IMG/VR virus record: IMGVR_UViG_3300025423_000049
Location: 1 to 35,987 of that record
Origin: a virus
DNA length: 35,987 bases
Reading direction: 5' to 3' (one strand)
Below, one piece after another: positions 1 through 35,987 of the stretch. The notes beneath the pieces were generated by a model. The model was not told the origin of the DNA, ran no database searches, and was given only the letters and a program-made list of their open reading frames with translations. Both the position numbers and the translations under genes were made by a program. Numbering within the stretch: the first letter of the stretch is position 1; each line of letters begins with the position of its first letter.

Positions 1-28
1 GATGCGAGAGACCTGGCACAATAGATAC

Positions 29-205
29 ATGACTACAATCACATTTACACAAGACGAATTAATCCTTCTAGGTTCAAGCGTTCTTCAGAACCTTTTTTCA
101 TGGCAGGACAACGCCGTGTCAGGAGACGCCCACGCAATCAAGGTGGCGGATGAACTTAGCGGACTTTGGGAAAAAGTCAAGGCGGCAATAGCAGAAACCC
201 CGTAA
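29..205 (+). CDS. Small hypothetical protein (58 aa)
   Basis: I do not recognise this protein. It is a 58-residue, mostly helical, acidic polypeptide beginning MTTITFTQDE and ending KAAIAETP. No membrane segment or metal-binding motif is seen. The in-frame ATG at 29 is preferred to the one at position 2, which lies on the window edge and gives a less typical N-terminus. No clear Shine-Dalgarno precedes 29. It is the only rightward gene before the repeat-rich non-coding stretch, so its operon probably lies to the left, outside the window. Coding is likely but not certain. Confidence 0.55.
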   Translation: MTTITFTQDELILLGSSVLQNLFSWQDNAVSGDAHAIKVADELSGLWEKVKAAIAETP

Positions 206-633
206 AAGGGACACCCGCGCGATTTTTTTGGCGGGGGAAGCAACACACAGGCGCGACCAGGAATAAAACCACCCCACACAACTTCTAAGAAAACCCCAGG
301 CGGCAGCACGTCTATAACGCGCGCGATAAAAGATAAAACCAACCCACACAGATTAAAGGAAAACCATCGCGCCGCCGCATACGCACCCGCGCACGCGCGC
401 GCGATAAAAAAGATAAAAAATACACACAGAAGTTGCAGGAAAACCCTTCGCGCGAGGCACATGTTATAAATACGAGCGGCGCGCGATACGCACACACGCG
501 GCGAGAAAGATTTTTTAGACACACGCGCGATTACATGAAACTTTCAGCAACATCGCGCCACGCGGAAAATACCAGAAACATCGCGCCCGCGCGACTCACA
601 CACGGAAACGCGCGCGATAGGCCGAGGAGGCAC
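206..633. repeat. Iterated CGCG-rich non-coding region
   Basis: No convincing gene lies in this stretch. A degenerate unit recurs: GCGCGA, then an A-rich stretch (often GATAAAA), then CACACA, then about ten bases and GGAAAACC. GCGCGA starts are seen at 251, 321, 399, 481, 525 and about 611, and the first four are spaced roughly 70-82 bases. Local palindromes are embedded, such as TCGCGCGA at 448-455 and TCGCGCCCGCGCGA at 581-594. CGCG density is far above that of the rest of the window. The minus-strand frames that stay open here merely translate the repeats. The region could be an origin, a packaging or terminus signal, or an RNA array, and the sequence alone does not decide. Confidence 0.6.
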
Positions 634-667
634 CTGGAGGGGGAGACTTTCGCCTCAACCCCTCCAG
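634..667 (-). terminator. Strong GNRA-capped hairpin ending the left operon
   Basis: A nine-base stem CTGGAGGGG/CCCCTCCAG (634-642 with 659-667) encloses a second five-base stem (643-647 with 652-656). On the minus strand the inner stem closes a GAAA tetraloop. It lies 13 bases beyond the stop of the last leftward gene, where a terminator is expected. No U-tract follows it, so it may be a processing or mRNA-stabilising structure rather than an intrinsic terminator. Confidence 0.55.
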
Positions 668-679
668 ATGTTCTTGGGA

Positions 680-838
680 CTAACTAAAGTCCTCGCTCTT
701 GTACCACTTCACGAAGTCCTCGAGGTCTTTCAACCGTTCGAGAAGTGTCACGTCTTGATTACTTGGGTGTCGAGCCCTCGAGTATTCAATCTCGAACCAC
801 TCGTCTCTCTGTTCTTTGCTTAGGTCGAGGATACTCAT
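680..838 (-). CDS. Small hypothetical protein (52 aa), last gene of left operon
   Basis: The family is not recognised. The protein starts MSILDLSKEQ and is rich in charged helix-forming residues, ending FVKWYKSEDFS. Its ATG shares one base with the stop of the gene upstream (TAATG), so translation is probably coupled to it. The longer in-frame extension upstream is rejected because it would run through the coding sequence of that neighbour. Codon choice (GAG, CTC, CGA) matches the other two genes of this operon and differs from the GAA-rich genes to the right. A GNRA-capped hairpin follows the stop. Confidence 0.6.
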   Translation of the reverse strand: MSILDLSKEQRDEWFEIEYSRARHPSNQDVTLLERLKDLEDFVKWYKSEDFS

Positions 839-1008
839 TAGTAGCCCAACCAACTGAGAACCGCTTGAGCGGAGTAAACCTTGCGAACCCTGTTCTCTGA
901 GTCGAAATCCTCGACCGAGCAACCATGAGATCTAATCTCCTCAAGAGCACGCTCCCTCGTAATCTTTACACCTCGAGCGGACTCGAAGTAAGTCTGTGAA
1001 ACTGTCAT
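838..1008 (-). CDS. Small conserved phage protein (56 aa, LSWLGY C-terminus)
   Basis: The reading frame starts MTVSQTYFESARGVKITRER and ends AVLSWLGY. From memory, small proteins with this pattern (YF.SARGV.ITR.RAL, then a C-terminal WLGY) are common in actinophage genomes, and their function is unknown. The short basic helical layout could fit a DNA-binding protein, but that is only a guess. A strong Shine-Dalgarno AGGAGG sits five bases before the ATG, in the same context as the gene upstream. The stop overlaps the start of the next gene by one base. Its codon use is GAG-rich and atypical for this window. The only GATC in the window (929-932) lies inside it. Confidence 0.75.
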   Translation of the reverse strand: MTVSQTYFESARGVKITRERALEEIRSHGCSVEDFDSENRVRKVYSAQAVLSWLGY

Positions 1009-1079
1009 AATGCCTCCTGTAACTTTGACTCAAGAACCGTTCTCAAGCCTCACCGAGTCCGAGTCGCCTCGGGCTAGGT

Positions 1080-1129
1080 GAGCCTTGGAGGGGGGTTTCC
1101 CCCCCTCTGGCTCCACCCTCTAGAGGGTG
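1080..1129 (-). other. Intercistronic hairpin pair
   Basis: Two structures lie between the 253-aa gene and the 56-aa gene. One is a two-part stem: GAGCC/GGCTC (1080-1084 with 1109-1113) around GAGGGGGG/CCCCCCTC (1088-1095 with 1100-1107). The other is a perfect 16-base palindrome CACCCTCTAGAGGGTG (1114-1129) centred on the stop codon of the upstream gene. No U-run follows. They may attenuate transcription, protect the mRNA or direct processing. Confidence 0.5.
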
Positions 1130-1881
1130 AGTGGTGCTCCTGCCACTACTACCTTGTCTCGGCGGATAAACTCGCCAGTCCAAATGTTGCGAGCCTTGAG
1201 CACGTCGGCTCGGTGCTGCTCCTCGGTACGTACTACCTCGTACAACTCGGTGAGGTCTCCTGCCTCTGAGCAACGAGCCCTGAGGTTACGGATTGCCTCG
1301 GCAATCTCCTCGACACTCATCTCAAGGCAATTACCGAGGACTCCCTCGATGGTCATCTCGCAACCGCATGCTCGAGCCATTGTCTGAGCATTCGTGGCTC
1401 GCTCGGTGAGGTGGTGAGTCTCCCATTCTCCGCTATCATTCTGGACTCGAGCCGTCACGTAGAGGGTGAGGGTCTGGTCTGAGCCGTCATGCCCTCCAGT
1501 CTGGCACTCAAGTGAGAACGTCAGGATTACGAGACGCCCTCCGATGAGTGCGAGGGTCTCCAGTTTCACAGCGTTACCTGAGTGACGGCGTGAGGCGTCC
1601 TCCTCGACTACACTCCACCCTCCGTTGAGTAGGCGTGAGACGTACTGTCTCTGGAGTGCCTCTCCCTGGAGTGGTGACTCCAGAATCTCAGCGAGCAGAG
1701 CCTTAACTGAGCGCTCTCCTGCCGAGACAATCTCTCCGAGGTGCGCTCCAGTCTCCTGAGTGAGCAAGACTCGCTCGCCCTCTCCGTTAGCCGAGATGAA
1801 GTACTGACTCTCAACTACTGGAGTAGAAAATGGAACTCCGCAACTCTTGCGAGTACTGCCGTTGGTACGTGTCCGTGCCAT
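1120..1881 (-). CDS. Hypothetical protein (253 aa), first gene of left operon
   Basis: I do not recognise this family. The protein begins MARTRTNGSTRK. It has a beta-rich middle (for example LVILTFSLEC and LTLYVTARV) and a helical C-terminal third with VEEIAEAIRNL and LYEVVRTEEQHRADVLKAR. No signal peptide or membrane segment is seen. An in-frame extension of 25 residues upstream is rejected: AGGAGG stands seven bases before the ATG at 1881, whereas the extension would translate the hairpins of the leader. The gene heads a three-gene leftward operon with GAG/CTC-rich codon use. Its leader of about 135 bases is highly structured, which suggests post-transcriptional control. Confidence 0.7.
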   Translation of the reverse strand: MARTRTNGSTRKSCGVPFSTPVVESQYFISANGEGERVLLTQETGAHLGEIVSAGERSVKALLAEILESPLQGEALQRQYVSRLLNGGWSVVEEDASRRHSGNAVKLETLALIGGRLVILTFSLECQTGGHDGSDQTLTLYVTARVQNDSGEWETHHLTERATNAQTMARACGCEMTIEGVLGNCLEMSVEEIAEAIRNLRARCSEAGDLTELYEVVRTEEQHRADVLKARNIWTGEFIRRDKVVVAGAPLTL

Positions 1882-1901
1882 GTAATGCCTCCTAATGCTC
1901 T

Positions 1902-1947
1902 CCCTGAGGGGGCTCCCCCCTCGGGTTCTCAGGGCTCCTTGCCCTGA
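1902..1947 (-). promoter_or_regulatory. Leader RNA with mutually exclusive hairpins
   Basis: Read on the minus strand, UCAGGGC (1947-1941 paired with 1935-1929) forms a seven-base stem with loop AAGGA. The same GCCCUGAG segment can instead pair with CUCAGGG at 1908-1902, enclosing a GAGGGGG/CCCCCUC hairpin (1906-1912 with 1916-1922). The two folds cannot coexist. The second ends about 20 bases before the start codon, close to the AGGAGG ribosome site. A switch or attenuator is a reasonable inference, but no known riboswitch class is recognised. Confidence 0.4.
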
Positions 1948-2022
1948 TACTCCCACTCTACTGGCTCCAGCCGAGTGAGACCGTACACAGCGCGTGCCCG
2001 CGCGGTGCTACCGCACGTGAAT

Positions 2023-2053
2023 TTTATACCCTAATATAGGAACATACGTTCAA
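2023..2053 (-). promoter_or_regulatory. Putative promoter of the left operon
   Basis: On the minus strand TTGAAC (2053-2048) and TATAAA (2028-2023) are separated by 19 bases, longer than the usual 17. A start near 2016 would give a leader of about 135 bases for the 253-aa gene. An inverted repeat GCGGT/ACCGC (2002-2014) and the palindrome CACGTG (2014-2019) lie at or just after the predicted start and could be operators. Confidence 0.35.
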
Positions 2054-2057
2054 ACAC

Positions 2058-2086
2058 TTGACAAGGCATAGGGGGTACCCTAGAAT
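2058..2086 (+). promoter_or_regulatory. Sigma70-type promoter for a leaderless mRNA
   Basis: A consensus -35 TTGACA (2058-2063), a 17-base spacer and a -10 TAGAAT (2081-2086) are present. The expected +1 is seven bases past the -10, at 2093, which is exactly the A of the ATG of the 220-aa gene. No Shine-Dalgarno exists and none could be transcribed, so a leaderless transcript is predicted. Confidence 0.75.
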
Positions 2087-2092
2087 TTTTTT

Positions 2093-2755
2093 ATGGCCAC
2101 ATGCGTACGAATTTTTGACCGGGCGGAATTCCCATTTACCCAATGGTCACCTGCTAAGAACCTTGATGAAGTCAAGGCAATTTTTAACACGACCAACCTA
2201 CCAGGTAAGCGCGAAGTTATGGCGTTTATTGCCGGGGGTTCGGTACTTGAAATTAACGTATGGGGCGAATCGGGACGATACAAATCCCTTTTTGCAGATT
2301 TTGACGATTACATCGTTAACGAAGATGGACTACCGCGCATATACAAGCGCGAAGACTTTAATGCTAAATTTGTAACACGCCTAGGTAAAAATTTTTTGGA
2401 GGGGGTGGGGATGGAAGTCAACAACCTTAATAAGGCTATGGACGCCAAATCAGACGCCATAGAAGCCAGTTTAAACAAGAAGAAGGGTTGCGACGGTAAC
2501 TGCAAGTGTAAGAAGAAAAACACACCGCCAGAAACCACAACCTTCCACATTAACGAATCGTTTGACGAAGATGCTTTCCTAGCCTTTATTGGACCTAACG
2601 CTATATGGACCATCCAGTATCGTTTCAATAACGGTAACCGCTTCTTTGACAGTATTAACGTCTATAACCACAATATGGACGGGGCAGTAATCAAGCCTGG
2701 CGATACCATCATTAAGTTGGGGAAGAAATACTTCCACGCCCCTAACACGCACTAG
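2093..2755 (+). CDS. Hypothetical protein (220 aa) with a cysteine cluster
   Basis: The function is not recognised. The N-terminal part (about residues 1-125) is a mixed alpha/beta region starting MATCVRIFDR. A basic linker around 128-142 carries CDGNCKC (C133, C137, C139) flanked by lysines, which could bind a metal or simply be a charged hinge. A beta-rich C-terminal region of about 75 residues follows. The start is set by the promoter, whose predicted +1 coincides with the ATG. It is transcribed divergently from the left operon and expressed from its own promoter, which fits an early or regulatory role, but that is inference. Confidence 0.7.
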   Translation: MATCVRIFDRAEFPFTQWSPAKNLDEVKAIFNTTNLPGKREVMAFIAGGSVLEINVWGESGRYKSLFADFDDYIVNEDGLPRIYKREDFNAKFVTRLGKNFLEGVGMEVNNLNKAMDAKSDAIEASLNKKKGCDGNCKCKKKNTPPETTTFHINESFDEDAFLAFIGPNAIWTIQYRFNNGNRFFDSINVYNHNMDGAVIKPGDTIIKLGKKYFHAPNTH

Positions 2756-2757
2756 TC

Positions 2758-2823
2758 ATGTTGTACGTAGTCGGGATGTTGCTGTTCGCATTTGGGATTC
2801 TAGCCATGTATTTGGACCGCTAG
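2758..2823 (+). CDS. Possible 21-aa membrane micro-protein
   Basis: Two bases after the stop of the 220-aa gene an ATG opens MLYVVGMLLFAFGILAMYLD and one more residue. This is essentially a single hydrophobic helix with a charged C-terminus. It would be translated by reinitiation, since no separate ribosome site is visible. Similar tiny membrane proteins sit at coupled junctions in the leftward operon, which makes it more credible. It remains weak because any 21-codon frame may be chance. Confidence 0.35.
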   Translation: MLYVVGMLLFAFGILAMYLDR

Positions 2824-3104
2824 GTAGACGTTTTTTAAATCCGGGGGGACTACCCTAGTCCAACACGCACCCAACGCCGTACACCTTGCCACCGTCATTG
2901 CCATATACATATATACCGTACATACGATTAATAGATGTGTCGGTATAAGCACACCATTCATTTAGCAACGCTAAATACCCCAATATGCCAATTTTGAAAA
3001 AAATTTTTGATGTGGCCCTCTATTGTGTTGAACAAAAGTTCAGTGTAGGGGTTTGGTTTGTGTTTGTTTAGGAATTGTATTTAGTATTGTTTAATACAAA
3101 AGTG
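2824..3104. other. Convergent intergenic region with hairpins
   Basis: No gene is supported. Visible elements are GGACTA-CCC-TAGTCC (2847-2861), ATTTAGC-AAC-GCTAAAT (2960-2976) and TGAAC-AAAA-GTTCA (3029-3042). A TACATACGAT element (2919-2928) is identical to the -10 region of the promoter at 11130-11158. The last has only a poor -35 (TTGCCA at 2898, 19-base spacer). The region separates converging transcripts and may hold termination sites or a small RNA. Confidence 0.4.
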
Positions 3105-3158
3105 GGGGGTGCCTATATACAATTGTATATTACCCCCGATTCGCGGGTTAACGAATCG
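3105..3158 (-). terminator. Putative terminator of the long leftward operon
   Basis: A first inverted repeat CGATTCG/CGAATCG (3137-3143 with 3152-3158) overlaps the stop codon of the last gene. A second structure, GGGGGT/ACCCCC (3105-3110 with 3132-3137), encloses a perfect 16-base palindrome ATATACAATTGTATAT (3115-3130). On the minus strand CACTTTTG follows, a short U-run. Position and strength fit a terminator. The palindrome could also be a protein-binding site. Confidence 0.55.
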
Positions 3159-3297
3159 TTTTGCGGATTGCTTCGAAGACGTGCTGTTGGCGCCGTGCGT
3201 CAAGTACAGTTAGGTTCAACTTCTTGTAGTTCAGGTACAGTTGTTCTTCAAGTTCGTCCAACTTGCGGTGGAATGTCTTGGTTCGCATGAACATCAT
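3148..3297 (-). CDS. Small hypothetical protein (49 aa), last gene of long operon
   Basis: The frame reads MMFMRTKTFHRKLDELEEQL and continues as a basic helical protein ending VFEAIRKTIR. Heptad-like leucines in LDELEEQLYLNYKKLNL suggest a short coiled coil. Its first ATG overlaps the stop of the preceding gene as ATGA, and a second ATG follows at 3294. Codon use (GAA, AAG) matches its operon. The function is unknown. The terminator structure begins at its stop codon. Confidence 0.6.
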   Translation of the reverse strand: MMFMRTKTFHRKLDELEEQLYLNYKKLNLTVLDARRQQHVFEAIRKTIR

Positions 3298-3437
3298 AGG
3301 TCTTCGTCCTTTTCTGGGTCGCACATATCTGCTATTTCTTTAAGTATACCGCGGATTTTTTCTAGGTTCTGGTCCATAGCCCAGAAGTCAACAATGTAGT
3401 CAATGTCGTCAATCCTGGGACTGTAGTTGTCGTCCAT
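3294..3437 (-). CDS. Small acidic hypothetical protein (47 aa)
   Basis: The frame starts MDDNYSPRIDDIDYIVDFWA and ends CDPEKDEDL. It is strongly acidic and helical, with a single cysteine. The ATG shares one base with the stop of the methyltransferase/PP-loop gene (TAATG), so it is probably made in proportion to that protein. The longer in-frame extension upstream is rejected because it runs inside that gene. A small acidic partner or inhibitor of the enzyme is possible but unproven. Confidence 0.6.
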   Translation of the reverse strand: MDDNYSPRIDDIDYIVDFWAMDQNLEKIRGILKEIADMCDPEKDEDL

Positions 3438-5407
3438 TAGATTTCCCCGCATTCTTTGGCGGCATTTCTGCCGTTTCCTTTTACAAATATAAGCATGTGT
3501 TGGTGCCCGCGTCCAACCTTTCGGGAAGAACGCATTTGTTTTTCCGAACGGATGGCTAGGGTACCAACGGGGTCCACAATAATCAAGTCGTTGTACAGTT
3601 CGCAACCTATTTCACGCATAACATTTACCGTGTCGGCTACAAGGCCGTAGTAGTGACCGTCGCCCTTTTGGATTCGTGCGTCGCTAATTACAATGCCAAT
3701 GAATCGGTCGTTCTTTAACTGCTTTACTGCTGCTTCGAAGATTTCCTTGTATTCCTTTAGGAACTGGTCGTAGGGCATGTTAGAAAGGTCTTGTGGGTCA
3801 TCGCTGTAGACTTCTAGGTCCGCATAGGGTGGGCACGTAAAAATGAAGTCGTAACCTTCAGGCTGCCCCCCCAAAATTTTTTCGGGCATTTCTACGTTAA
3901 GTGGTGCGTTGAATGGTTCTTCGGGGTAGATGTTGCCCTTGAAACTTTCGTCAACAATAGAATCAATACCTGCGCCGTTGGTAAATTCTTCCTTTAGAAG
4001 TTCTTTGGCTTTTGAAAGACAGTGTTCATAGAAGTCTTTATTAAACTGGATTACTTCCAATGCAAAAAGGTTTAGGTATTCCTTTACGCATTTTTTGCAA
4101 GAACCACACCGCCCAGGAAGGATTTCACCAAATTTGGTTTCATTGGCTTTTTTAGTTTTATCACGGAAACGCATTTGTGACATGCAACCATGCGCAAAAT
4201 TGATTAATCCTTCACTAGCAACAACATGTATTGATTCTGTGCTGTTTTTTAGGTACTGGTGAAACTGCAAACCAGGAAACCTGGATTCAAGGTGTTGATG
4301 AAAAAGTTCTACTGATTCTGGATTATCCGACCAATCAAGTGTCCAATTTGCTGAAGTAATGTCGTTAGAAAAAACCCCCAAGGTGTAATGGGAACCACCG
4401 TATTCCATCATACGGCCAATCATCATTTCGGTAATAACCTGGTTTTTGGTTGGCATTTCTACAAAGCCGTTTTTTGCACCGCTAATAGAAACTTTATCAA
4501 CAAATAATGGCATGTTCATCTGGTCTGCCGCTTCCTGTGCCCATTTAAGTTCATCAGGCCACGCACGATTGATTCCAGTTATGTGGTAAAGAATTACTTT
4601 AAAACCTTCATTCCTTGCTTTAATTGCGGCAGCCATGCCATCCTTGCCGCCAGAAAAAGCAACCCACATTGTTCCGTTATCAACTGCGGTAGAAAAAACG
4701 CGGTTTGGTTCTGTTGACATGTTAAAGGAAGAAAGTTGATATGCATACTGAAGGTATGGAACCATTGAAACTGGCACGTTATGCCAGTCATTACGCATAG
4801 GGATTGAAGATGTTGAATTATAAAGGTCTACGGCTTCAAGAATAAAAGGGTTATTGGAATTCACAGACATAATTGGCCTGTCGTCATGCGAAAGGGCAAT
4901 ATGATTTGGCCCTTCAGCAACTACAGCGCTATTGCGAATATCGCTAGTAATCCATGTTGGTGGAAATTCCGAATTAGCAAGGTCAATCTGGTCGTAGTTT
5001 GATTGAACCTGTTCGGGGCGAATGTCATAACCAGTGTATGAACGGTTTAGTTGTGAAGCAACGATTCCGCGAACGCTACCCCCAGCAAAGGGGTCAAGAA
5101 TGCTTCCACCTTCGGGGCTAAACCAGCGATAGGCAACTTCGCAAATAACTGGGTCGAATACAGAAGTGCCAACTTGTTCTTCGTTTTCCGTTATTGCGTT
5201 CAATGAAACCTGACCCGTGTACGCAAGGTTTTCATTGCGACCAACTTCAGAACGCATACCCATTTGAAGCCAACGTCGTTTACGATTCTGCCATTCACCC
5301 TGGCGTCTATCCAGTACAGAAAATGGTGGTACTACAAATTTATCGGCAAGTGATACAGCAGGCTTTTTTTCCACTTCAAAAAGCGTTGCGTTTTCAAACA
5401 TGTCCAC
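3437..5407 (-). CDS. DNA methyltransferase with an inserted PP-loop ATPase domain (656 aa)
   Basis: Residues 20-160 are the N-terminal half of a phage-type DNA methylase: FVVPPFSVLDRRQGEWQ, then the SAM-binding motif LDPFAGGS near 104-111. The catalytic motif TCPPY (524-528) and a matching C-terminal half come only after residue 515. In the usual family, as I recall it, the halves are joined by a short linker. Here about 355 residues intervene. They hold a PP-loop ATPase signature FSGGKDGM (251-258) and a cysteine set CGSCKKC (C434, C437, C440) with C408 upstream, as in QueC-like or tRNA-thiolation enzymes. PP-loop enzymes adenylate a substrate, and the methylase half should recognise DNA, so the whole may install a modified base. 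GTG at 5407 is favoured over ATG at 5401 because GAAGGA lies seven bases before it. Confidence 0.85.
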   Translation of the reverse strand: MDMFENATLFEVEKKPAVSLADKFVVPPFSVLDRRQGEWQNRKRRWLQMGMRSEVGRNENLAYTGQVSLNAITENEEQVGTSVFDPVICEVAYRWFSPEGGSILDPFAGGSVRGIVASQLNRSYTGYDIRPEQVQSNYDQIDLANSEFPPTWITSDIRNSAVVAEGPNHIALSHDDRPIMSVNSNNPFILEAVDLYNSTSSIPMRNDWHNVPVSMVPYLQYAYQLSSFNMSTEPNRVFSTAVDNGTMWVAFSGGKDGMAAAIKARNEGFKVILYHITGINRAWPDELKWAQEAADQMNMPLFVDKVSISGAKNGFVEMPTKNQVITEMMIGRMMEYGGSHYTLGVFSNDITSANWTLDWSDNPESVELFHQHLESRFPGLQFHQYLKNSTESIHVVASEGLINFAHGCMSQMRFRDKTKKANETKFGEILPGRCGSCKKCVKEYLNLFALEVIQFNKDFYEHCLSKAKELLKEEFTNGAGIDSIVDESFKGNIYPEEPFNAPLNVEMPEKILGGQPEGYDFIFTCPPYADLEVYSDDPQDLSNMPYDQFLKEYKEIFEAAVKQLKNDRFIGIVISDARIQKGDGHYYGLVADTVNVMREIGCELYNDLIIVDPVGTLAIRSEKQMRSSRKVGRGHQHMLIFVKGNGRNAAKECGEI

Positions 5408-5408
5408 T

Positions 5409-5651
5409 TTATGGTCCTTCGTGTATAGGTGTGTTAACTGTTTTGTTTTTCTTTTTCCACTGAATTGTGTTCTTCATGTAGATTGGTGCATAAAAAGCAC
5501 TTGCAAAAACAAATCCGTATTGCTTTTGAATCAAGCCGTAGATTACCCATAGGAAAGCGTTCGTAAATAGAATTAACCATGCCCACCAGTATTTCCTACC
5601 AATTAGGTAGGCACCGGTAAGACCAACGCCTTCAAGAACAAACGACCACAT
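5409..5651 (-). CDS. Small three-helix membrane protein (80 aa)
   Basis: Three hydrophobic segments are seen: about residues 3-17, 22-41 (WWAWLILFTNAFLWVIYGLI) and 44-59, followed by a lysine-rich tail NTIQWKKKNK. The pattern of Trp, Tyr and Gly resembles a fragment of PnuC- or SWEET-type transporters, but it is too short for a firm call. The start codon overlaps the stop of the 29-aa membrane protein by one base (TAATG), and the methyltransferase/PP-loop gene begins immediately downstream. It might take up a precursor, exclude other phages or act in lysis. None of these is shown. Confidence 0.65.
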   Translation of the reverse strand: MWSFVLEGVGLTGAYLIGRKYWWAWLILFTNAFLWVIYGLIQKQYGFVFASAFYAPIYMKNTIQWKKKNKTVNTPIHEGP

Positions 5652-5740
5652 TAGTTAACTAACATGTCCCAAATAAGCATCAAAAGTGCACCAGTAACAA
5701 CACCAATGGCCCAGGTCAATCCAAAAGTAATATAGAACAT
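5651..5740 (-). CDS. 29-aa single-pass membrane micro-protein
   Basis: The frame reads MFYITFGLTWAIGVVTGALL and then MLIWDMLVN, one membrane helix with almost no soluble part. A good Shine-Dalgarno (GAAGGGA) lies about eight bases before the ATG. Its stop overlaps the next ATG by one base (TAATG), linking it to the three-helix membrane protein. This double junction evidence makes it more than a chance frame. It could be a subunit or regulator of that neighbour, but the function is unknown. Confidence 0.6.
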   Translation of the reverse strand: MFYITFGLTWAIGVVTGALLMLIWDMLVN

Positions 5741-5756
5741 TAGTTAATTTCCCTTC

Positions 5757-5975
5757 TTAAGCCCTGTTGCCAAGCAACGTCCAAATGCGAAGAACTTTAC
5801 TATTGGGGTCTTCGTCATAAGTGTGAATAATTTCAAGAATGTCAGCGTCTTGTTTGTCGTAAGAGTCAAGTACCTTGATTACGTCGCAGGGGTAGGACTC
5901 GCCGTCATAATTGCACTCTCTTTCTTTCCAAAGAAAATGCCTTTCTCGTATTTCTTGACGTTCTTCGGGGGTCAT
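5757..5975 (-). CDS. Acidic hypothetical protein (72 aa)
   Basis: The protein starts MTPEERQEIRERHFLWKERE and ends RIWTLLGNRA. It has two cysteines (in ECNYDGESYPC) and an acidic C-terminal half. ATG at 5975 is chosen because it overlaps the stop of the 32-aa membrane protein as TAATG. The longer frame would need a TTG start inside that gene. The family is not recognised. Confidence 0.6.
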   Translation of the reverse strand: MTPEERQEIRERHFLWKERECNYDGESYPCDVIKVLDSYDKQDADILEIIHTYDEDPNSKVLRIWTLLGNRA

Positions 5976-6073
5976 TACTTCCACGCCCCACAAATACCGG
6001 CAAGTACAAATAAGAAAAATGCTATGGCGCCAACTAAAGAAATGTGTGCAACCCAGTTGATTATTATATTCAT
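5975..6073 (-). CDS. 32-aa single-pass membrane micro-protein
   Basis: The frame opens MNIIINWVAHISLVGAIAFF, continues as LFVLAGICGAWK and consists of one long hydrophobic helix. Both ends are coupled by one-base TAATG overlaps: the start to the stop of the DNA methyltransferase, and the stop to the start of the 72-aa gene. This arrangement leaves no spare base and argues strongly that it is translated. The function is unknown. Confidence 0.65.
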   Translation of the reverse strand: MNIIINWVAHISLVGAIAFFLFVLAGICGAWK

Positions 6074-6852
6074 TATTTTAATGTACCATACTTTTGGGGG
6101 TCGGAATAATAAAGTTCTATTCTTCGCTTTGCTACTTCTGTTTGCTGCGTAGAAATGTCAACGCAAATATAAGACCGTTTGTTTTCAATTGCTGCCTGGG
6201 CAGTTAAACCAGTACCGCCAAACGGGTCAAGAACAAAATCACCTGGACGGCTGAAAAGATTTATAAACTTGTGCGCCCAACCAATGGGATAGGTGTCACC
6301 AATTGAACCAAATGCTACATCGCCTTTGGCAAGTTCTTTGTCCAATTCTTGACCTTCATTTGATACAAATTCAGTACCCCAGTTCTGCTTAAGAACCCTT
6401 TCGTCAAAATAGTGGTTAAAGTTTTTCTTTGAAAGGTGAATCCAAAAGTTGTGATAAGGGTTTATGTTTTCATAGACGGGTGTATCAGGATTTCTGAATT
6501 CAATAAACATTTCAGAACTACTGTAATCCCAGTAGAAAAATCCACGACAAGCAAGGTTAGTTTTTTTTAAGACTTCAGAAACGTAGTGGTAGGGCGTTCC
6601 AGCACCAGCAACATCGCCAATGCAAATAAGAATGTTTCCATCGTCAGCAAGAACGCGTTCCATTTCCTTTGTCGCTTTGACAAGTGACTTAACAACTTTT
6701 TTGTGGTCGGGAACAATAATTTGTTTGTCGTGTTCACCACCATAACGGTCACCGGAAAAGCCAAAATACGGCGGGTGCGTAACTATTAGATTGATGCTTC
6801 TACTGTCTAAATCCAGTTTTAAAGCATCACCAAGAAATATACCGCTTCGCAT
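6073..6852 (-). CDS. DNA methyltransferase, N4-cytosine/N6-adenine type (259 aa)
   Basis: Catalytic motif IV THPPYFG is near the N-terminus (residues 25-31). The SAM-binding motif VLDPFGGTG is near the C-terminus (about 208-216), followed by YICVDIS. This circular order is that of class beta amino-methyltransferases (N4-mC or N6-mA). The central 120 residues, with aromatic and acidic stretches, should contain the target-recognition region, and its specificity cannot be read from sequence. The length is normal for a solitary phage methylase. No restriction endonuclease gene is adjacent. The start overlaps the upstream stop as TAATG. It may protect the genome or supply the amino-modified base for the other enzymes of this operon. 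Confidence 0.9.
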   Translation of the reverse strand: MRSGIFLGDALKLDLDSRSINLIVTHPPYFGFSGDRYGGEHDKQIIVPDHKKVVKSLVKATKEMERVLADDGNILICIGDVAGAGTPYHYVSEVLKKTNLACRGFFYWDYSSSEMFIEFRNPDTPVYENINPYHNFWIHLSKKNFNHYFDERVLKQNWGTEFVSNEGQELDKELAKGDVAFGSIGDTYPIGWAHKFINLFSRPGDFVLDPFGGTGLTAQAAIENKRSYICVDISTQQTEVAKRRIELYYSDPQKYGTLK

Positions 6853-7043
6853 TAGCGTCCATCATCCCAGAATGGCCTTCTTGGTGGTGCTGGTGTTAAA
6901 AGTTCAATATCGGAAGGATTTTCTACAAGAACTTCATCAATACTTGGCCATTCAACAATAGGCCAGTCGCGACTGTTAAAACCAACAACACGACCAATAC
7001 TTGTACTTAATACTACTTCGTCACCAACTTCAAATTGATTCAT
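6852..7043 (-). CDS. Small SH3-like protein (63 aa)
   Basis: The sequence MNQFEVGDEVVLSTSIGRVV and following GFNSRDWPIVEW has the alternating pattern of a small beta-barrel (SH3/KOW-like), as in many short phage proteins that bind nucleic acid or protein. It has a proline-rich tail, LLTPAPPRRPFWDDGR. The ATG at 7043 overlaps the end of the ribbon-helix-helix gene by 14 bases. The longer frame upstream lies inside that gene and is rejected. The function is unknown. Confidence 0.6.
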   Translation of the reverse strand: MNQFEVGDEVVLSTSIGRVVGFNSRDWPIVEWPSIDEVLVENPSDIELLTPAPPRRPFWDDGR

Positions 7044-7227
7044 TGTTGTTCCAATCCCCAGCGGCATTGTAAAGTGCCTGGTTAATATATTGTGTTGGTC
7101 GCATGCCTTCTGCTTTTGCAAAAGAACGTACACGTGACCATTCTTCTGTTGAAAAATCAAGTGAAACCTTGCTGTAGTACTTTTTTTTCATCTTGCGCGG
7201 AACCCTGCGCGGTGCGTTCTTAATCAT
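7030..7227 (-). CDS. Ribbon-helix-helix DNA-binding protein (65 aa)
   Basis: After a basic N-terminal arm (residues 1-17, RRVPRKMKKK) comes a typical Arc/CopG fold: beta strand SKVSLDFS (19-26), helix A EEWSRVRSFAKAEG and helix B RPTQYINQALYNAA. Such proteins bind operators as dimers through the strand and often repress their own operon. The ATG at 7227 overlaps the GroES-like gene by eight bases. An alternative start at M13 would drop the basic arm. Candidate operators are the inverted repeat at the operon promoter (9796-9823) and the 16-base palindrome at 3115-3130. Both are inference. Confidence 0.75.
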   Translation of the reverse strand: MIKNAPRRVPRKMKKKYYSKVSLDFSTEEWSRVRSFAKAEGMRPTQYINQALYNAAGDWNNNESI

Positions 7228-7513
7228 TGTCGATAACCGCAAGGATGCCATCACTGGTGACGGTAACGTAAGGTTCGTTGTCAATTTCGATTCCGTAGGC
7301 TTTTTCTTTGCTGAAAACAACCATGTCGCCAACTTTAATGTCCATAGGAATTAGGACGCCAAACCTATTGGTTTTACCAGGACCCACAGCCATTACTTCA
7401 CCCTGATTCGGTACAGGCTGCGAAGATGCTGGGATAATAAAACCGGAATCGGTTGTTTTGTCGCTGTGGTCCAGTTTAAGGATTACACGGTCTTCAGTCG
7501 GCGTTGCGTTCAT
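7220..7513 (-). CDS. groES: GroES-like co-chaperonin (97 aa)
   Basis: The length and motif order are those of Cpn10/GroES: TEDRVILKLD at the start, a mobile-loop region about 15-35 (SDKTTDSGFIIPAS), GEVMAVGPG (38-46), VGDMVVFSKE and the closing DGILAVID. GroES caps the GroEL chamber. T4 gp31 is the known case of a phage substitute that helps fold the capsid protein. No groEL is visible, so the host GroEL would be used. The ATG overlaps the preceding gene by 20 bases. Its place in the modification operon, far from the capsid gene, is unusual and may mean that an enzyme here needs help folding. Confidence 0.88.
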   Translation of the reverse strand: MNATPTEDRVILKLDHSDKTTDSGFIIPASSQPVPNQGEVMAVGPGKTNRFGVLIPMDIKVGDMVVFSKEKAYGIEIDNEPYVTVTSDGILAVIDND

Positions 7514-7736
7514 TGTTTTCCATTTCTTCTAAAAGACTTTTAATATCGCCTTCAATGGCTTTGTATTCTTCAATTGGCATTATAACAACAGAACAATCGT
7601 CACGCAAGAAATACTGAATATCTTTTAAAGCCTGAACATAACCACGGTGCCAGGGTCGGTACCAAGGCGTTTTGCCTGATGACATTATTTCCGCCCAAAG
7701 AAGTGCCTGTTGTAATTTGTCTACACGTTTTACCAT
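7494..7736 (-). CDS. Hypothetical protein (80 aa)
   Basis: The protein begins MVKRVDKLQQALLWAEIMSS, then GKTPWYRPWHRGYVQALKDI, and ends in a long acidic helix. The Trp/His/Arg-rich middle is distinctive, but I do not recognise the family. It lies between the oxygenase and the GroES-like gene with a four-base gap upstream and a 20-base overlap downstream, so it is clearly part of the operon. Confidence 0.65.
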   Translation of the reverse strand: MVKRVDKLQQALLWAEIMSSGKTPWYRPWHRGYVQALKDIQYFLRDDCSVVIMPIEEYKAIEGDIKSLLEEMENNERNAD

Positions 7737-7740
7737 GTCA

Positions 7741-8304
7741 CTACCCCAACCACATTGGAAGGGTGCAACGGTAATTTCCTAAAACCTTTTTAACACGATG
7801 AAGGTGTTTGTACTGGTCCCAGTTGTGTGACCAATGATTGTCAGGGTTTACAGGGTCATCGGTAAACCAAATGAAACTGCCCTTTACTGGTTTGTACGAA
7901 ATGTTTAAGTTCGGGAATTCAATTTCCCCGCCTTCAAAGTTATCGTTAAGGTAAAAGATTCCCGAATATTTTGCGCCATGTCCCTTAATTTTTGGGTCAG
8001 CGTTATCCACGTGCGCAGTTCCTGATAATCCTGGGCGCCAAATACTTAGGTCACCATCCATGCGCGGGTATGGGCCGTCGTTGTATTTTTCCTTTACCTG
8101 GGAACAGAAGATTTCGTAGCACTTTTCAATAAAACGCTTATCTTCTTCTTCGGGTTCTTCAATAATAAGGATTTGTGGTTCGTCAAAGAATGCCTTAAGT
8201 TTAAATTCTTCGCGAAGCCTTATAAGTTTTGCCGAAAAGTAATCACAATCTTTTTCAGGGATTGCATCCTTTAAAAGGTGTACACCTTCAGCAAGTTCGG
8301 TCAT
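7741..8304 (-). CDS. 2-oxoglutarate/Fe(II)-dependent oxygenase (187 aa)
   Basis: The iron-binding HxD is AHVDNAD (H98, D100). The distal histidine is H169 in HLHRVKKVLG, followed ten residues later by R179, which should bind 2-oxoglutarate. GGEIEFPNLNISYKPVKGS fits the strands typical of prolyl-4-hydroxylase-like enzymes. These hydroxylate proteins, nucleotides or DNA bases. The ATG at 8304 overlaps the stop of the DUF1599-like gene as ATGA, and the 14-residue longer frame is rejected. Phage relatives are often annotated as oxygenases of unknown substrate. Lying beside two DNA methyltransferases and a DUF1599 protein, it may hydroxylate a base or a base precursor, but a protein substrate is equally possible. 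Confidence 0.85.
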   Translation of the reverse strand: MTELAEGVHLLKDAIPEKDCDYFSAKLIRLREEFKLKAFFDEPQILIIEEPEEEDKRFIEKCYEIFCSQVKEKYNDGPYPRMDGDLSIWRPGLSGTAHVDNADPKIKGHGAKYSGIFYLNDNFEGGEIEFPNLNISYKPVKGSFIWFTDDPVNPDNHWSHNWDQYKHLHRVKKVLGNYRCTLPMWLG

Positions 8305-8633
8305 TGCTTGTACCAGTTTGGCCCATATGTATCGCGACGGTAGCAAATAATAGCGCCAATGTTGTACACAGGCATGTCAATAAGACTGTCTTCAACAGAT
8401 TCATTCGTCATTGGCGTTCCGTAACGAATGTGGTTTTTAATTCGGTGAAGTTTGTCATTCATGCGAATCAAGGCGCCTACCCATCCAGGCGTTCCGAATT
8501 CCGCACTAGCAAGAACATTTGCCCAACTATCTTCTGGGCTTCCATAATCCTTGGATTTGCGGTCGTGCATTTCCTTTAGTTCTATAAGAACTGCTTCAAA
8601 TTCAACGTTGGGGTCTAAGGTAACTTTTTTCAT
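8301..8633 (-). CDS. DUF1599/MazG-like all-helical protein (110 aa)
   Basis: The sequence contains EMHDRKSKDYGSPEDSWANV and ALIRMNDKLHRI, then VEDSLIDMPVYNIGA, an all-helical acidic pattern. It matches what I remember of DUF1599 (also named nucleotide modification associated domain 1) and of MazG-type nucleotide pyrophosphatases. Such proteins may hydrolyse or bind (d)NTPs, so it could clean the nucleotide pool for a modified base. ATG at 8633 is chosen over the longer frame because AGAAAG precedes it and the extension would overlap the upstream gene. It is coupled to the oxygenase by an ATGA overlap. Confidence 0.7.
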   Translation of the reverse strand: MKKVTLDPNVEFEAVLIELKEMHDRKSKDYGSPEDSWANVLASAEFGTPGWVGALIRMNDKLHRIKNHIRYGTPMTNESVEDSLIDMPVYNIGAIICYRRDTYGPNWYKQ

Positions 8634-8644
8634 AATTTCTTTCT

Positions 8645-9316
8645 TTATTTGTAAGATTTGCGTTGCCACTTTGTTTTACGGTACCAGTCATGGGCGCTTT
8701 TGGTTTCAAGTTCGCGTCCTTCATGTGCTAACCCCTTGACTTTCTTGCTTTCCCAATCTTCACGCAAAAAAGGTATAATTTGTAGAACTGGTGTTCCTTC
8801 TGGAATAAGACCTTCAAAACCTTCTTTTAGGAAGAAGGGAATATTTCCGCCCATCAGTGGGAAGTCATTTTCCATAACGCCAGAAAGCGTAATAAATGGC
8901 AATTCAAAGCGATTCATTGGGTGTATGTACAATGCGCTGTACCCTTCAGGAAGACGTACGCAGGCGCGCGTAGTCCATGTCCAATAGTAGGGTTCGTAAC
9001 CATGCGGAACCGGCATGGGGTCTGTTTGAATTTGATGCCTTGCGCTTACCCCATCCCCTTCAATGGCATAACGAAATATTGGAAAACCCTGTGAACGGTC
9101 GACGTAAATGTCAGTGTTAAGCGTAACATAATAACCGGTTGTCATTGATTCCAAAAATGGAAGACAGTGTTTTGCCGACATTGTGTTTGTATCACCAGGA
9201 ATTACAACATCCCTTGGAATTTGCTTATACCATTCAGGTATTGCAGTTCGTGCTGAAACTACTTCATTGTCAAATCCGTGAAGACTTTCCCACTCAAGAA
9301 GTTTTCTTTTAGACAT
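8645..9316 (-). CDS. Conserved phage protein of unknown function (223 aa)
   Basis: The protein has no membrane segment and begins MSKRKLLEWESLHG. Recognisable blocks are PEWYKQIPRD, a central CLPFLESMTTGYYVTLN, and near the end GTPVLQIIPFLREDW. From memory the same blocks occur in a protein family common in cyanophages and other aquatic phages (I believe DUF6065), whose role is not known. AAAGGA stands before the ATG. It is the first protein gene after the two tRNAs and directly precedes the DUF1599 and oxygenase genes, so it may serve the same pathway. Confidence 0.7.
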   Translation of the reverse strand: MSKRKLLEWESLHGFDNEVVSARTAIPEWYKQIPRDVVIPGDTNTMSAKHCLPFLESMTTGYYVTLNTDIYVDRSQGFPIFRYAIEGDGVSARHQIQTDPMPVPHGYEPYYWTWTTRACVRLPEGYSALYIHPMNRFELPFITLSGVMENDFPLMGGNIPFFLKEGFEGLIPEGTPVLQIIPFLREDWESKKVKGLAHEGRELETKSAHDWYRKTKWQRKSYK

Positions 9317-9333
9317 AATTTCCTTTCATTTAT

Positions 9334-9407
9334 TGGCTGGCAGACTAGGACTCGAACCTAGAACGAGGGATTCAAAGTCCCTAGTGTTGCCATTACACCA
9401 TCTGCCA
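9334..9407 (-). tRNA. trnQ: tRNA-Gln (anticodon UUG)
   Basis: A full cloverleaf is seen. The acceptor is TGGCAGA/TCTGCCA, the D-stem GTGT/ACAC, the anticodon stem AGGGA/TCCCT with loop CTTTGAA, and the T-stem CTAGG/CCTAG with TTCGAGT. The discriminator is G and CCA is encoded. UUG reads CAA, a common codon in the phage genes. It lies in the leader part of the long leftward operon. Confidence 0.95.
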
Positions 9408-9412
9408 AATTG

Positions 9413-9484
9413 CTGGTCAGGTAGGACTCGAACCTACAACCACCTCATTAACAGTGAGGTGCACTGCCATTGTGCTACTGACCA
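9413..9484 (-). tRNA. trnN: tRNA-Asn (anticodon GUU)
   Basis: All four stems pair: TGGTCAG/CTGACCA, GCAC/GTGC, CCTCA/TGAGG with loop CTGTTAA, and GTAGG/CCTAC. The 3' end is G followed by CAA, so CCA is not encoded and must be added. It lies five bases upstream of tRNA-Gln on the same strand, probably on one precursor transcript. GUU reads AAC, heavily used in the virion genes. Confidence 0.95.
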
Positions 9485-9491
9485 ATGCGAA

Positions 9492-9776
9492 TTAACGCAA
9501 ACGCTTCTTTGGTTCAGGATTTTTTTCTGACTTCTTGGGCGCCCGTGTAGTTTTTGATTGCGCAGGTGCAGGTGCGGGTGCAGGTGCAGGTTGCGCAAGT
9601 TGTCCCAACTTTTTGTCCAGTACTTCCAATTTTGTAAGAATGCTGTTAATTTCTGCTTCTACGTATGAAATGTAGTTTTCTGCCTTGGTTGCGTACTTCC
9701 TTAGCATTGCTACCCCACCGCCAGCAGTACCGGCCCAGGCAACCGCAATGGATACGATTGATGATGTATTTGACAT
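9492..9776 (-). CDS. Small membrane/coiled-coil protein (94 aa)
   Basis: Residues 5-24 (SSIVSIAVAWAGTAGGGVAM) form one membrane helix. A helical coiled-coil-like segment (about 30-60, ILTKLEVLDKKLGQL) follows, then a (PA)n hinge and a very basic tail rich in Lys and Arg. ATG at 9776 has AAAGGAT before it, and the longer frame would enter the promoter. It is the first gene of the long leftward operon. The layout resembles a small holin accessory, a spanin-like protein or a membrane anchor, and none is certain. Confidence 0.65.
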   Translation of the reverse strand: MSNTSSIVSIAVAWAGTAGGGVAMLRKYATKAENYISYVEAEINSILTKLEVLDKKLGQLAQPAPAPAPAPAQSKTTRAPKKSEKNPEPKKRLR

Positions 9777-9795
9777 TTTTATCCTTTGTTTTAGG

Positions 9796-9855
9796 GTGTG
9801 CGCAAATTCCCATCTGGGCACACGACAACATACACCCAAAACGCGGCGCCGTCAA
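9796..9855 (-). promoter_or_regulatory. Promoter of the long leftward operon with an operator-like repeat
   Basis: On the minus strand TTGACG (9855-9850), a 17-base spacer and TATGTT (9832-9827) make a good sigma70-type promoter. The start is expected near 9820. An inverted repeat GTGTGC/GCACAC (9796-9801 with 9818-9823) overlaps that start and could be an operator, possibly for the ribbon-helix-helix protein of the same operon. The leader is about 44 bases, and the 94-aa gene and tRNAs come first. Confidence 0.7.
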
Positions 9856-9899
9856 GTTTTAATCCTTGCTTTTTTAAAAGTGCCGTATAGCCTTTTGGT

Positions 9900-10043
9900 A
9901 TGAAATATTTTACAGAAGTTGAAGCGACACAGCACGAACCCACACCAATGCTGCATGAAGACGCCACGCGCAATTTCTGCAATATCTGCCAACTTCCCAT
10001 CTACCGACCCGCTTATACGAATTGGGTGCATGATGGCGAATAG
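9900..10043 (+). CDS. Small Cys-pair protein (47 aa)
   Basis: The frame starts MKYFTEVEATQHEPTPMLHE and contains CNICQLPIYRP, a Cys-x2-Cys pair as in half of a zinc knuckle, with a histidine near the end (WVHDGE). No Shine-Dalgarno precedes the ATG. A -10-like TATAGC (9886-9891) would start RNA about two bases before it, so a nearly leaderless mRNA is possible, although no good -35 is seen. It heads a chain of short rightward genes. The function is unknown. Confidence 0.6.
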   Translation: MKYFTEVEATQHEPTPMLHEDATRNFCNICQLPIYRPAYTNWVHDGE

Positions 10044-10245
10044 CGCTGAACTTGACCGTGTAAATGCTATTTTAGACCGCATTGACATTCTTTACGGCCT
10101 TGAAGGAATTAATCCCATTATGGTTGACTTGCTCAACCAAATCACGTATGATGTTGAGTGGATGTGCGACAGGCTTGGACTAGCCTGGTCAACAATCCAC
10201 GCTTATCAAGAAGAATTAAGGCATCTTTACAACGAAGGAAAATAA
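10030..10245 (+). CDS. Small helical hypothetical protein (70-71 aa)
   Basis: The protein begins (M)MANSAELDRVNAILDRIDIL and is largely helical and acidic, ending ELRHLYNEGK. Two adjacent ATGs (10030 and 10033) are both possible starts and overlap the end of the preceding gene. The longer upstream frame is read as a shadow of that neighbour. Its stop overlaps the next ATG as TAATG. The family is not recognised. Confidence 0.6.
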   Translation: MMANSAELDRVNAILDRIDILYGLEGINPIMVDLLNQITYDVEWMCDRLGLAWSTIHAYQEELRHLYNEGK

Positions 10246-10460
10246 TGGCACTAATAGCGCTTATCGTGTATGTCTTGGTTGCCATTGCCCTTTTTGTCCG
10301 CTATTTTCAAATTGTCATGCGGGCACGCAAAGACTGGCAGGACCAGGAAATTGAACTAAAGGTTGAGGATTACATTAGCCGTATGGTTGGCGATGCCCTT
10401 CTTTGGCCTTGGTACGTTATTTGGTATGGAATTAAACAATTTGTACAGGAACTTAAATAA
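10245..10460 (+). CDS. Membrane protein (71 aa)
   Basis: A strong membrane helix fills residues 2-19 (ALIALIVYVLVAIALFVR). A charged segment and a second, amphipathic, tryptophan-rich stretch (ALLWPWYVIWYGIKQF) follow. Both start and stop are coupled to neighbours by one-base TAATG overlaps. A holin-like role is conceivable because no other lysis gene is visible, but there is no direct support for it. Confidence 0.65.
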   Translation: MALIALIVYVLVAIALFVRYFQIVMRARKDWQDQEIELKVEDYISRMVGDALLWPWYVIWYGIKQFVQELK

Positions 10461-10813
10461 TGGACGTGCCAAAGGTAACCGCTTCTATGTTCTACAAGAA
10501 GGAAAATCCGGTAAAAACCGAATGCCTTAAATGCGGAACGGTTTGCGAAGATGACAGCATTGCTGTTACAAGCGAACAAGTGTTCGATGAAAAGTCTAAG
10601 AAATGGGTGGAATCACGCAGAACAATCCGTGCCACCATTTCAACAACCTATGTAAAACTTAACGAAGGCCAAAAGTGCCTATGCGGACGAACTGACGAAC
10701 ATCTTCACAAGAAGTGTTTTGTCTGTGGATTTTACTGGTCTAGCGAAACTTTGTCAGGTTACCTTGACACCAATGCCGGTAAGATTGACAGGATGATTAC
10801 AGAAGGTGAGTAA
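10460..10813 (+). CDS. Zinc-binding hypothetical protein (117 aa)
   Basis: Two cysteine clusters are seen: ECLKCGTVC (C22, C25, C29), and CLCGRTDEHLHKKCFVCG with C73, C75, H81, H83, C86 and C89. A beta-hairpin-like stretch (SRRTIRATISTTYV) lies between them. The arrangement fits one or two zinc ribbons, as in small nucleic-acid-binding phage proteins. It is coupled to the membrane protein by TAATG and overlaps the resolvase-like gene by eight bases. No family is recognised. Confidence 0.65.
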   Translation: MDVPKVTASMFYKKENPVKTECLKCGTVCEDDSIAVTSEQVFDEKSKKWVESRRTIRATISTTYVKLNEGQKCLCGRTDEHLHKKCFVCGFYWSSETLSGYLDTNAGKIDRMITEGE

Positions 10814-11141
10814 GGCACGTGCAAAAGGAACCAGTTTCGAAACTGCAATCGTACGCTTCCTTAATGAAAGTGGTTTTCCTGACGCTGAGCGTTGGGGCAG
10901 TAGCGATATGGCACTTGGTGACATTCGAAACACGCCGATGGTCCTTGAAGCGAAAAACCACAAAGCAATGGCCTTATCAGAATGGTGCAAACAAGCCGAA
11001 GTTTCCGGAAAAAAAGCCAACAAACTTTGGGCAGTAATACACAAGCGTGCCCGTACTGGCACAAACAAGTCTTACGTTACGATGGAACTTGAACAGTTTG
11101 TAGTTTTGCTAAAAGCGTATAATAAATCCTTGACAGACTAA
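10806..11141 (+). CDS. PD-(D/E)xK nuclease, Holliday-junction-resolvase-like (111 aa)
   Basis: The protein is basic at the start (SKARAKGTSFETAIVRFL). The catalytic set is E12, D39 (in MALGDI) and E48-A-K50 (VLEAKN), the classic arrangement of archaeal Hjc-like and VRR-type nucleases. The final strand-helix part (SYVTMELEQFVVLL) also fits. Such an enzyme would resolve branched DNA during replication or before packaging, in line with its place a few genes ahead of the terminase. The start is GTG at 10806, inside the end of the previous gene. Confidence 0.75.
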   Translation: MSKARAKGTSFETAIVRFLNESGFPDAERWGSSDMALGDIRNTPMVLEAKNHKAMALSEWCKQAEVSGKKANKLWAVIHKRARTGTNKSYVTMELEQFVVLLKAYNKSLTD

Positions 11142-11158
11142 GTTTTTTTACATACGAT
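11130..11158 (+). promoter_or_regulatory. Sigma70-type promoter ahead of the virion module
   Basis: TTGACA (11130-11135), a 17-base spacer and TACGAT (11153-11158) are present. The -35 lies within the last codons of the nuclease gene. RNA should start near 11165. It would serve the 194-aa gene and perhaps the terminase and head genes after it. TACATACGAT at the -10 recurs at 2919-2928. Confidence 0.65.
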
Positions 11159-11169
11159 AGTAGTTAAGT

Positions 11170-11191
11170 GGGCGCCAGGCGGCGTCCTTTT
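11170..11191 (+). terminator. Terminator-like hairpin just after a promoter
   Basis: GGGCGCC-AGGC-GGCGTCC (11170-11187, one G-U pair) is followed by TTTTATATTT, a standard intrinsic terminator shape. It should end transcripts from the small-gene cluster upstream. Because the promoter at 11130-11158 fires about five bases before it, it would also form the extreme 5' end of that mRNA and could act as an attenuator. Confidence 0.65.
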
Positions 11192-11211
11192 ATATTTAAC
11201 GGAGTCTTTTT

Positions 11212-11796
11212 GTGGCAAGGAAACTAAACCGTCGTTCTCAACAGCGTTTGAAGCGAATGGTCGAAAGTCTTGAAAATATCAACAAATTTGCTGCAAAGTT
11301 GCGACTTGAAGATTTAGAAGAATTGGTTCGTAGGGATTCTGTATCCATCGATTCTTCAAACAGTTCTGGTTCTGGTTCAAACCTAGCCATTGCCCGCACA
11401 AGCGGAAAACCTGAATCTTCATCCGTAGAGCGTGCTGTTATTGCCAAAGTTGAAGGCAGACAACCGCGTGACCCAGTTCGTGAACAGGTCAAAAATATAG
11501 AACGCTTAATTATCAAATCCGAAGAAAACCTTCGGCAAATCCACCAAAGTATTAACTTTCTAAAAGAAGGCGTTGAAGCAAAACGCAGTCGTGTAACAAG
11601 CGAACCATGCGAAATCTGCGTGGTTCTTCCAGCGGTAAAAACAGCAATGTGCATTCCCTGCTACTCTGAATGGGTAGACGAAGGCGCACCTGACCGTTTC
11701 AAATGGAAGGCATATAAGCGACAATTAACGGCTTCTGACGGGATTCCCCTTGTAACGGACCAACCACCTGCAAGGCACCCAAAGCGAAATACTTGA
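11212..11796 (+). CDS. Coiled-coil protein with a zinc motif (194 aa)
   Basis: The N-terminus is very basic and helical (MARKLNRRSQQRLKRMVESL). A Ser/Gly-rich linker (about 43-56) and a long helix (about 90-125) follow. Then comes C133-x2-C136-x10-C147-x2-C150, a likely zinc finger, and a basic tail. The start is GTG with GGAG eight bases before it. Its position right before the packaging genes and its basic, coiled nature would suit a small terminase subunit, but no helix-turn-helix is evident, so this is only a possibility. Confidence 0.65.
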   Translation: MARKLNRRSQQRLKRMVESLENINKFAAKLRLEDLEELVRRDSVSIDSSNSSGSGSNLAIARTSGKPESSSVERAVIAKVEGRQPRDPVREQVKNIERLIIKSEENLRQIHQSINFLKEGVEAKRSRVTSEPCEICVVLPAVKTAMCIPCYSEWVDEGAPDRFKWKAYKRQLTASDGIPLVTDQPPARHPKRNT

Positions 11797-11821
11797 CAAA
11801 CATGAAAAGTGCTGTAATCTT

Positions 11822-12022
11822 ATGGTTAATAGTCGCCATCATTGTACCCCTGATAAGGTGTGCAATTGTGCCCCAAGTGAAGAAGAACTTTACTTACTGG
11901 GCTTTGAAAAATGGCAGGTTTCTATAATGAAGAAACTGCCCCCCGATTTACAATGGGAAGCCCACGACGAATTTATTCGCCGTTTAATGTCCAACGATTC
12001 TAACGAAGAATTTCGTTTCTAA
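11822..12022 (+). CDS. Small hypothetical protein (66 aa)
   Basis: It begins MVNSRHHCTPDKVCNCAPSE, a Cys/His-rich head (H6, H7, C8, C14, C16) that might bind a metal, followed by an acidic helical part ending SNEEFRF. No ribosome site is seen before the ATG. Family and role are unknown. It lies between the 194-aa gene and a membrane protein on the path to the terminase. Confidence 0.55.
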   Translation: MVNSRHHCTPDKVCNCAPSEEELYLLGFEKWQVSIMKKLPPDLQWEAHDEFIRRLMSNDSNEEFRF

Positions 12023-12030
12023 GGAAAAAA

Positions 12031-12315
12031 ATGGCCAACGAAGAATTTGAAGGCGAATTTACAGAACTTATCAACAATGGCCTACACGGCCTTGTTGGTG
12101 CAAGTGAAATTGAGGCACGTGAAATCCTAGGAAATGAACGGTACGAAAAGACTGTTGCCTGGATTGAAACGAACAACGCCCTTATACTCGCTGATGGCGC
12201 ATCAAAAATCAAATACACCGAAGCAGTTTCATTCCTATTTACTGCTATTGGTTTTACCTTTTTGACCGCTACTATCATGGGGATTGCCTGGTCAATTTAC
12301 TTCTGGGTTAAGTAA
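12031..12315 (+). CDS. C-terminally anchored membrane protein (94 aa)
   Basis: An acidic soluble part (residues 1-60) is followed by one membrane helix near the C-terminus (about 67-92, SFLFTAIGFTFLTATIMG onward), ending FWVK. AAGGA precedes the ATG by seven bases. The stop overlaps the terminase start as TAATG, so it is expressed with the packaging genes. The family is not recognised. Confidence 0.65.
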   Translation: MANEEFEGEFTELINNGLHGLVGASEIEAREILGNERYEKTVAWIETNNALILADGASKIKYTEAVSFLFTAIGFTFLTATIMGIAWSIYFWVK

Positions 12316-13838
12316 TGTCCAACTTTGGTAAGTTCATTTCAAATTCAGTTGTACCGGAAACGGTCGACGTTTTTGGCATTCTTGGTTATGAACCACACGA
12401 ACGCCAGAAAGTATTTCACACCGCTTCAGCAGAACGAATTGATGCCATTCTTTATGGTGGTGCCGCTGGTGGTGGAAAAACTGCTGCGTTCCTTATGGAC
12501 GCCCTTTGGAATGCCGCCAATTTCCCAGGAATTAAAATCGGTTGTTTTCGTCGTTCTTACCCAGAACTTGAAGAATCATTTCTAGCCCAGTTAGCAAAAT
12601 GGGGCTATGCCAAAGACCTTGGTGCAAAATGGAATTCCACCAACAAGGTGTTGAAGTTTGCAAATGGTTCTGTAATTAACTTTACTTACGCTGAAAACCT
12701 AGTTGACGCATCCCGTATCTTGGGTGGTGAATACCAGGCTTTCTACATTGACGAAGCATCACTTATGCTTCCCCAGGTTATTCAGCACATTGAAGAACGT
12801 CTTCGTTCTGGTAGCAAATTGGTACCCGTTATCGGTTTGCGTCTTGCTTCTAACCCAGGTGGCGTTGGCCACAAATATCTTAAAGACCGCTTTATTAACC
12901 CCACACAGCGTGGTAAAAAGCGTCACAAGGAATTAACAGAAGGCAGCAGTTACAGCCGTGAAGTCTGTTATATCCCTGCAAAAGCAACCGATAACCCCCA
13001 CGTTAACGAAGGGTATGATGCGGTTCTTAATTCAATTCCCGACCCACAGCGTCGAGCCGCAATGCGTGACGGCGACTGGGATGCAATGGTCGGGCAGTTC
13101 TTTGAACAATGGCAATATTCTAAGCATGTTGTCAAACAATTCCCCATTCCACCAGAATGGCCAAAGTACGCCGGAATTGACTATGGATTCAGGGACCCAT
13201 TTGCGGTCGTTTGGATTGCCACTGACAATGATGGAAGAATTTGGGTTTACCGTGAAATCTGTGTAACTGGCGTAAATGCTGACGACCAGGCAAAGATAAT
13301 TCTTGAAACAGAACATTCGCACGGTGAATATGAAGTCATTCGCGTTGCAGACCCTTCTATGTGGGGGTCACGCGGTACACCAATGTCTATTGCAGACATT
13401 TATGGAATAGAAGGCTGCGGCATTATGAAGGCCGACAATGACCGTATTAACGGTTGGTCGCGCGTTCACCAATACCTAAACGATGCGCCTGCATGTGATT
13501 TGCACCGCAACATGGGTTGGGAAAAATGCCCAATGCTTCATGTCTTTGAAGAAAGTTGTCCACAGTTTGTAGAACAAATTCCTTCACTTCCAAGAAGCGC
13601 CACAAAGCCTGATGATGCTGAAACAAGGAATGTTCCCGACCACATTGCTGACGCCCTTCGGTATGTCTGCATGTACGCCGGTAACTACGCACGACCAATT
13701 ATTTATGAAAGTAATCCTGTCTTTAATACTGGGCTACCTGATACAATGGTTGCTGTTATGGAAGATGAATCACAACCCCTACAATCACCCAATTTTGGAA
13801 ACATGTTTGTTGGTGACTTTTCGCTTCCCTTCAACTAA
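12315..13838 (+). CDS. terL: Terminase large subunit (507 aa)
   Basis: This is the ATP-driven DNA-packaging motor and nuclease. The ATPase half has Walker A GGAAGGGKT (residues 48-56) and Walker B FYIDEAS (about 143-149), with the strand before it in GEYQAF. The nuclease half shows AGIDYGFRDPFAVVW (about 285-300), whose Asp should bind a metal in the RNase H-like fold, and a later acidic motif near VADPSMWG. The length is normal. The start overlaps the preceding stop by one base. It acts with the portal encoded just downstream. No certain small subunit is seen, and the 194-aa zinc protein is one candidate. Confidence 0.95.
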   Translation: MSNFGKFISNSVVPETVDVFGILGYEPHERQKVFHTASAERIDAILYGGAAGGGKTAAFLMDALWNAANFPGIKIGCFRRSYPELEESFLAQLAKWGYAKDLGAKWNSTNKVLKFANGSVINFTYAENLVDASRILGGEYQAFYIDEASLMLPQVIQHIEERLRSGSKLVPVIGLRLASNPGGVGHKYLKDRFINPTQRGKKRHKELTEGSSYSREVCYIPAKATDNPHVNEGYDAVLNSIPDPQRRAAMRDGDWDAMVGQFFEQWQYSKHVVKQFPIPPEWPKYAGIDYGFRDPFAVVWIATDNDGRIWVYREICVTGVNADDQAKIILETEHSHGEYEVIRVADPSMWGSRGTPMSIADIYGIEGCGIMKADNDRINGWSRVHQYLNDAPACDLHRNMGWEKCPMLHVFEESCPQFVEQIPSLPRSATKPDDAETRNVPDHIADALRYVCMYAGNYARPIIYESNPVFNTGLPDTMVAVMEDESQPLQSPNFGNMFVGDFSLPFN

Positions 13839-13853
13839 AGAAAGAAATCTGTA

Positions 13854-15359
13854 ATGCCTATTACATCTTTTAGAAGGGGACTCGAAGAAGCGGGTGCTTC
13901 CTTCGATTTACAAATTGAAGAAGCCCGTCCTAAAAGCGGACCAAAGCGCGCTGGTTATGCAACCGGCGTTCCACTTGGTGGAACTTCTGAACAAAACCCT
14001 GGTGAAAGCGTAACTGCGGGAACACTTGACCGCCCTACTTTCATGCAGCAACTTATGCAGGCTTACCTTGCTTGCACATGGGCATCTGCTTCTGTTGACA
14101 CAATTGCCCGTACAGCCACCGCTGGTGGGCTTGAAGTTACATACATCGGTGGTGTCACTGGTGAAAACGTAACGCCAGAAGCACCAGAAGAAGTTAAAAA
14201 GATTCAAGAACTTCTTAACTACATAAATCCAAAAGATGACGTTCGTCAATTGATGCGCAGTATTGTTACTGACCTTCTTATTTTTGGTGATTCTTTTACT
14301 GAAGTTGTATGGACAATGGGTGAACCTGTTGCCCTTTACCAACTTGACCCACAAACAATGACAGTTATTGCCGACGAGCATGGTGTTATTAAGGGATACG
14401 TTCAAAAGACTGCTACTAATCGTATTGCACGATTTAAGCCAAATGAAGTTATCCACGTCAAGTTTGATTCACCAGGCGACACCCTTTACGGTGTAAGCCC
14501 AACGCAGAAGAACATTCTGCCTATTACTTCTTGGCTTTTTACGGCTGCTTTGATTAAGGAAACGATGAAGCGTGGTGACCCAATGCGCGCCCACGTCGAC
14601 TGGCCACTTGCCCTTCCTGAATCAGAAATGAAGCGCCTACAACAGCAGTACGCAACCCGAAACCTTGGTGCCCGTAACATCGGTAACCTTTTTGAAACCA
14701 AGGGTGGCGCAATCGTTAATGAAATGGGTGTTAACCAAATTAATAACTGGTTAAGCACACTTCAGCAACGTCGTGACGAAATTCTTTCTGGCTATGGTGT
14801 TCCACCATCAAAAGTCGGTGTTGTTGAATCAGGCAACATCGGTGGTGGTACGGGAACATCACAAGACAAGACCTTCCGTGTTAACACCGTAGGTCCAATT
14901 CAGGAACTTGTTCTTGAAAAGTTTTCATTCGCACTTCTATACCAAGCACATGGCATCAAAGACTGGACATTGAAGTTCGGTGTTGTTGACTGGCGTGACG
15001 ACGAAGTTATTGAACAAATTCGTGACCAGCGTATCCGCAATGGTTCATGGACTATTAACCGCGCCCGCGCAGACATTGGCGAACCACCAATTGAAGGTGG
15101 CGATGACCCAATTCTTGTTGACCGTCAGAACATGGTTCTATGGTCAGACCTTAAAGAACTTTCTACGGCAAACCTTAATATTGCCAAGGTTCAGGGAACG
15201 CCACAAAACGCTATGCAAGGTCCTACAACGGCACCAACAAGCAACGTTAGTGGTGGAAAGGCCGCAGTCGCTGCTAAGGAACCAAACAAACTTCTTAAGA
15301 AGCCACGAAACACTGGTAAGGCTAACAAAACAATCGAAACGGTTCAAGAAGATGAATAA
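13854..15359 (+). CDS. Portal protein (501 aa)
   Basis: The portal is the dodecameric ring at the head vertex through which DNA enters. Family features are the N-terminal MQQLMQAYLACTWASASVD, the beta-rich wing with FGDSFTEVVW and YQLDPQTM, then HVKFDSPGDTLYGVSPTQ leading to the stem helices, and a late YGVPPSKVGVVESGN. The C-terminal 80 residues are Ala/Lys-rich and probably disordered. Its place right after the terminase is the usual one. A weak AAAGAAAG ribosome site precedes the ATG. Confidence 0.93.
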   Translation: MPITSFRRGLEEAGASFDLQIEEARPKSGPKRAGYATGVPLGGTSEQNPGESVTAGTLDRPTFMQQLMQAYLACTWASASVDTIARTATAGGLEVTYIGGVTGENVTPEAPEEVKKIQELLNYINPKDDVRQLMRSIVTDLLIFGDSFTEVVWTMGEPVALYQLDPQTMTVIADEHGVIKGYVQKTATNRIARFKPNEVIHVKFDSPGDTLYGVSPTQKNILPITSWLFTAALIKETMKRGDPMRAHVDWPLALPESEMKRLQQQYATRNLGARNIGNLFETKGGAIVNEMGVNQINNWLSTLQQRRDEILSGYGVPPSKVGVVESGNIGGGTGTSQDKTFRVNTVGPIQELVLEKFSFALLYQAHGIKDWTLKFGVVDWRDDEVIEQIRDQRIRNGSWTINRARADIGEPPIEGGDDPILVDRQNMVLWSDLKELSTANLNIAKVQGTPQNAMQGPTTAPTSNVSGGKAAVAAKEPNKLLKKPRNTGKANKTIETVQEDE

Positions 15360-15510
15360 CGAAGAACCAAATGTTTCTACTGAAGGTGGAATCACTAACG
15401 TTGATTCTTTCCCACAGGTTGACCAAACAAAGCCAATTTTTAACTTCACCCGATACAAGGGAATGACTGCCGCCAAGGCCGCAGCATTGGTATCTAAAGA
15501 AGTAGGCTAA
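15352..15510 (+). CDS. Small hypothetical protein (52 aa)
   Basis: The frame starts MNNEEPNVSTEGGITNVDSF and ends GMTAAKAAALVSKEVG. Its ATG lies inside the last codons of the portal gene (eight-base overlap), and its stop overlaps the next ATG by one base (TAATG). An acidic, probably disordered N-terminus precedes a short helix. The much longer open frame upstream is a shadow of the portal gene. The function is unknown and it may be a minor head protein. Confidence 0.6.
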   Translation: MNNEEPNVSTEGGITNVDSFPQVDQTKPIFNFTRYKGMTAAKAAALVSKEVG

Positions 15511-15992
15511 TGGGTAACTATTTAGGTCGTGCTGCATCCTATGCAATGCACAAAAAGTATCCATCTGGTTCGCAGACTGCTGCACAGTTGGCTGCGGAAC
15601 GTGCAAACCTTAAAGCCGCCCGCGCGGCCCGTGGTCAGATGCGACACACTAAGTCAGTCCCATATCACGGCCTAAGAAAAACCACCATTAAAATGCGCGA
15701 AACCGGCGCAGCAGCGCGTGCATTCAATATGCGTGAAATAACGACAATGAAAGCCCACGCAATGGGTATTCGTTTCATGCGCTATCAAACACGTGCGCGT
15801 TTTAAAAAACCAAGCATTAGTGGTATTCCAAAAAAGTTTGTAAAAGAAGTAGGTTCAAGTCGTGCATACGGCAGAACCCAATGGGGCCGAACAAGGCACC
15901 ACGGATTTAGAAAGCGTTTATACAAACGTCAACACCGCCTAAAGCAGGTAAGTCGTTGGAAGTTTCGTGGAAAACGTTTTACACCAAGATGA
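15510..15992 (+). CDS. Very basic hypothetical protein (160 aa)
   Basis: The protein is dominated by Arg, Lys, His and Ala, with hardly any acidic residue in its last 70 (for example RRT-free stretches such as KRLYKRQHRLKQVSRWKF). It must bind nucleic acid or an acidic protein surface. Lying between the portal and the protease it may be packaged in the head or act in assembly. I do not recognise it. TAATG couples it to the gene before. Confidence 0.7.
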   Translation: MGNYLGRAASYAMHKKYPSGSQTAAQLAAERANLKAARAARGQMRHTKSVPYHGLRKTTIKMRETGAAARAFNMREITTMKAHAMGIRFMRYQTRARFKKPSISGIPKKFVKEVGSSRAYGRTQWGRTRHHGFRKRLYKRQHRLKQVSRWKFRGKRFTPR

Positions 15993-16002
15993 AAATTAGA
16001 TT

Positions 16003-18285
16003 ATGACAGACAGTTTTTCACCACCAGCACAAGTTCGAAGCAATGCTGCGCGTTCATTAGAACTGCGCAAAAAGCACAATCGCGGCATGACCGCGGTGGG
16101 TGTTGCGCGTGCACGCGACCTTTCTAATGGTAAGAATATTTCCGCTGACACCATCAAAAGAATGCACTCATACTTTGCACGTCACGAAGTTGACAAAAAG
16201 GGCAAAGACTGGGCAAACGCTTCAAACCCTTCCGCTGGCTACATTGCTTGGCTTGGCTGGGGTGGGGATGCTGGTCGTTCTTGGGTCAATGGAATTATTA
16301 AAAAACTAGATGCCAAAGAATCCCAGGAGACAAACATGGCCTCAACTAAGGCAGCCACTATTCGTGGTATTTTTCTAAAGCCCGGTCTTTCAAAAAACCG
16401 TCGTCTTTACACCCGCGGGAACATCGCAAAGGCTGTAGAGCGTATGCAAAGCCAGATTGAATCTGGTAATGGAATGCCATTAAACATGGCTACTAGCCAC
16501 GCAGCGGCCTTTCAAGACGACGCAACTTCAACTGTTGGTCGCATTACTAACGTAAAACTTCTTGCTGACGGTTCTGCCATGTTTGAAGCAGAAATTGCAA
16601 ACACAGCCCATGGCCGTGACGTTGCAAACCTTGCTGCAGGAAAGTTCATTAAGGGCGTTTCTATTCGTGGTGAATGGCGTGGCAATCCAGAAACGGTTGT
16701 ACACACTGACGGTCAAGAAGCAACTACTGCTGACGACCTTGCTATTCACGGCATTGACTTCACCAACAGCCCTGGCGTTGAAGGTGCAGAAATCCAATAC
16801 GCTTCCCTTGCGGAATCACACAACAAACTAGCAATTTTTGAATCGGTTGAAACTGTAGAAGTTATTTCCCGTGACGAAGAATTAGTTGCCCACGAAGCCG
16901 CTGAAGTAATTCGCGATGCAGTGGAAGAAGCGGTTGAAGAAGCCGTAAACAAGATTTTTGAAAAGGACGCATCTAAGCCTTATGGCGATGTTGCCTACGC
17001 TGACCCTGGATACCAGAAGGACAAGCAAAAGCGTTATCCTATCAATGGTGCCGGTCACGTTCGTGCTGCTTGGTCATACATTAACCAAGACAAGAACGCC
17101 AAACTTTACACTGCTGCCCAACTAGCGCGTATTAAATCACGCATTAAGTCTGCGGCAAAGAAGTATGGTGTAAACATTGTTAGCGAACAAGAACAACTTG
17201 CTAACGATTTCCAAGAAATTCTAGAAGCCTATGCTTCTATTTCACTTGTTAACGACTATGATACAATTAATATCAGTGGTCAAACAAATGACCCTCACAA
17301 ACTAAGGATTGTTGCCAACCGTATTGCTTTTGGTGCCATTGCTGCTATGCACGCAATTGACCCAGATGACGATGGCGACATTTACCTATCTAAGCCTGAC
17401 TGGTCACAGGTAGATGCAACCGGCGATGCTGGTGGCATGGGACCAGAGGATGAAGAAATGACAAACGACAACAACATGGAATGCTCTGAATGCGGCGCTG
17501 CTGCTATGGAAGACGCAATCCATTGTCACATGTGTGGAGCGCTATTGCCAGAATCAATGACGGCAAATGCGCTCGGCTGTGGCAACTGTGGCACATCTAC
17601 GCCACAGGACGCCATGTATTGCCCCACTTGTGGGGACCCCGTACCACAGGCAGAGTCAAGCGACAACGCCCCAACTGAAGAAATGGAGACAGAAGTGTCC
17701 GATGAAAACACACCTGTAGAGACTCCTGCTGAGGAAGCAACGCTTGAAACCGCTGCCGTCCGTACGCTGAGCGATGCAGACCTTTCGGCCCTTGCCGCAG
17801 TTATTGCTGCTGCAATTAAGCCAATTGAATCAACACCTGAAGCACCTGCTGCTGAAGTTGTAGCCGAAGAAGAAGAAGTAGTTGCTGATGAAGCACCTGC
17901 TGCTGAAGACGAGGTTGCCGCTGAAGAAGTTGCTGCTGAAGAATCAACTATAGAAGCACAGGAGAACACCGTGTCTGAAAATATGTTTACAGCCGACCAA
18001 GTTGCAGCAATGATTGCGAAGGCCGCCACTAAGGCTGCTACCGAAGCAGTTGCTAATGCTAAGAAGAACGCTGTTGAGTCTTACCGTGGTGGAAACACCT
18101 TCCGTAAGGGCCTCATCAACGCTTCTACCGGAAACGACGCCTCTGACTTGTCAGAGTCGGAGGAACTGGACCCACACATGCTTGCAGAAATGAATTCTGC
18201 TGCATTCCGTAAGGTTCAGAATGAAGTATGGGGTTCTACTCCATTCTTCGCAAACAAGTTTGCTCAAGCCGACCGCGGCTTCTAA
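16003..18285 (+). CDS. Prohead protease in a multidomain fusion (760 aa)
   Basis: Several modules are seen. Residues about 26-105 form a domain common at the start of phage head proteins (GMTAVGVARARDLSNGKNIS and later AWLGWGGDAGRSW). A serine protease of HK97 prohead type follows (about 113-285), with likely catalytic H166 (ATSHAAA) and S220 (GVSIRGEW). Near 331-388 lies a DUF6582-like block (ADPGYQKDKQKRYPI). Near 489-548 is a double zinc ribbon of four CxxC pairs. Last comes a long acidic Glu/Ala region that resembles a scaffold. Protease and scaffold in one chain would explain why no separate scaffold gene is present. No strong ribosome site precedes the ATG. Confidence 0.85.
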   Translation: MTDSFSPPAQVRSNAARSLELRKKHNRGMTAVGVARARDLSNGKNISADTIKRMHSYFARHEVDKKGKDWANASNPSAGYIAWLGWGGDAGRSWVNGIIKKLDAKESQETNMASTKAATIRGIFLKPGLSKNRRLYTRGNIAKAVERMQSQIESGNGMPLNMATSHAAAFQDDATSTVGRITNVKLLADGSAMFEAEIANTAHGRDVANLAAGKFIKGVSIRGEWRGNPETVVHTDGQEATTADDLAIHGIDFTNSPGVEGAEIQYASLAESHNKLAIFESVETVEVISRDEELVAHEAAEVIRDAVEEAVEEAVNKIFEKDASKPYGDVAYADPGYQKDKQKRYPINGAGHVRAAWSYINQDKNAKLYTAAQLARIKSRIKSAAKKYGVNIVSEQEQLANDFQEILEAYASISLVNDYDTINISGQTNDPHKLRIVANRIAFGAIAAMHAIDPDDDGDIYLSKPDWSQVDATGDAGGMGPEDEEMTNDNNMECSECGAAAMEDAIHCHMCGALLPESMTANALGCGNCGTSTPQDAMYCPTCGDPVPQAESSDNAPTEEMETEVSDENTPVETPAEEATLETAAVRTLSDADLSALAAVIAAAIKPIESTPEAPAAEVVAEEEEVVADEAPAAEDEVAAEEVAAEESTIEAQENTVSENMFTADQVAAMIAKAATKAATEAVANAKKNAVESYRGGNTFRKGLINASTGNDASDLSESEELDPHMLAEMNSAAFRKVQNEVWGSTPFFANKFAQADRGF

Positions 18286-18332
18286 GCAATTAAAAATAAA
18301 CCCCTATCCAATACATATAAGGAGAATTAGCA

Positions 18333-19865
18333 ATGGCTAACGATTTGGAAGAGGCCTTAACTGCTGCTGGTGCTGCTGCACTAGTTCAGAAGCAGATTGA
18401 CCCAGTATTGCTCGAATACCAGCGCCGCTACGCGCCGCTTGTTCGTGCTCTACCTACAGTCAAGTGGGGCTCAACAGTTTACTACTTCAACAAGCGTACA
18501 ACGCTTCCTCAGGGCGGATTCGTCACTGATGGCGGTGCACGTCCAGTATCAACATCTAACTACGCACAAGAGAATTTCCAAATTCGCTTGCTGCAAAGCG
18601 TCGGTGCTGTAACTGGTTACTCACAGGCTGTAACTGCAGACTTGATTGGCGACCTTCGTGCTCGCGAAATCGAGGGTGCTGCACGTGGCCTTTACTGGGA
18701 CATTGAGAATTCCCTCATCTGGGGTGCTGGTGCACCTACAGTTGCGGGACCTTACCCACAATTCGATGGACTTGACGTAATTTGCTCGTCATTCTCATCA
18801 GCATCTACTGGTGGCCCTTCACAGGGTATCGGCAACGGAACAATTGACAACTACGGTGGTGCTTCTTCATGGGGCGCTCCAGCATTCAACCCATGGGTTG
18901 ATGGTGTAGACCAGAACGCAATTGACTTCGGTGGAAACAGCCTTACTCTTGGTGGACTTGACCTCCTCATTGACCTTGTTGAAAGCAACGTCGCTGAGCC
19001 TGTCGAGAACAGCGAGTGGATGTTCCTCATGTCACCTAACGCAAACAGCCGTCTTGCACAGTTGCTTGTTAACCAACAGCGCTTCATCGACCAGACTGAA
19101 ATTGCAGCAGGTTTGATTGTACCTACTTACCGTGGTGTACCAATCGTCAAGACTTCGTTCTTGTCACCTCGCACAAACGCAATGTCAACTGTAACCGGTG
19201 CTGCAACAGGAACAGGAACCCTTACAGGTTCTTACACCTACGCAGTTGCACCTGTAATTGCTCGCTACGGAGAAATCCAGGCTGCAAAGACAGCAACGCT
19301 TTCACCTTCAACAAGCGCTTGCACACTTTCGTTCAGCACACCTGTTGGACCAGAAGGCGCACAGCCAACTCACTACAAGGTATACCGCGCTTCGGTTAGC
19401 AGCCCTGCTAACACGGACTTCACCCTGCTCGGTATTGTAGACGCAAACTTCCTTGACAACACTGGTGCTGCTTACGCAACTACCACAATTGTTGACAACG
19501 GAACTACGCTTACTGCCAAGAACGGTTCACACCTTCAAGGTTCAGTTCCAGCAACTTACGTCTACGGAAACGCTAACCTGCACCCACTGACTTCGGCCGG
19601 TGAGCAGAGCATCTTCCTAATGTCACGTGACCCTAACTACATCGTACGTCCATTCGTACGTGAAATGCAGGCAATCAACGTGTACCCAACTACTGCATCG
19701 CCTGACAGCCTGCCATTCGCATTCGTTGCGGACACCACGCTTGCTGTTCGTGCGCCTAAGTACATTGGTCGTCTTGCTAACGTTGCAAGTGCTTTGGACT
19801 CTAAGGCTGGTAATGGTGTACAACCTACCAACACGTCTTACAGCCCTAACTTCATCGTTGACTAA
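18333..19865 (+). CDS. Major capsid protein (510 aa)
   Basis: Gene order (after the protease) and pattern fit an HK97-fold capsid subunit. A helical N-terminus (residues 1-40) leads to VKWGSTVYYFNKR and the E-loop-like region, then a central P-domain with YWDIENSLIWGAGAP, and a C-terminal FVADTTLAVRAPKYI. About residues 283-398 are an inserted Thr/Ser/Ala-rich beta domain (SYTYAVAPVIARYGE, HYKVYRASVSS) like a fibronectin or Ig domain on the outer capsid surface. GGAG nine bases before the ATG is among the best ribosome sites in the window, as expected for a highly expressed protein. A large hairpin follows the stop. Confidence 0.9.
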   Translation: MANDLEEALTAAGAAALVQKQIDPVLLEYQRRYAPLVRALPTVKWGSTVYYFNKRTTLPQGGFVTDGGARPVSTSNYAQENFQIRLLQSVGAVTGYSQAVTADLIGDLRAREIEGAARGLYWDIENSLIWGAGAPTVAGPYPQFDGLDVICSSFSSASTGGPSQGIGNGTIDNYGGASSWGAPAFNPWVDGVDQNAIDFGGNSLTLGGLDLLIDLVESNVAEPVENSEWMFLMSPNANSRLAQLLVNQQRFIDQTEIAAGLIVPTYRGVPIVKTSFLSPRTNAMSTVTGAATGTGTLTGSYTYAVAPVIARYGEIQAAKTATLSPSTSACTLSFSTPVGPEGAQPTHYKVYRASVSSPANTDFTLLGIVDANFLDNTGAAYATTTIVDNGTTLTAKNGSHLQGSVPATYVYGNANLHPLTSAGEQSIFLMSRDPNYIVRPFVREMQAINVYPTTASPDSLPFAFVADTTLAVRAPKYIGRLANVASALDSKAGNGVQPTNTSYSPNFIVD

Positions 19866-19887
19866 TTAGGTAGAAATATTTCAGTGT

Positions 19888-19922
19888 GGCGGGCGGGTTC
19901 CCTCGTTCCTCCCCCGCCCGCC
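19888..19922 (+). terminator. GC-rich hairpin after the capsid gene
   Basis: A perfect ten-base stem GGCGGGCGGG/CCCGCCCGCC (19888-19897 with 19913-19922) encloses a 15-base pyrimidine-rich loop. No U-tract follows directly. It probably weakens read-through or protects the 3' end of capsid mRNA, raising capsid transcripts over those downstream. Confidence 0.65.
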
Positions 19923-19952
19923 GCGCTGGATTTACTTTAGAAAGGTTTTACC

Positions 19953-20252
19953 ATGGTATTACTAGCAGCAAATGAACCAGGCGGTACAGAAGGTTACACT
20001 TGGATTAAAACAGGTGACGCCGGGGCTATTGAAGTCCCACCACGCTTGGCCCACGCACTTCTTTCTATTCCTGGTGAACTTTACTATGTAGTTCAAAAGG
20101 ATGTAAAAAAGGCTGAAAAAGTTGTAAAGGCTGTTGAAACAGTCGTTGCAAAGGTTGAAGAAGAAGTTGAAAAAGTTCTTCACATCCCAGCAGAAGAAAC
20201 ACCAGCGGCCCCAAAGGCTGCATCAAAATCTAAGCGCACAACCAAGGAGTAG
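19953..20252 (+). CDS. Hypothetical head-region protein (99 aa)
   Basis: The N-terminal 45 residues are a compact domain (TEGYTWIKTGDAGAIEVPPR). A long charged helix (VKKAEKVVKAVETVVAKVEE) and a basic, Ala/Pro/Lys tail follow. AGAAAGG precedes the ATG. Small proteins of this plan are often found between the capsid and first connector genes, but I cannot name a family. Confidence 0.65.
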   Translation: MVLLAANEPGGTEGYTWIKTGDAGAIEVPPRLAHALLSIPGELYYVVQKDVKKAEKVVKAVETVVAKVEEEVEKVLHIPAEETPAAPKAASKSKRTTKE

Positions 20253-20257
20253 TTACT

Positions 20258-20944
20258 ATGGCAAATAACGGGTCACAATATAACGACCCCGTTTCGCTTG
20301 CCAGCGTAGCAGACCTTCAAAGGCGCTATCCTGAGTTGGTCGTCGACCTTGAACCTACTGTCATTGCTGACATTTTGGTTGAGGCGACTTCCCACTTGGA
20401 AGACCGCACTGGTCGTCGCTTGGCACCGTTTTCGGGCCACATCTATCAAGACAGACTATTCGGTATTGACCCATCTGAATATGGGAATAACGCAGACATG
20501 CCTATGGACATTTATGGTTCACTTGGCCTTTCTCAAGCCGTAGCGTTAGGTGCATCGACCCTAGTTCGACACTTCTGGCTTGACCAATTCGCACCGGTTT
20601 ATCCGGAACTATGGACGTACACAATCAGGTCTATGCAGATTCTGCGTACCTACGGTGACGTTCAGCCTATCGACTTTTTGCACGGCGGAATCAAAGGCCC
20701 TGATGTAACAGACGGTCACGTCTGGATTCGTCTTGGTACTTTTGCCCCTGAAGGAAGTCGTATTGAAGTTATTTATGACGGCGGTTATACCCATGGTGTT
20801 CCCGCTTCGCTTCGTCGTGCCTGCCTTTTCCAGGCAGCAAAATTCATCATTCTTGAATTTGAACCGCAGACCCGTCGTGAAATGAATCTTGACCAAATTG
20901 ACCAGCAGATTGATAACCTTATTGCCCCTTGGGTACGCGGCTAA
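20258..20944 (+). CDS. Head-tail connector/adaptor protein (228 aa)
   Basis: The pattern SVADLQRRYPELVVDLEPTV, then IADILVEATSHLEDRTGRRL, and a C-terminal VPASLRRACLFQAAKFIILE matches helical adaptor proteins (HK97 gp6/SPP1 gp15 type) that bind under the portal. The family core is about 100-130 residues. Here a beta-rich insert of roughly 100 residues separates the helices. Location between the capsid and neck genes supports the call. Confidence 0.75.
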   Translation: MANNGSQYNDPVSLASVADLQRRYPELVVDLEPTVIADILVEATSHLEDRTGRRLAPFSGHIYQDRLFGIDPSEYGNNADMPMDIYGSLGLSQAVALGASTLVRHFWLDQFAPVYPELWTYTIRSMQILRTYGDVQPIDFLHGGIKGPDVTDGHVWIRLGTFAPEGSRIEVIYDGGYTHGVPASLRRACLFQAAKFIILEFEPQTRREMNLDQIDQQIDNLIAPWVRG

Positions 20945-20946
20945 CA

Positions 20947-21804
20947 ATGGCTAATTTAGGTGGATTTGAAGTAACCGGATTATACGATGTTCGCGTAACA
21001 ATTGAAACAATGATTGAACGTGGTAAAAATTTTGCACCAGCCATGAATGCGATTACCGCTGAATTTGGTTTAATGGAAGAAGAAGTTTTTAAAGGCGGAG
21101 GAATTTCAACAACTTTTGGTGTTCACGAAAATTGGGGAAGTCTTGCTGACAAAACACTTGCAAAACGTGACAATCCAAATGACCAACCACTTATTAACCG
21201 TGGTTACCTTTTTGAAGCGGCTACTAGCCCACGCATTGAAACATTTGCAGAAAACAGCCTTCGCATAATTATTGACCCACGTAACAAACGTGCCAGTGAT
21301 TCTTATTCTGAGAAAGAAAACTACGGCTTCCGTCATCAAATAGGTGCCAACCGTCCAGAACGTGTTTTTGTTGACATAACAGAAAAGTTTATGCTTATTG
21401 CAGACGAAATTGTTAGTCAATATCTTTTAGAAGATATTCGCACCAAGCCTTCCCGTGTTAACAGTAATGCTGCTGCATACGCAAAAGCAGTTCGTAAGAA
21501 TAATAAAGAACACCGCATCCACATGAAGGAAGCGAATAAGGTTAAAGCGGAACGTAGGTCCCGCGAAGGCCGTGCCCCAATTGATGACCGTCCAATGACT
21601 TATGGTGAATGGGCTCACACTGTTCAACCAAAACTTACTGCAGAACAACATGAAAAAGCGCTTGCTTCAGCAAAAGACTGGCGTAGCAGGGATATGAAGT
21701 CACAAACGGAATTACGCAAAATTGAACCTGAAAGATTCGCAGTGGTTCAACAAATTGAATCTCTTGCTGCCCATTACCGAACCTATACAGATAAAAAACG
21801 ATAA
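20947..21804 (+). CDS. Neck/tail-completion protein, virion morphogenesis family (285 aa)
   Basis: Residues about 20-165 recall Mu gpG/P2 gpS-type proteins: an N-terminal helix, TFGVHENWGSLADKTLAKRD, then NRGYLFEAATSP, and NYGFRHQIGAN before VFVDITEKF. These act in joining head and tail. The C-terminal 115 residues are an added, very charged helical extension (KEHRIHMKEANKVKAERRSR) not usual in the family. ATG at 20947 is two bases after the previous stop, and the GTG frame upstream is rejected as overlapping the adaptor gene. Confidence 0.7.
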   Translation: MANLGGFEVTGLYDVRVTIETMIERGKNFAPAMNAITAEFGLMEEEVFKGGGISTTFGVHENWGSLADKTLAKRDNPNDQPLINRGYLFEAATSPRIETFAENSLRIIIDPRNKRASDSYSEKENYGFRHQIGANRPERVFVDITEKFMLIADEIVSQYLLEDIRTKPSRVNSNAAAYAKAVRKNNKEHRIHMKEANKVKAERRSREGRAPIDDRPMTYGEWAHTVQPKLTAEQHEKALASAKDWRSRDMKSQTELRKIEPERFAVVQQIESLAAHYRTYTDKKR

Positions 21805-21813
21805 AGGAACATT

Positions 21814-22455
21814 ATGGCAGCACAGCGTGATTGGTGGACAGACTGGAATTTGTCCTACCTTGATGATGCCTATGGCCCTGTTTACGGTGGGCATTCGGTC
21901 CAAGAAGCGGTTTACAATACCCTTCAAAAATGGCTACCGACTTATATAGCAGAATTTAATCGTGTTCTTGGAAGTGAAGTTTTAGAACTTCCTTTTGAAT
22001 ACCGTCACCGCCCCGAATTTCGCACCCTTCCAAGGAACGCGAAGGCGGCCGTTTTGGTCAGTGTCCCAACAACTGTTGGAAGTCCACAAATTTACCAAAA
22101 TGCAATTCGAACAAACTTTCGTGTAGAAGCCATGGTTTATGTCTATGGAACGAAAGACTGGCAGGAAACCGAAGCGTTGACGCAGGCTTACACAGCATGC
22201 ATCCGTACCTGCCTTGTACAGAAACGCGGTCTTGAAGGGTTTGCAGAAACAACCGTTTGGGATGGCGAAGAATATCTAGAAGGCGAACACAGCAGTGGTA
22301 GAACGACTGGCATTGGCCACGCTCGTTTTGTCGTGACTGTAGGCAGTGCTATGAACATGCACGGTGGCTTGCCACTACCATCCACAGCAGCACCTTCTGC
22401 ATTGCCAGAAGTTGAAGCCGTAAACATCGCCGTCGAGAAGGAACCACTACAATGA
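21814..22455 (+). CDS. Putative tail terminator/neck protein (213 aa)
   Basis: The protein starts MAAQRDWWTDWNLSYLDDAY. The middle, with AVLVSVPTTVGSPQIYQN and FRVEAMVYVYGTKDWQETEA, has the alpha/beta pattern of tail-terminator proteins that stop tail-tube growth. The position just before sheath and tube genes fits. The call rests on context more than on motif. It overlaps the next gene by four bases (ATGA). Confidence 0.6.
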   Translation: MAAQRDWWTDWNLSYLDDAYGPVYGGHSVQEAVYNTLQKWLPTYIAEFNRVLGSEVLELPFEYRHRPEFRTLPRNAKAAVLVSVPTTVGSPQIYQNAIRTNFRVEAMVYVYGTKDWQETEALTQAYTACIRTCLVQKRGLEGFAETTVWDGEEYLEGEHSSGRTTGIGHARFVVTVGSAMNMHGGLPLPSTAAPSALPEVEAVNIAVEKEPLQ

Positions 22456-22706
22456 GCAAGAAAAAGATTTTAATTCAGGCATCACACGTCATTTATGACG
22501 CCAGTGGCCAACCAATGTCACCCGGTTTCGTTTACAGCGTAACTGACGACGAAATAATTGATGGATACATCAAGCAAGGTTTTGCAAGTCTTGAAACTTC
22601 AGTAAGCGAAAGCGAAGTGAAGGAAGAACCCAAGAAGCCTGTAATTAACAAGAATTCAAAGACACAGGAAACTGAGTCGACCCTAACCCCACAGGAGAAT
22701 AACTAA
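22452..22706 (+). CDS. Hypothetical tail-region protein (84 aa)
   Basis: The N-terminal half has a small beta domain (KKILIQASHVIYDASGQPMS). The rest is a Glu/Lys/Ser/Thr-rich, probably disordered tail. An ATGA overlap joins it to the gene before, and TAATG joins it to the sheath gene. Small proteins of this kind directly before the sheath gene are common in myoviruses, but no function is known to me. Confidence 0.6.
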   Translation: MSKKKILIQASHVIYDASGQPMSPGFVYSVTDDEIIDGYIKQGFASLETSVSESEVKEEPKKPVINKNSKTQETESTLTPQENN

Positions 22707-24265
22707 TGGCTAATCAAGCCCCAGGCGTATACATTAACGTAGCCGCCAGCAGCGCAAGCACCCGTGGCAACAACCCTACCGGCACCTGGTTTGTCGTTGG
22801 TAATGCCGCAGGTGTTTCAAACATCGCAGTTCCAATTAATTCAATCGCAGACTTTACTAAGTACTTCGGTCAAATTGTTAACGGCCAGGTAACTGGTCGC
22901 TACGCAGTAAAGCCAGGCGCAGTCACTGTTGACAGCACCCTTCTTTACGACTCACTTGACGTTTTCTTCCGCGAAGGTGGAATTAACGCTTACGTTTCAA
23001 ACGTTGCCCCTACTTCAACTGGTGCAACTGCAACAAGTGGTTCCAACGGTGGTAAGTTTGTTCTTACTGCTAATGGTAAGGGTGCTTGGGCAAACAGTAG
23101 CAGCGCCGGTGCAGCAGGTGTAATCCTGTCAATCACTGGAATTACTGTAAATTCAACTACTGCCTACCTTGCAACCATTGCTTACAATGGCATCACAATG
23201 GCAAGTTCACCACTTCTTGGAAGTGACACTGATGTAATTAACTGGGTAAACAGCCTTCCTGGCTATGTTTCAATGGTTACTGCTTCATCAGCATCAGCAA
23301 GTTCAATCCTTCCTTCAACTGGTTCAGTTACCAACATCTACCTAACCGGTGGAACTGACGCAGCAACTGCTGACGCAGACGTTGCAGTTGCACTTGAAGT
23401 ATTCAACGAATCATTCGGACCTGGACAAGTTTCAGCACCTGGCAACACCAGCAACACCGTTTACGGAACCCTGACTAACCACGCTGCAGCATTCAACCGC
23501 GTTGCAATCCTTGACGCACCAAACAGCGCTACAGTCACAGACCTTACTGCCGCTGCAACGGTTGTTAAGTCAACTGCCAATGACCCATCCTACGCTGGCT
23601 TGTTTGCCCCCTGGTTGGTCGTTCCTGGCGTTGTATCTACCAGCCCAACCCAAACTAGCGGATTTGTATTTAACCGCACTGTACCGCCTTCAGCATTCGT
23701 TGCTGCTAACATTGCTGTAAACGACGCATCTTACGACGCTAACGTTCCAGCAGCCGGTATCGTAAATGGTTCAATTAACTACGCAGTAAACGTAACCCAA
23801 GCATGGGGCGCAGATGACCGCGGAACCCTTAATGCTGCAGGCGTAAACGTTATTAAGTTTGTACCTGGTCAAAACACCATTGCTGTTTATGGCTTCCGTT
23901 CATGTGCAGTAGACACCAACTGGGTCTACCTAAACAACGTTCGTTTCCGTATGCAAGTAATCAAGGACTTTGACAACATTGCCGAATCCTTTGTATTCCA
24001 AGAAATTGACGGTAAGGGCCACATCTTCTCGGCACTTAACGGTGCACTTTCTGGTCAATGCCAGGCATACTGGACTCGAAAGAGCATTTACGGCGATTCG
24101 CCTGCCAATGCTTTCTCAGTAAACGTTGGCCCACAAGTCAACACCCCAGCAACTATCGCTGCTGGTCAAATCAATGCTGCTGTTAACCTTCGTATGTCAC
24201 CATTCGGTGAATTGGTCACTGTAAACGTGACTAAGTACGCAGTTACTTCGCCGCTTCCTTACTAA
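22706..24265 (+). CDS. Tail sheath protein (519 aa)
   Basis: The sheath is the contractile outer tube. The N-terminus APGVYINVAASS is the standard sheath start, followed by TGTWFVVGNAAG. A Ser/Thr/Ala-rich insert (about 100-260) probably decorates the outside. The conserved C-terminal part runs from WVYLNNVRFRMQVIKDFDNI through IYGDSPANAF to a final TSPLPY. Its presence defines a myovirus. AGGAG precedes the ATG, and the start overlaps the upstream stop by one base. The tube gene follows directly. Confidence 0.93.
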   Translation: MANQAPGVYINVAASSASTRGNNPTGTWFVVGNAAGVSNIAVPINSIADFTKYFGQIVNGQVTGRYAVKPGAVTVDSTLLYDSLDVFFREGGINAYVSNVAPTSTGATATSGSNGGKFVLTANGKGAWANSSSAGAAGVILSITGITVNSTTAYLATIAYNGITMASSPLLGSDTDVINWVNSLPGYVSMVTASSASASSILPSTGSVTNIYLTGGTDAATADADVAVALEVFNESFGPGQVSAPGNTSNTVYGTLTNHAAAFNRVAILDAPNSATVTDLTAAATVVKSTANDPSYAGLFAPWLVVPGVVSTSPTQTSGFVFNRTVPPSAFVAANIAVNDASYDANVPAAGIVNGSINYAVNVTQAWGADDRGTLNAAGVNVIKFVPGQNTIAVYGFRSCAVDTNWVYLNNVRFRMQVIKDFDNIAESFVFQEIDGKGHIFSALNGALSGQCQAYWTRKSIYGDSPANAFSVNVGPQVNTPATIAAGQINAAVNLRMSPFGELVTVNVTKYAVTSPLPY

Positions 24266-24295
24266 TCAGTAAACTTTAATTCAAGGAGAATTTAA

Positions 24296-24772
24296 ATGGC
24301 TACACAAGTATCAAGCCACTTTTACGGTTCAGAACAGCAGTGGCTAGCCACTTTGACTGTTGATTCAGTTGACTACGGAACTTTTGACAAGTTTGCAGGC
24401 GGAGACGTTTCTGCAGCCGTCAACAAGCACCGTCCCGGCGGAATGGGCCCAGAAATCACCTACCTATCAATGCCGACCATTTCGGACGTAACATTGACCA
24501 AGGTATACGAAACACAGCGTGACCACGACCGTCTTTCTGACCTGCACCGCGCAGTAGGAAACAAGTTGGCAACTGTCACCCTTCAACCACTTGACGACAC
24601 TGGTGCCGCCTGGGGAAACCCACGCACCTACAATGGCCGAATTATTGCCGTTAAAGATGGTGGAACCGACTCGATGAGCAACGCAGCCCGTATGTTTGAG
24701 GTTGACATTGCCGTTGAAACAATCGGTGAGACTACTGCCGCTGGCACAAATACCCTTAATTCTGGTGTATAA
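24296..24772 (+). CDS. Tail tube protein (158 aa)
   Basis: The size, position after the sheath and pattern fit the inner tube subunit. DYGTFDKFAGGDVSAAVNKH and ISDVTLTKVYETQRDHDRLS lead to a second strand pair with NGRIIAVKDGGTDSMSNAAR. The fold is the beta-barrel shared with Hcp and gp19-type proteins. AAGGAG sits eight bases before the ATG, suiting a highly expressed protein. Confidence 0.88.
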   Translation: MATQVSSHFYGSEQQWLATLTVDSVDYGTFDKFAGGDVSAAVNKHRPGGMGPEITYLSMPTISDVTLTKVYETQRDHDRLSDLHRAVGNKLATVTLQPLDDTGAAWGNPRTYNGRIIAVKDGGTDSMSNAARMFEVDIAVETIGETTAAGTNTLNSGV

Positions 24773-24776
24773 ATAG

Positions 24777-24805
24777 TTGCTTTTTAAGCGACTAGCAGTT
24801 AGAAT
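24777..24805 (+). promoter_or_regulatory. Putative promoter for the tail chaperone genes
   Basis: TTGCTT (24777-24782), a 17-base spacer and TAGAAT (24800-24805) are present. RNA would start near 24812, giving a 23-base leader that contains the GGAGGA ribosome site. A TAGTTGC/GCGACTA inverted repeat (24774-24794) overlaps the -35 and spacer and may end the tube transcript or bind a regulator. Confidence 0.45.
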
Positions 24806-24834
24806 TTAATGTAACCGAATCCATGGAGGAACAC

Positions 24835-25380
24835 ATGGTTGATTTTAATATTGAAAACCAAGACGGAAATGAATTTACTGCAGAGACTGCGGGGGCTGTT
24901 GCTGACGCACCAGTTGCGGAAGTAACGCCCCTGCTTTCTTTGAAGCACCGACGTGAACAGATTGTTAACGAACTATACGTTGACATTCAAGTACCACGTT
25001 GGGACGACCCAGAAATTTATGTACGATTTAAGCCAGTATCAGCAACAAAGTTGAATGCTACAATTGAAAATCGTCGCAAGCAAAAAGGCAACGACTGGTC
25101 ATTCTTGGCCAATGCCGACATGCTTGTCGATTCATGCGTTGGTATTTTTGCAGTTGTTGATGGCGACTTTGACAACAAGTTATCACTTCGTAGTGATAAC
25201 CCCAATGGCACCTGGACCAAGTTCGACCTCGACCTTGCCAAGGCCCTTGGGATTGAAGCGGTTCGTGCTGTAGACGCTTGCGTAGCACTTTACTTGACAG
25301 AAGGCGACCTTATTGACGCCGCTAATCGTCTGTTTAAGTGGAGTAATATCGCGAACGACGAAGCCGACGAAACTTTTTAA
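24835..25380 (+). CDS. Tail assembly chaperone, short form (181 aa)
   Basis: This is the upstream chaperone, equivalent to lambda gpG, that helps tape measure and tube assemble. It has an acidic disordered N-terminus, a central domain (LYVDIQVPRWDDPEIYVRF) and helical end, and closes with DEADETF at a stop placed right after a T5 run. ATG at 24835 is chosen because GGAGGA stands four bases before it. The ATG at 24823 includes that site. It lies between the tube and tape measure genes as expected. Confidence 0.85.
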   Translation: MVDFNIENQDGNEFTAETAGAVADAPVAEVTPLLSLKHRREQIVNELYVDIQVPRWDDPEIYVRFKPVSATKLNATIENRRKQKGNDWSFLANADMLVDSCVGIFAVVDGDFDNKLSLRSDNPNGTWTKFDLDLAKALGIEAVRAVDACVALYLTEGDLIDAANRLFKWSNIANDEADETF

Positions 25381-25604
25381 AGTCCCTGGATTCAGACCCC
25401 CACATTGAAACGGGGGCATACGCGATACTTCTTGGATTAGAACCGCGTAATATTCTGAACCGGGGCACCGTTGACTACTTGATTGACATTGCTTTAATGC
25501 AAAAAGCGATGACAATGGACGGTGAAAAAAAAGTAGAAGAAATTAAAGTTCTTGCGGAATTGATTGGCCTAGAAGTCGCGAAAACAATTGCAAAAATCTT
25601 CTAA
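24835..25604 (+). CDS. Tail assembly chaperone, -1 frameshift fusion (about 256 aa)
   Basis: The frame that is -1 to the short form stays open from 25377 to a stop at 25602-25604. It adds about 75 residues (LKSLDSDPHIETGAYAILLG onward to AKTIAKIF) that have no start codon of their own. The slip is expected on TTTTT at 25374-25378, where Phe-tRNA can re-pair one base back with UAA in the next site. A CCCCC/GGGGG stem (25397-25401 with 25412-25416) follows 18 bases downstream. Lambda gpG/gpGT is the known parallel. The +1 frame closes after about ten codons, so -1 is preferred. Confidence 0.75.
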
Positions 25605-25613
25605 ACCACCTTT

Positions 25614-25683
25614 CCGCCTGTAACGCAATCAGGCGGCAGACCAATAGCCGCTACCCCACGCCGGGTAGCGGCTTTCTCCTTTT
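25614..25683 (+). terminator. Tandem hairpin terminator after the chaperone genes
   Basis: The first hairpin is CCGCCTG/CAGGCGG (25614-25620 with 25630-25636). The second has a perfect eleven-base stem AGCCGCTACCC/GGGTAGCGGCT (25646-25656 with 25663-25673), then TTCTCCTTTT. This is the clearest intrinsic terminator of the virion module. It separates chaperone from tape measure transcription, although no clear promoter follows it. Confidence 0.8.
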
Positions 25684-25694
25684 AAGGCACTTTT

Positions 25695-28600
25695 ATGGCA
25701 AGTAAAGACAACAATGTAAATGTAAATGTGACCGGTAACACGAAGAAATTCGTGGAGGCAATGCAAAATGCCGCAAAGGAAAATAAGAATTTTGTAGATT
25801 CTGCAATTGTTACCGACGAAGCAGTTAAGGGTCTTGCTGACAGTTTTCAAATAGAAGCCGGTCAAATTAAAGAAGTACTTCCATTGATGATGAAGAACCG
25901 TGAAGTTCTTCAAAGAATGGGATACGACACAACTTTACTTACCGACCTTACGGATAAGTTAACTAATTCCACCGTTAGAAATAACCGTGTTTGGCAACAA
26001 AACTATGAAACTAAGCGCAAGGTCATCACAATGGATGACCGTCTTGCTATTGCTGACGAACGTATTGCACAGCGCCAAGCAGATGTAACACGTTCACTTG
26101 AAGCACAAAATGTAGGTTATTCAACCACATACAAAAACCTTACAAAACTAGAATCATTTGGAACCCCCGCCGTTTTGAAGGCGGGTACTTGGGGTGCGTT
26201 TGCACTAGGTGGTGTTGCTTACGAAGGTATTAAGCAATACATGAACTTCGATAAGTTAATGACCCAATCTGTAACACAGGCGGGTATTAACAAGAAGGAA
26301 CTTCCCTGGCTTAATCAAACGGCACTAGACATTGCTAAGAAAACTGGTGTCAGCCTTACCGACATGGCTGACATTATTTACCGTGCCGCTTCTGGTACGG
26401 CTTCCTGGAATGACGGTCTAGGTGCTACAAAGACGCAATTAAAAGACGTCGTAGACATGGTTGCAAAACTTAGCGTTGTTGGAAATATTGCTGGTGGTCA
26501 AGCAACTGAACAATCTTCACGTGTACTTACTTCTTTGATTAACGCTGGTATGAAGGACATTGGTCAAATGTCCAACAAAAATGCTGCAAACTACAACAAA
26601 AATGCCGTAGAAAAGGCAGCAGAACTTTACAATGCTGCCATTGGTGCTGGTGACATTAAACCAAGCGAACTTATTTCCGCAATGTCCCGTGGTTTGATGC
26701 AGTCTGCAAAAGCAAACGGAATGTCCGCAAGGGACACGCTTGCTTGGGTTGACCTAATGACTTCTATGGGTAGTACTGGTTCAGTTGCTGGTACAAAAGT
26801 AACTACCGGTATTAACCAACTTGCTAACCCTACACAACAGGGTGCAAAGGCATTGGCTATCATTGGTATTAAACCTGGTGAATTGCAAAAAATTATGTCC
26901 GGTAATGCCACATATCAAGGGCAAAGTGGACTTTATGGTGCTGTTCTTGACCTTAGAAACAAGATTCAGGTAATGAATCCTTTTGCCAATTACCCTAAAT
27001 ATAAGGGTGCTGGTGGAAAACAGGGTGCCATTAATCAATTAGAATCATGGGGCGTTAATCAAATTACGCCAGAATTCCTTTCTAGATGGATGGCTGGAAA
27101 ACTTTCTGCAACAGACCAGATGTTTGCAACATCGCAAATTCTTACCAAGTCGTTTGGTGGTTCAAAGCAGTTCGCTACCATTGCAACGCTTCTTGAAAAC
27201 CCTGACAAACTTAAGGGAATTCTTGATTACTTCTCTACGCACGCAACCAAGAAATCTTTGGACGCTTCGATTCAAGAAGGTATGAATACACCTGCCGTGC
27301 AATTCAACAAAATGATACGTGGATTCCAAGTGGACCTTGTTGAAATTGGAAAAGCCATTACCCCCGCATTCCTTAAGATGGGCAAGGCGCTTCTTGGCGT
27401 AGTTGACTGGCTTACAAAAACAAAAGTAGTTCTTATCCCACTGGTCACCGTTATTGGTGGCCTTATTGTTGCTGCCGGATTATCAAAACTTGCTGGTGTT
27501 CTAAGGGGTGGATACGGCCTTATTGGTGGAATCATCAAGGGTAAAAACAGTCTGTTTGGAAAACTTGCTGGCGAAGACACTACAACTGGCCGTTACAGGA
27601 CTTTTGGCCGTTTTTCTAAAACAAGAAATGAATTCACCCGCATGGCGGACCTTAACGCAGCAAAGATTGCTGAAAAACAAGGTCAGGACATTCTTAAATT
27701 TGGTGGTTTTATTGACGAATTTGGCGCTATTGTTCGTGGCGAAAGCCGCGGTGGTGGTAGCGGTGGTGGAAGCCTTAAAAGCAAACTTGAAAAAGATGCC
27801 GAAAAGAAACTTGTCAAAGAAGCAGAACAAAAGGGTTTAAGCACGGTTGAAAAAGACCTGCTTAACAAAGCCGGAAGCAATGTAGTTAGTAAGTCCGCTA
27901 TTCGCACAGCACTTGCTGACAGCAAACTAGAAGGATTTGGCAAGGGGTACGGAAAAGGCGCTAAGGGAATCATTGACGAAACCTTTAGCAAACTTAACTT
28001 TGGTCGTGGTGGACTTGTTGGTGATGCTGAAAAAGTTGTATCAAAAGAAGCACCAGAAGTTCTAGAAAAAGTTGGTGGTCGTTTTCTTGGTGGTGGTTTA
28101 ATGTCTGGCGCTGGCGACCTTCTTGGTGGCGGTTTAATGTCTGGCGCTGGCGACCTTCTTGGTGGCGTACTAGGCGGACCAATTGGAATGATTGCCATGA
28201 CGGCACTTGCACCAATGATTACACCAATGATTGGAAAGGCGCTTGGCGGCCTAGTAAATATGTTTGGTGGCGGAAAGCCTACTGTTACTAGCCCAAATGC
28301 AAATACTACTCGTGTTAAGTTAACCGCCGCACAGCAAGCATTGCAGGATGCGCAAAATCAACTTGCGTCTGACATGCTATCTGGTAAGGATACGACAAAA
28401 GACCTTCAAAACATTGCAAAACTTCAAGGCAAAATTACTGGACTTTCCGGTGGCCTTGCATGGGAAAGTGGAAAAAACGGATTCAAACACGTTTATGGCG
28501 CTTTCAAAAGCATGGTTAGCCTAAAAGCAATGGAACAATCGCTTTTAACAAAAGACAAAAGTGGAATTTATAGCATGAAATCCGGTGGTTGGGACAAGAT

Positions 28601-29240
28601 TTTTAATTCACCCCAATTCAAATCCCTTCCGCCAGACCTTCAAAAAGCACTTAAAATTGGTGACATAACAAGATTCAACAAGGCACTTTCTGCAAACAAA
28701 AATAGTTATGCAAATGTTCTTGGTGCAAATTTTAGAAGTGACATTCTTAATGCAGATTCAAACTGGTTTAACCGTGGTGCTGCCGCAAAATCTGCTAAGG
28801 GTGTTTCTGGATTTATAAACAAATTCATCAAAAAAGATTACATGTCTTACGGAAGTCCGGAACAAGCACGTTCCAATTACTCCACTGAAATGTATGCTTC
28901 GCTTAGGGCAACTGCTATGGCTGGCATTGAAAGTTCACGTGCAAAGAATTCCACTGGCGCTGTTAGGGCTGCTTACGAAAAACAAGCAAAGGAACTTACG
29001 AAAACTGCTGCAAACCTTCAAAAGGGTGCTGAAGCATTGGCTAAAAAGGCTAGGCTTGACCCTGCAGACATTAAGGCTCAGGCAGATGCAGCGGCACAAG
29101 CCAACAAGGCTGTTTACAAAGAAGTTGGTCTTACGGCTGATGCCTTTAGCGCGGCAATGGTTTCTGCGATTAATACCGCAGCCGGTGGTCTAGCGACTAT
29201 TGTTAACAATCAGAATTCTGGAAAACACGCAAGGAAATAG
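25695..29240 (+). CDS. Tape measure protein (1181 aa)
   Basis: This is the longest complete gene of the window, directly after the chaperones, as the tape measure always is. It sets tail length: about 1.5 angstrom per residue predicts a tail near 175 nm. It has a coiled helical N-terminal third, a conserved stretch with ALNGYSTTYK-like spacing replaced here by NVGYSTTYKNLTKL, and then a membrane-like hydrophobic region near 575-600 (VVLIPLVTVIGGLIVAAGL). A Gly-rich second hydrophobic region lies near 795-860, followed by Ala/Lys-rich helices. Hydrophobic parts may form the pore in the host membrane. No lytic transglycosylase motif is seen. AAGG precedes the ATG. Confidence 0.93.
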   Translation: MASKDNNVNVNVTGNTKKFVEAMQNAAKENKNFVDSAIVTDEAVKGLADSFQIEAGQIKEVLPLMMKNREVLQRMGYDTTLLTDLTDKLTNSTVRNNRVWQQNYETKRKVITMDDRLAIADERIAQRQADVTRSLEAQNVGYSTTYKNLTKLESFGTPAVLKAGTWGAFALGGVAYEGIKQYMNFDKLMTQSVTQAGINKKELPWLNQTALDIAKKTGVSLTDMADIIYRAASGTASWNDGLGATKTQLKDVVDMVAKLSVVGNIAGGQATEQSSRVLTSLINAGMKDIGQMSNKNAANYNKNAVEKAAELYNAAIGAGDIKPSELISAMSRGLMQSAKANGMSARDTLAWVDLMTSMGSTGSVAGTKVTTGINQLANPTQQGAKALAIIGIKPGELQKIMSGNATYQGQSGLYGAVLDLRNKIQVMNPFANYPKYKGAGGKQGAINQLESWGVNQITPEFLSRWMAGKLSATDQMFATSQILTKSFGGSKQFATIATLLENPDKLKGILDYFSTHATKKSLDASIQEGMNTPAVQFNKMIRGFQVDLVEIGKAITPAFLKMGKALLGVVDWLTKTKVVLIPLVTVIGGLIVAAGLSKLAGVLRGGYGLIGGIIKGKNSLFGKLAGEDTTTGRYRTFGRFSKTRNEFTRMADLNAAKIAEKQGQDILKFGGFIDEFGAIVRGESRGGGSGGGSLKSKLEKDAEKKLVKEAEQKGLSTVEKDLLNKAGSNVVSKSAIRTALADSKLEGFGKGYGKGAKGIIDETFSKLNFGRGGLVGDAEKVVSKEAPEVLEKVGGRFLGGGLMSGAGDLLGGGLMSGAGDLLGGVLGGPIGMIAMTALAPMITPMIGKALGGLVNMFGGGKPTVTSPNANTTRVKLTAAQQALQDAQNQLASDMLSGKDTTKDLQNIAKLQGKITGLSGGLAWESGKNGFKHVYGAFKSMVSLKAMEQSLLTKDKSGIYSMKSGGWDKIFNSPQFKSLPPDLQKALKIGDITRFNKALSANKNSYANVLGANFRSDILNADSNWFNRGAAAKSAKGVSGFINKFIKKDYMSYGSPEQARSNYSTEMYASLRATAMAGIESSRAKNSTGAVRAAYEKQAKELTKTAANLQKGAEALAKKARLDPADIKAQADAAAQANKAVYKEVGLTADAFSAAMVSAINTAAGGLATIVNNQNSGKHARK
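28086..28157 (+). repeat. Tandem 36-bp duplication in the tape measure gene
   Basis: Two 36-base copies differ at one base (GGTGGTGG against GGTGGCGG) and encode LGGGLMSGAGDL twice, in the Gly-rich hydrophobic segment. The reading frame is kept. Near identity suggests a recent duplication, which would lengthen the tail very slightly. Confidence 0.85.
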
Positions 29241-29247
29241 GCTATAA

Positions 29248-30099
29248 ATGGCAACAGTTACTAATAGGCTAGTCACCCTTGAACCAGACACGTATGCCAA
29301 CACCGCAAATGGTGTTACTGGCAGTCGTTCTGCTGGTACGGGTTTTTATAACATAACAATGGGTCTGGTTGATAATGCATTGTATGGACCAATTACTTCT
29401 GGTGGTTGGCAGGTTGTTGACCGTCCAAAGCAGGTATCTGCAACACAATGGATGGACCGTGCACCGTACAAACTTGAATTTACGGGAATCCTTGATTCAT
29501 CAGTGACTGCACCAACCGGCAGTTCTAGCACTGTTGAAACAGACTGTGCACAACTAGAACTTTGGATGGAACCATTAAAAGGCCTTCTTGAACCACCTTC
29601 AATACAGGTTGATGGGCCTTTGCCTGGAACAAGCCGAACATGGGTTCTTTTTGCGATTGAATTTCAAGACGCAATTCGTGACTTTACTACTGGTCTTAGA
29701 ATTCAGCAACAGGTAAAAATTACACTTTACGAATACAACCCGCCGCTTGCAACTGCTACCCACACTTCTAATTATTCCCCCGCGGACGCGTGGACACAAA
29801 ACAACCTTGCTGGTGTTAATTCCTCAAAGAACCCAACACCAAACCTAAAGGGAACACCACTTTCCTTTGCTGTTAATACAGGTGCTACAAACACAAGTAC
29901 TGCTGGCGTAAACACGTCTTACGCACCTAACCTTACAAAGCCATCATACAAACTTTACGTTGTAAAAAATGGTGATACACTTGATAGTATTGTAGGTAAA
30001 ATGGGTGCTGATTATGGCAACCAAATACTTGCAGTAAACGGTATACGTGACCCTGCTGTATTTCAATACATGCTGGGCGAAACAATTATCCTACCTTAA
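29248..30099 (+). CDS. LysM-domain tail/baseplate protein (283 aa)
   Basis: The last 50 residues are a LysM domain: KLYVVKNGDTLDSIVGKMGA, then NQILAVNGIRDP and GETIILP. In myoviruses a LysM protein after the tape measure links tube and baseplate hub (P2 gpX or phage XkdP type). The N-terminal 190 residues hold a beta-rich domain (PYKLEFTGILDSSVTAP) with a Ser/Thr-rich linker. Order and domain agree. Confidence 0.8.
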   Translation: MATVTNRLVTLEPDTYANTANGVTGSRSAGTGFYNITMGLVDNALYGPITSGGWQVVDRPKQVSATQWMDRAPYKLEFTGILDSSVTAPTGSSSTVETDCAQLELWMEPLKGLLEPPSIQVDGPLPGTSRTWVLFAIEFQDAIRDFTTGLRIQQQVKITLYEYNPPLATATHTSNYSPADAWTQNNLAGVNSSKNPTPNLKGTPLSFAVNTGATNTSTAGVNTSYAPNLTKPSYKLYVVKNGDTLDSIVGKMGADYGNQILAVNGIRDPAVFQYMLGETIILP

Positions 30100-30101
30100 T
30101 T

Positions 30102-31298
30102 ATGGCAATAAAAGCAAAAGCACCAGCAACTAAAAAATCAACAGCAACACCATCAAAGAAGAACACGACACCTGGCGCCCCAGCACAAGGAACAACGGAT
30201 GGCATTACTACTACCACAACAATTGTTCCGCATTCAACTACCACAACGCCAACCACGGCAGTAACAACTGCTGGTTTTGGGCCTTTTAGTCTTGAAACGT
30301 TTACCCTTGTAAACCCAAAGACTAATAAAGAATCTTCTGTACCAGTTGACTACCGCCTTGCTCTTGGTAATGCAATCCTTCAAAAAACCATTATGGGTGC
30401 ATCAACGCTTACGCTTCAATTAAACGACCCAAACCGTCAACTTATTAAAAGTATTGTTGCCCAGGGAACAACCCTTACAATTAAAGAAGGAACAAAAAGT
30501 CTTAGGTTTACCCTAGTTCAATTTGTAAAAGCATCTGACCAAATTCAGTTAATATTTGAATCTGAAACAATTTATCGTCTGCGAAACCAGCGCGGTGTTA
30601 TTGCGACCACAACTGGAACTGGCGTAACACCATTTATGCATGGTTTGGTAACTGCACTAAATAAGGGTAAAAAAACAACAGACCCTACCTATATTGGCTT
30701 CAATGCAGTTGACTATGCAACAACCTGGTCAAAATTGGCAGGAAATTCAAAGAAGCCAATTGTTCAGATTGGCCTTGGTCGTGGAACCACCACTGACCCA
30801 GCAGAAGATTCTTGGACGGCGATGACCAGAATTGCATCTGGTATTGGTTGGCGTTTGTGGGAAAATGAAAACACCATTTATTTTGGACCAGATGAATACT
30901 GGCTTGGTCTTCTTACCGAAAAAAAGGTAGGCGGAAAAAACGTTGCTGTACCACCAATTAACCTGATGAAAGGTGCTAATGCACCAGTTCAAATTCTTCA
31001 GGAATGGAGTGACACGGGTGTTCAATTGATTGACTATGACTGGGATGTTGGAAAGCCATACGCCCAGGCAACCGTAACTGCACTTTTGGACAACTGGCAA
31101 TACAACCTAGGTGAAATTGTTAACGTATCAAACCTTGGTCCCGGAAGCGGTTACTGGATGGTATCTGGTATGCAACGTGACATGTTTCTTCCGCAGGCAA
31201 CAATTACCCTTCAGGTGCCAATGCCGTTTGCTTCGGTTTATGACCCAACATCTGCACCATTGCCAGGATTCCCACTAACAGCAGCAACAATTCTTTAG
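30102..31298 (+). CDS. Baseplate hub protein (398 aa)
   Basis: The order after the LysM protein and the pattern of two barrel-like domains (LALGNAILQKTIMGASTLTL, then LTIKEGTKSLRFTLVQFVKA and FESETIYRLRNQRG) fit gp27/gpD/XkdQ-type hub proteins, which form the ring at the tail tip. The first 65 residues are unusual. After a basic start they become a Thr/Pro low-complexity linker (TTTTTIVPHSTTTTPTTAV). No enzymatic domain is seen. It starts two bases after the previous stop. Confidence 0.75.
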   Translation: MAIKAKAPATKKSTATPSKKNTTPGAPAQGTTDGITTTTTIVPHSTTTTPTTAVTTAGFGPFSLETFTLVNPKTNKESSVPVDYRLALGNAILQKTIMGASTLTLQLNDPNRQLIKSIVAQGTTLTIKEGTKSLRFTLVQFVKASDQIQLIFESETIYRLRNQRGVIATTTGTGVTPFMHGLVTALNKGKKTTDPTYIGFNAVDYATTWSKLAGNSKKPIVQIGLGRGTTTDPAEDSWTAMTRIASGIGWRLWENENTIYFGPDEYWLGLLTEKKVGGKNVAVPPINLMKGANAPVQILQEWSDTGVQLIDYDWDVGKPYAQATVTALLDNWQYNLGEIVNVSNLGPGSGYWMVSGMQRDMFLPQATITLQVPMPFASVYDPTSAPLPGFPLTAATIL

Positions 31299-31306
31299 GA
31301 TTTAAA

Positions 31307-31780
31307 ATGCGTTCAAATGATGCTTCTGTAATGCTTCAATCAATACTTTCTAACGGTTCGCCTGTTTATGTAAACGCGACCCAGTACGAAGGTGTTTACT
31401 ACGGATATGTTCACCAGACCCACGCAACTACGGGGTCAATTCCAGTGGGCCAAATGACGCTTGTAATTCCAGGAATTAGTTCAGACCATGTTTGGGGTCC
31501 TGTTCCATACCCAGGTGCCTATCCACCACCCCTGAAAACCACATGCTCGCTTTCATGGGGAATTGACAATAACCCTGTAGTTTTGGCTTTTTATGGCTTT
31601 AGCGCAGGAATAGTTCACTACGGTGCAGGCTACCCAAGTTCTTCGGTTGGAAATATTGGTGATATTTACATTGATACCCAAGGCGTTGTTTATAACGGTC
31701 CCACCATTGTTCACCAGGGTCCAAACATCTATGGGCCAAAAACAAGTAGTGGCTGGGGAAACCCTACACCCATCGCTTAA
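31307..31780 (+). CDS. Baseplate spike/gpV-like protein (157 aa)
   Basis: An OB-fold-like N-terminal part (VNATQYEGVYYGYVHQTHAT, then GQMTLVIPGI) is typical of gpV/gp5-type central spike proteins. A short collagen- or fibre-like tail follows (SVGNIGDIYIDTQGVVYNGP, then YGPKTSSGWGNP), as in tail-fibre tips. No lysozyme domain or HxH iron-binding tip is visible, so it may be the spike base or a minor hub cap. Gene order favours a baseplate role. Confidence 0.65.
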   Translation: MRSNDASVMLQSILSNGSPVYVNATQYEGVYYGYVHQTHATTGSIPVGQMTLVIPGISSDHVWGPVPYPGAYPPPLKTTCSLSWGIDNNPVVLAFYGFSAGIVHYGAGYPSSSVGNIGDIYIDTQGVVYNGPTIVHQGPNIYGPKTSSGWGNPTPIA

Positions 31781-31819
31781 ATCCTTGATTTAATGCAATT
31801 CATGGTGTAAGGTTCTACT

Positions 31820-33061
31820 ATGATAAGCATCTTTACGCCCACCCACAACCCAAAATATCTGGACCAGGCTTACGAAAGTCTTAAAAACCAGACTTATACA
31901 GCATGGGAATGGGTGGTGTTACTTAATGGTGACGCTAAGTGGAACCGTCCAGAATATGACGACCGCGTTGTTATCATTAAGGCAAGCAAAAAAAGTGAAG
32001 GATTTGTTGGCGCTTTAAAGCGCGAAGCAGTCAGTCATTGCGTTGGCGAAATCCTTGTGGAATTAGACCACGACGACATTCTTATGCCAAACGCACTGGA
32101 AGTGCTTGCACAAGCCTTTGCTGAAAACCCAGATGCTTCCTTTGTTTATTCTGATTTTTCCTACATTAACGAAGATGGCACACCAAGCAATCACCGTTAT
32201 TCTTCCGAATATGGCTGGGAATACCATGTAGAAGATGGCTACAACGTTTGCCATGGCATGGAACCAAGCCCACACAACGTTTCTTTGATTTGGTATGCAC
32301 CAAACCACGTTCGTGCTTTCCGTAAGTCTTCTTACAAAGATGCCGGTGGTTACGACGAAAAATTAAAAGTTTTGGACGACCAAGACCTTATGGCGCGTTT
32401 GTTCATTCAGGGTGAATTTGTTCACGTAAAAAAGAACCTTTACCTGCAAAGAATGCACGAAGAAAACACGCAATCAAAGTCTGACATTAACCCATTCATT
32501 CAAACCGAAACCGTAAGAATGAATAACGTTAATCTTCAGCCTATGCTTCTTGCCTGGTCAAAGCGCAATAATCTTATGGCAATCGACATGGGTGCTGCAC
32601 ATAATCCAACACCAGGATACGCAACGCTTGACATGCACGAACCAGCAGACCTTGTTGGTGATGTTTTTGACATTCTTGCAAGCCTTGACGACAACAGTGT
32701 TGGTGTTATCCGCGCAGTTGACTTCCTGGAACACATCCCAGACAAAGTGCGTATTTGGAACGAAATGTATCGCGTCCTTGCCCACGGCGGAATGGTCCTA
32801 AGCCTTACACCTAGCACAGATGGACGTGGTGCTTTCCAAGACCCAACGCACAATTCTTTTTACAACGAAAATAGTTTCTGGTATTTTGCAGATGAAAACT
32901 ACCGCAAGTACGTTCCAGAACTAAAGATGGACTTTCAAGCCGTTACGCTTCAAACATACTTCCCAAGCGAATGGCACAAAAAACACAATATTTCCTACGT
33001 AAACGCAAACCTTATTGCACTTAAGGGTGGTGAGCGTCAAGGAGGAAGACTAGGAATCTAA
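31820..33061 (+). CDS. Glycosyltransferase family 2 fused to a SAM methyltransferase (413 aa)
   Basis: Residues 1-230 are a GT-A glycosyltransferase: SIFTPTHNPKYLDQAYESLK, then the DxD motif D83-H-D85 in ELDHDD, and a late GGYDEKLKVLDDQDLMARL. Residues about 250-400 are a methyltransferase of the type 11 class: DMGAAHNPTPGYATLDM, then VDFLEHIPDKVRIWNEMYRV and LSLTPSTDGRG. The two would add and methylate a sugar. Its place among baseplate genes suggests that a virion protein or fibre is glycosylated, but the target is unknown. An AAGG ribosome site precedes the ATG. Confidence 0.88.
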   Translation: MISIFTPTHNPKYLDQAYESLKNQTYTAWEWVVLLNGDAKWNRPEYDDRVVIIKASKKSEGFVGALKREAVSHCVGEILVELDHDDILMPNALEVLAQAFAENPDASFVYSDFSYINEDGTPSNHRYSSEYGWEYHVEDGYNVCHGMEPSPHNVSLIWYAPNHVRAFRKSSYKDAGGYDEKLKVLDDQDLMARLFIQGEFVHVKKNLYLQRMHEENTQSKSDINPFIQTETVRMNNVNLQPMLLAWSKRNNLMAIDMGAAHNPTPGYATLDMHEPADLVGDVFDILASLDDNSVGVIRAVDFLEHIPDKVRIWNEMYRVLAHGGMVLSLTPSTDGRGAFQDPTHNSFYNENSFWYFADENYRKYVPELKMDFQAVTLQTYFPSEWHKKHNISYVNANLIALKGGERQGGRLGI

Positions 33062-33062
33062 A

Positions 33063-33755
33063 ATGGCAGAACCAATATCTGAACTTTATGCTTCATGGGC
33101 AAATGAAACAGGAATTGTACTTAACTGGACTGCAGCATCAGACGTTACCACTGGTTCACAATACGTTGTTTATGTTCTGCAGAATCCTTCAAACCCTTTT
33201 CCAACATGGTCAAAGGTAAGCACATTAGGTTCTAATGTTTCTTTTGCGCCTTCTTCTTCAACCTACACGCTGACAAACCCTGTAAATACCTACACTTTTC
33301 CGCAACAAAAAATAGAACAACTTAACCTAATAGGTGTTGTTGCTCCAAATTCTTTTGCTTTTAGCGTTATTCACATTGACGTTAATGGTGTAGAAAGCAC
33401 CCCAGTTAATATCTGCGTATTTAAGGCACCAACAGTATTCCGCTACGGTGTTCCACACCTTACAAACGGAATAGTTGTTGACCCGTGGAATCAATTTGAA
33501 GTAAATGTGCAAGATTCCTACGCAGAAATTTCAAGCAATGTCGCAATGTATATGGGAACAGAACGTGGTCAAAGAACCGCAGTTCCTTCCTTTGGAATTA
33601 TGGACCTTCCTTTTTCCGACATTAATACTTCGCAAATTCAAAAAGAACTGTTTAAGTGGGAACCACGCGCAACGGTTTCTGTAACGGTTAAGTATGATGA
33701 CAAAAACCAAGCAGTATTAAATGTAAATGTTCAAACAAATTCTAACGGTGAATAA
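33063..33755 (+). CDS. Baseplate wedge gp25-like protein with an added beta domain (230 aa)
   Basis: The C-terminal 105 residues (about 125-230) match the gp25/GPW pattern of baseplate wedge proteins: GVPHLTNGIVVDPWNQFEVN, then RGQRTAVPSFGIMDLPF and the final VTVKYDDKNQAVLNVNVQTN. The N-terminal 115 residues are a fibronectin-III-like beta domain (GIVLNWTAASDVTTGSQYVV), not usual in this family, probably exposed on the baseplate. The stop overlaps the start of the baseplate J gene (TAATG). It belongs to the six wedges around the hub. Confidence 0.75.
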   Translation: MAEPISELYASWANETGIVLNWTAASDVTTGSQYVVYVLQNPSNPFPTWSKVSTLGSNVSFAPSSSTYTLTNPVNTYTFPQQKIEQLNLIGVVAPNSFAFSVIHIDVNGVESTPVNICVFKAPTVFRYGVPHLTNGIVVDPWNQFEVNVQDSYAEISSNVAMYMGTERGQRTAVPSFGIMDLPFSDINTSQIQKELFKWEPRATVSVTVKYDDKNQAVLNVNVQTNSNGE

Positions 33756-35987
33756 TGGCCTATATTAACCTTCCTGTAGTAACAGACACAAACGTCTTAG
33801 TTCAACAAGCACTTAACAATCTGGCCAGCAATATTCCTGGCTGGATTCCACGCGAAGGAAACCTAGAAGTTCTTCTGTTAGAACAATTTGCAATTATGGC
33901 TTCAGAAGCAGCAACGGTTGCTTCTAATGTTCCCGATGTTATTTTTGAATACTTCGGTGGACTTGTTGGAATTACGCCAAATACAGGTGCAAACGCAACC
34001 ATTCAAACCACATGGACGCTTGTAAGCGCTGCTGGTAATGGTGGTTACACCATTCCCGCGGGAACTATTGCTGGATTTTTTTACGGCGGTGCGGCATATC
34101 AATTCCAGACTATTGCCGACTACACAATCCCAATGAATTCAACTACTGGTTCAATTCAGATGCAGGCAGTTTCAGTGGGTTCTGTTTACAATATTCAAAA
34201 CCTTTCACAGTTGAATGTTCTTTCTACGTACCTTCAACTTACAACGCCAAACCCAAATGTAGTAAGTATTCTTATTACAGCAACCGCGGCAACAGACCCT
34301 ACGCAAACGCTTGGTGTTGATGCTGAAACATCTGAACAATTCTTAAATCGTCTAACTGCTGAATTGCAACTATTGGCACCACGTCCAATTACCCCAAGTG
34401 ACTTTGCATTGTTTTCACAAAATGTTGCTGGGGTATATCGTGCTTTGGCTTTTGACGGATTCAATCCATTTACAAATAGGCTTACAACTGCTGATGCAAA
34501 CCTTCTAACTGCAGCAACTTCTTCTTCCGCCCCCGCAAATTGGGGCGTAGTTGGAAACGGAACCGCAACTGTTCCTGCGCTTTCAACCCCTGGAACATCA
34601 CCAGCAAACTATCTTCAGATAACTTCTACTGGAACTGCACTTTTAAATAACGTACCATTTAATGCCGCGGCTTCTGAAGGCAGTAATACAATTGTTATAA
34701 ATGTAGGCACAGGACCAACTTTTAGCAATAGTACTATTAGCGGAACTAACCCAGCATTTGTTCTTATTAAAGATTCTACTAACGGTAATGAAATCGTTAT
34801 GGTTACTGCTGCTTCTGCAAAAGCGGGTAGTGGTGCCGGTGCTACACAAACACTTACCATTGCGTCAGATGGTACTCAAATAGCACATGACACAAGCGCA
34901 ACTGCAACCCTTCTTCAGGGTGCATCACTGCCACTAGTCGTAAGTCTTTCCGCAAATGCAGATTACTACCAAGCAGCAACTGTTATTGAAGCAGGTAATG
35001 CTACAACTGCTACTGACGAAGCATACGTTGTTTCAGTTGCCACATACGTAGATGGTTCCGTGGAAGTATTTTCTTCTACGAACATTGCCGATTCTTCGCT
35101 TCACACGTACACTTCTGGAACTAAGACAATTGTTTGCAACATTGAATCCGCAAACTATTCATCTAGTTCCGCACTTGCTTTTGATGCCGCTGTAACAAGC
35201 ACGTACACAAACTTAAAACCATACATTGTTTCGGTTCAATCGTACGTTCTTCTTAACACAACGCAAACAACCAAAACGCACAAAGTGCTTTACAATTCTT
35301 TGAATCAAGTTCAACTTGCGTTAACGCCAACGGGAAGCCTGACAATTTCTTCAGACGACCCAACTGCAACCACAAGTAGTTACAACTTTATTCCTGACGC
35401 AACGTTTAGTGACTACCTGTACACAAATGGTAGTTCCGCTTCATGGACAAACCCTGCTGGAACAACAATCCTTCCAAATTACGGTGTTCAATACTTAGGA
35501 ACAGGAAGTGCTAACGGAAGCAATATTACAGTTGCTTCTCAAATCTTTAACCTTTCTTCAGTTCCTTTAGACACCATGGCAACAACGCGTACATACACAT
35601 TGTTTGCAAATGTTGATGCTAGTTACACAACAAATTCTACGTATTCAGACATTTTTGTTGAAGTTGTAGATGTTGCTACAAACACCGTTCTTGCTACCTT
35701 GACACCGACACAGGCAATTGCCGGAACGTTAGTTTCTACCTTTACGCTTTCCGCACCAAAGGATGTTCAAGTAAAAATTATTTTTGGGACTGGATTAAAG
35801 GTCCCACTTGGCGAAAGTGTTATTGTTGCTAATGTTGGCGTTCTTTCTGGAACCTACATTGTTTCAACGCTTCCTGAATACGAACAAGACAACTATTTCT
35901 GGACCCCTGGTGGTCTTTATGACCCAAATACATTCAACTACCCACGCAATGTAACAGTTGCGCCAGTTGATGTAAATGGACTTTCTG
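33755..35987 (+). CDS. Baseplate J-like protein, 3' end outside the window (744+ aa)
   Basis: The frame is open from the TAATG-coupled ATG to the window edge with no stop. The first 250 residues have baseplate J features: IPGWIPREGNLEVLLLEQFA, later GVDAETSEQFLNRLTAELQL, and NVAGVYRALAFDG. A long Ser/Thr/Asn-rich region follows (from about residue 250), including a likely jelly-roll or carbohydrate-binding module near 540-700 (YNFIPDATFSDYLYTNG, then WTNPAGTTILPNYGVQYLG). The ordinary family has about 300-400 residues, so these are large inserts. The protein would form the wedge ring with gp25. Confidence 0.8.
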   Translation, partial: MAYINLPVVTDTNVLVQQALNNLASNIPGWIPREGNLEVLLLEQFAIMASEAATVASNVPDVIFEYFGGLVGITPNTGANATIQTTWTLVSAAGNGGYTIPAGTIAGFFYGGAAYQFQTIADYTIPMNSTTGSIQMQAVSVGSVYNIQNLSQLNVLSTYLQLTTPNPNVVSILITATAATDPTQTLGVDAETSEQFLNRLTAELQLLAPRPITPSDFALFSQNVAGVYRALAFDGFNPFTNRLTTADANLLTAATSSSAPANWGVVGNGTATVPALSTPGTSPANYLQITSTGTALLNNVPFNAAASEGSNTIVINVGTGPTFSNSTISGTNPAFVLIKDSTNGNEIVMVTAASAKAGSGAGATQTLTIASDGTQIAHDTSATATLLQGASLPLVVSLSANADYYQAATVIEAGNATTATDEAYVVSVATYVDGSVEVFSSTNIADSSLHTYTSGTKTIVCNIESANYSSSSALAFDAAVTSTYTNLKPYIVSVQSYVLLNTTQTTKTHKVLYNSLNQVQLALTPTGSLTISSDDPTATTSSYNFIPDATFSDYLYTNGSSASWTNPAGTTILPNYGVQYLGTGSANGSNITVASQIFNLSSVPLDTMATTRTYTLFANVDASYTTNSTYSDIFVEVVDVATNTVLATLTPTQAIAGTLVSTFTLSAPKDVQVKIIFGTGLKVPLGESVIVANVGVLSGTYIVSTLPEYEQDNYFWTPGGLYDPNTFNYPRNVTVAPVDVNGLS

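Follow-up and report, generated by a model that had tools for sequence, protein, structure and literature searches.

The leftward gene cluster of an uncultivated-virus record from IMG/VR encodes a DNA methyltransferase, MTase-1, that is interrupted by approximately 357 residues containing a PP-loop ATPase. The window analyzed here, meaning the whole stretch of 35,987 nucleotides, corresponds to positions 1 to 35,987 of record IMGVR_UViG_3300025423_000049. The cluster holds up, but of the modification "operon" proposed for it in a sequence-only reading, one gene remains, MTase-1. The coupling between this methyltransferase family and its partner enzymes is well supported, and we infer the chemistry of the resulting modification. 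That MTase-1 modifies a DNA base in two steps, as one version of a toolkit used by phages, is a proposal for which we see an even balance of chances.

The leftward cluster and its candidate modification gene

As proposed from the sequence, the cluster forms one leftward unit. Its ORFs lie close together or overlap, all run leftward and span positions 9316 to 3148, and two tRNA genes lie upstream on the shared strand. Scans for promoters and terminators returned signals no better than those in shuffled sequences. The features are as follows.

3437..5407, minus strand: MTase-1, a ParB-type amino-methyltransferase with an inserted QueC-like PP-loop ATPase (656 aa; GTG start)
4931..5407, minus strand: N-terminal half of MTase-1 (aa 1-159), with linker, motif I DPFAGGSVRG and strand PPTWITSD, placed by alignment
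3860..4930, minus strand: insert of MTase-1 (aa 160-516), a QueC/QatC/Cap9-like PP-loop domain
3437..3859, minus strand: C-terminal half of MTase-1, with motif IV TCPPY and the remaining catalytic half, placed by alignment
5409..5651, minus strand: 80-aa small protein abutting MTase-1; PHROG 2421; weak similarity to NMN transporters
6073..6852, minus strand: MTase-2, a separate N6_N4_Mtase protein (259 aa) with motif IV HPPY
7741..8346, minus strand: 2OG-Fe(II) oxygenase, outside the conserved module
8301..8669, minus strand: DUF1599-like protein, below the Pfam cutoff; outside the conserved module
8645..9316, minus strand: 223-aa conserved protein with a weakly dUTPase/dCTP-deaminase-like fold in a predicted model; outside the conserved module
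9334-9407, minus strand: tRNA-Gln, upstream of the leftward ORF run
9412-9484, minus strand: tRNA-Asn, upstream of the leftward ORF run

Both ORFs that had been called DNA methyltransferases exceeded the Pfam N6_N4_Mtase cutoff of 26.7 bits (MTase-1, 52.4; MTase-2, 79.8), and Pfam also recovered the 2OG oxygenase (34.1 bits; cutoff, 27) and the GroES-like protein (88.8; cutoff, 21.1). The 223-aa protein, described earlier as conserved, matched PHROG 7084 (E = 8.4e-32) and was found in 49 phage records. The DUF1599 assignment held in part, with a match to PHROG 1485 (9.5e-14) but a Pfam score of 18.4 against a cutoff of 25. No ribbon-helix-helix protein could be recognized in the proposed ORF, for which Pfam gave nothing at E ≤ 1 and the strongest PHROG match had E = 0.03.

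The sequence-only reading had combined both methyltransferases, the 2OG oxygenase, the DUF1599 and 223-aa proteins and others into one hypermodification operon of an unrecognized type. The tight leftward packing with overlapping ORFs favors this. So do two co-occurrences: DUF1599 homologues are present in two methyltransferase loci of the PLP type (L054 and L067), and the PP-loop loci L215 and L216 contain homologues of MTase-2. However, when we searched the neighborhoods of PP-loop genes (phmmer, E ≤ 1e-3; flanks of ≤7 kb), homologues of the 2OG, DUF1599, 223-aa, GroES, ribbon-helix-helix and 80-aa proteins were confined to contigs nearly identical to the window. The same was true when the search was centered on the 223-aa family: 2OG or DUF1599 was present only in the 4 of its 32 loci that are near-identical to the window and in none of the 28 others, one of which (L256) carried an MTase-2 homologue. 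Based on these co-occurrence data, an outcome that the sequence-only reading had itself named as refuting, we rejected the full operon as a single pathway and regard it as highly improbable; what survives of the claim is the methyltransferase with its PP-loop insert as an unrecognized DNA-modification device, a pairing that recurs in other phages as fused, split or adjacent genes. A loose link between DUF1599 and the methyltransferases may nevertheless exist, since its homologues occur in L054 and L067. The 223-aa protein was rejected as a modification enzyme, given its weak dUTPase-like fold and the absence of 2OG and DUF1599 from those 28 loci.

MTase-1 and its pairing with a PP-loop domain

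MTase-1 matched PHROG 12517 (E = 4.7e-89) and PHROG 498 (E = 3.3e-68), and alignment revealed the marks of the ParB-type family, namely, a VPPFSVLD linker, motif I DPFAGGSVRG and motif IV CPPYADLEVYSDD. The protein begins at the linker, and no ParB domain (Pfam ParB_N) was detected at its N terminus; ParB_N is present in relatives such as L057. The frequencies given for this family refer to the best 80 of at least 591 confirmed relatives.

The PP-loop ATPase noted from the sequence as inserted in the first methyltransferase was established by 22 loci in viral contigs, a profile and a predicted structure. Three of these loci are near-identical to the window, and the MTase-1 protein is 100% identical in three other contigs. 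At 90% identity, 15 PP-loop lineages were distinguished. In 9 of them, the window included, the PP-loop is fused to a ParB-type methyltransferase, lies between its halves or is located within 460 nt of it, and 3 more have another amino-methyltransferase within 1.8 kb. L221 has only a partial methyltransferase ORF approximately 1.9 kb upstream, and no methyltransferase was found beside L224 or L226. L208 and L209 have separate genes for the two methyltransferase halves, with the PP-loop gene between them. On a tree of the methyltransferases, the PP label requires 5 changes, at least 2 of which are forced by starred branches, and the pairing arose there at least twice independently. Clustering of the label was barely above chance (5 changes versus a shuffled mean of 6.8; 12 of 500 shuffles were as low). 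Genome contigs yielded a single relative, a fragment from a MAG of Cytophagales; QueC, sought in that genome for comparison, was not found.

The predicted fold of the insert

The insert takes the Rossmann-like PP-loop fold of QueC, as judged from a predicted model (pLDDT, 77.7; pTM, 0.81). VIA-align Z scores were highest for QatC (16.7), Cap9 (15.6) and QueC (14.7), with a range of 16.7 to 13.9 across entries for these proteins, followed by ThiI and YcfA (11.6 each), LarE (11.1) and TtuA (9.7). In Foldseek, QueC (3bl5) gave a TMt of 0.67 at E = 1.2e-4; MnmA/TrmU (2hma) was level in E value but reached a TMt of only 0.29. Pfam matched the insert to ATP_bind_3 below the cutoff (E = 0.032), and scores against Pfam QueC (PF06508; cutoff, 22) were 23.9 for L024, 19.8 for L208, 12.8 for L212 and 11.3 for the window.

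The insert contains a SGGKDG loop, which in most relatives ends in S, as well as invariant P319, K321, N322 and D361 and the cysteines C408, C434, C437 and C440; an alignment of 13 rows has 20 invariant columns, the four cysteines among them. Its predicted fold, SGGxD loop, Asp of the YPD motif and four-Cys site are shared with the QueC superfamily, including Cap9 and QatC. Canonical QueC, the preQ0 synthase, is described by the signature YxQxHxxE, VPxRN, YPDC and C(x)8CxxCxxC (PMC13329287). The insert family does not match this signature: it has PxKN for PxRN, with Lys replacing the essential Arg, YPD is reduced to the invariant Asp with an aromatic residue two positions before it in 5 of 13 rows, and the cysteines follow C(x)25CxxCxxC rather than C(x)8. 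Its usual neighbor, a DNA methyltransferase, is a further difference, and the main text of the superfamily paper, as available, does not mention methyltransferase, methylase or ParB (PMC13329287).

Several similarities raise base thiolation as an alternative, in which the PP-loop domain would activate a base carbonyl and insert sulfur in the manner of TtuA, MnmA or LarE, the PLP enzyme of relatives would be a cysteine desulfhydrase, and the methyltransferase would methylate nearby or on the sulfur. TtuA was the top match in a sequence search of the PDB, TrmU/MnmA was level with QueC in Foldseek, and LarE was the best NCBIfam match of L208 and L212 (6.4e-8 and 7.3e-7, far under the cutoff). Moreover, record Alsa_1 combines methyltransferase, PP-loop and PLP enzyme, the last of which resembles threonine synthase more than it does the D-cysteine desulfhydrase family, to which its match is weak (3.5e-4). 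However, all QatC, Cap9 and QueC entries outscored LarE and TtuA in VIA-align, QueC was the best NCBIfam match of L024, and the best score against the curated LarE profile was 32.2 bits (cutoff, 150). The three-Cys [4Fe-4S] site of LarE was not matched, the insert instead showing the four-Cys QueC-like pattern, and LarE is described as lacking QueC motifs (PMC13329287). Thiolation would also leave the AdoMetDC partners described below unexplained, and all but one of the 16 PP-loop records, which include short fragments, lack PALP. We consider thiolation unlikely. Since only Alsa_1 among these 16 records carries it, PLP was rejected as a universal PP-loop partner.

The nearest structures belong to defense proteins: Cap9 modifies, and QatC is thought to modify, protein N termini, the target being an N-terminal glycine (PMC13279940). 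By analogy, MTase-1 might make ordinary m4C or m6A, with the PP-loop domain modifying a protein partner or the methyltransferase itself. One methyltransferase ORF that neighbors a PP-loop gene (in L211, at 6225-6953) does read Met-Gly from a mechanical GTG start, but the other such ORFs examined and the window protein do not (starts are mechanical, and some ORFs are 5'-open), and an N-terminal glycine target was rejected. The partners are, furthermore, repeatedly DNA methyltransferases, the PP-loop gene even lying between the two halves in L208 and L209, and a protein target seems to us distinctly unlikely.

Partner enzymes of sister methyltransferases

In place of the PP-loop, sister methyltransferases carry a PLP enzyme or an S-adenosylmethionine decarboxylase (AdoMetDC). 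Among 109 loci retrieved by the GDTVFG motif alone, AdoMetDC lies directly downstream in 96 and is lacking in 5 despite room for one; none was found in 35 other records. Counted by cluster, AdoMetDC is directly downstream in 64 of 66 with GDTVFG versus 0 of 75 with GGSVRG, eight further partnerless clusters, whose motif was different or had been misread (as in L073, in truth GGSVRG), being excluded from both counts. ESH was intact in all 103 AdoMetDC ORFs. The cofactor half has 29 conserved columns, 8 of which switch with methyltransferase class; the catalytic half has 42, of which 1 does. The AdoMetDC link is confined to one clade on the tree, and thus the GDTVFG motif and AdoMetDC may represent one inherited event.

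AdoMetDC activity has been proven for one member of this set, the SpeD protein of Croceibacter phage P2559s (PMC9992855). In that phage, the SpeD gene overlaps a GDTVFG-type methyltransferase gene at the latter's end. The SpeD paper treats such genes as polyamine genes and, in the text available, does not mention methyltransferase, methylase, ParB or DNA modification (PMC9992855), whereas here AdoMetDC adjoins a DNA methyltransferase with an altered cofactor motif. Spermidine synthase (SpeE) was not found in 20 GDTVFG records (P2559S counted twice), and we rejected a role for AdoMetDC in the phage's own spermidine synthesis, although a host SpeE is possible.

The PLP partner is a fold-type-II enzyme. 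Its domain is inserted near the PP-loop insertion site in L005, L006, L027, L054 and L056 and encoded downstream in others.

In 52 of the 75 GGSVRG clusters, no partner was found within the 1.2 kb examined, so plain methylation may be the basic activity of the family. MTase-1 could then be a plain orphan methylase with an idle or decaying PP-loop insert, and its SGGKDG loop, rather than SGGKDS, is consistent with this. The 20 invariant columns with their four cysteines, the at least two separate pairings and the perfect identity of the protein in three other contigs argue against such a passenger, which we deem very unlikely.

A proposed two-step modification

To our knowledge, no reaction has been measured for any protein of this methyltransferase family. 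In the proposed first step, the split amino-methyltransferase, assigned to its family by sequence, would flip a base and move a group from S-adenosylmethionine (SAM) onto its exocyclic amine. The base is probably cytosine because of the [S/T]-C-P-P-Y motif, which goes with cytosine as the target. In the second step, the QueC-like domain, which in sequence follows the cofactor half and precedes motif IV, would bind ATP and adenylate a carboxylate, as its predicted fold and conserved residues suggest, and the adenylated carboxylate would be joined to an amine or ammonia to form an amide. Within the toolkit, one methyltransferase family would have acquired three kinds of partner (a QueC-like ATPase, AdoMetDC and a PLP enzyme of fold type II), with the partner either altering the cofactor or finishing the SAM-derived group placed on the base. 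The AdoMetDC clade, in which the cofactor half is changed, probably transfers aminopropyl from decarboxylated SAM. A phage genome modified in these ways would be expected to resist host nucleases. Homologues of AdoMetDC, PLP enzymes and CmoA were not found in the window, and so nothing in it indicates a non-methyl donor.

More tentatively, and with considerable doubt on our part, the family may transfer the amino-acid tail of SAM, not its methyl group, to DNA bases, with the partners then processing the attached amino acid. The AdoMetDC clade would transfer aminopropyl from decarboxylated SAM and the others 3-amino-3-carboxypropyl from SAM, leaving an amino acid on the base. A PLP enzyme would rework this amino acid. 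In the window, the QueC-like domain would convert the carboxylate of the amino acid to an amide or, alternatively, link its amine to another carboxylate, perhaps that of a deazaguanine as with Cap9. In microcin C7 synthesis, MccD/MccE likewise transfer the aminocarboxypropyl group of SAM before a PLP domain processes it, but the acceptor is a peptide-nucleotide, not DNA.

Relation to known systems and implications

The nearest precedent is CmoX/CmoY, part of the CmoA-CmoX-CmoY system described in Synechococcus phage S-B43 (PMC12783734). There, CmoX is a C5-cytosine methyltransferase that uses carboxy-SAM, CmoY is an asparagine-synthetase-like AMP-forming ligase, and the product in DNA is 5cxmC or an amide derivative (PMC12783734). 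In that system, a methyltransferase homologue adds a group from a SAM derivative to DNA for completion by an ATP-dependent enzyme, a scheme similar to the one proposed here; in S-B43, the genes for cofactor enzyme, transferase and ligase adjoin. The preliminary search reported in that paper found no CmoA-associated N6 or N4 carboxymethyltransferase candidates (PMC12783734). The system studied here differs in using an N4/N6-type ParB methyltransferase and a QueC-like ATPase inserted within it. None of the 41 records searched, the window among them, contained CmoA (TIGR00740), though records may be fragments, and CmoA was rejected as the cofactor source. Among the titles and abstract openings listed in literature searches, none describes a methyltransferase of this kind partnered by AdoMetDC, PLP, PP-loop or QueC; an earlier mention is possible, for example, in Iyer et al. 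2013, which reportedly treats DNA-modification systems.

The fusion and its relatives suggest that phages chemically disguise their DNA by a route not described before. If the two-step proposal is true, one phage methyltransferase family would be a platform for at least three unrelated partner enzymes making different DNA bases, and the carboxylate-handle idea of CmoX/CmoY would extend to amino-methyltransferases. A QueC-like enzyme would gain a likely DNA substrate, and methyltransferase-linked phage AdoMetDC would gain a use where spermidine synthase is not encoded. Under the proposal, a DNA base aminopropylated from decarboxylated SAM should exist, and the isolated phages P2559S, ZRG1, AlanGrant, Pam4 and ZS04 are available as test cases. 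Should the amino-acid tail be what is transferred, the family would form a novel class of enzymes that transfer aminoalkyl groups to nucleic acids.

The PP-loop domain is inserted in a ParB-type methyltransferase

In this 35,987-base virus record, the open reading frames (ORFs) of the leftward gene cluster that the sequence-only reading had described run from 9316 down to 3148; two tRNA genes lie upstream and are encoded on that strand as well. Its proposal of a methyltransferase with an inserted PP-loop ATPase was likewise borne out: the PP-loop domain, whose Pfam signal is faint (E 0.032), lies between the two halves of MTase-1, which is assigned to a phage methyltransferase family by PHROG 12517 (4.7e-89) and PHROG 498 (3.3e-68).

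Features of the window
3437-5407, minus strand: MTase-1, a DNA N6/N4 methylase with both halves present (52.4 bits against a cut-off of 26.7 for Pfam N6_N4_Mtase)
6073-6852, minus strand: MTase-2, with an unusual motif IV, HPPY
8645-9316, minus strand: conserved 223-aa protein, also present in haloarchaeal viruses
31820-33061, tail region: ORF that, read by eye, resembles a family 2 glycosyltransferase and then a methyltransferase-like stretch

The usual motif IV of N4/N6 methyltransferases is S/D/N-PPY.

PP-loop genes recur beside amino-methyltransferases

A scan of viral contigs with a three-row profile yielded 22 PP-loop loci, including 3 that are nearly identical to the window, and the collected PP-loop proteins formed 15 lineages at 90% identity. 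In nine lineages (the window, the L024 group, L208, L209, L210, L212, L213, L220 and L222; L-numbers denote collected loci) the domain is fused to a ParB-type methyltransferase, lies between its halves or is encoded at most 460 nt away. At L208 and L209, the PP-loop gene stands between separate genes for the two methyltransferase halves, matching in split form the fused gene of the window. In three further lineages (L211, L215 and L008, the last being Staphylococcus phage Alsa_1) the distance to another amino-methyltransferase is at most 1.8 kb, and each stretch has a methyltransferase with the motif DPCxGWGxRM/V. L221 has a partial methyltransferase ORF about 1.9 kb upstream, and no methyltransferase adjoins the PP-loop gene of L224 or of the fragment L226. 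A radical SAM gene (PF04055, over cut-off) stands next to the PP-loop gene at L221 (6372-7523) and L224 (4536-5654), suggesting that, where a full adjoining methyltransferase gene is missing, a radical SAM protein may be yet another partner of the QueC-like ATPase. On the methyltransferase tree, the PP-loop label (7 rows, with L208 and L209 left out) required five changes, at least two of them forced by well-supported branches; shuffled labels required 6.8 on average, and 12 of 500 shuffles were as low as the observed 5.

Two PP-loop neighborhoods have further features. A SET-domain gene (PF00856, over cut-off) directly follows the PP-loop gene in the phage contig L024 (2371-2976). Alsa_1 encodes a methyltransferase, a PP-loop protein and a PLP enzyme together (3663-6423), its PP-loop gene being split over two frames, one holding the P-loop and the other the remainder.

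The PP-loop domain is QueC-like

We found 20 invariant columns in an alignment of 13 PP-loop sequences, including, in window numbering, G253, G254, D256, P319, K321, N322, D361, C408, C434, C437 and C440. The QueC signature given in PMC13329287 includes PxRN, YPDC and C(x)8CxxCxxC. Compared with it, the phage family retains the ATP loop and the Asp of YPDC but has PxKN and C(x)25CxxCxxC; an aromatic residue two positions before that Asp was counted in 5 of the 13 aligned sequences (window, L024, L208, L209 and L215). An AlphaFold2 model of the domain (pLDDT 77.7, pTM 0.81) matched TrmU/MnmA (2hma) and QueC (3bl5) equally in Foldseek (E 1.2e-4), with better target coverage for QueC and Cap9 (TMt 0.67 and 0.62) than for TrmU/MnmA. 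VIA-align ranked QatC first (Z 16.7, 271 residues), ahead of Cap9 (15.6, 173 residues), QueC (14.7 and 13.9) and then ThiI and YcfA (11.6). The domain is QueC-like and not a canonical QueC. Thiolation is the rival chemistry, and, of three separately encoded PP-loop proteins compared with NCBIfam, two had LarE as their best match; LarE is described in PMC13329287 as lacking the QueC motifs, and the phage family bears a QueC-like signature. We therefore favor amide formation over thiolation as the likelier chemistry.

The methyltransferase family has alternative partner enzymes

Searching 50,697 phage records with tblastn, we obtained 24 with a match. Pseudanabaena phage Pam4 and Erythrobacter phage ZS04 have a methyltransferase of this family that contains an inserted PLP-dependent fold-type-II enzyme. 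Mycobacteriophage AlanGrant and Microcystis phage Mae-JY30 encode that enzyme in the gene next to the methyltransferase. The neighboring gene of Pseudomonas phage ZRG1 and of Croceibacter phage P2559S encodes S-adenosylmethionine decarboxylase (AdoMetDC). In a viral-contig scan (best 80 of at least 591 confirmed, a top-scoring subset; many collected loci are contig fragments), the PLP enzyme occurred in 15 of these 80 loci (3 inserted; 12 as separate genes, from overlapping the methyltransferase to 1,150 nt off), AdoMetDC in 3 and the PP-loop in 3, one being the window's own kin. The insertion points differ, the window insert following the strand PPTWITSD and the PLP inserts preceding the matching strand. 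The PLP label (12 rows) required five changes on the tree, at least one forced. Separately, two phage contigs carry two copies of the ParB-type family, in tandem or close together (L028, 5638-8332; L076, 5956-9354).

The wider modification operon proposed from sequence did not hold up. Homologues of the 2OG oxygenase, DUF1599, 223-aa, GroES, ribbon-helix-helix and 80-aa proteins (phmmer, E<=1e-3; flanks of up to 7 kb, many stretches being shorter) adjoin the PP-loop methyltransferase in no contigs other than those nearly identical to the window. Across 32 loci of the 223-aa family, whose predicted fold is weakly dUTPase/dCTP-deaminase-like (best E 5.7e-4, TMq 0.31), the oxygenase or DUF1599 occurs only in four near-identical contigs. 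Judged by gene neighborhood, these six kinds of gene would not belong to the MTase-1 module.

AdoMetDC marks one methyltransferase clade

AdoMetDC-linked methyltransferases have FAGDTVFG instead of FAGGSVRG. After this link was noticed, viral contigs were scanned by the FAGDTVFG motif alone, and AdoMetDC lay directly downstream in 96 of 109 fetched loci and further on in 2; of the rest, 5 end too soon, 5 lack it despite room and 1 has no motif-bearing methyltransferase. After 90% clustering, AdoMetDC was present in 64/66 GDTVFG clusters and in none of 75 GGSVRG clusters (PLP in 17, PP-loop in 6, no partner in 52); all three GGEQTKG clusters had the PP-loop, and 8 more, whose motifs were different or misread (L073, one of these, has GGSVRG), had no partner. 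Whole records gave AdoMetDC in 16 of 22 with GDTVFG versus 0 of 35 others, the fetched stretch of 8 of the 22 having lacked AdoMetDC or ended early, and P2559S being counted twice. The AdoMetDC label forms a single clade (support 100/97), the pyruvoyl-site ESH is intact in 103/103 AdoMetDC ORFs, and spermidine synthase was found in 0 of 20 GDTVFG records. At L142, L162, L193 and L199, different ORFs start in the room downstream of the GDTVFG methyltransferase, and AdoMetDC was not found elsewhere in these four records.

Comparing 104 and 81 methyltransferase sequences, not dereplicated and with columns that are not independent, we found residue switches between the classes in 8/29 conserved columns of the cofactor half versus 1/42 of the catalytic half (p=0.0026), in 7/25 versus 1/32 at a stricter threshold (p=0.016) and in 5/26 versus 1/42 without the three selection columns (p=0.027). 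Because of this dependence and the single origin of the clade, the pattern supports, without proving, a changed cofactor in the AdoMetDC-clade enzymes. An E. coli speD mutant regained spermidine when supplied with P2559s SpeD, so decarboxylated SAM is the product of at least one of these enzymes; certain other phage SpeD homologues have arginine or ornithine as their substrate for decarboxylation instead (both PMC9992855).

The favored proposal for the mechanism

The methyltransferase module would move a SAM-derived group onto an exocyclic amine. A bold reading has the window enzyme move the amino-acid tail of SAM, since that tail is a possible substrate for AdoMetDC, PLP enzymes and amide-forming ATPases alike. 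CmoX/CmoY shows that AMP-forming ligases of phages can work on carboxylate handles that a methyltransferase has installed (PMC12783734). The QueC-like domain would adenylate a carboxylate and make an amide from it, and the modified product may shield the phage DNA.

Follow-up and report, generated by a model that had tools for sequence, protein, structure and literature searches.

The locus described here raises two questions: does a phage DNA methyltransferase (MTase) genuinely carry a PP-loop ATPase within its own chain and, if so, what might the two enzymes do together? The window, that is, the whole 35,987-base stretch of DNA that was analysed, is an IMG/VR virus record in its entirety, with tailed-phage structural genes downstream. 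A sequence-only reading had proposed that the ATPase is nested in the MTase, and the located motifs and single intact 656-aa frame bear this out: the ORF encodes one unbroken chain in which an insert of ~350 residues splits the MTase (Table 1). Both halves of the MTase are readily recognized. Pfam N6_N4_Mtase (E 9e-14), PHROG 12517 (4.7e-89), and PHROG 498 (3.3e-68) each match the protein in two stretches, the two halves together matching the full-length MTase profile with motif I (DPFAGGS) ahead of CPPY, and the columns conserved with uninterrupted relatives run from S82 to N137 and resume from D520 to G644. The modelled MTase part matches DNA MTases in the PDB, and pLDDT in the full-length AF2 model is about 94–96 over residues 91–160 and mostly 73–98 past residue 520. 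The catalytic motif has Cys before PPY, where Asp, Asn, or Ser is usual, making CPPY an atypical N6/N4 motif. The N-terminal ParB domain of many homologues is absent from the window MTase, and no ParB_N match occurs in the window record; the domain is common rather than universal in the family (several homologues also lack a fused copy) and was not taken as defining. The distance from DPFAGG to CPPY in the window is 419 residues, close to the ~415 first estimated. The uninterrupted spacing had been put at roughly 50, which proved too low: 76 of the 81 homologous frames outside the window span 67–77 residues, one spans 127, and the remaining four span 320–345, all with a PLP enzyme inserted.

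An assembly artefact or a decayed gene can be ruled out. The identical ORF, with zero or one synonymous difference, is intact in three further IMG/VR contigs (L001–L003), and because of this recurrence a one-off assembly error is rejected; both readings are also contradicted by split and tandem homologues that pair the same MTase and PP-loop enzymes. With motifs retained in both MTase halves, the earlier interpretation as a functional nesting stands. Together, sequence comparison and structure modelling show a phage DNA MTase with an intact predicted QueC-superfamily PP-loop ATPase inside it. The MTase belongs to a known phage family, and the sequence of the insert marks it as a divergent offshoot of a known superfamily. 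As to the surroundings, the gene run of the ORF also includes a GroES-type co-chaperonin (7220-7513, minus strand; Cpn10, E 2e-25). Further features of the window are a weak match, below the curated cut-off, to DUF1599, 'nucleotide modification associated domain 1' (8301-8669, minus strand), two tRNA genes, Gln (TTG) and Asn (GTT) (9334-9484, minus strand), and, in the tail region, a family 2 glycosyltransferase fused to a SAM methyltransferase domain (31820-33061, plus strand).

Table 1. Coordinates of the nested ORF, its parts and motifs, two window neighbours, and related MTases with an inserted PLP enzyme. Positions refer to the window unless a locus is given.
Feature	Coordinates	Strand	Basis or remark
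Whole ORF, 656 aa	3437..5407	-	GTG start; one reading frame: MTase N-half, QueC-superfamily PP-loop insert, MTase C-half
MTase N-terminal half, residues 1-161	4925..5407	-	MT profile positions 14-105; AF2 pLDDT
SAM-binding motif LDPFAGGS, residues 104-111	5075..5098	-	Invariant alignment columns
Predicted QueC-superfamily PP-loop insert, residues 165-512	3872..4915	-	Family profile, AF2, structural matches
PP-loop FSGGKDG, residues 251-257	4637..4657	-	Family alignment
MPTKNQ, residues 318-323	4439..4456	-	Family-invariant P-x-K-N, at the place of QueC VPxRN
C408	4184-4186	-	First Cys of probable zinc site C-x25-CxxCxxC
RCGSCKKC, residues 433-440 (C434, C437, C440)	4088..4111	-	Invariant Cys
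MTase C-terminal half, residues 517-656	3440..3859	-	MT profile positions 108-244; AF2 pLDDT
Catalytic motif DFIFTCPPY, residues 520-528 (TCPPY 524-528)	3824..3850	-	Sequence motif
N6_N4 MTase, motif THPPY	6073..6852	-	Pfam/PHROG; same strand as ORF, membership in system not implied
2OG-Fe(II) oxygenase	7741..8346	-	Same strand as ORF, membership in system not implied
PLP enzyme inside MTase, between SAM and catalytic motifs	L004:4446-6971, L005:2131-4761, L021:4404-6719, L044:4473-6911

The identity of the insert emerges most clearly from its family. Single-sequence HMMs match it weakly (ATP_bind_3, E 0.032; QueC, E 0.24), whereas a family assembled from standalone homologues points to the QueC superfamily. 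Pfam QueC is the family hit by most members (12 of 24 at E 0.01 or better), the homologue in L016 passes the Pfam cut-off, and PHROG 'QueC-like' is the commonest match. Members share SGGxD, G-x-N, an invariant Glu, P-x-K-N, and four Cys ending in CGxCxKC; C408, C434, C437, and C440 are invariant in the 24 aligned sequences, no other cysteine is, and their C...CxxCxxC pattern is that of the superfamily, with zinc predicted from sequence. In the full-length AF2 model, made from IMG/VR rows only, without those of the annotated phage collection, the insert has pLDDT mostly <65, and the placement of one active site relative to the other cannot be read from it. Given this low confidence, the insert was modelled on its own from 24 sequences, and folded as a PP-loop domain with pLDDT 83.3 and pTM 0.85. 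VIA-align ranked QatC first (Z 16.4 over 271 residues, model 7–337, including the N-terminal extension of the insert), followed by Cap9 (15.3) and QueC (14.5 and 14.0), with all other PP-loop folds at 12.1 or less. The top Foldseek matches were B. subtilis QueC, TtuA, and Cap9, and phage 7-cyano-7-deazaguanine synthases ranked first in a viral library. The PP-loop assignment drawn from profile and model is thus firm, and the resemblance to QueC-like enzymes first noticed from FSGGKDG and CxxCxxC is upheld by profile, predicted structure, and the four invariant cysteines.

Two alternative functions can be weighed on this evidence. First, the insert may transfer sulfur, in the manner of DndC, TtuA, or MnmA, with the MTase half selecting the sites at which a base or the backbone is thiolated; the best match of the family profile in the PDB is indeed TtuA (E 3e-10, against 1e-4 for Cap9 and 1e-3 for QueC), and MnmA was matched in part of the domain. 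However, the TtuA and MnmA matches are limited to the N-terminal PP-loop stretch, whereas the domain as a whole favours QatC, Cap9, and QueC, and the invariant cysteines coincide with the four of a QueC-type zinc site rather than with the set of a sulfur relay or an Fe-S site. Nor was a partner cysteine desulfurase (PF00266) found in 23 records (the window record and 22 others carrying the PP-loop family), although a host enzyme could serve, and we regard sulfur transfer as highly improbable. Second, the superfamily membership by profile and fold, for which a direct comparison with a QueC sequence is supporting only, together with the prevalent PHROG label, would fit synthesis of preQ0 or another 7-deazapurine for DNA, as by canonical QueC. 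We consider the chance of this to be slight: YxQxHxxE and YPDC are absent from the insert family and VPxRN is reduced to P-x-K-N, with a conserved Glu left, and neither QueD (PF01242) nor a TGT/DpdA family protein (PF01702) was found in the same 23 records, which may be fragments. Because the canonical substrate motifs are absent, the insert is a divergent QueC-superfamily enzyme for which preQ0 synthesis is unlikely. The initial suggestion of an MTase coupled to a base-activating reaction of the sulfur or deazapurine type therefore loses its second part, given the lack of partner genes and motifs; its first part, the coupling, is retained in view of adjacent and split genes in other phages.

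These genes make the coupling of MTase and PP-loop activities, as judged from comparative genomics, well supported. Searching IMG/VR with nothing but PP-loop patterns, and hence independently of the MTase, brought up 22 loci and later 35; pooled with the window, a single phage, and a single genome fragment, these fall into 26 sequence clusters. Under a strong partner criterion (a PHROG-498-type MTase with profile E <1e-30; fused, split around the PP-loop enzyme, or no more than 1.5 kb away on the same strand), an MTase partner is present in 19 of the 26 clusters, or 18 of 25 without the window. The other seven lack a strong-scoring match to the window MTase family: in three of them a weakly related MTase lies no more than about 2 kb away, and the remaining four show none. 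PP-loop homologues in L100 (5272-7520) and L101 (3483-5651), with no MTase detected, adjoin a radical-SAM enzyme with distant similarity to PA0069/Rv2578c and spore photoproduct lyase. The MTase is therefore not a universal partner. A genome scan with the PP-loop profile returned one fragment, from a Cytophagales MAG; as the pattern was narrow, this does not imply rarity in cells. In L093 and L104, the gene order is MTase half-gene, PP-loop gene, MTase half-gene, with the MTase cut at profile position 87–89. Since the PP-loop gene is elsewhere adjacent to this MTase or flanked by its two half-genes, and a PLP enzyme can take the same place, the encoded enzyme most likely works in the same pathway as the MTase. 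Two further features were seen at such loci: the MTase N-half gene of L104 (4449-5978) has a cysteine-rich C-terminal tail with a weak DUF3109 match, and a SET-domain gene follows the MTase/PP-loop pair in L016 (2371-2973) and its relatives, with a homologue following in L093.

The site of insertion raises the possibility of a passenger role, passive or regulatory, in which the PP-loop domain senses ATP or stabilises the MTase and the DNA is only methylated. In Rossmann MTases, the loop after the strand-3 helix lies on the edge away from the active site. In the model, strand 3 (E151-154) and then a short helix (H157-160) precede the insert, and the CPPY strand (E519-524) comes after it; the insert thus seems to occupy an edge loop where passengers would be tolerated. 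Yet two dozen divergent sequences all retain the insert's catalytic residues, and free-standing PP-loop versions persist beside the same MTase, which makes a mere passenger quite unlikely. For a cooperating pair, the same apparent position on the sheet edge makes tethering more likely than direct channelling.

The PP-loop enzyme is one of several partners of this MTase. In many relatives found by MTase similarity, the gene right after the MTase encodes a PLP fold-type II enzyme that keeps its lysine and phosphate-binding GSG, and several of these gene pairs have touching or overlapping frames. In Pam4, ZS04, L021, and L044, the PLP enzyme is inserted in the MTase itself at profile position 84–90, where L093 and L104 break the MTase into two genes; the window insert occurs at position 105/108, indicating two distinct insertion sites in the MTase family. 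The MTase, PP-loop, and PLP frames overlap in L114, and the PP-loop and PLP genes lie side by side, downstream of a related MTase, in Staphylococcus phage Alsa_1. The Alsa_1 PP-loop gene (L007:4942-5702) has a frameshift in the deposited record, and its remaining frame is well conserved. A third enzyme, the 2OG-type Asp_Arg_Hydrox protein of L074 (6113-7270) and L086 (4506-7262), is found between the MTase and PLP genes or fused to the MTase C-terminus, the fusion coming with one further domain; the 2OG-Fe(II) oxygenase of the window is a different protein. Searches with Pfam PALP and the family profile found no PLP enzyme in the window record, which may be a fragment. In the MTase tree the partner label switches several times, with L006 (PLP) and L102 (PP-loop) as sisters (support 100/95); the window row has a long branch and no settled placement in either tree. 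The partner switches and shared location indicate that the PP-loop enzyme is exchangeable with other enzymes. Overall, the nested, split, and side-by-side arrangements and the interchangeable PLP partners show, at the level of sequence, what appears to be one reaction slot beside or inside the MTase that is filled by different enzymes.

These partners also bear on a further alternative, in which the insert modifies protein: a small molecule with a carboxylate would be attached to an amine, either on the MTase or on another phage or host protein, as an on/off switch. The two nearest structures, slightly above metabolic QueC, are those of Cap9, which acts on a partner protein, and QatC, for which such action is proposed (PMC13279940, PMC13329287), and fusion with a partner protein would fit. 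However, the enzyme is usually found with a DNA MTase whose SAM and catalytic motifs are intact, and the alternative partners of that MTase, PLP and 2OG-type, better suit small-molecule or base chemistry, such that protein modification appears unlikely.

The reading we prefer, and to which we give about an even chance, takes the protein for a bifunctional enzyme that hypermodifies phage DNA: its MTase would alkylate a base, and its insert would use ATP to activate a carboxylate for amide formation. We infer the chemistry of this two-step module as follows. The MTase half would flip a base in phage DNA and attach a group donated by SAM or by one of its derivatives; this group would bear, or later gain, a carboxylate. 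Aminocarboxypropyl is an economical guess for it, being already part of SAM and in keeping with the PLP enzyme and the Asp/Asn-hydroxylase-like protein seen next to such MTases. A route via Cx-SAM was set aside as unlikely, since no CmoA (Cx-SAM synthase) was found in 29 records. The QueC-like domain would adenylate the carboxylate, on the added group or its donor, with ATP and then couple an amine to give the amide, and the product would protect phage DNA against host nucleases. Nesting would hold the two active sites in a one-to-one ratio, with no requirement for substrate channelling. Support for this two-step reading comes from: (i) the intact motifs of both enzymes; (ii) the confident model of the insert, best matched by QatC, Cap9, and QueC; (iii) the MTase partnership in most PP-loop clusters from a query holding PP-loop patterns only; (iv) the gene splits of L093 and L104, the overlaps of L114, and the partner swap between L006 and L102; and, by analogy, (v) the chemical precedents of CmoX/CmoY, QueC, and Cap9. 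Against it are the atypical CPPY motif, the lack of CmoA in the 29 records and of a PLP enzyme in the window record, the clusters without the MTase family (L100 and L101, with their radical-SAM neighbour, among them), and the poor prediction of the insert in the full-length model. Insofar as the same two enzymes are neighbours in related phages, they probably cooperate in an elaborate modification of phage DNA. A more specific version is offered tentatively and is rather doubtful in its detail: the MTase half would add 3-amino-3-carboxypropyl from SAM to a DNA base, the nested QueC-like domain would amidate it, and related phages would swap the ligase for PLP or 2OG-type enzymes to give modular amino-acid-like modifications.

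A nested chain with exchangeable partners was not described in the literature searched, which did not cover Iyer et al. 2013. That work reportedly predicted that SAM derivatives and PP-loop enzymes are employed in modifying DNA, and parts of the MTase/PP-loop system may perhaps already have been proposed there. The insert family would represent an unexplored branch of the QueC superfamily tied to phage DNA MTases, one that is absent from the main text of a 2026 survey of the family.

Comparison with known systems places each part of the module. The MTase halves correspond in motifs and order to the phage ParB-MTase family (PHROG 498/12517), in which a ParB fold is fused to N6_N4_Mtase (PMC12704722); the window protein differs in lacking ParB and in holding a PP-loop enzyme. 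Pam4 gp70 (Pseudanabaena phage), ZS04 gp7 (Erythrobacter phage), L021, and L044 likewise place a whole enzyme between the MTase motifs, but theirs is of PLP fold-type II and sits ~17 profile positions before the window insert. With canonical QueC, characterized by YxQxHxxE, VPxRN, YPDC, and a zinc-site spacing of C-x8-C (PMC13329287), the insert shares the PP-loop fold, SGGxD(S), and the C...CxxCxxC pattern, and differs in the first and last motifs, in P-x-K-N, in a spacing of C-x25-C, and in the absence of Que pathway genes nearby. QueC-superfamily enzymes use ATP to activate a carboxylate, to which an amine is joined (ammonia for QueC, a protein N-terminus for Cap9), and the zinc site of QatC (C334/C354/C357/C360) has the spacing C-x19-C (PMC13279940). 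QatC (qatABCD) and Cap9 (type IV CBASS) resemble the insert in superfamily fold, SGGxD(S), and four-cysteine zinc-type site, and QatC also in the N-terminal extension; they differ in their partners, which are QatB or a CD-NTase in bacterial defence rather than a phage DNA MTase. Closest in proposed logic is CmoX/CmoY. CmoX, a phage C5-cytosine MTase (SPPC) using Cx-SAM from CmoA, puts a carboxymethyl group on cytosine to yield 5-carboxymethylcytosine, and CmoY, an ATP-dependent ligase homologous to asparagine synthetase, makes an amide with glycine (PMC12783734). The window differs from that system in its N6/N4-type MTase with CPPY, in the missing CmoA, and in a candidate ligase that derives from the QueC/QatC branch and is nested in the MTase. 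Both combine a phage DNA MTase-like enzyme with a known or putative ATP-dependent, AMP-forming ligase, and both often have a ParB-domain protein among their neighbours; if the proposed chemistry is true, carboxylate activation on the product of an N6/N4-type MTase would join the routes by which phages mask their DNA.
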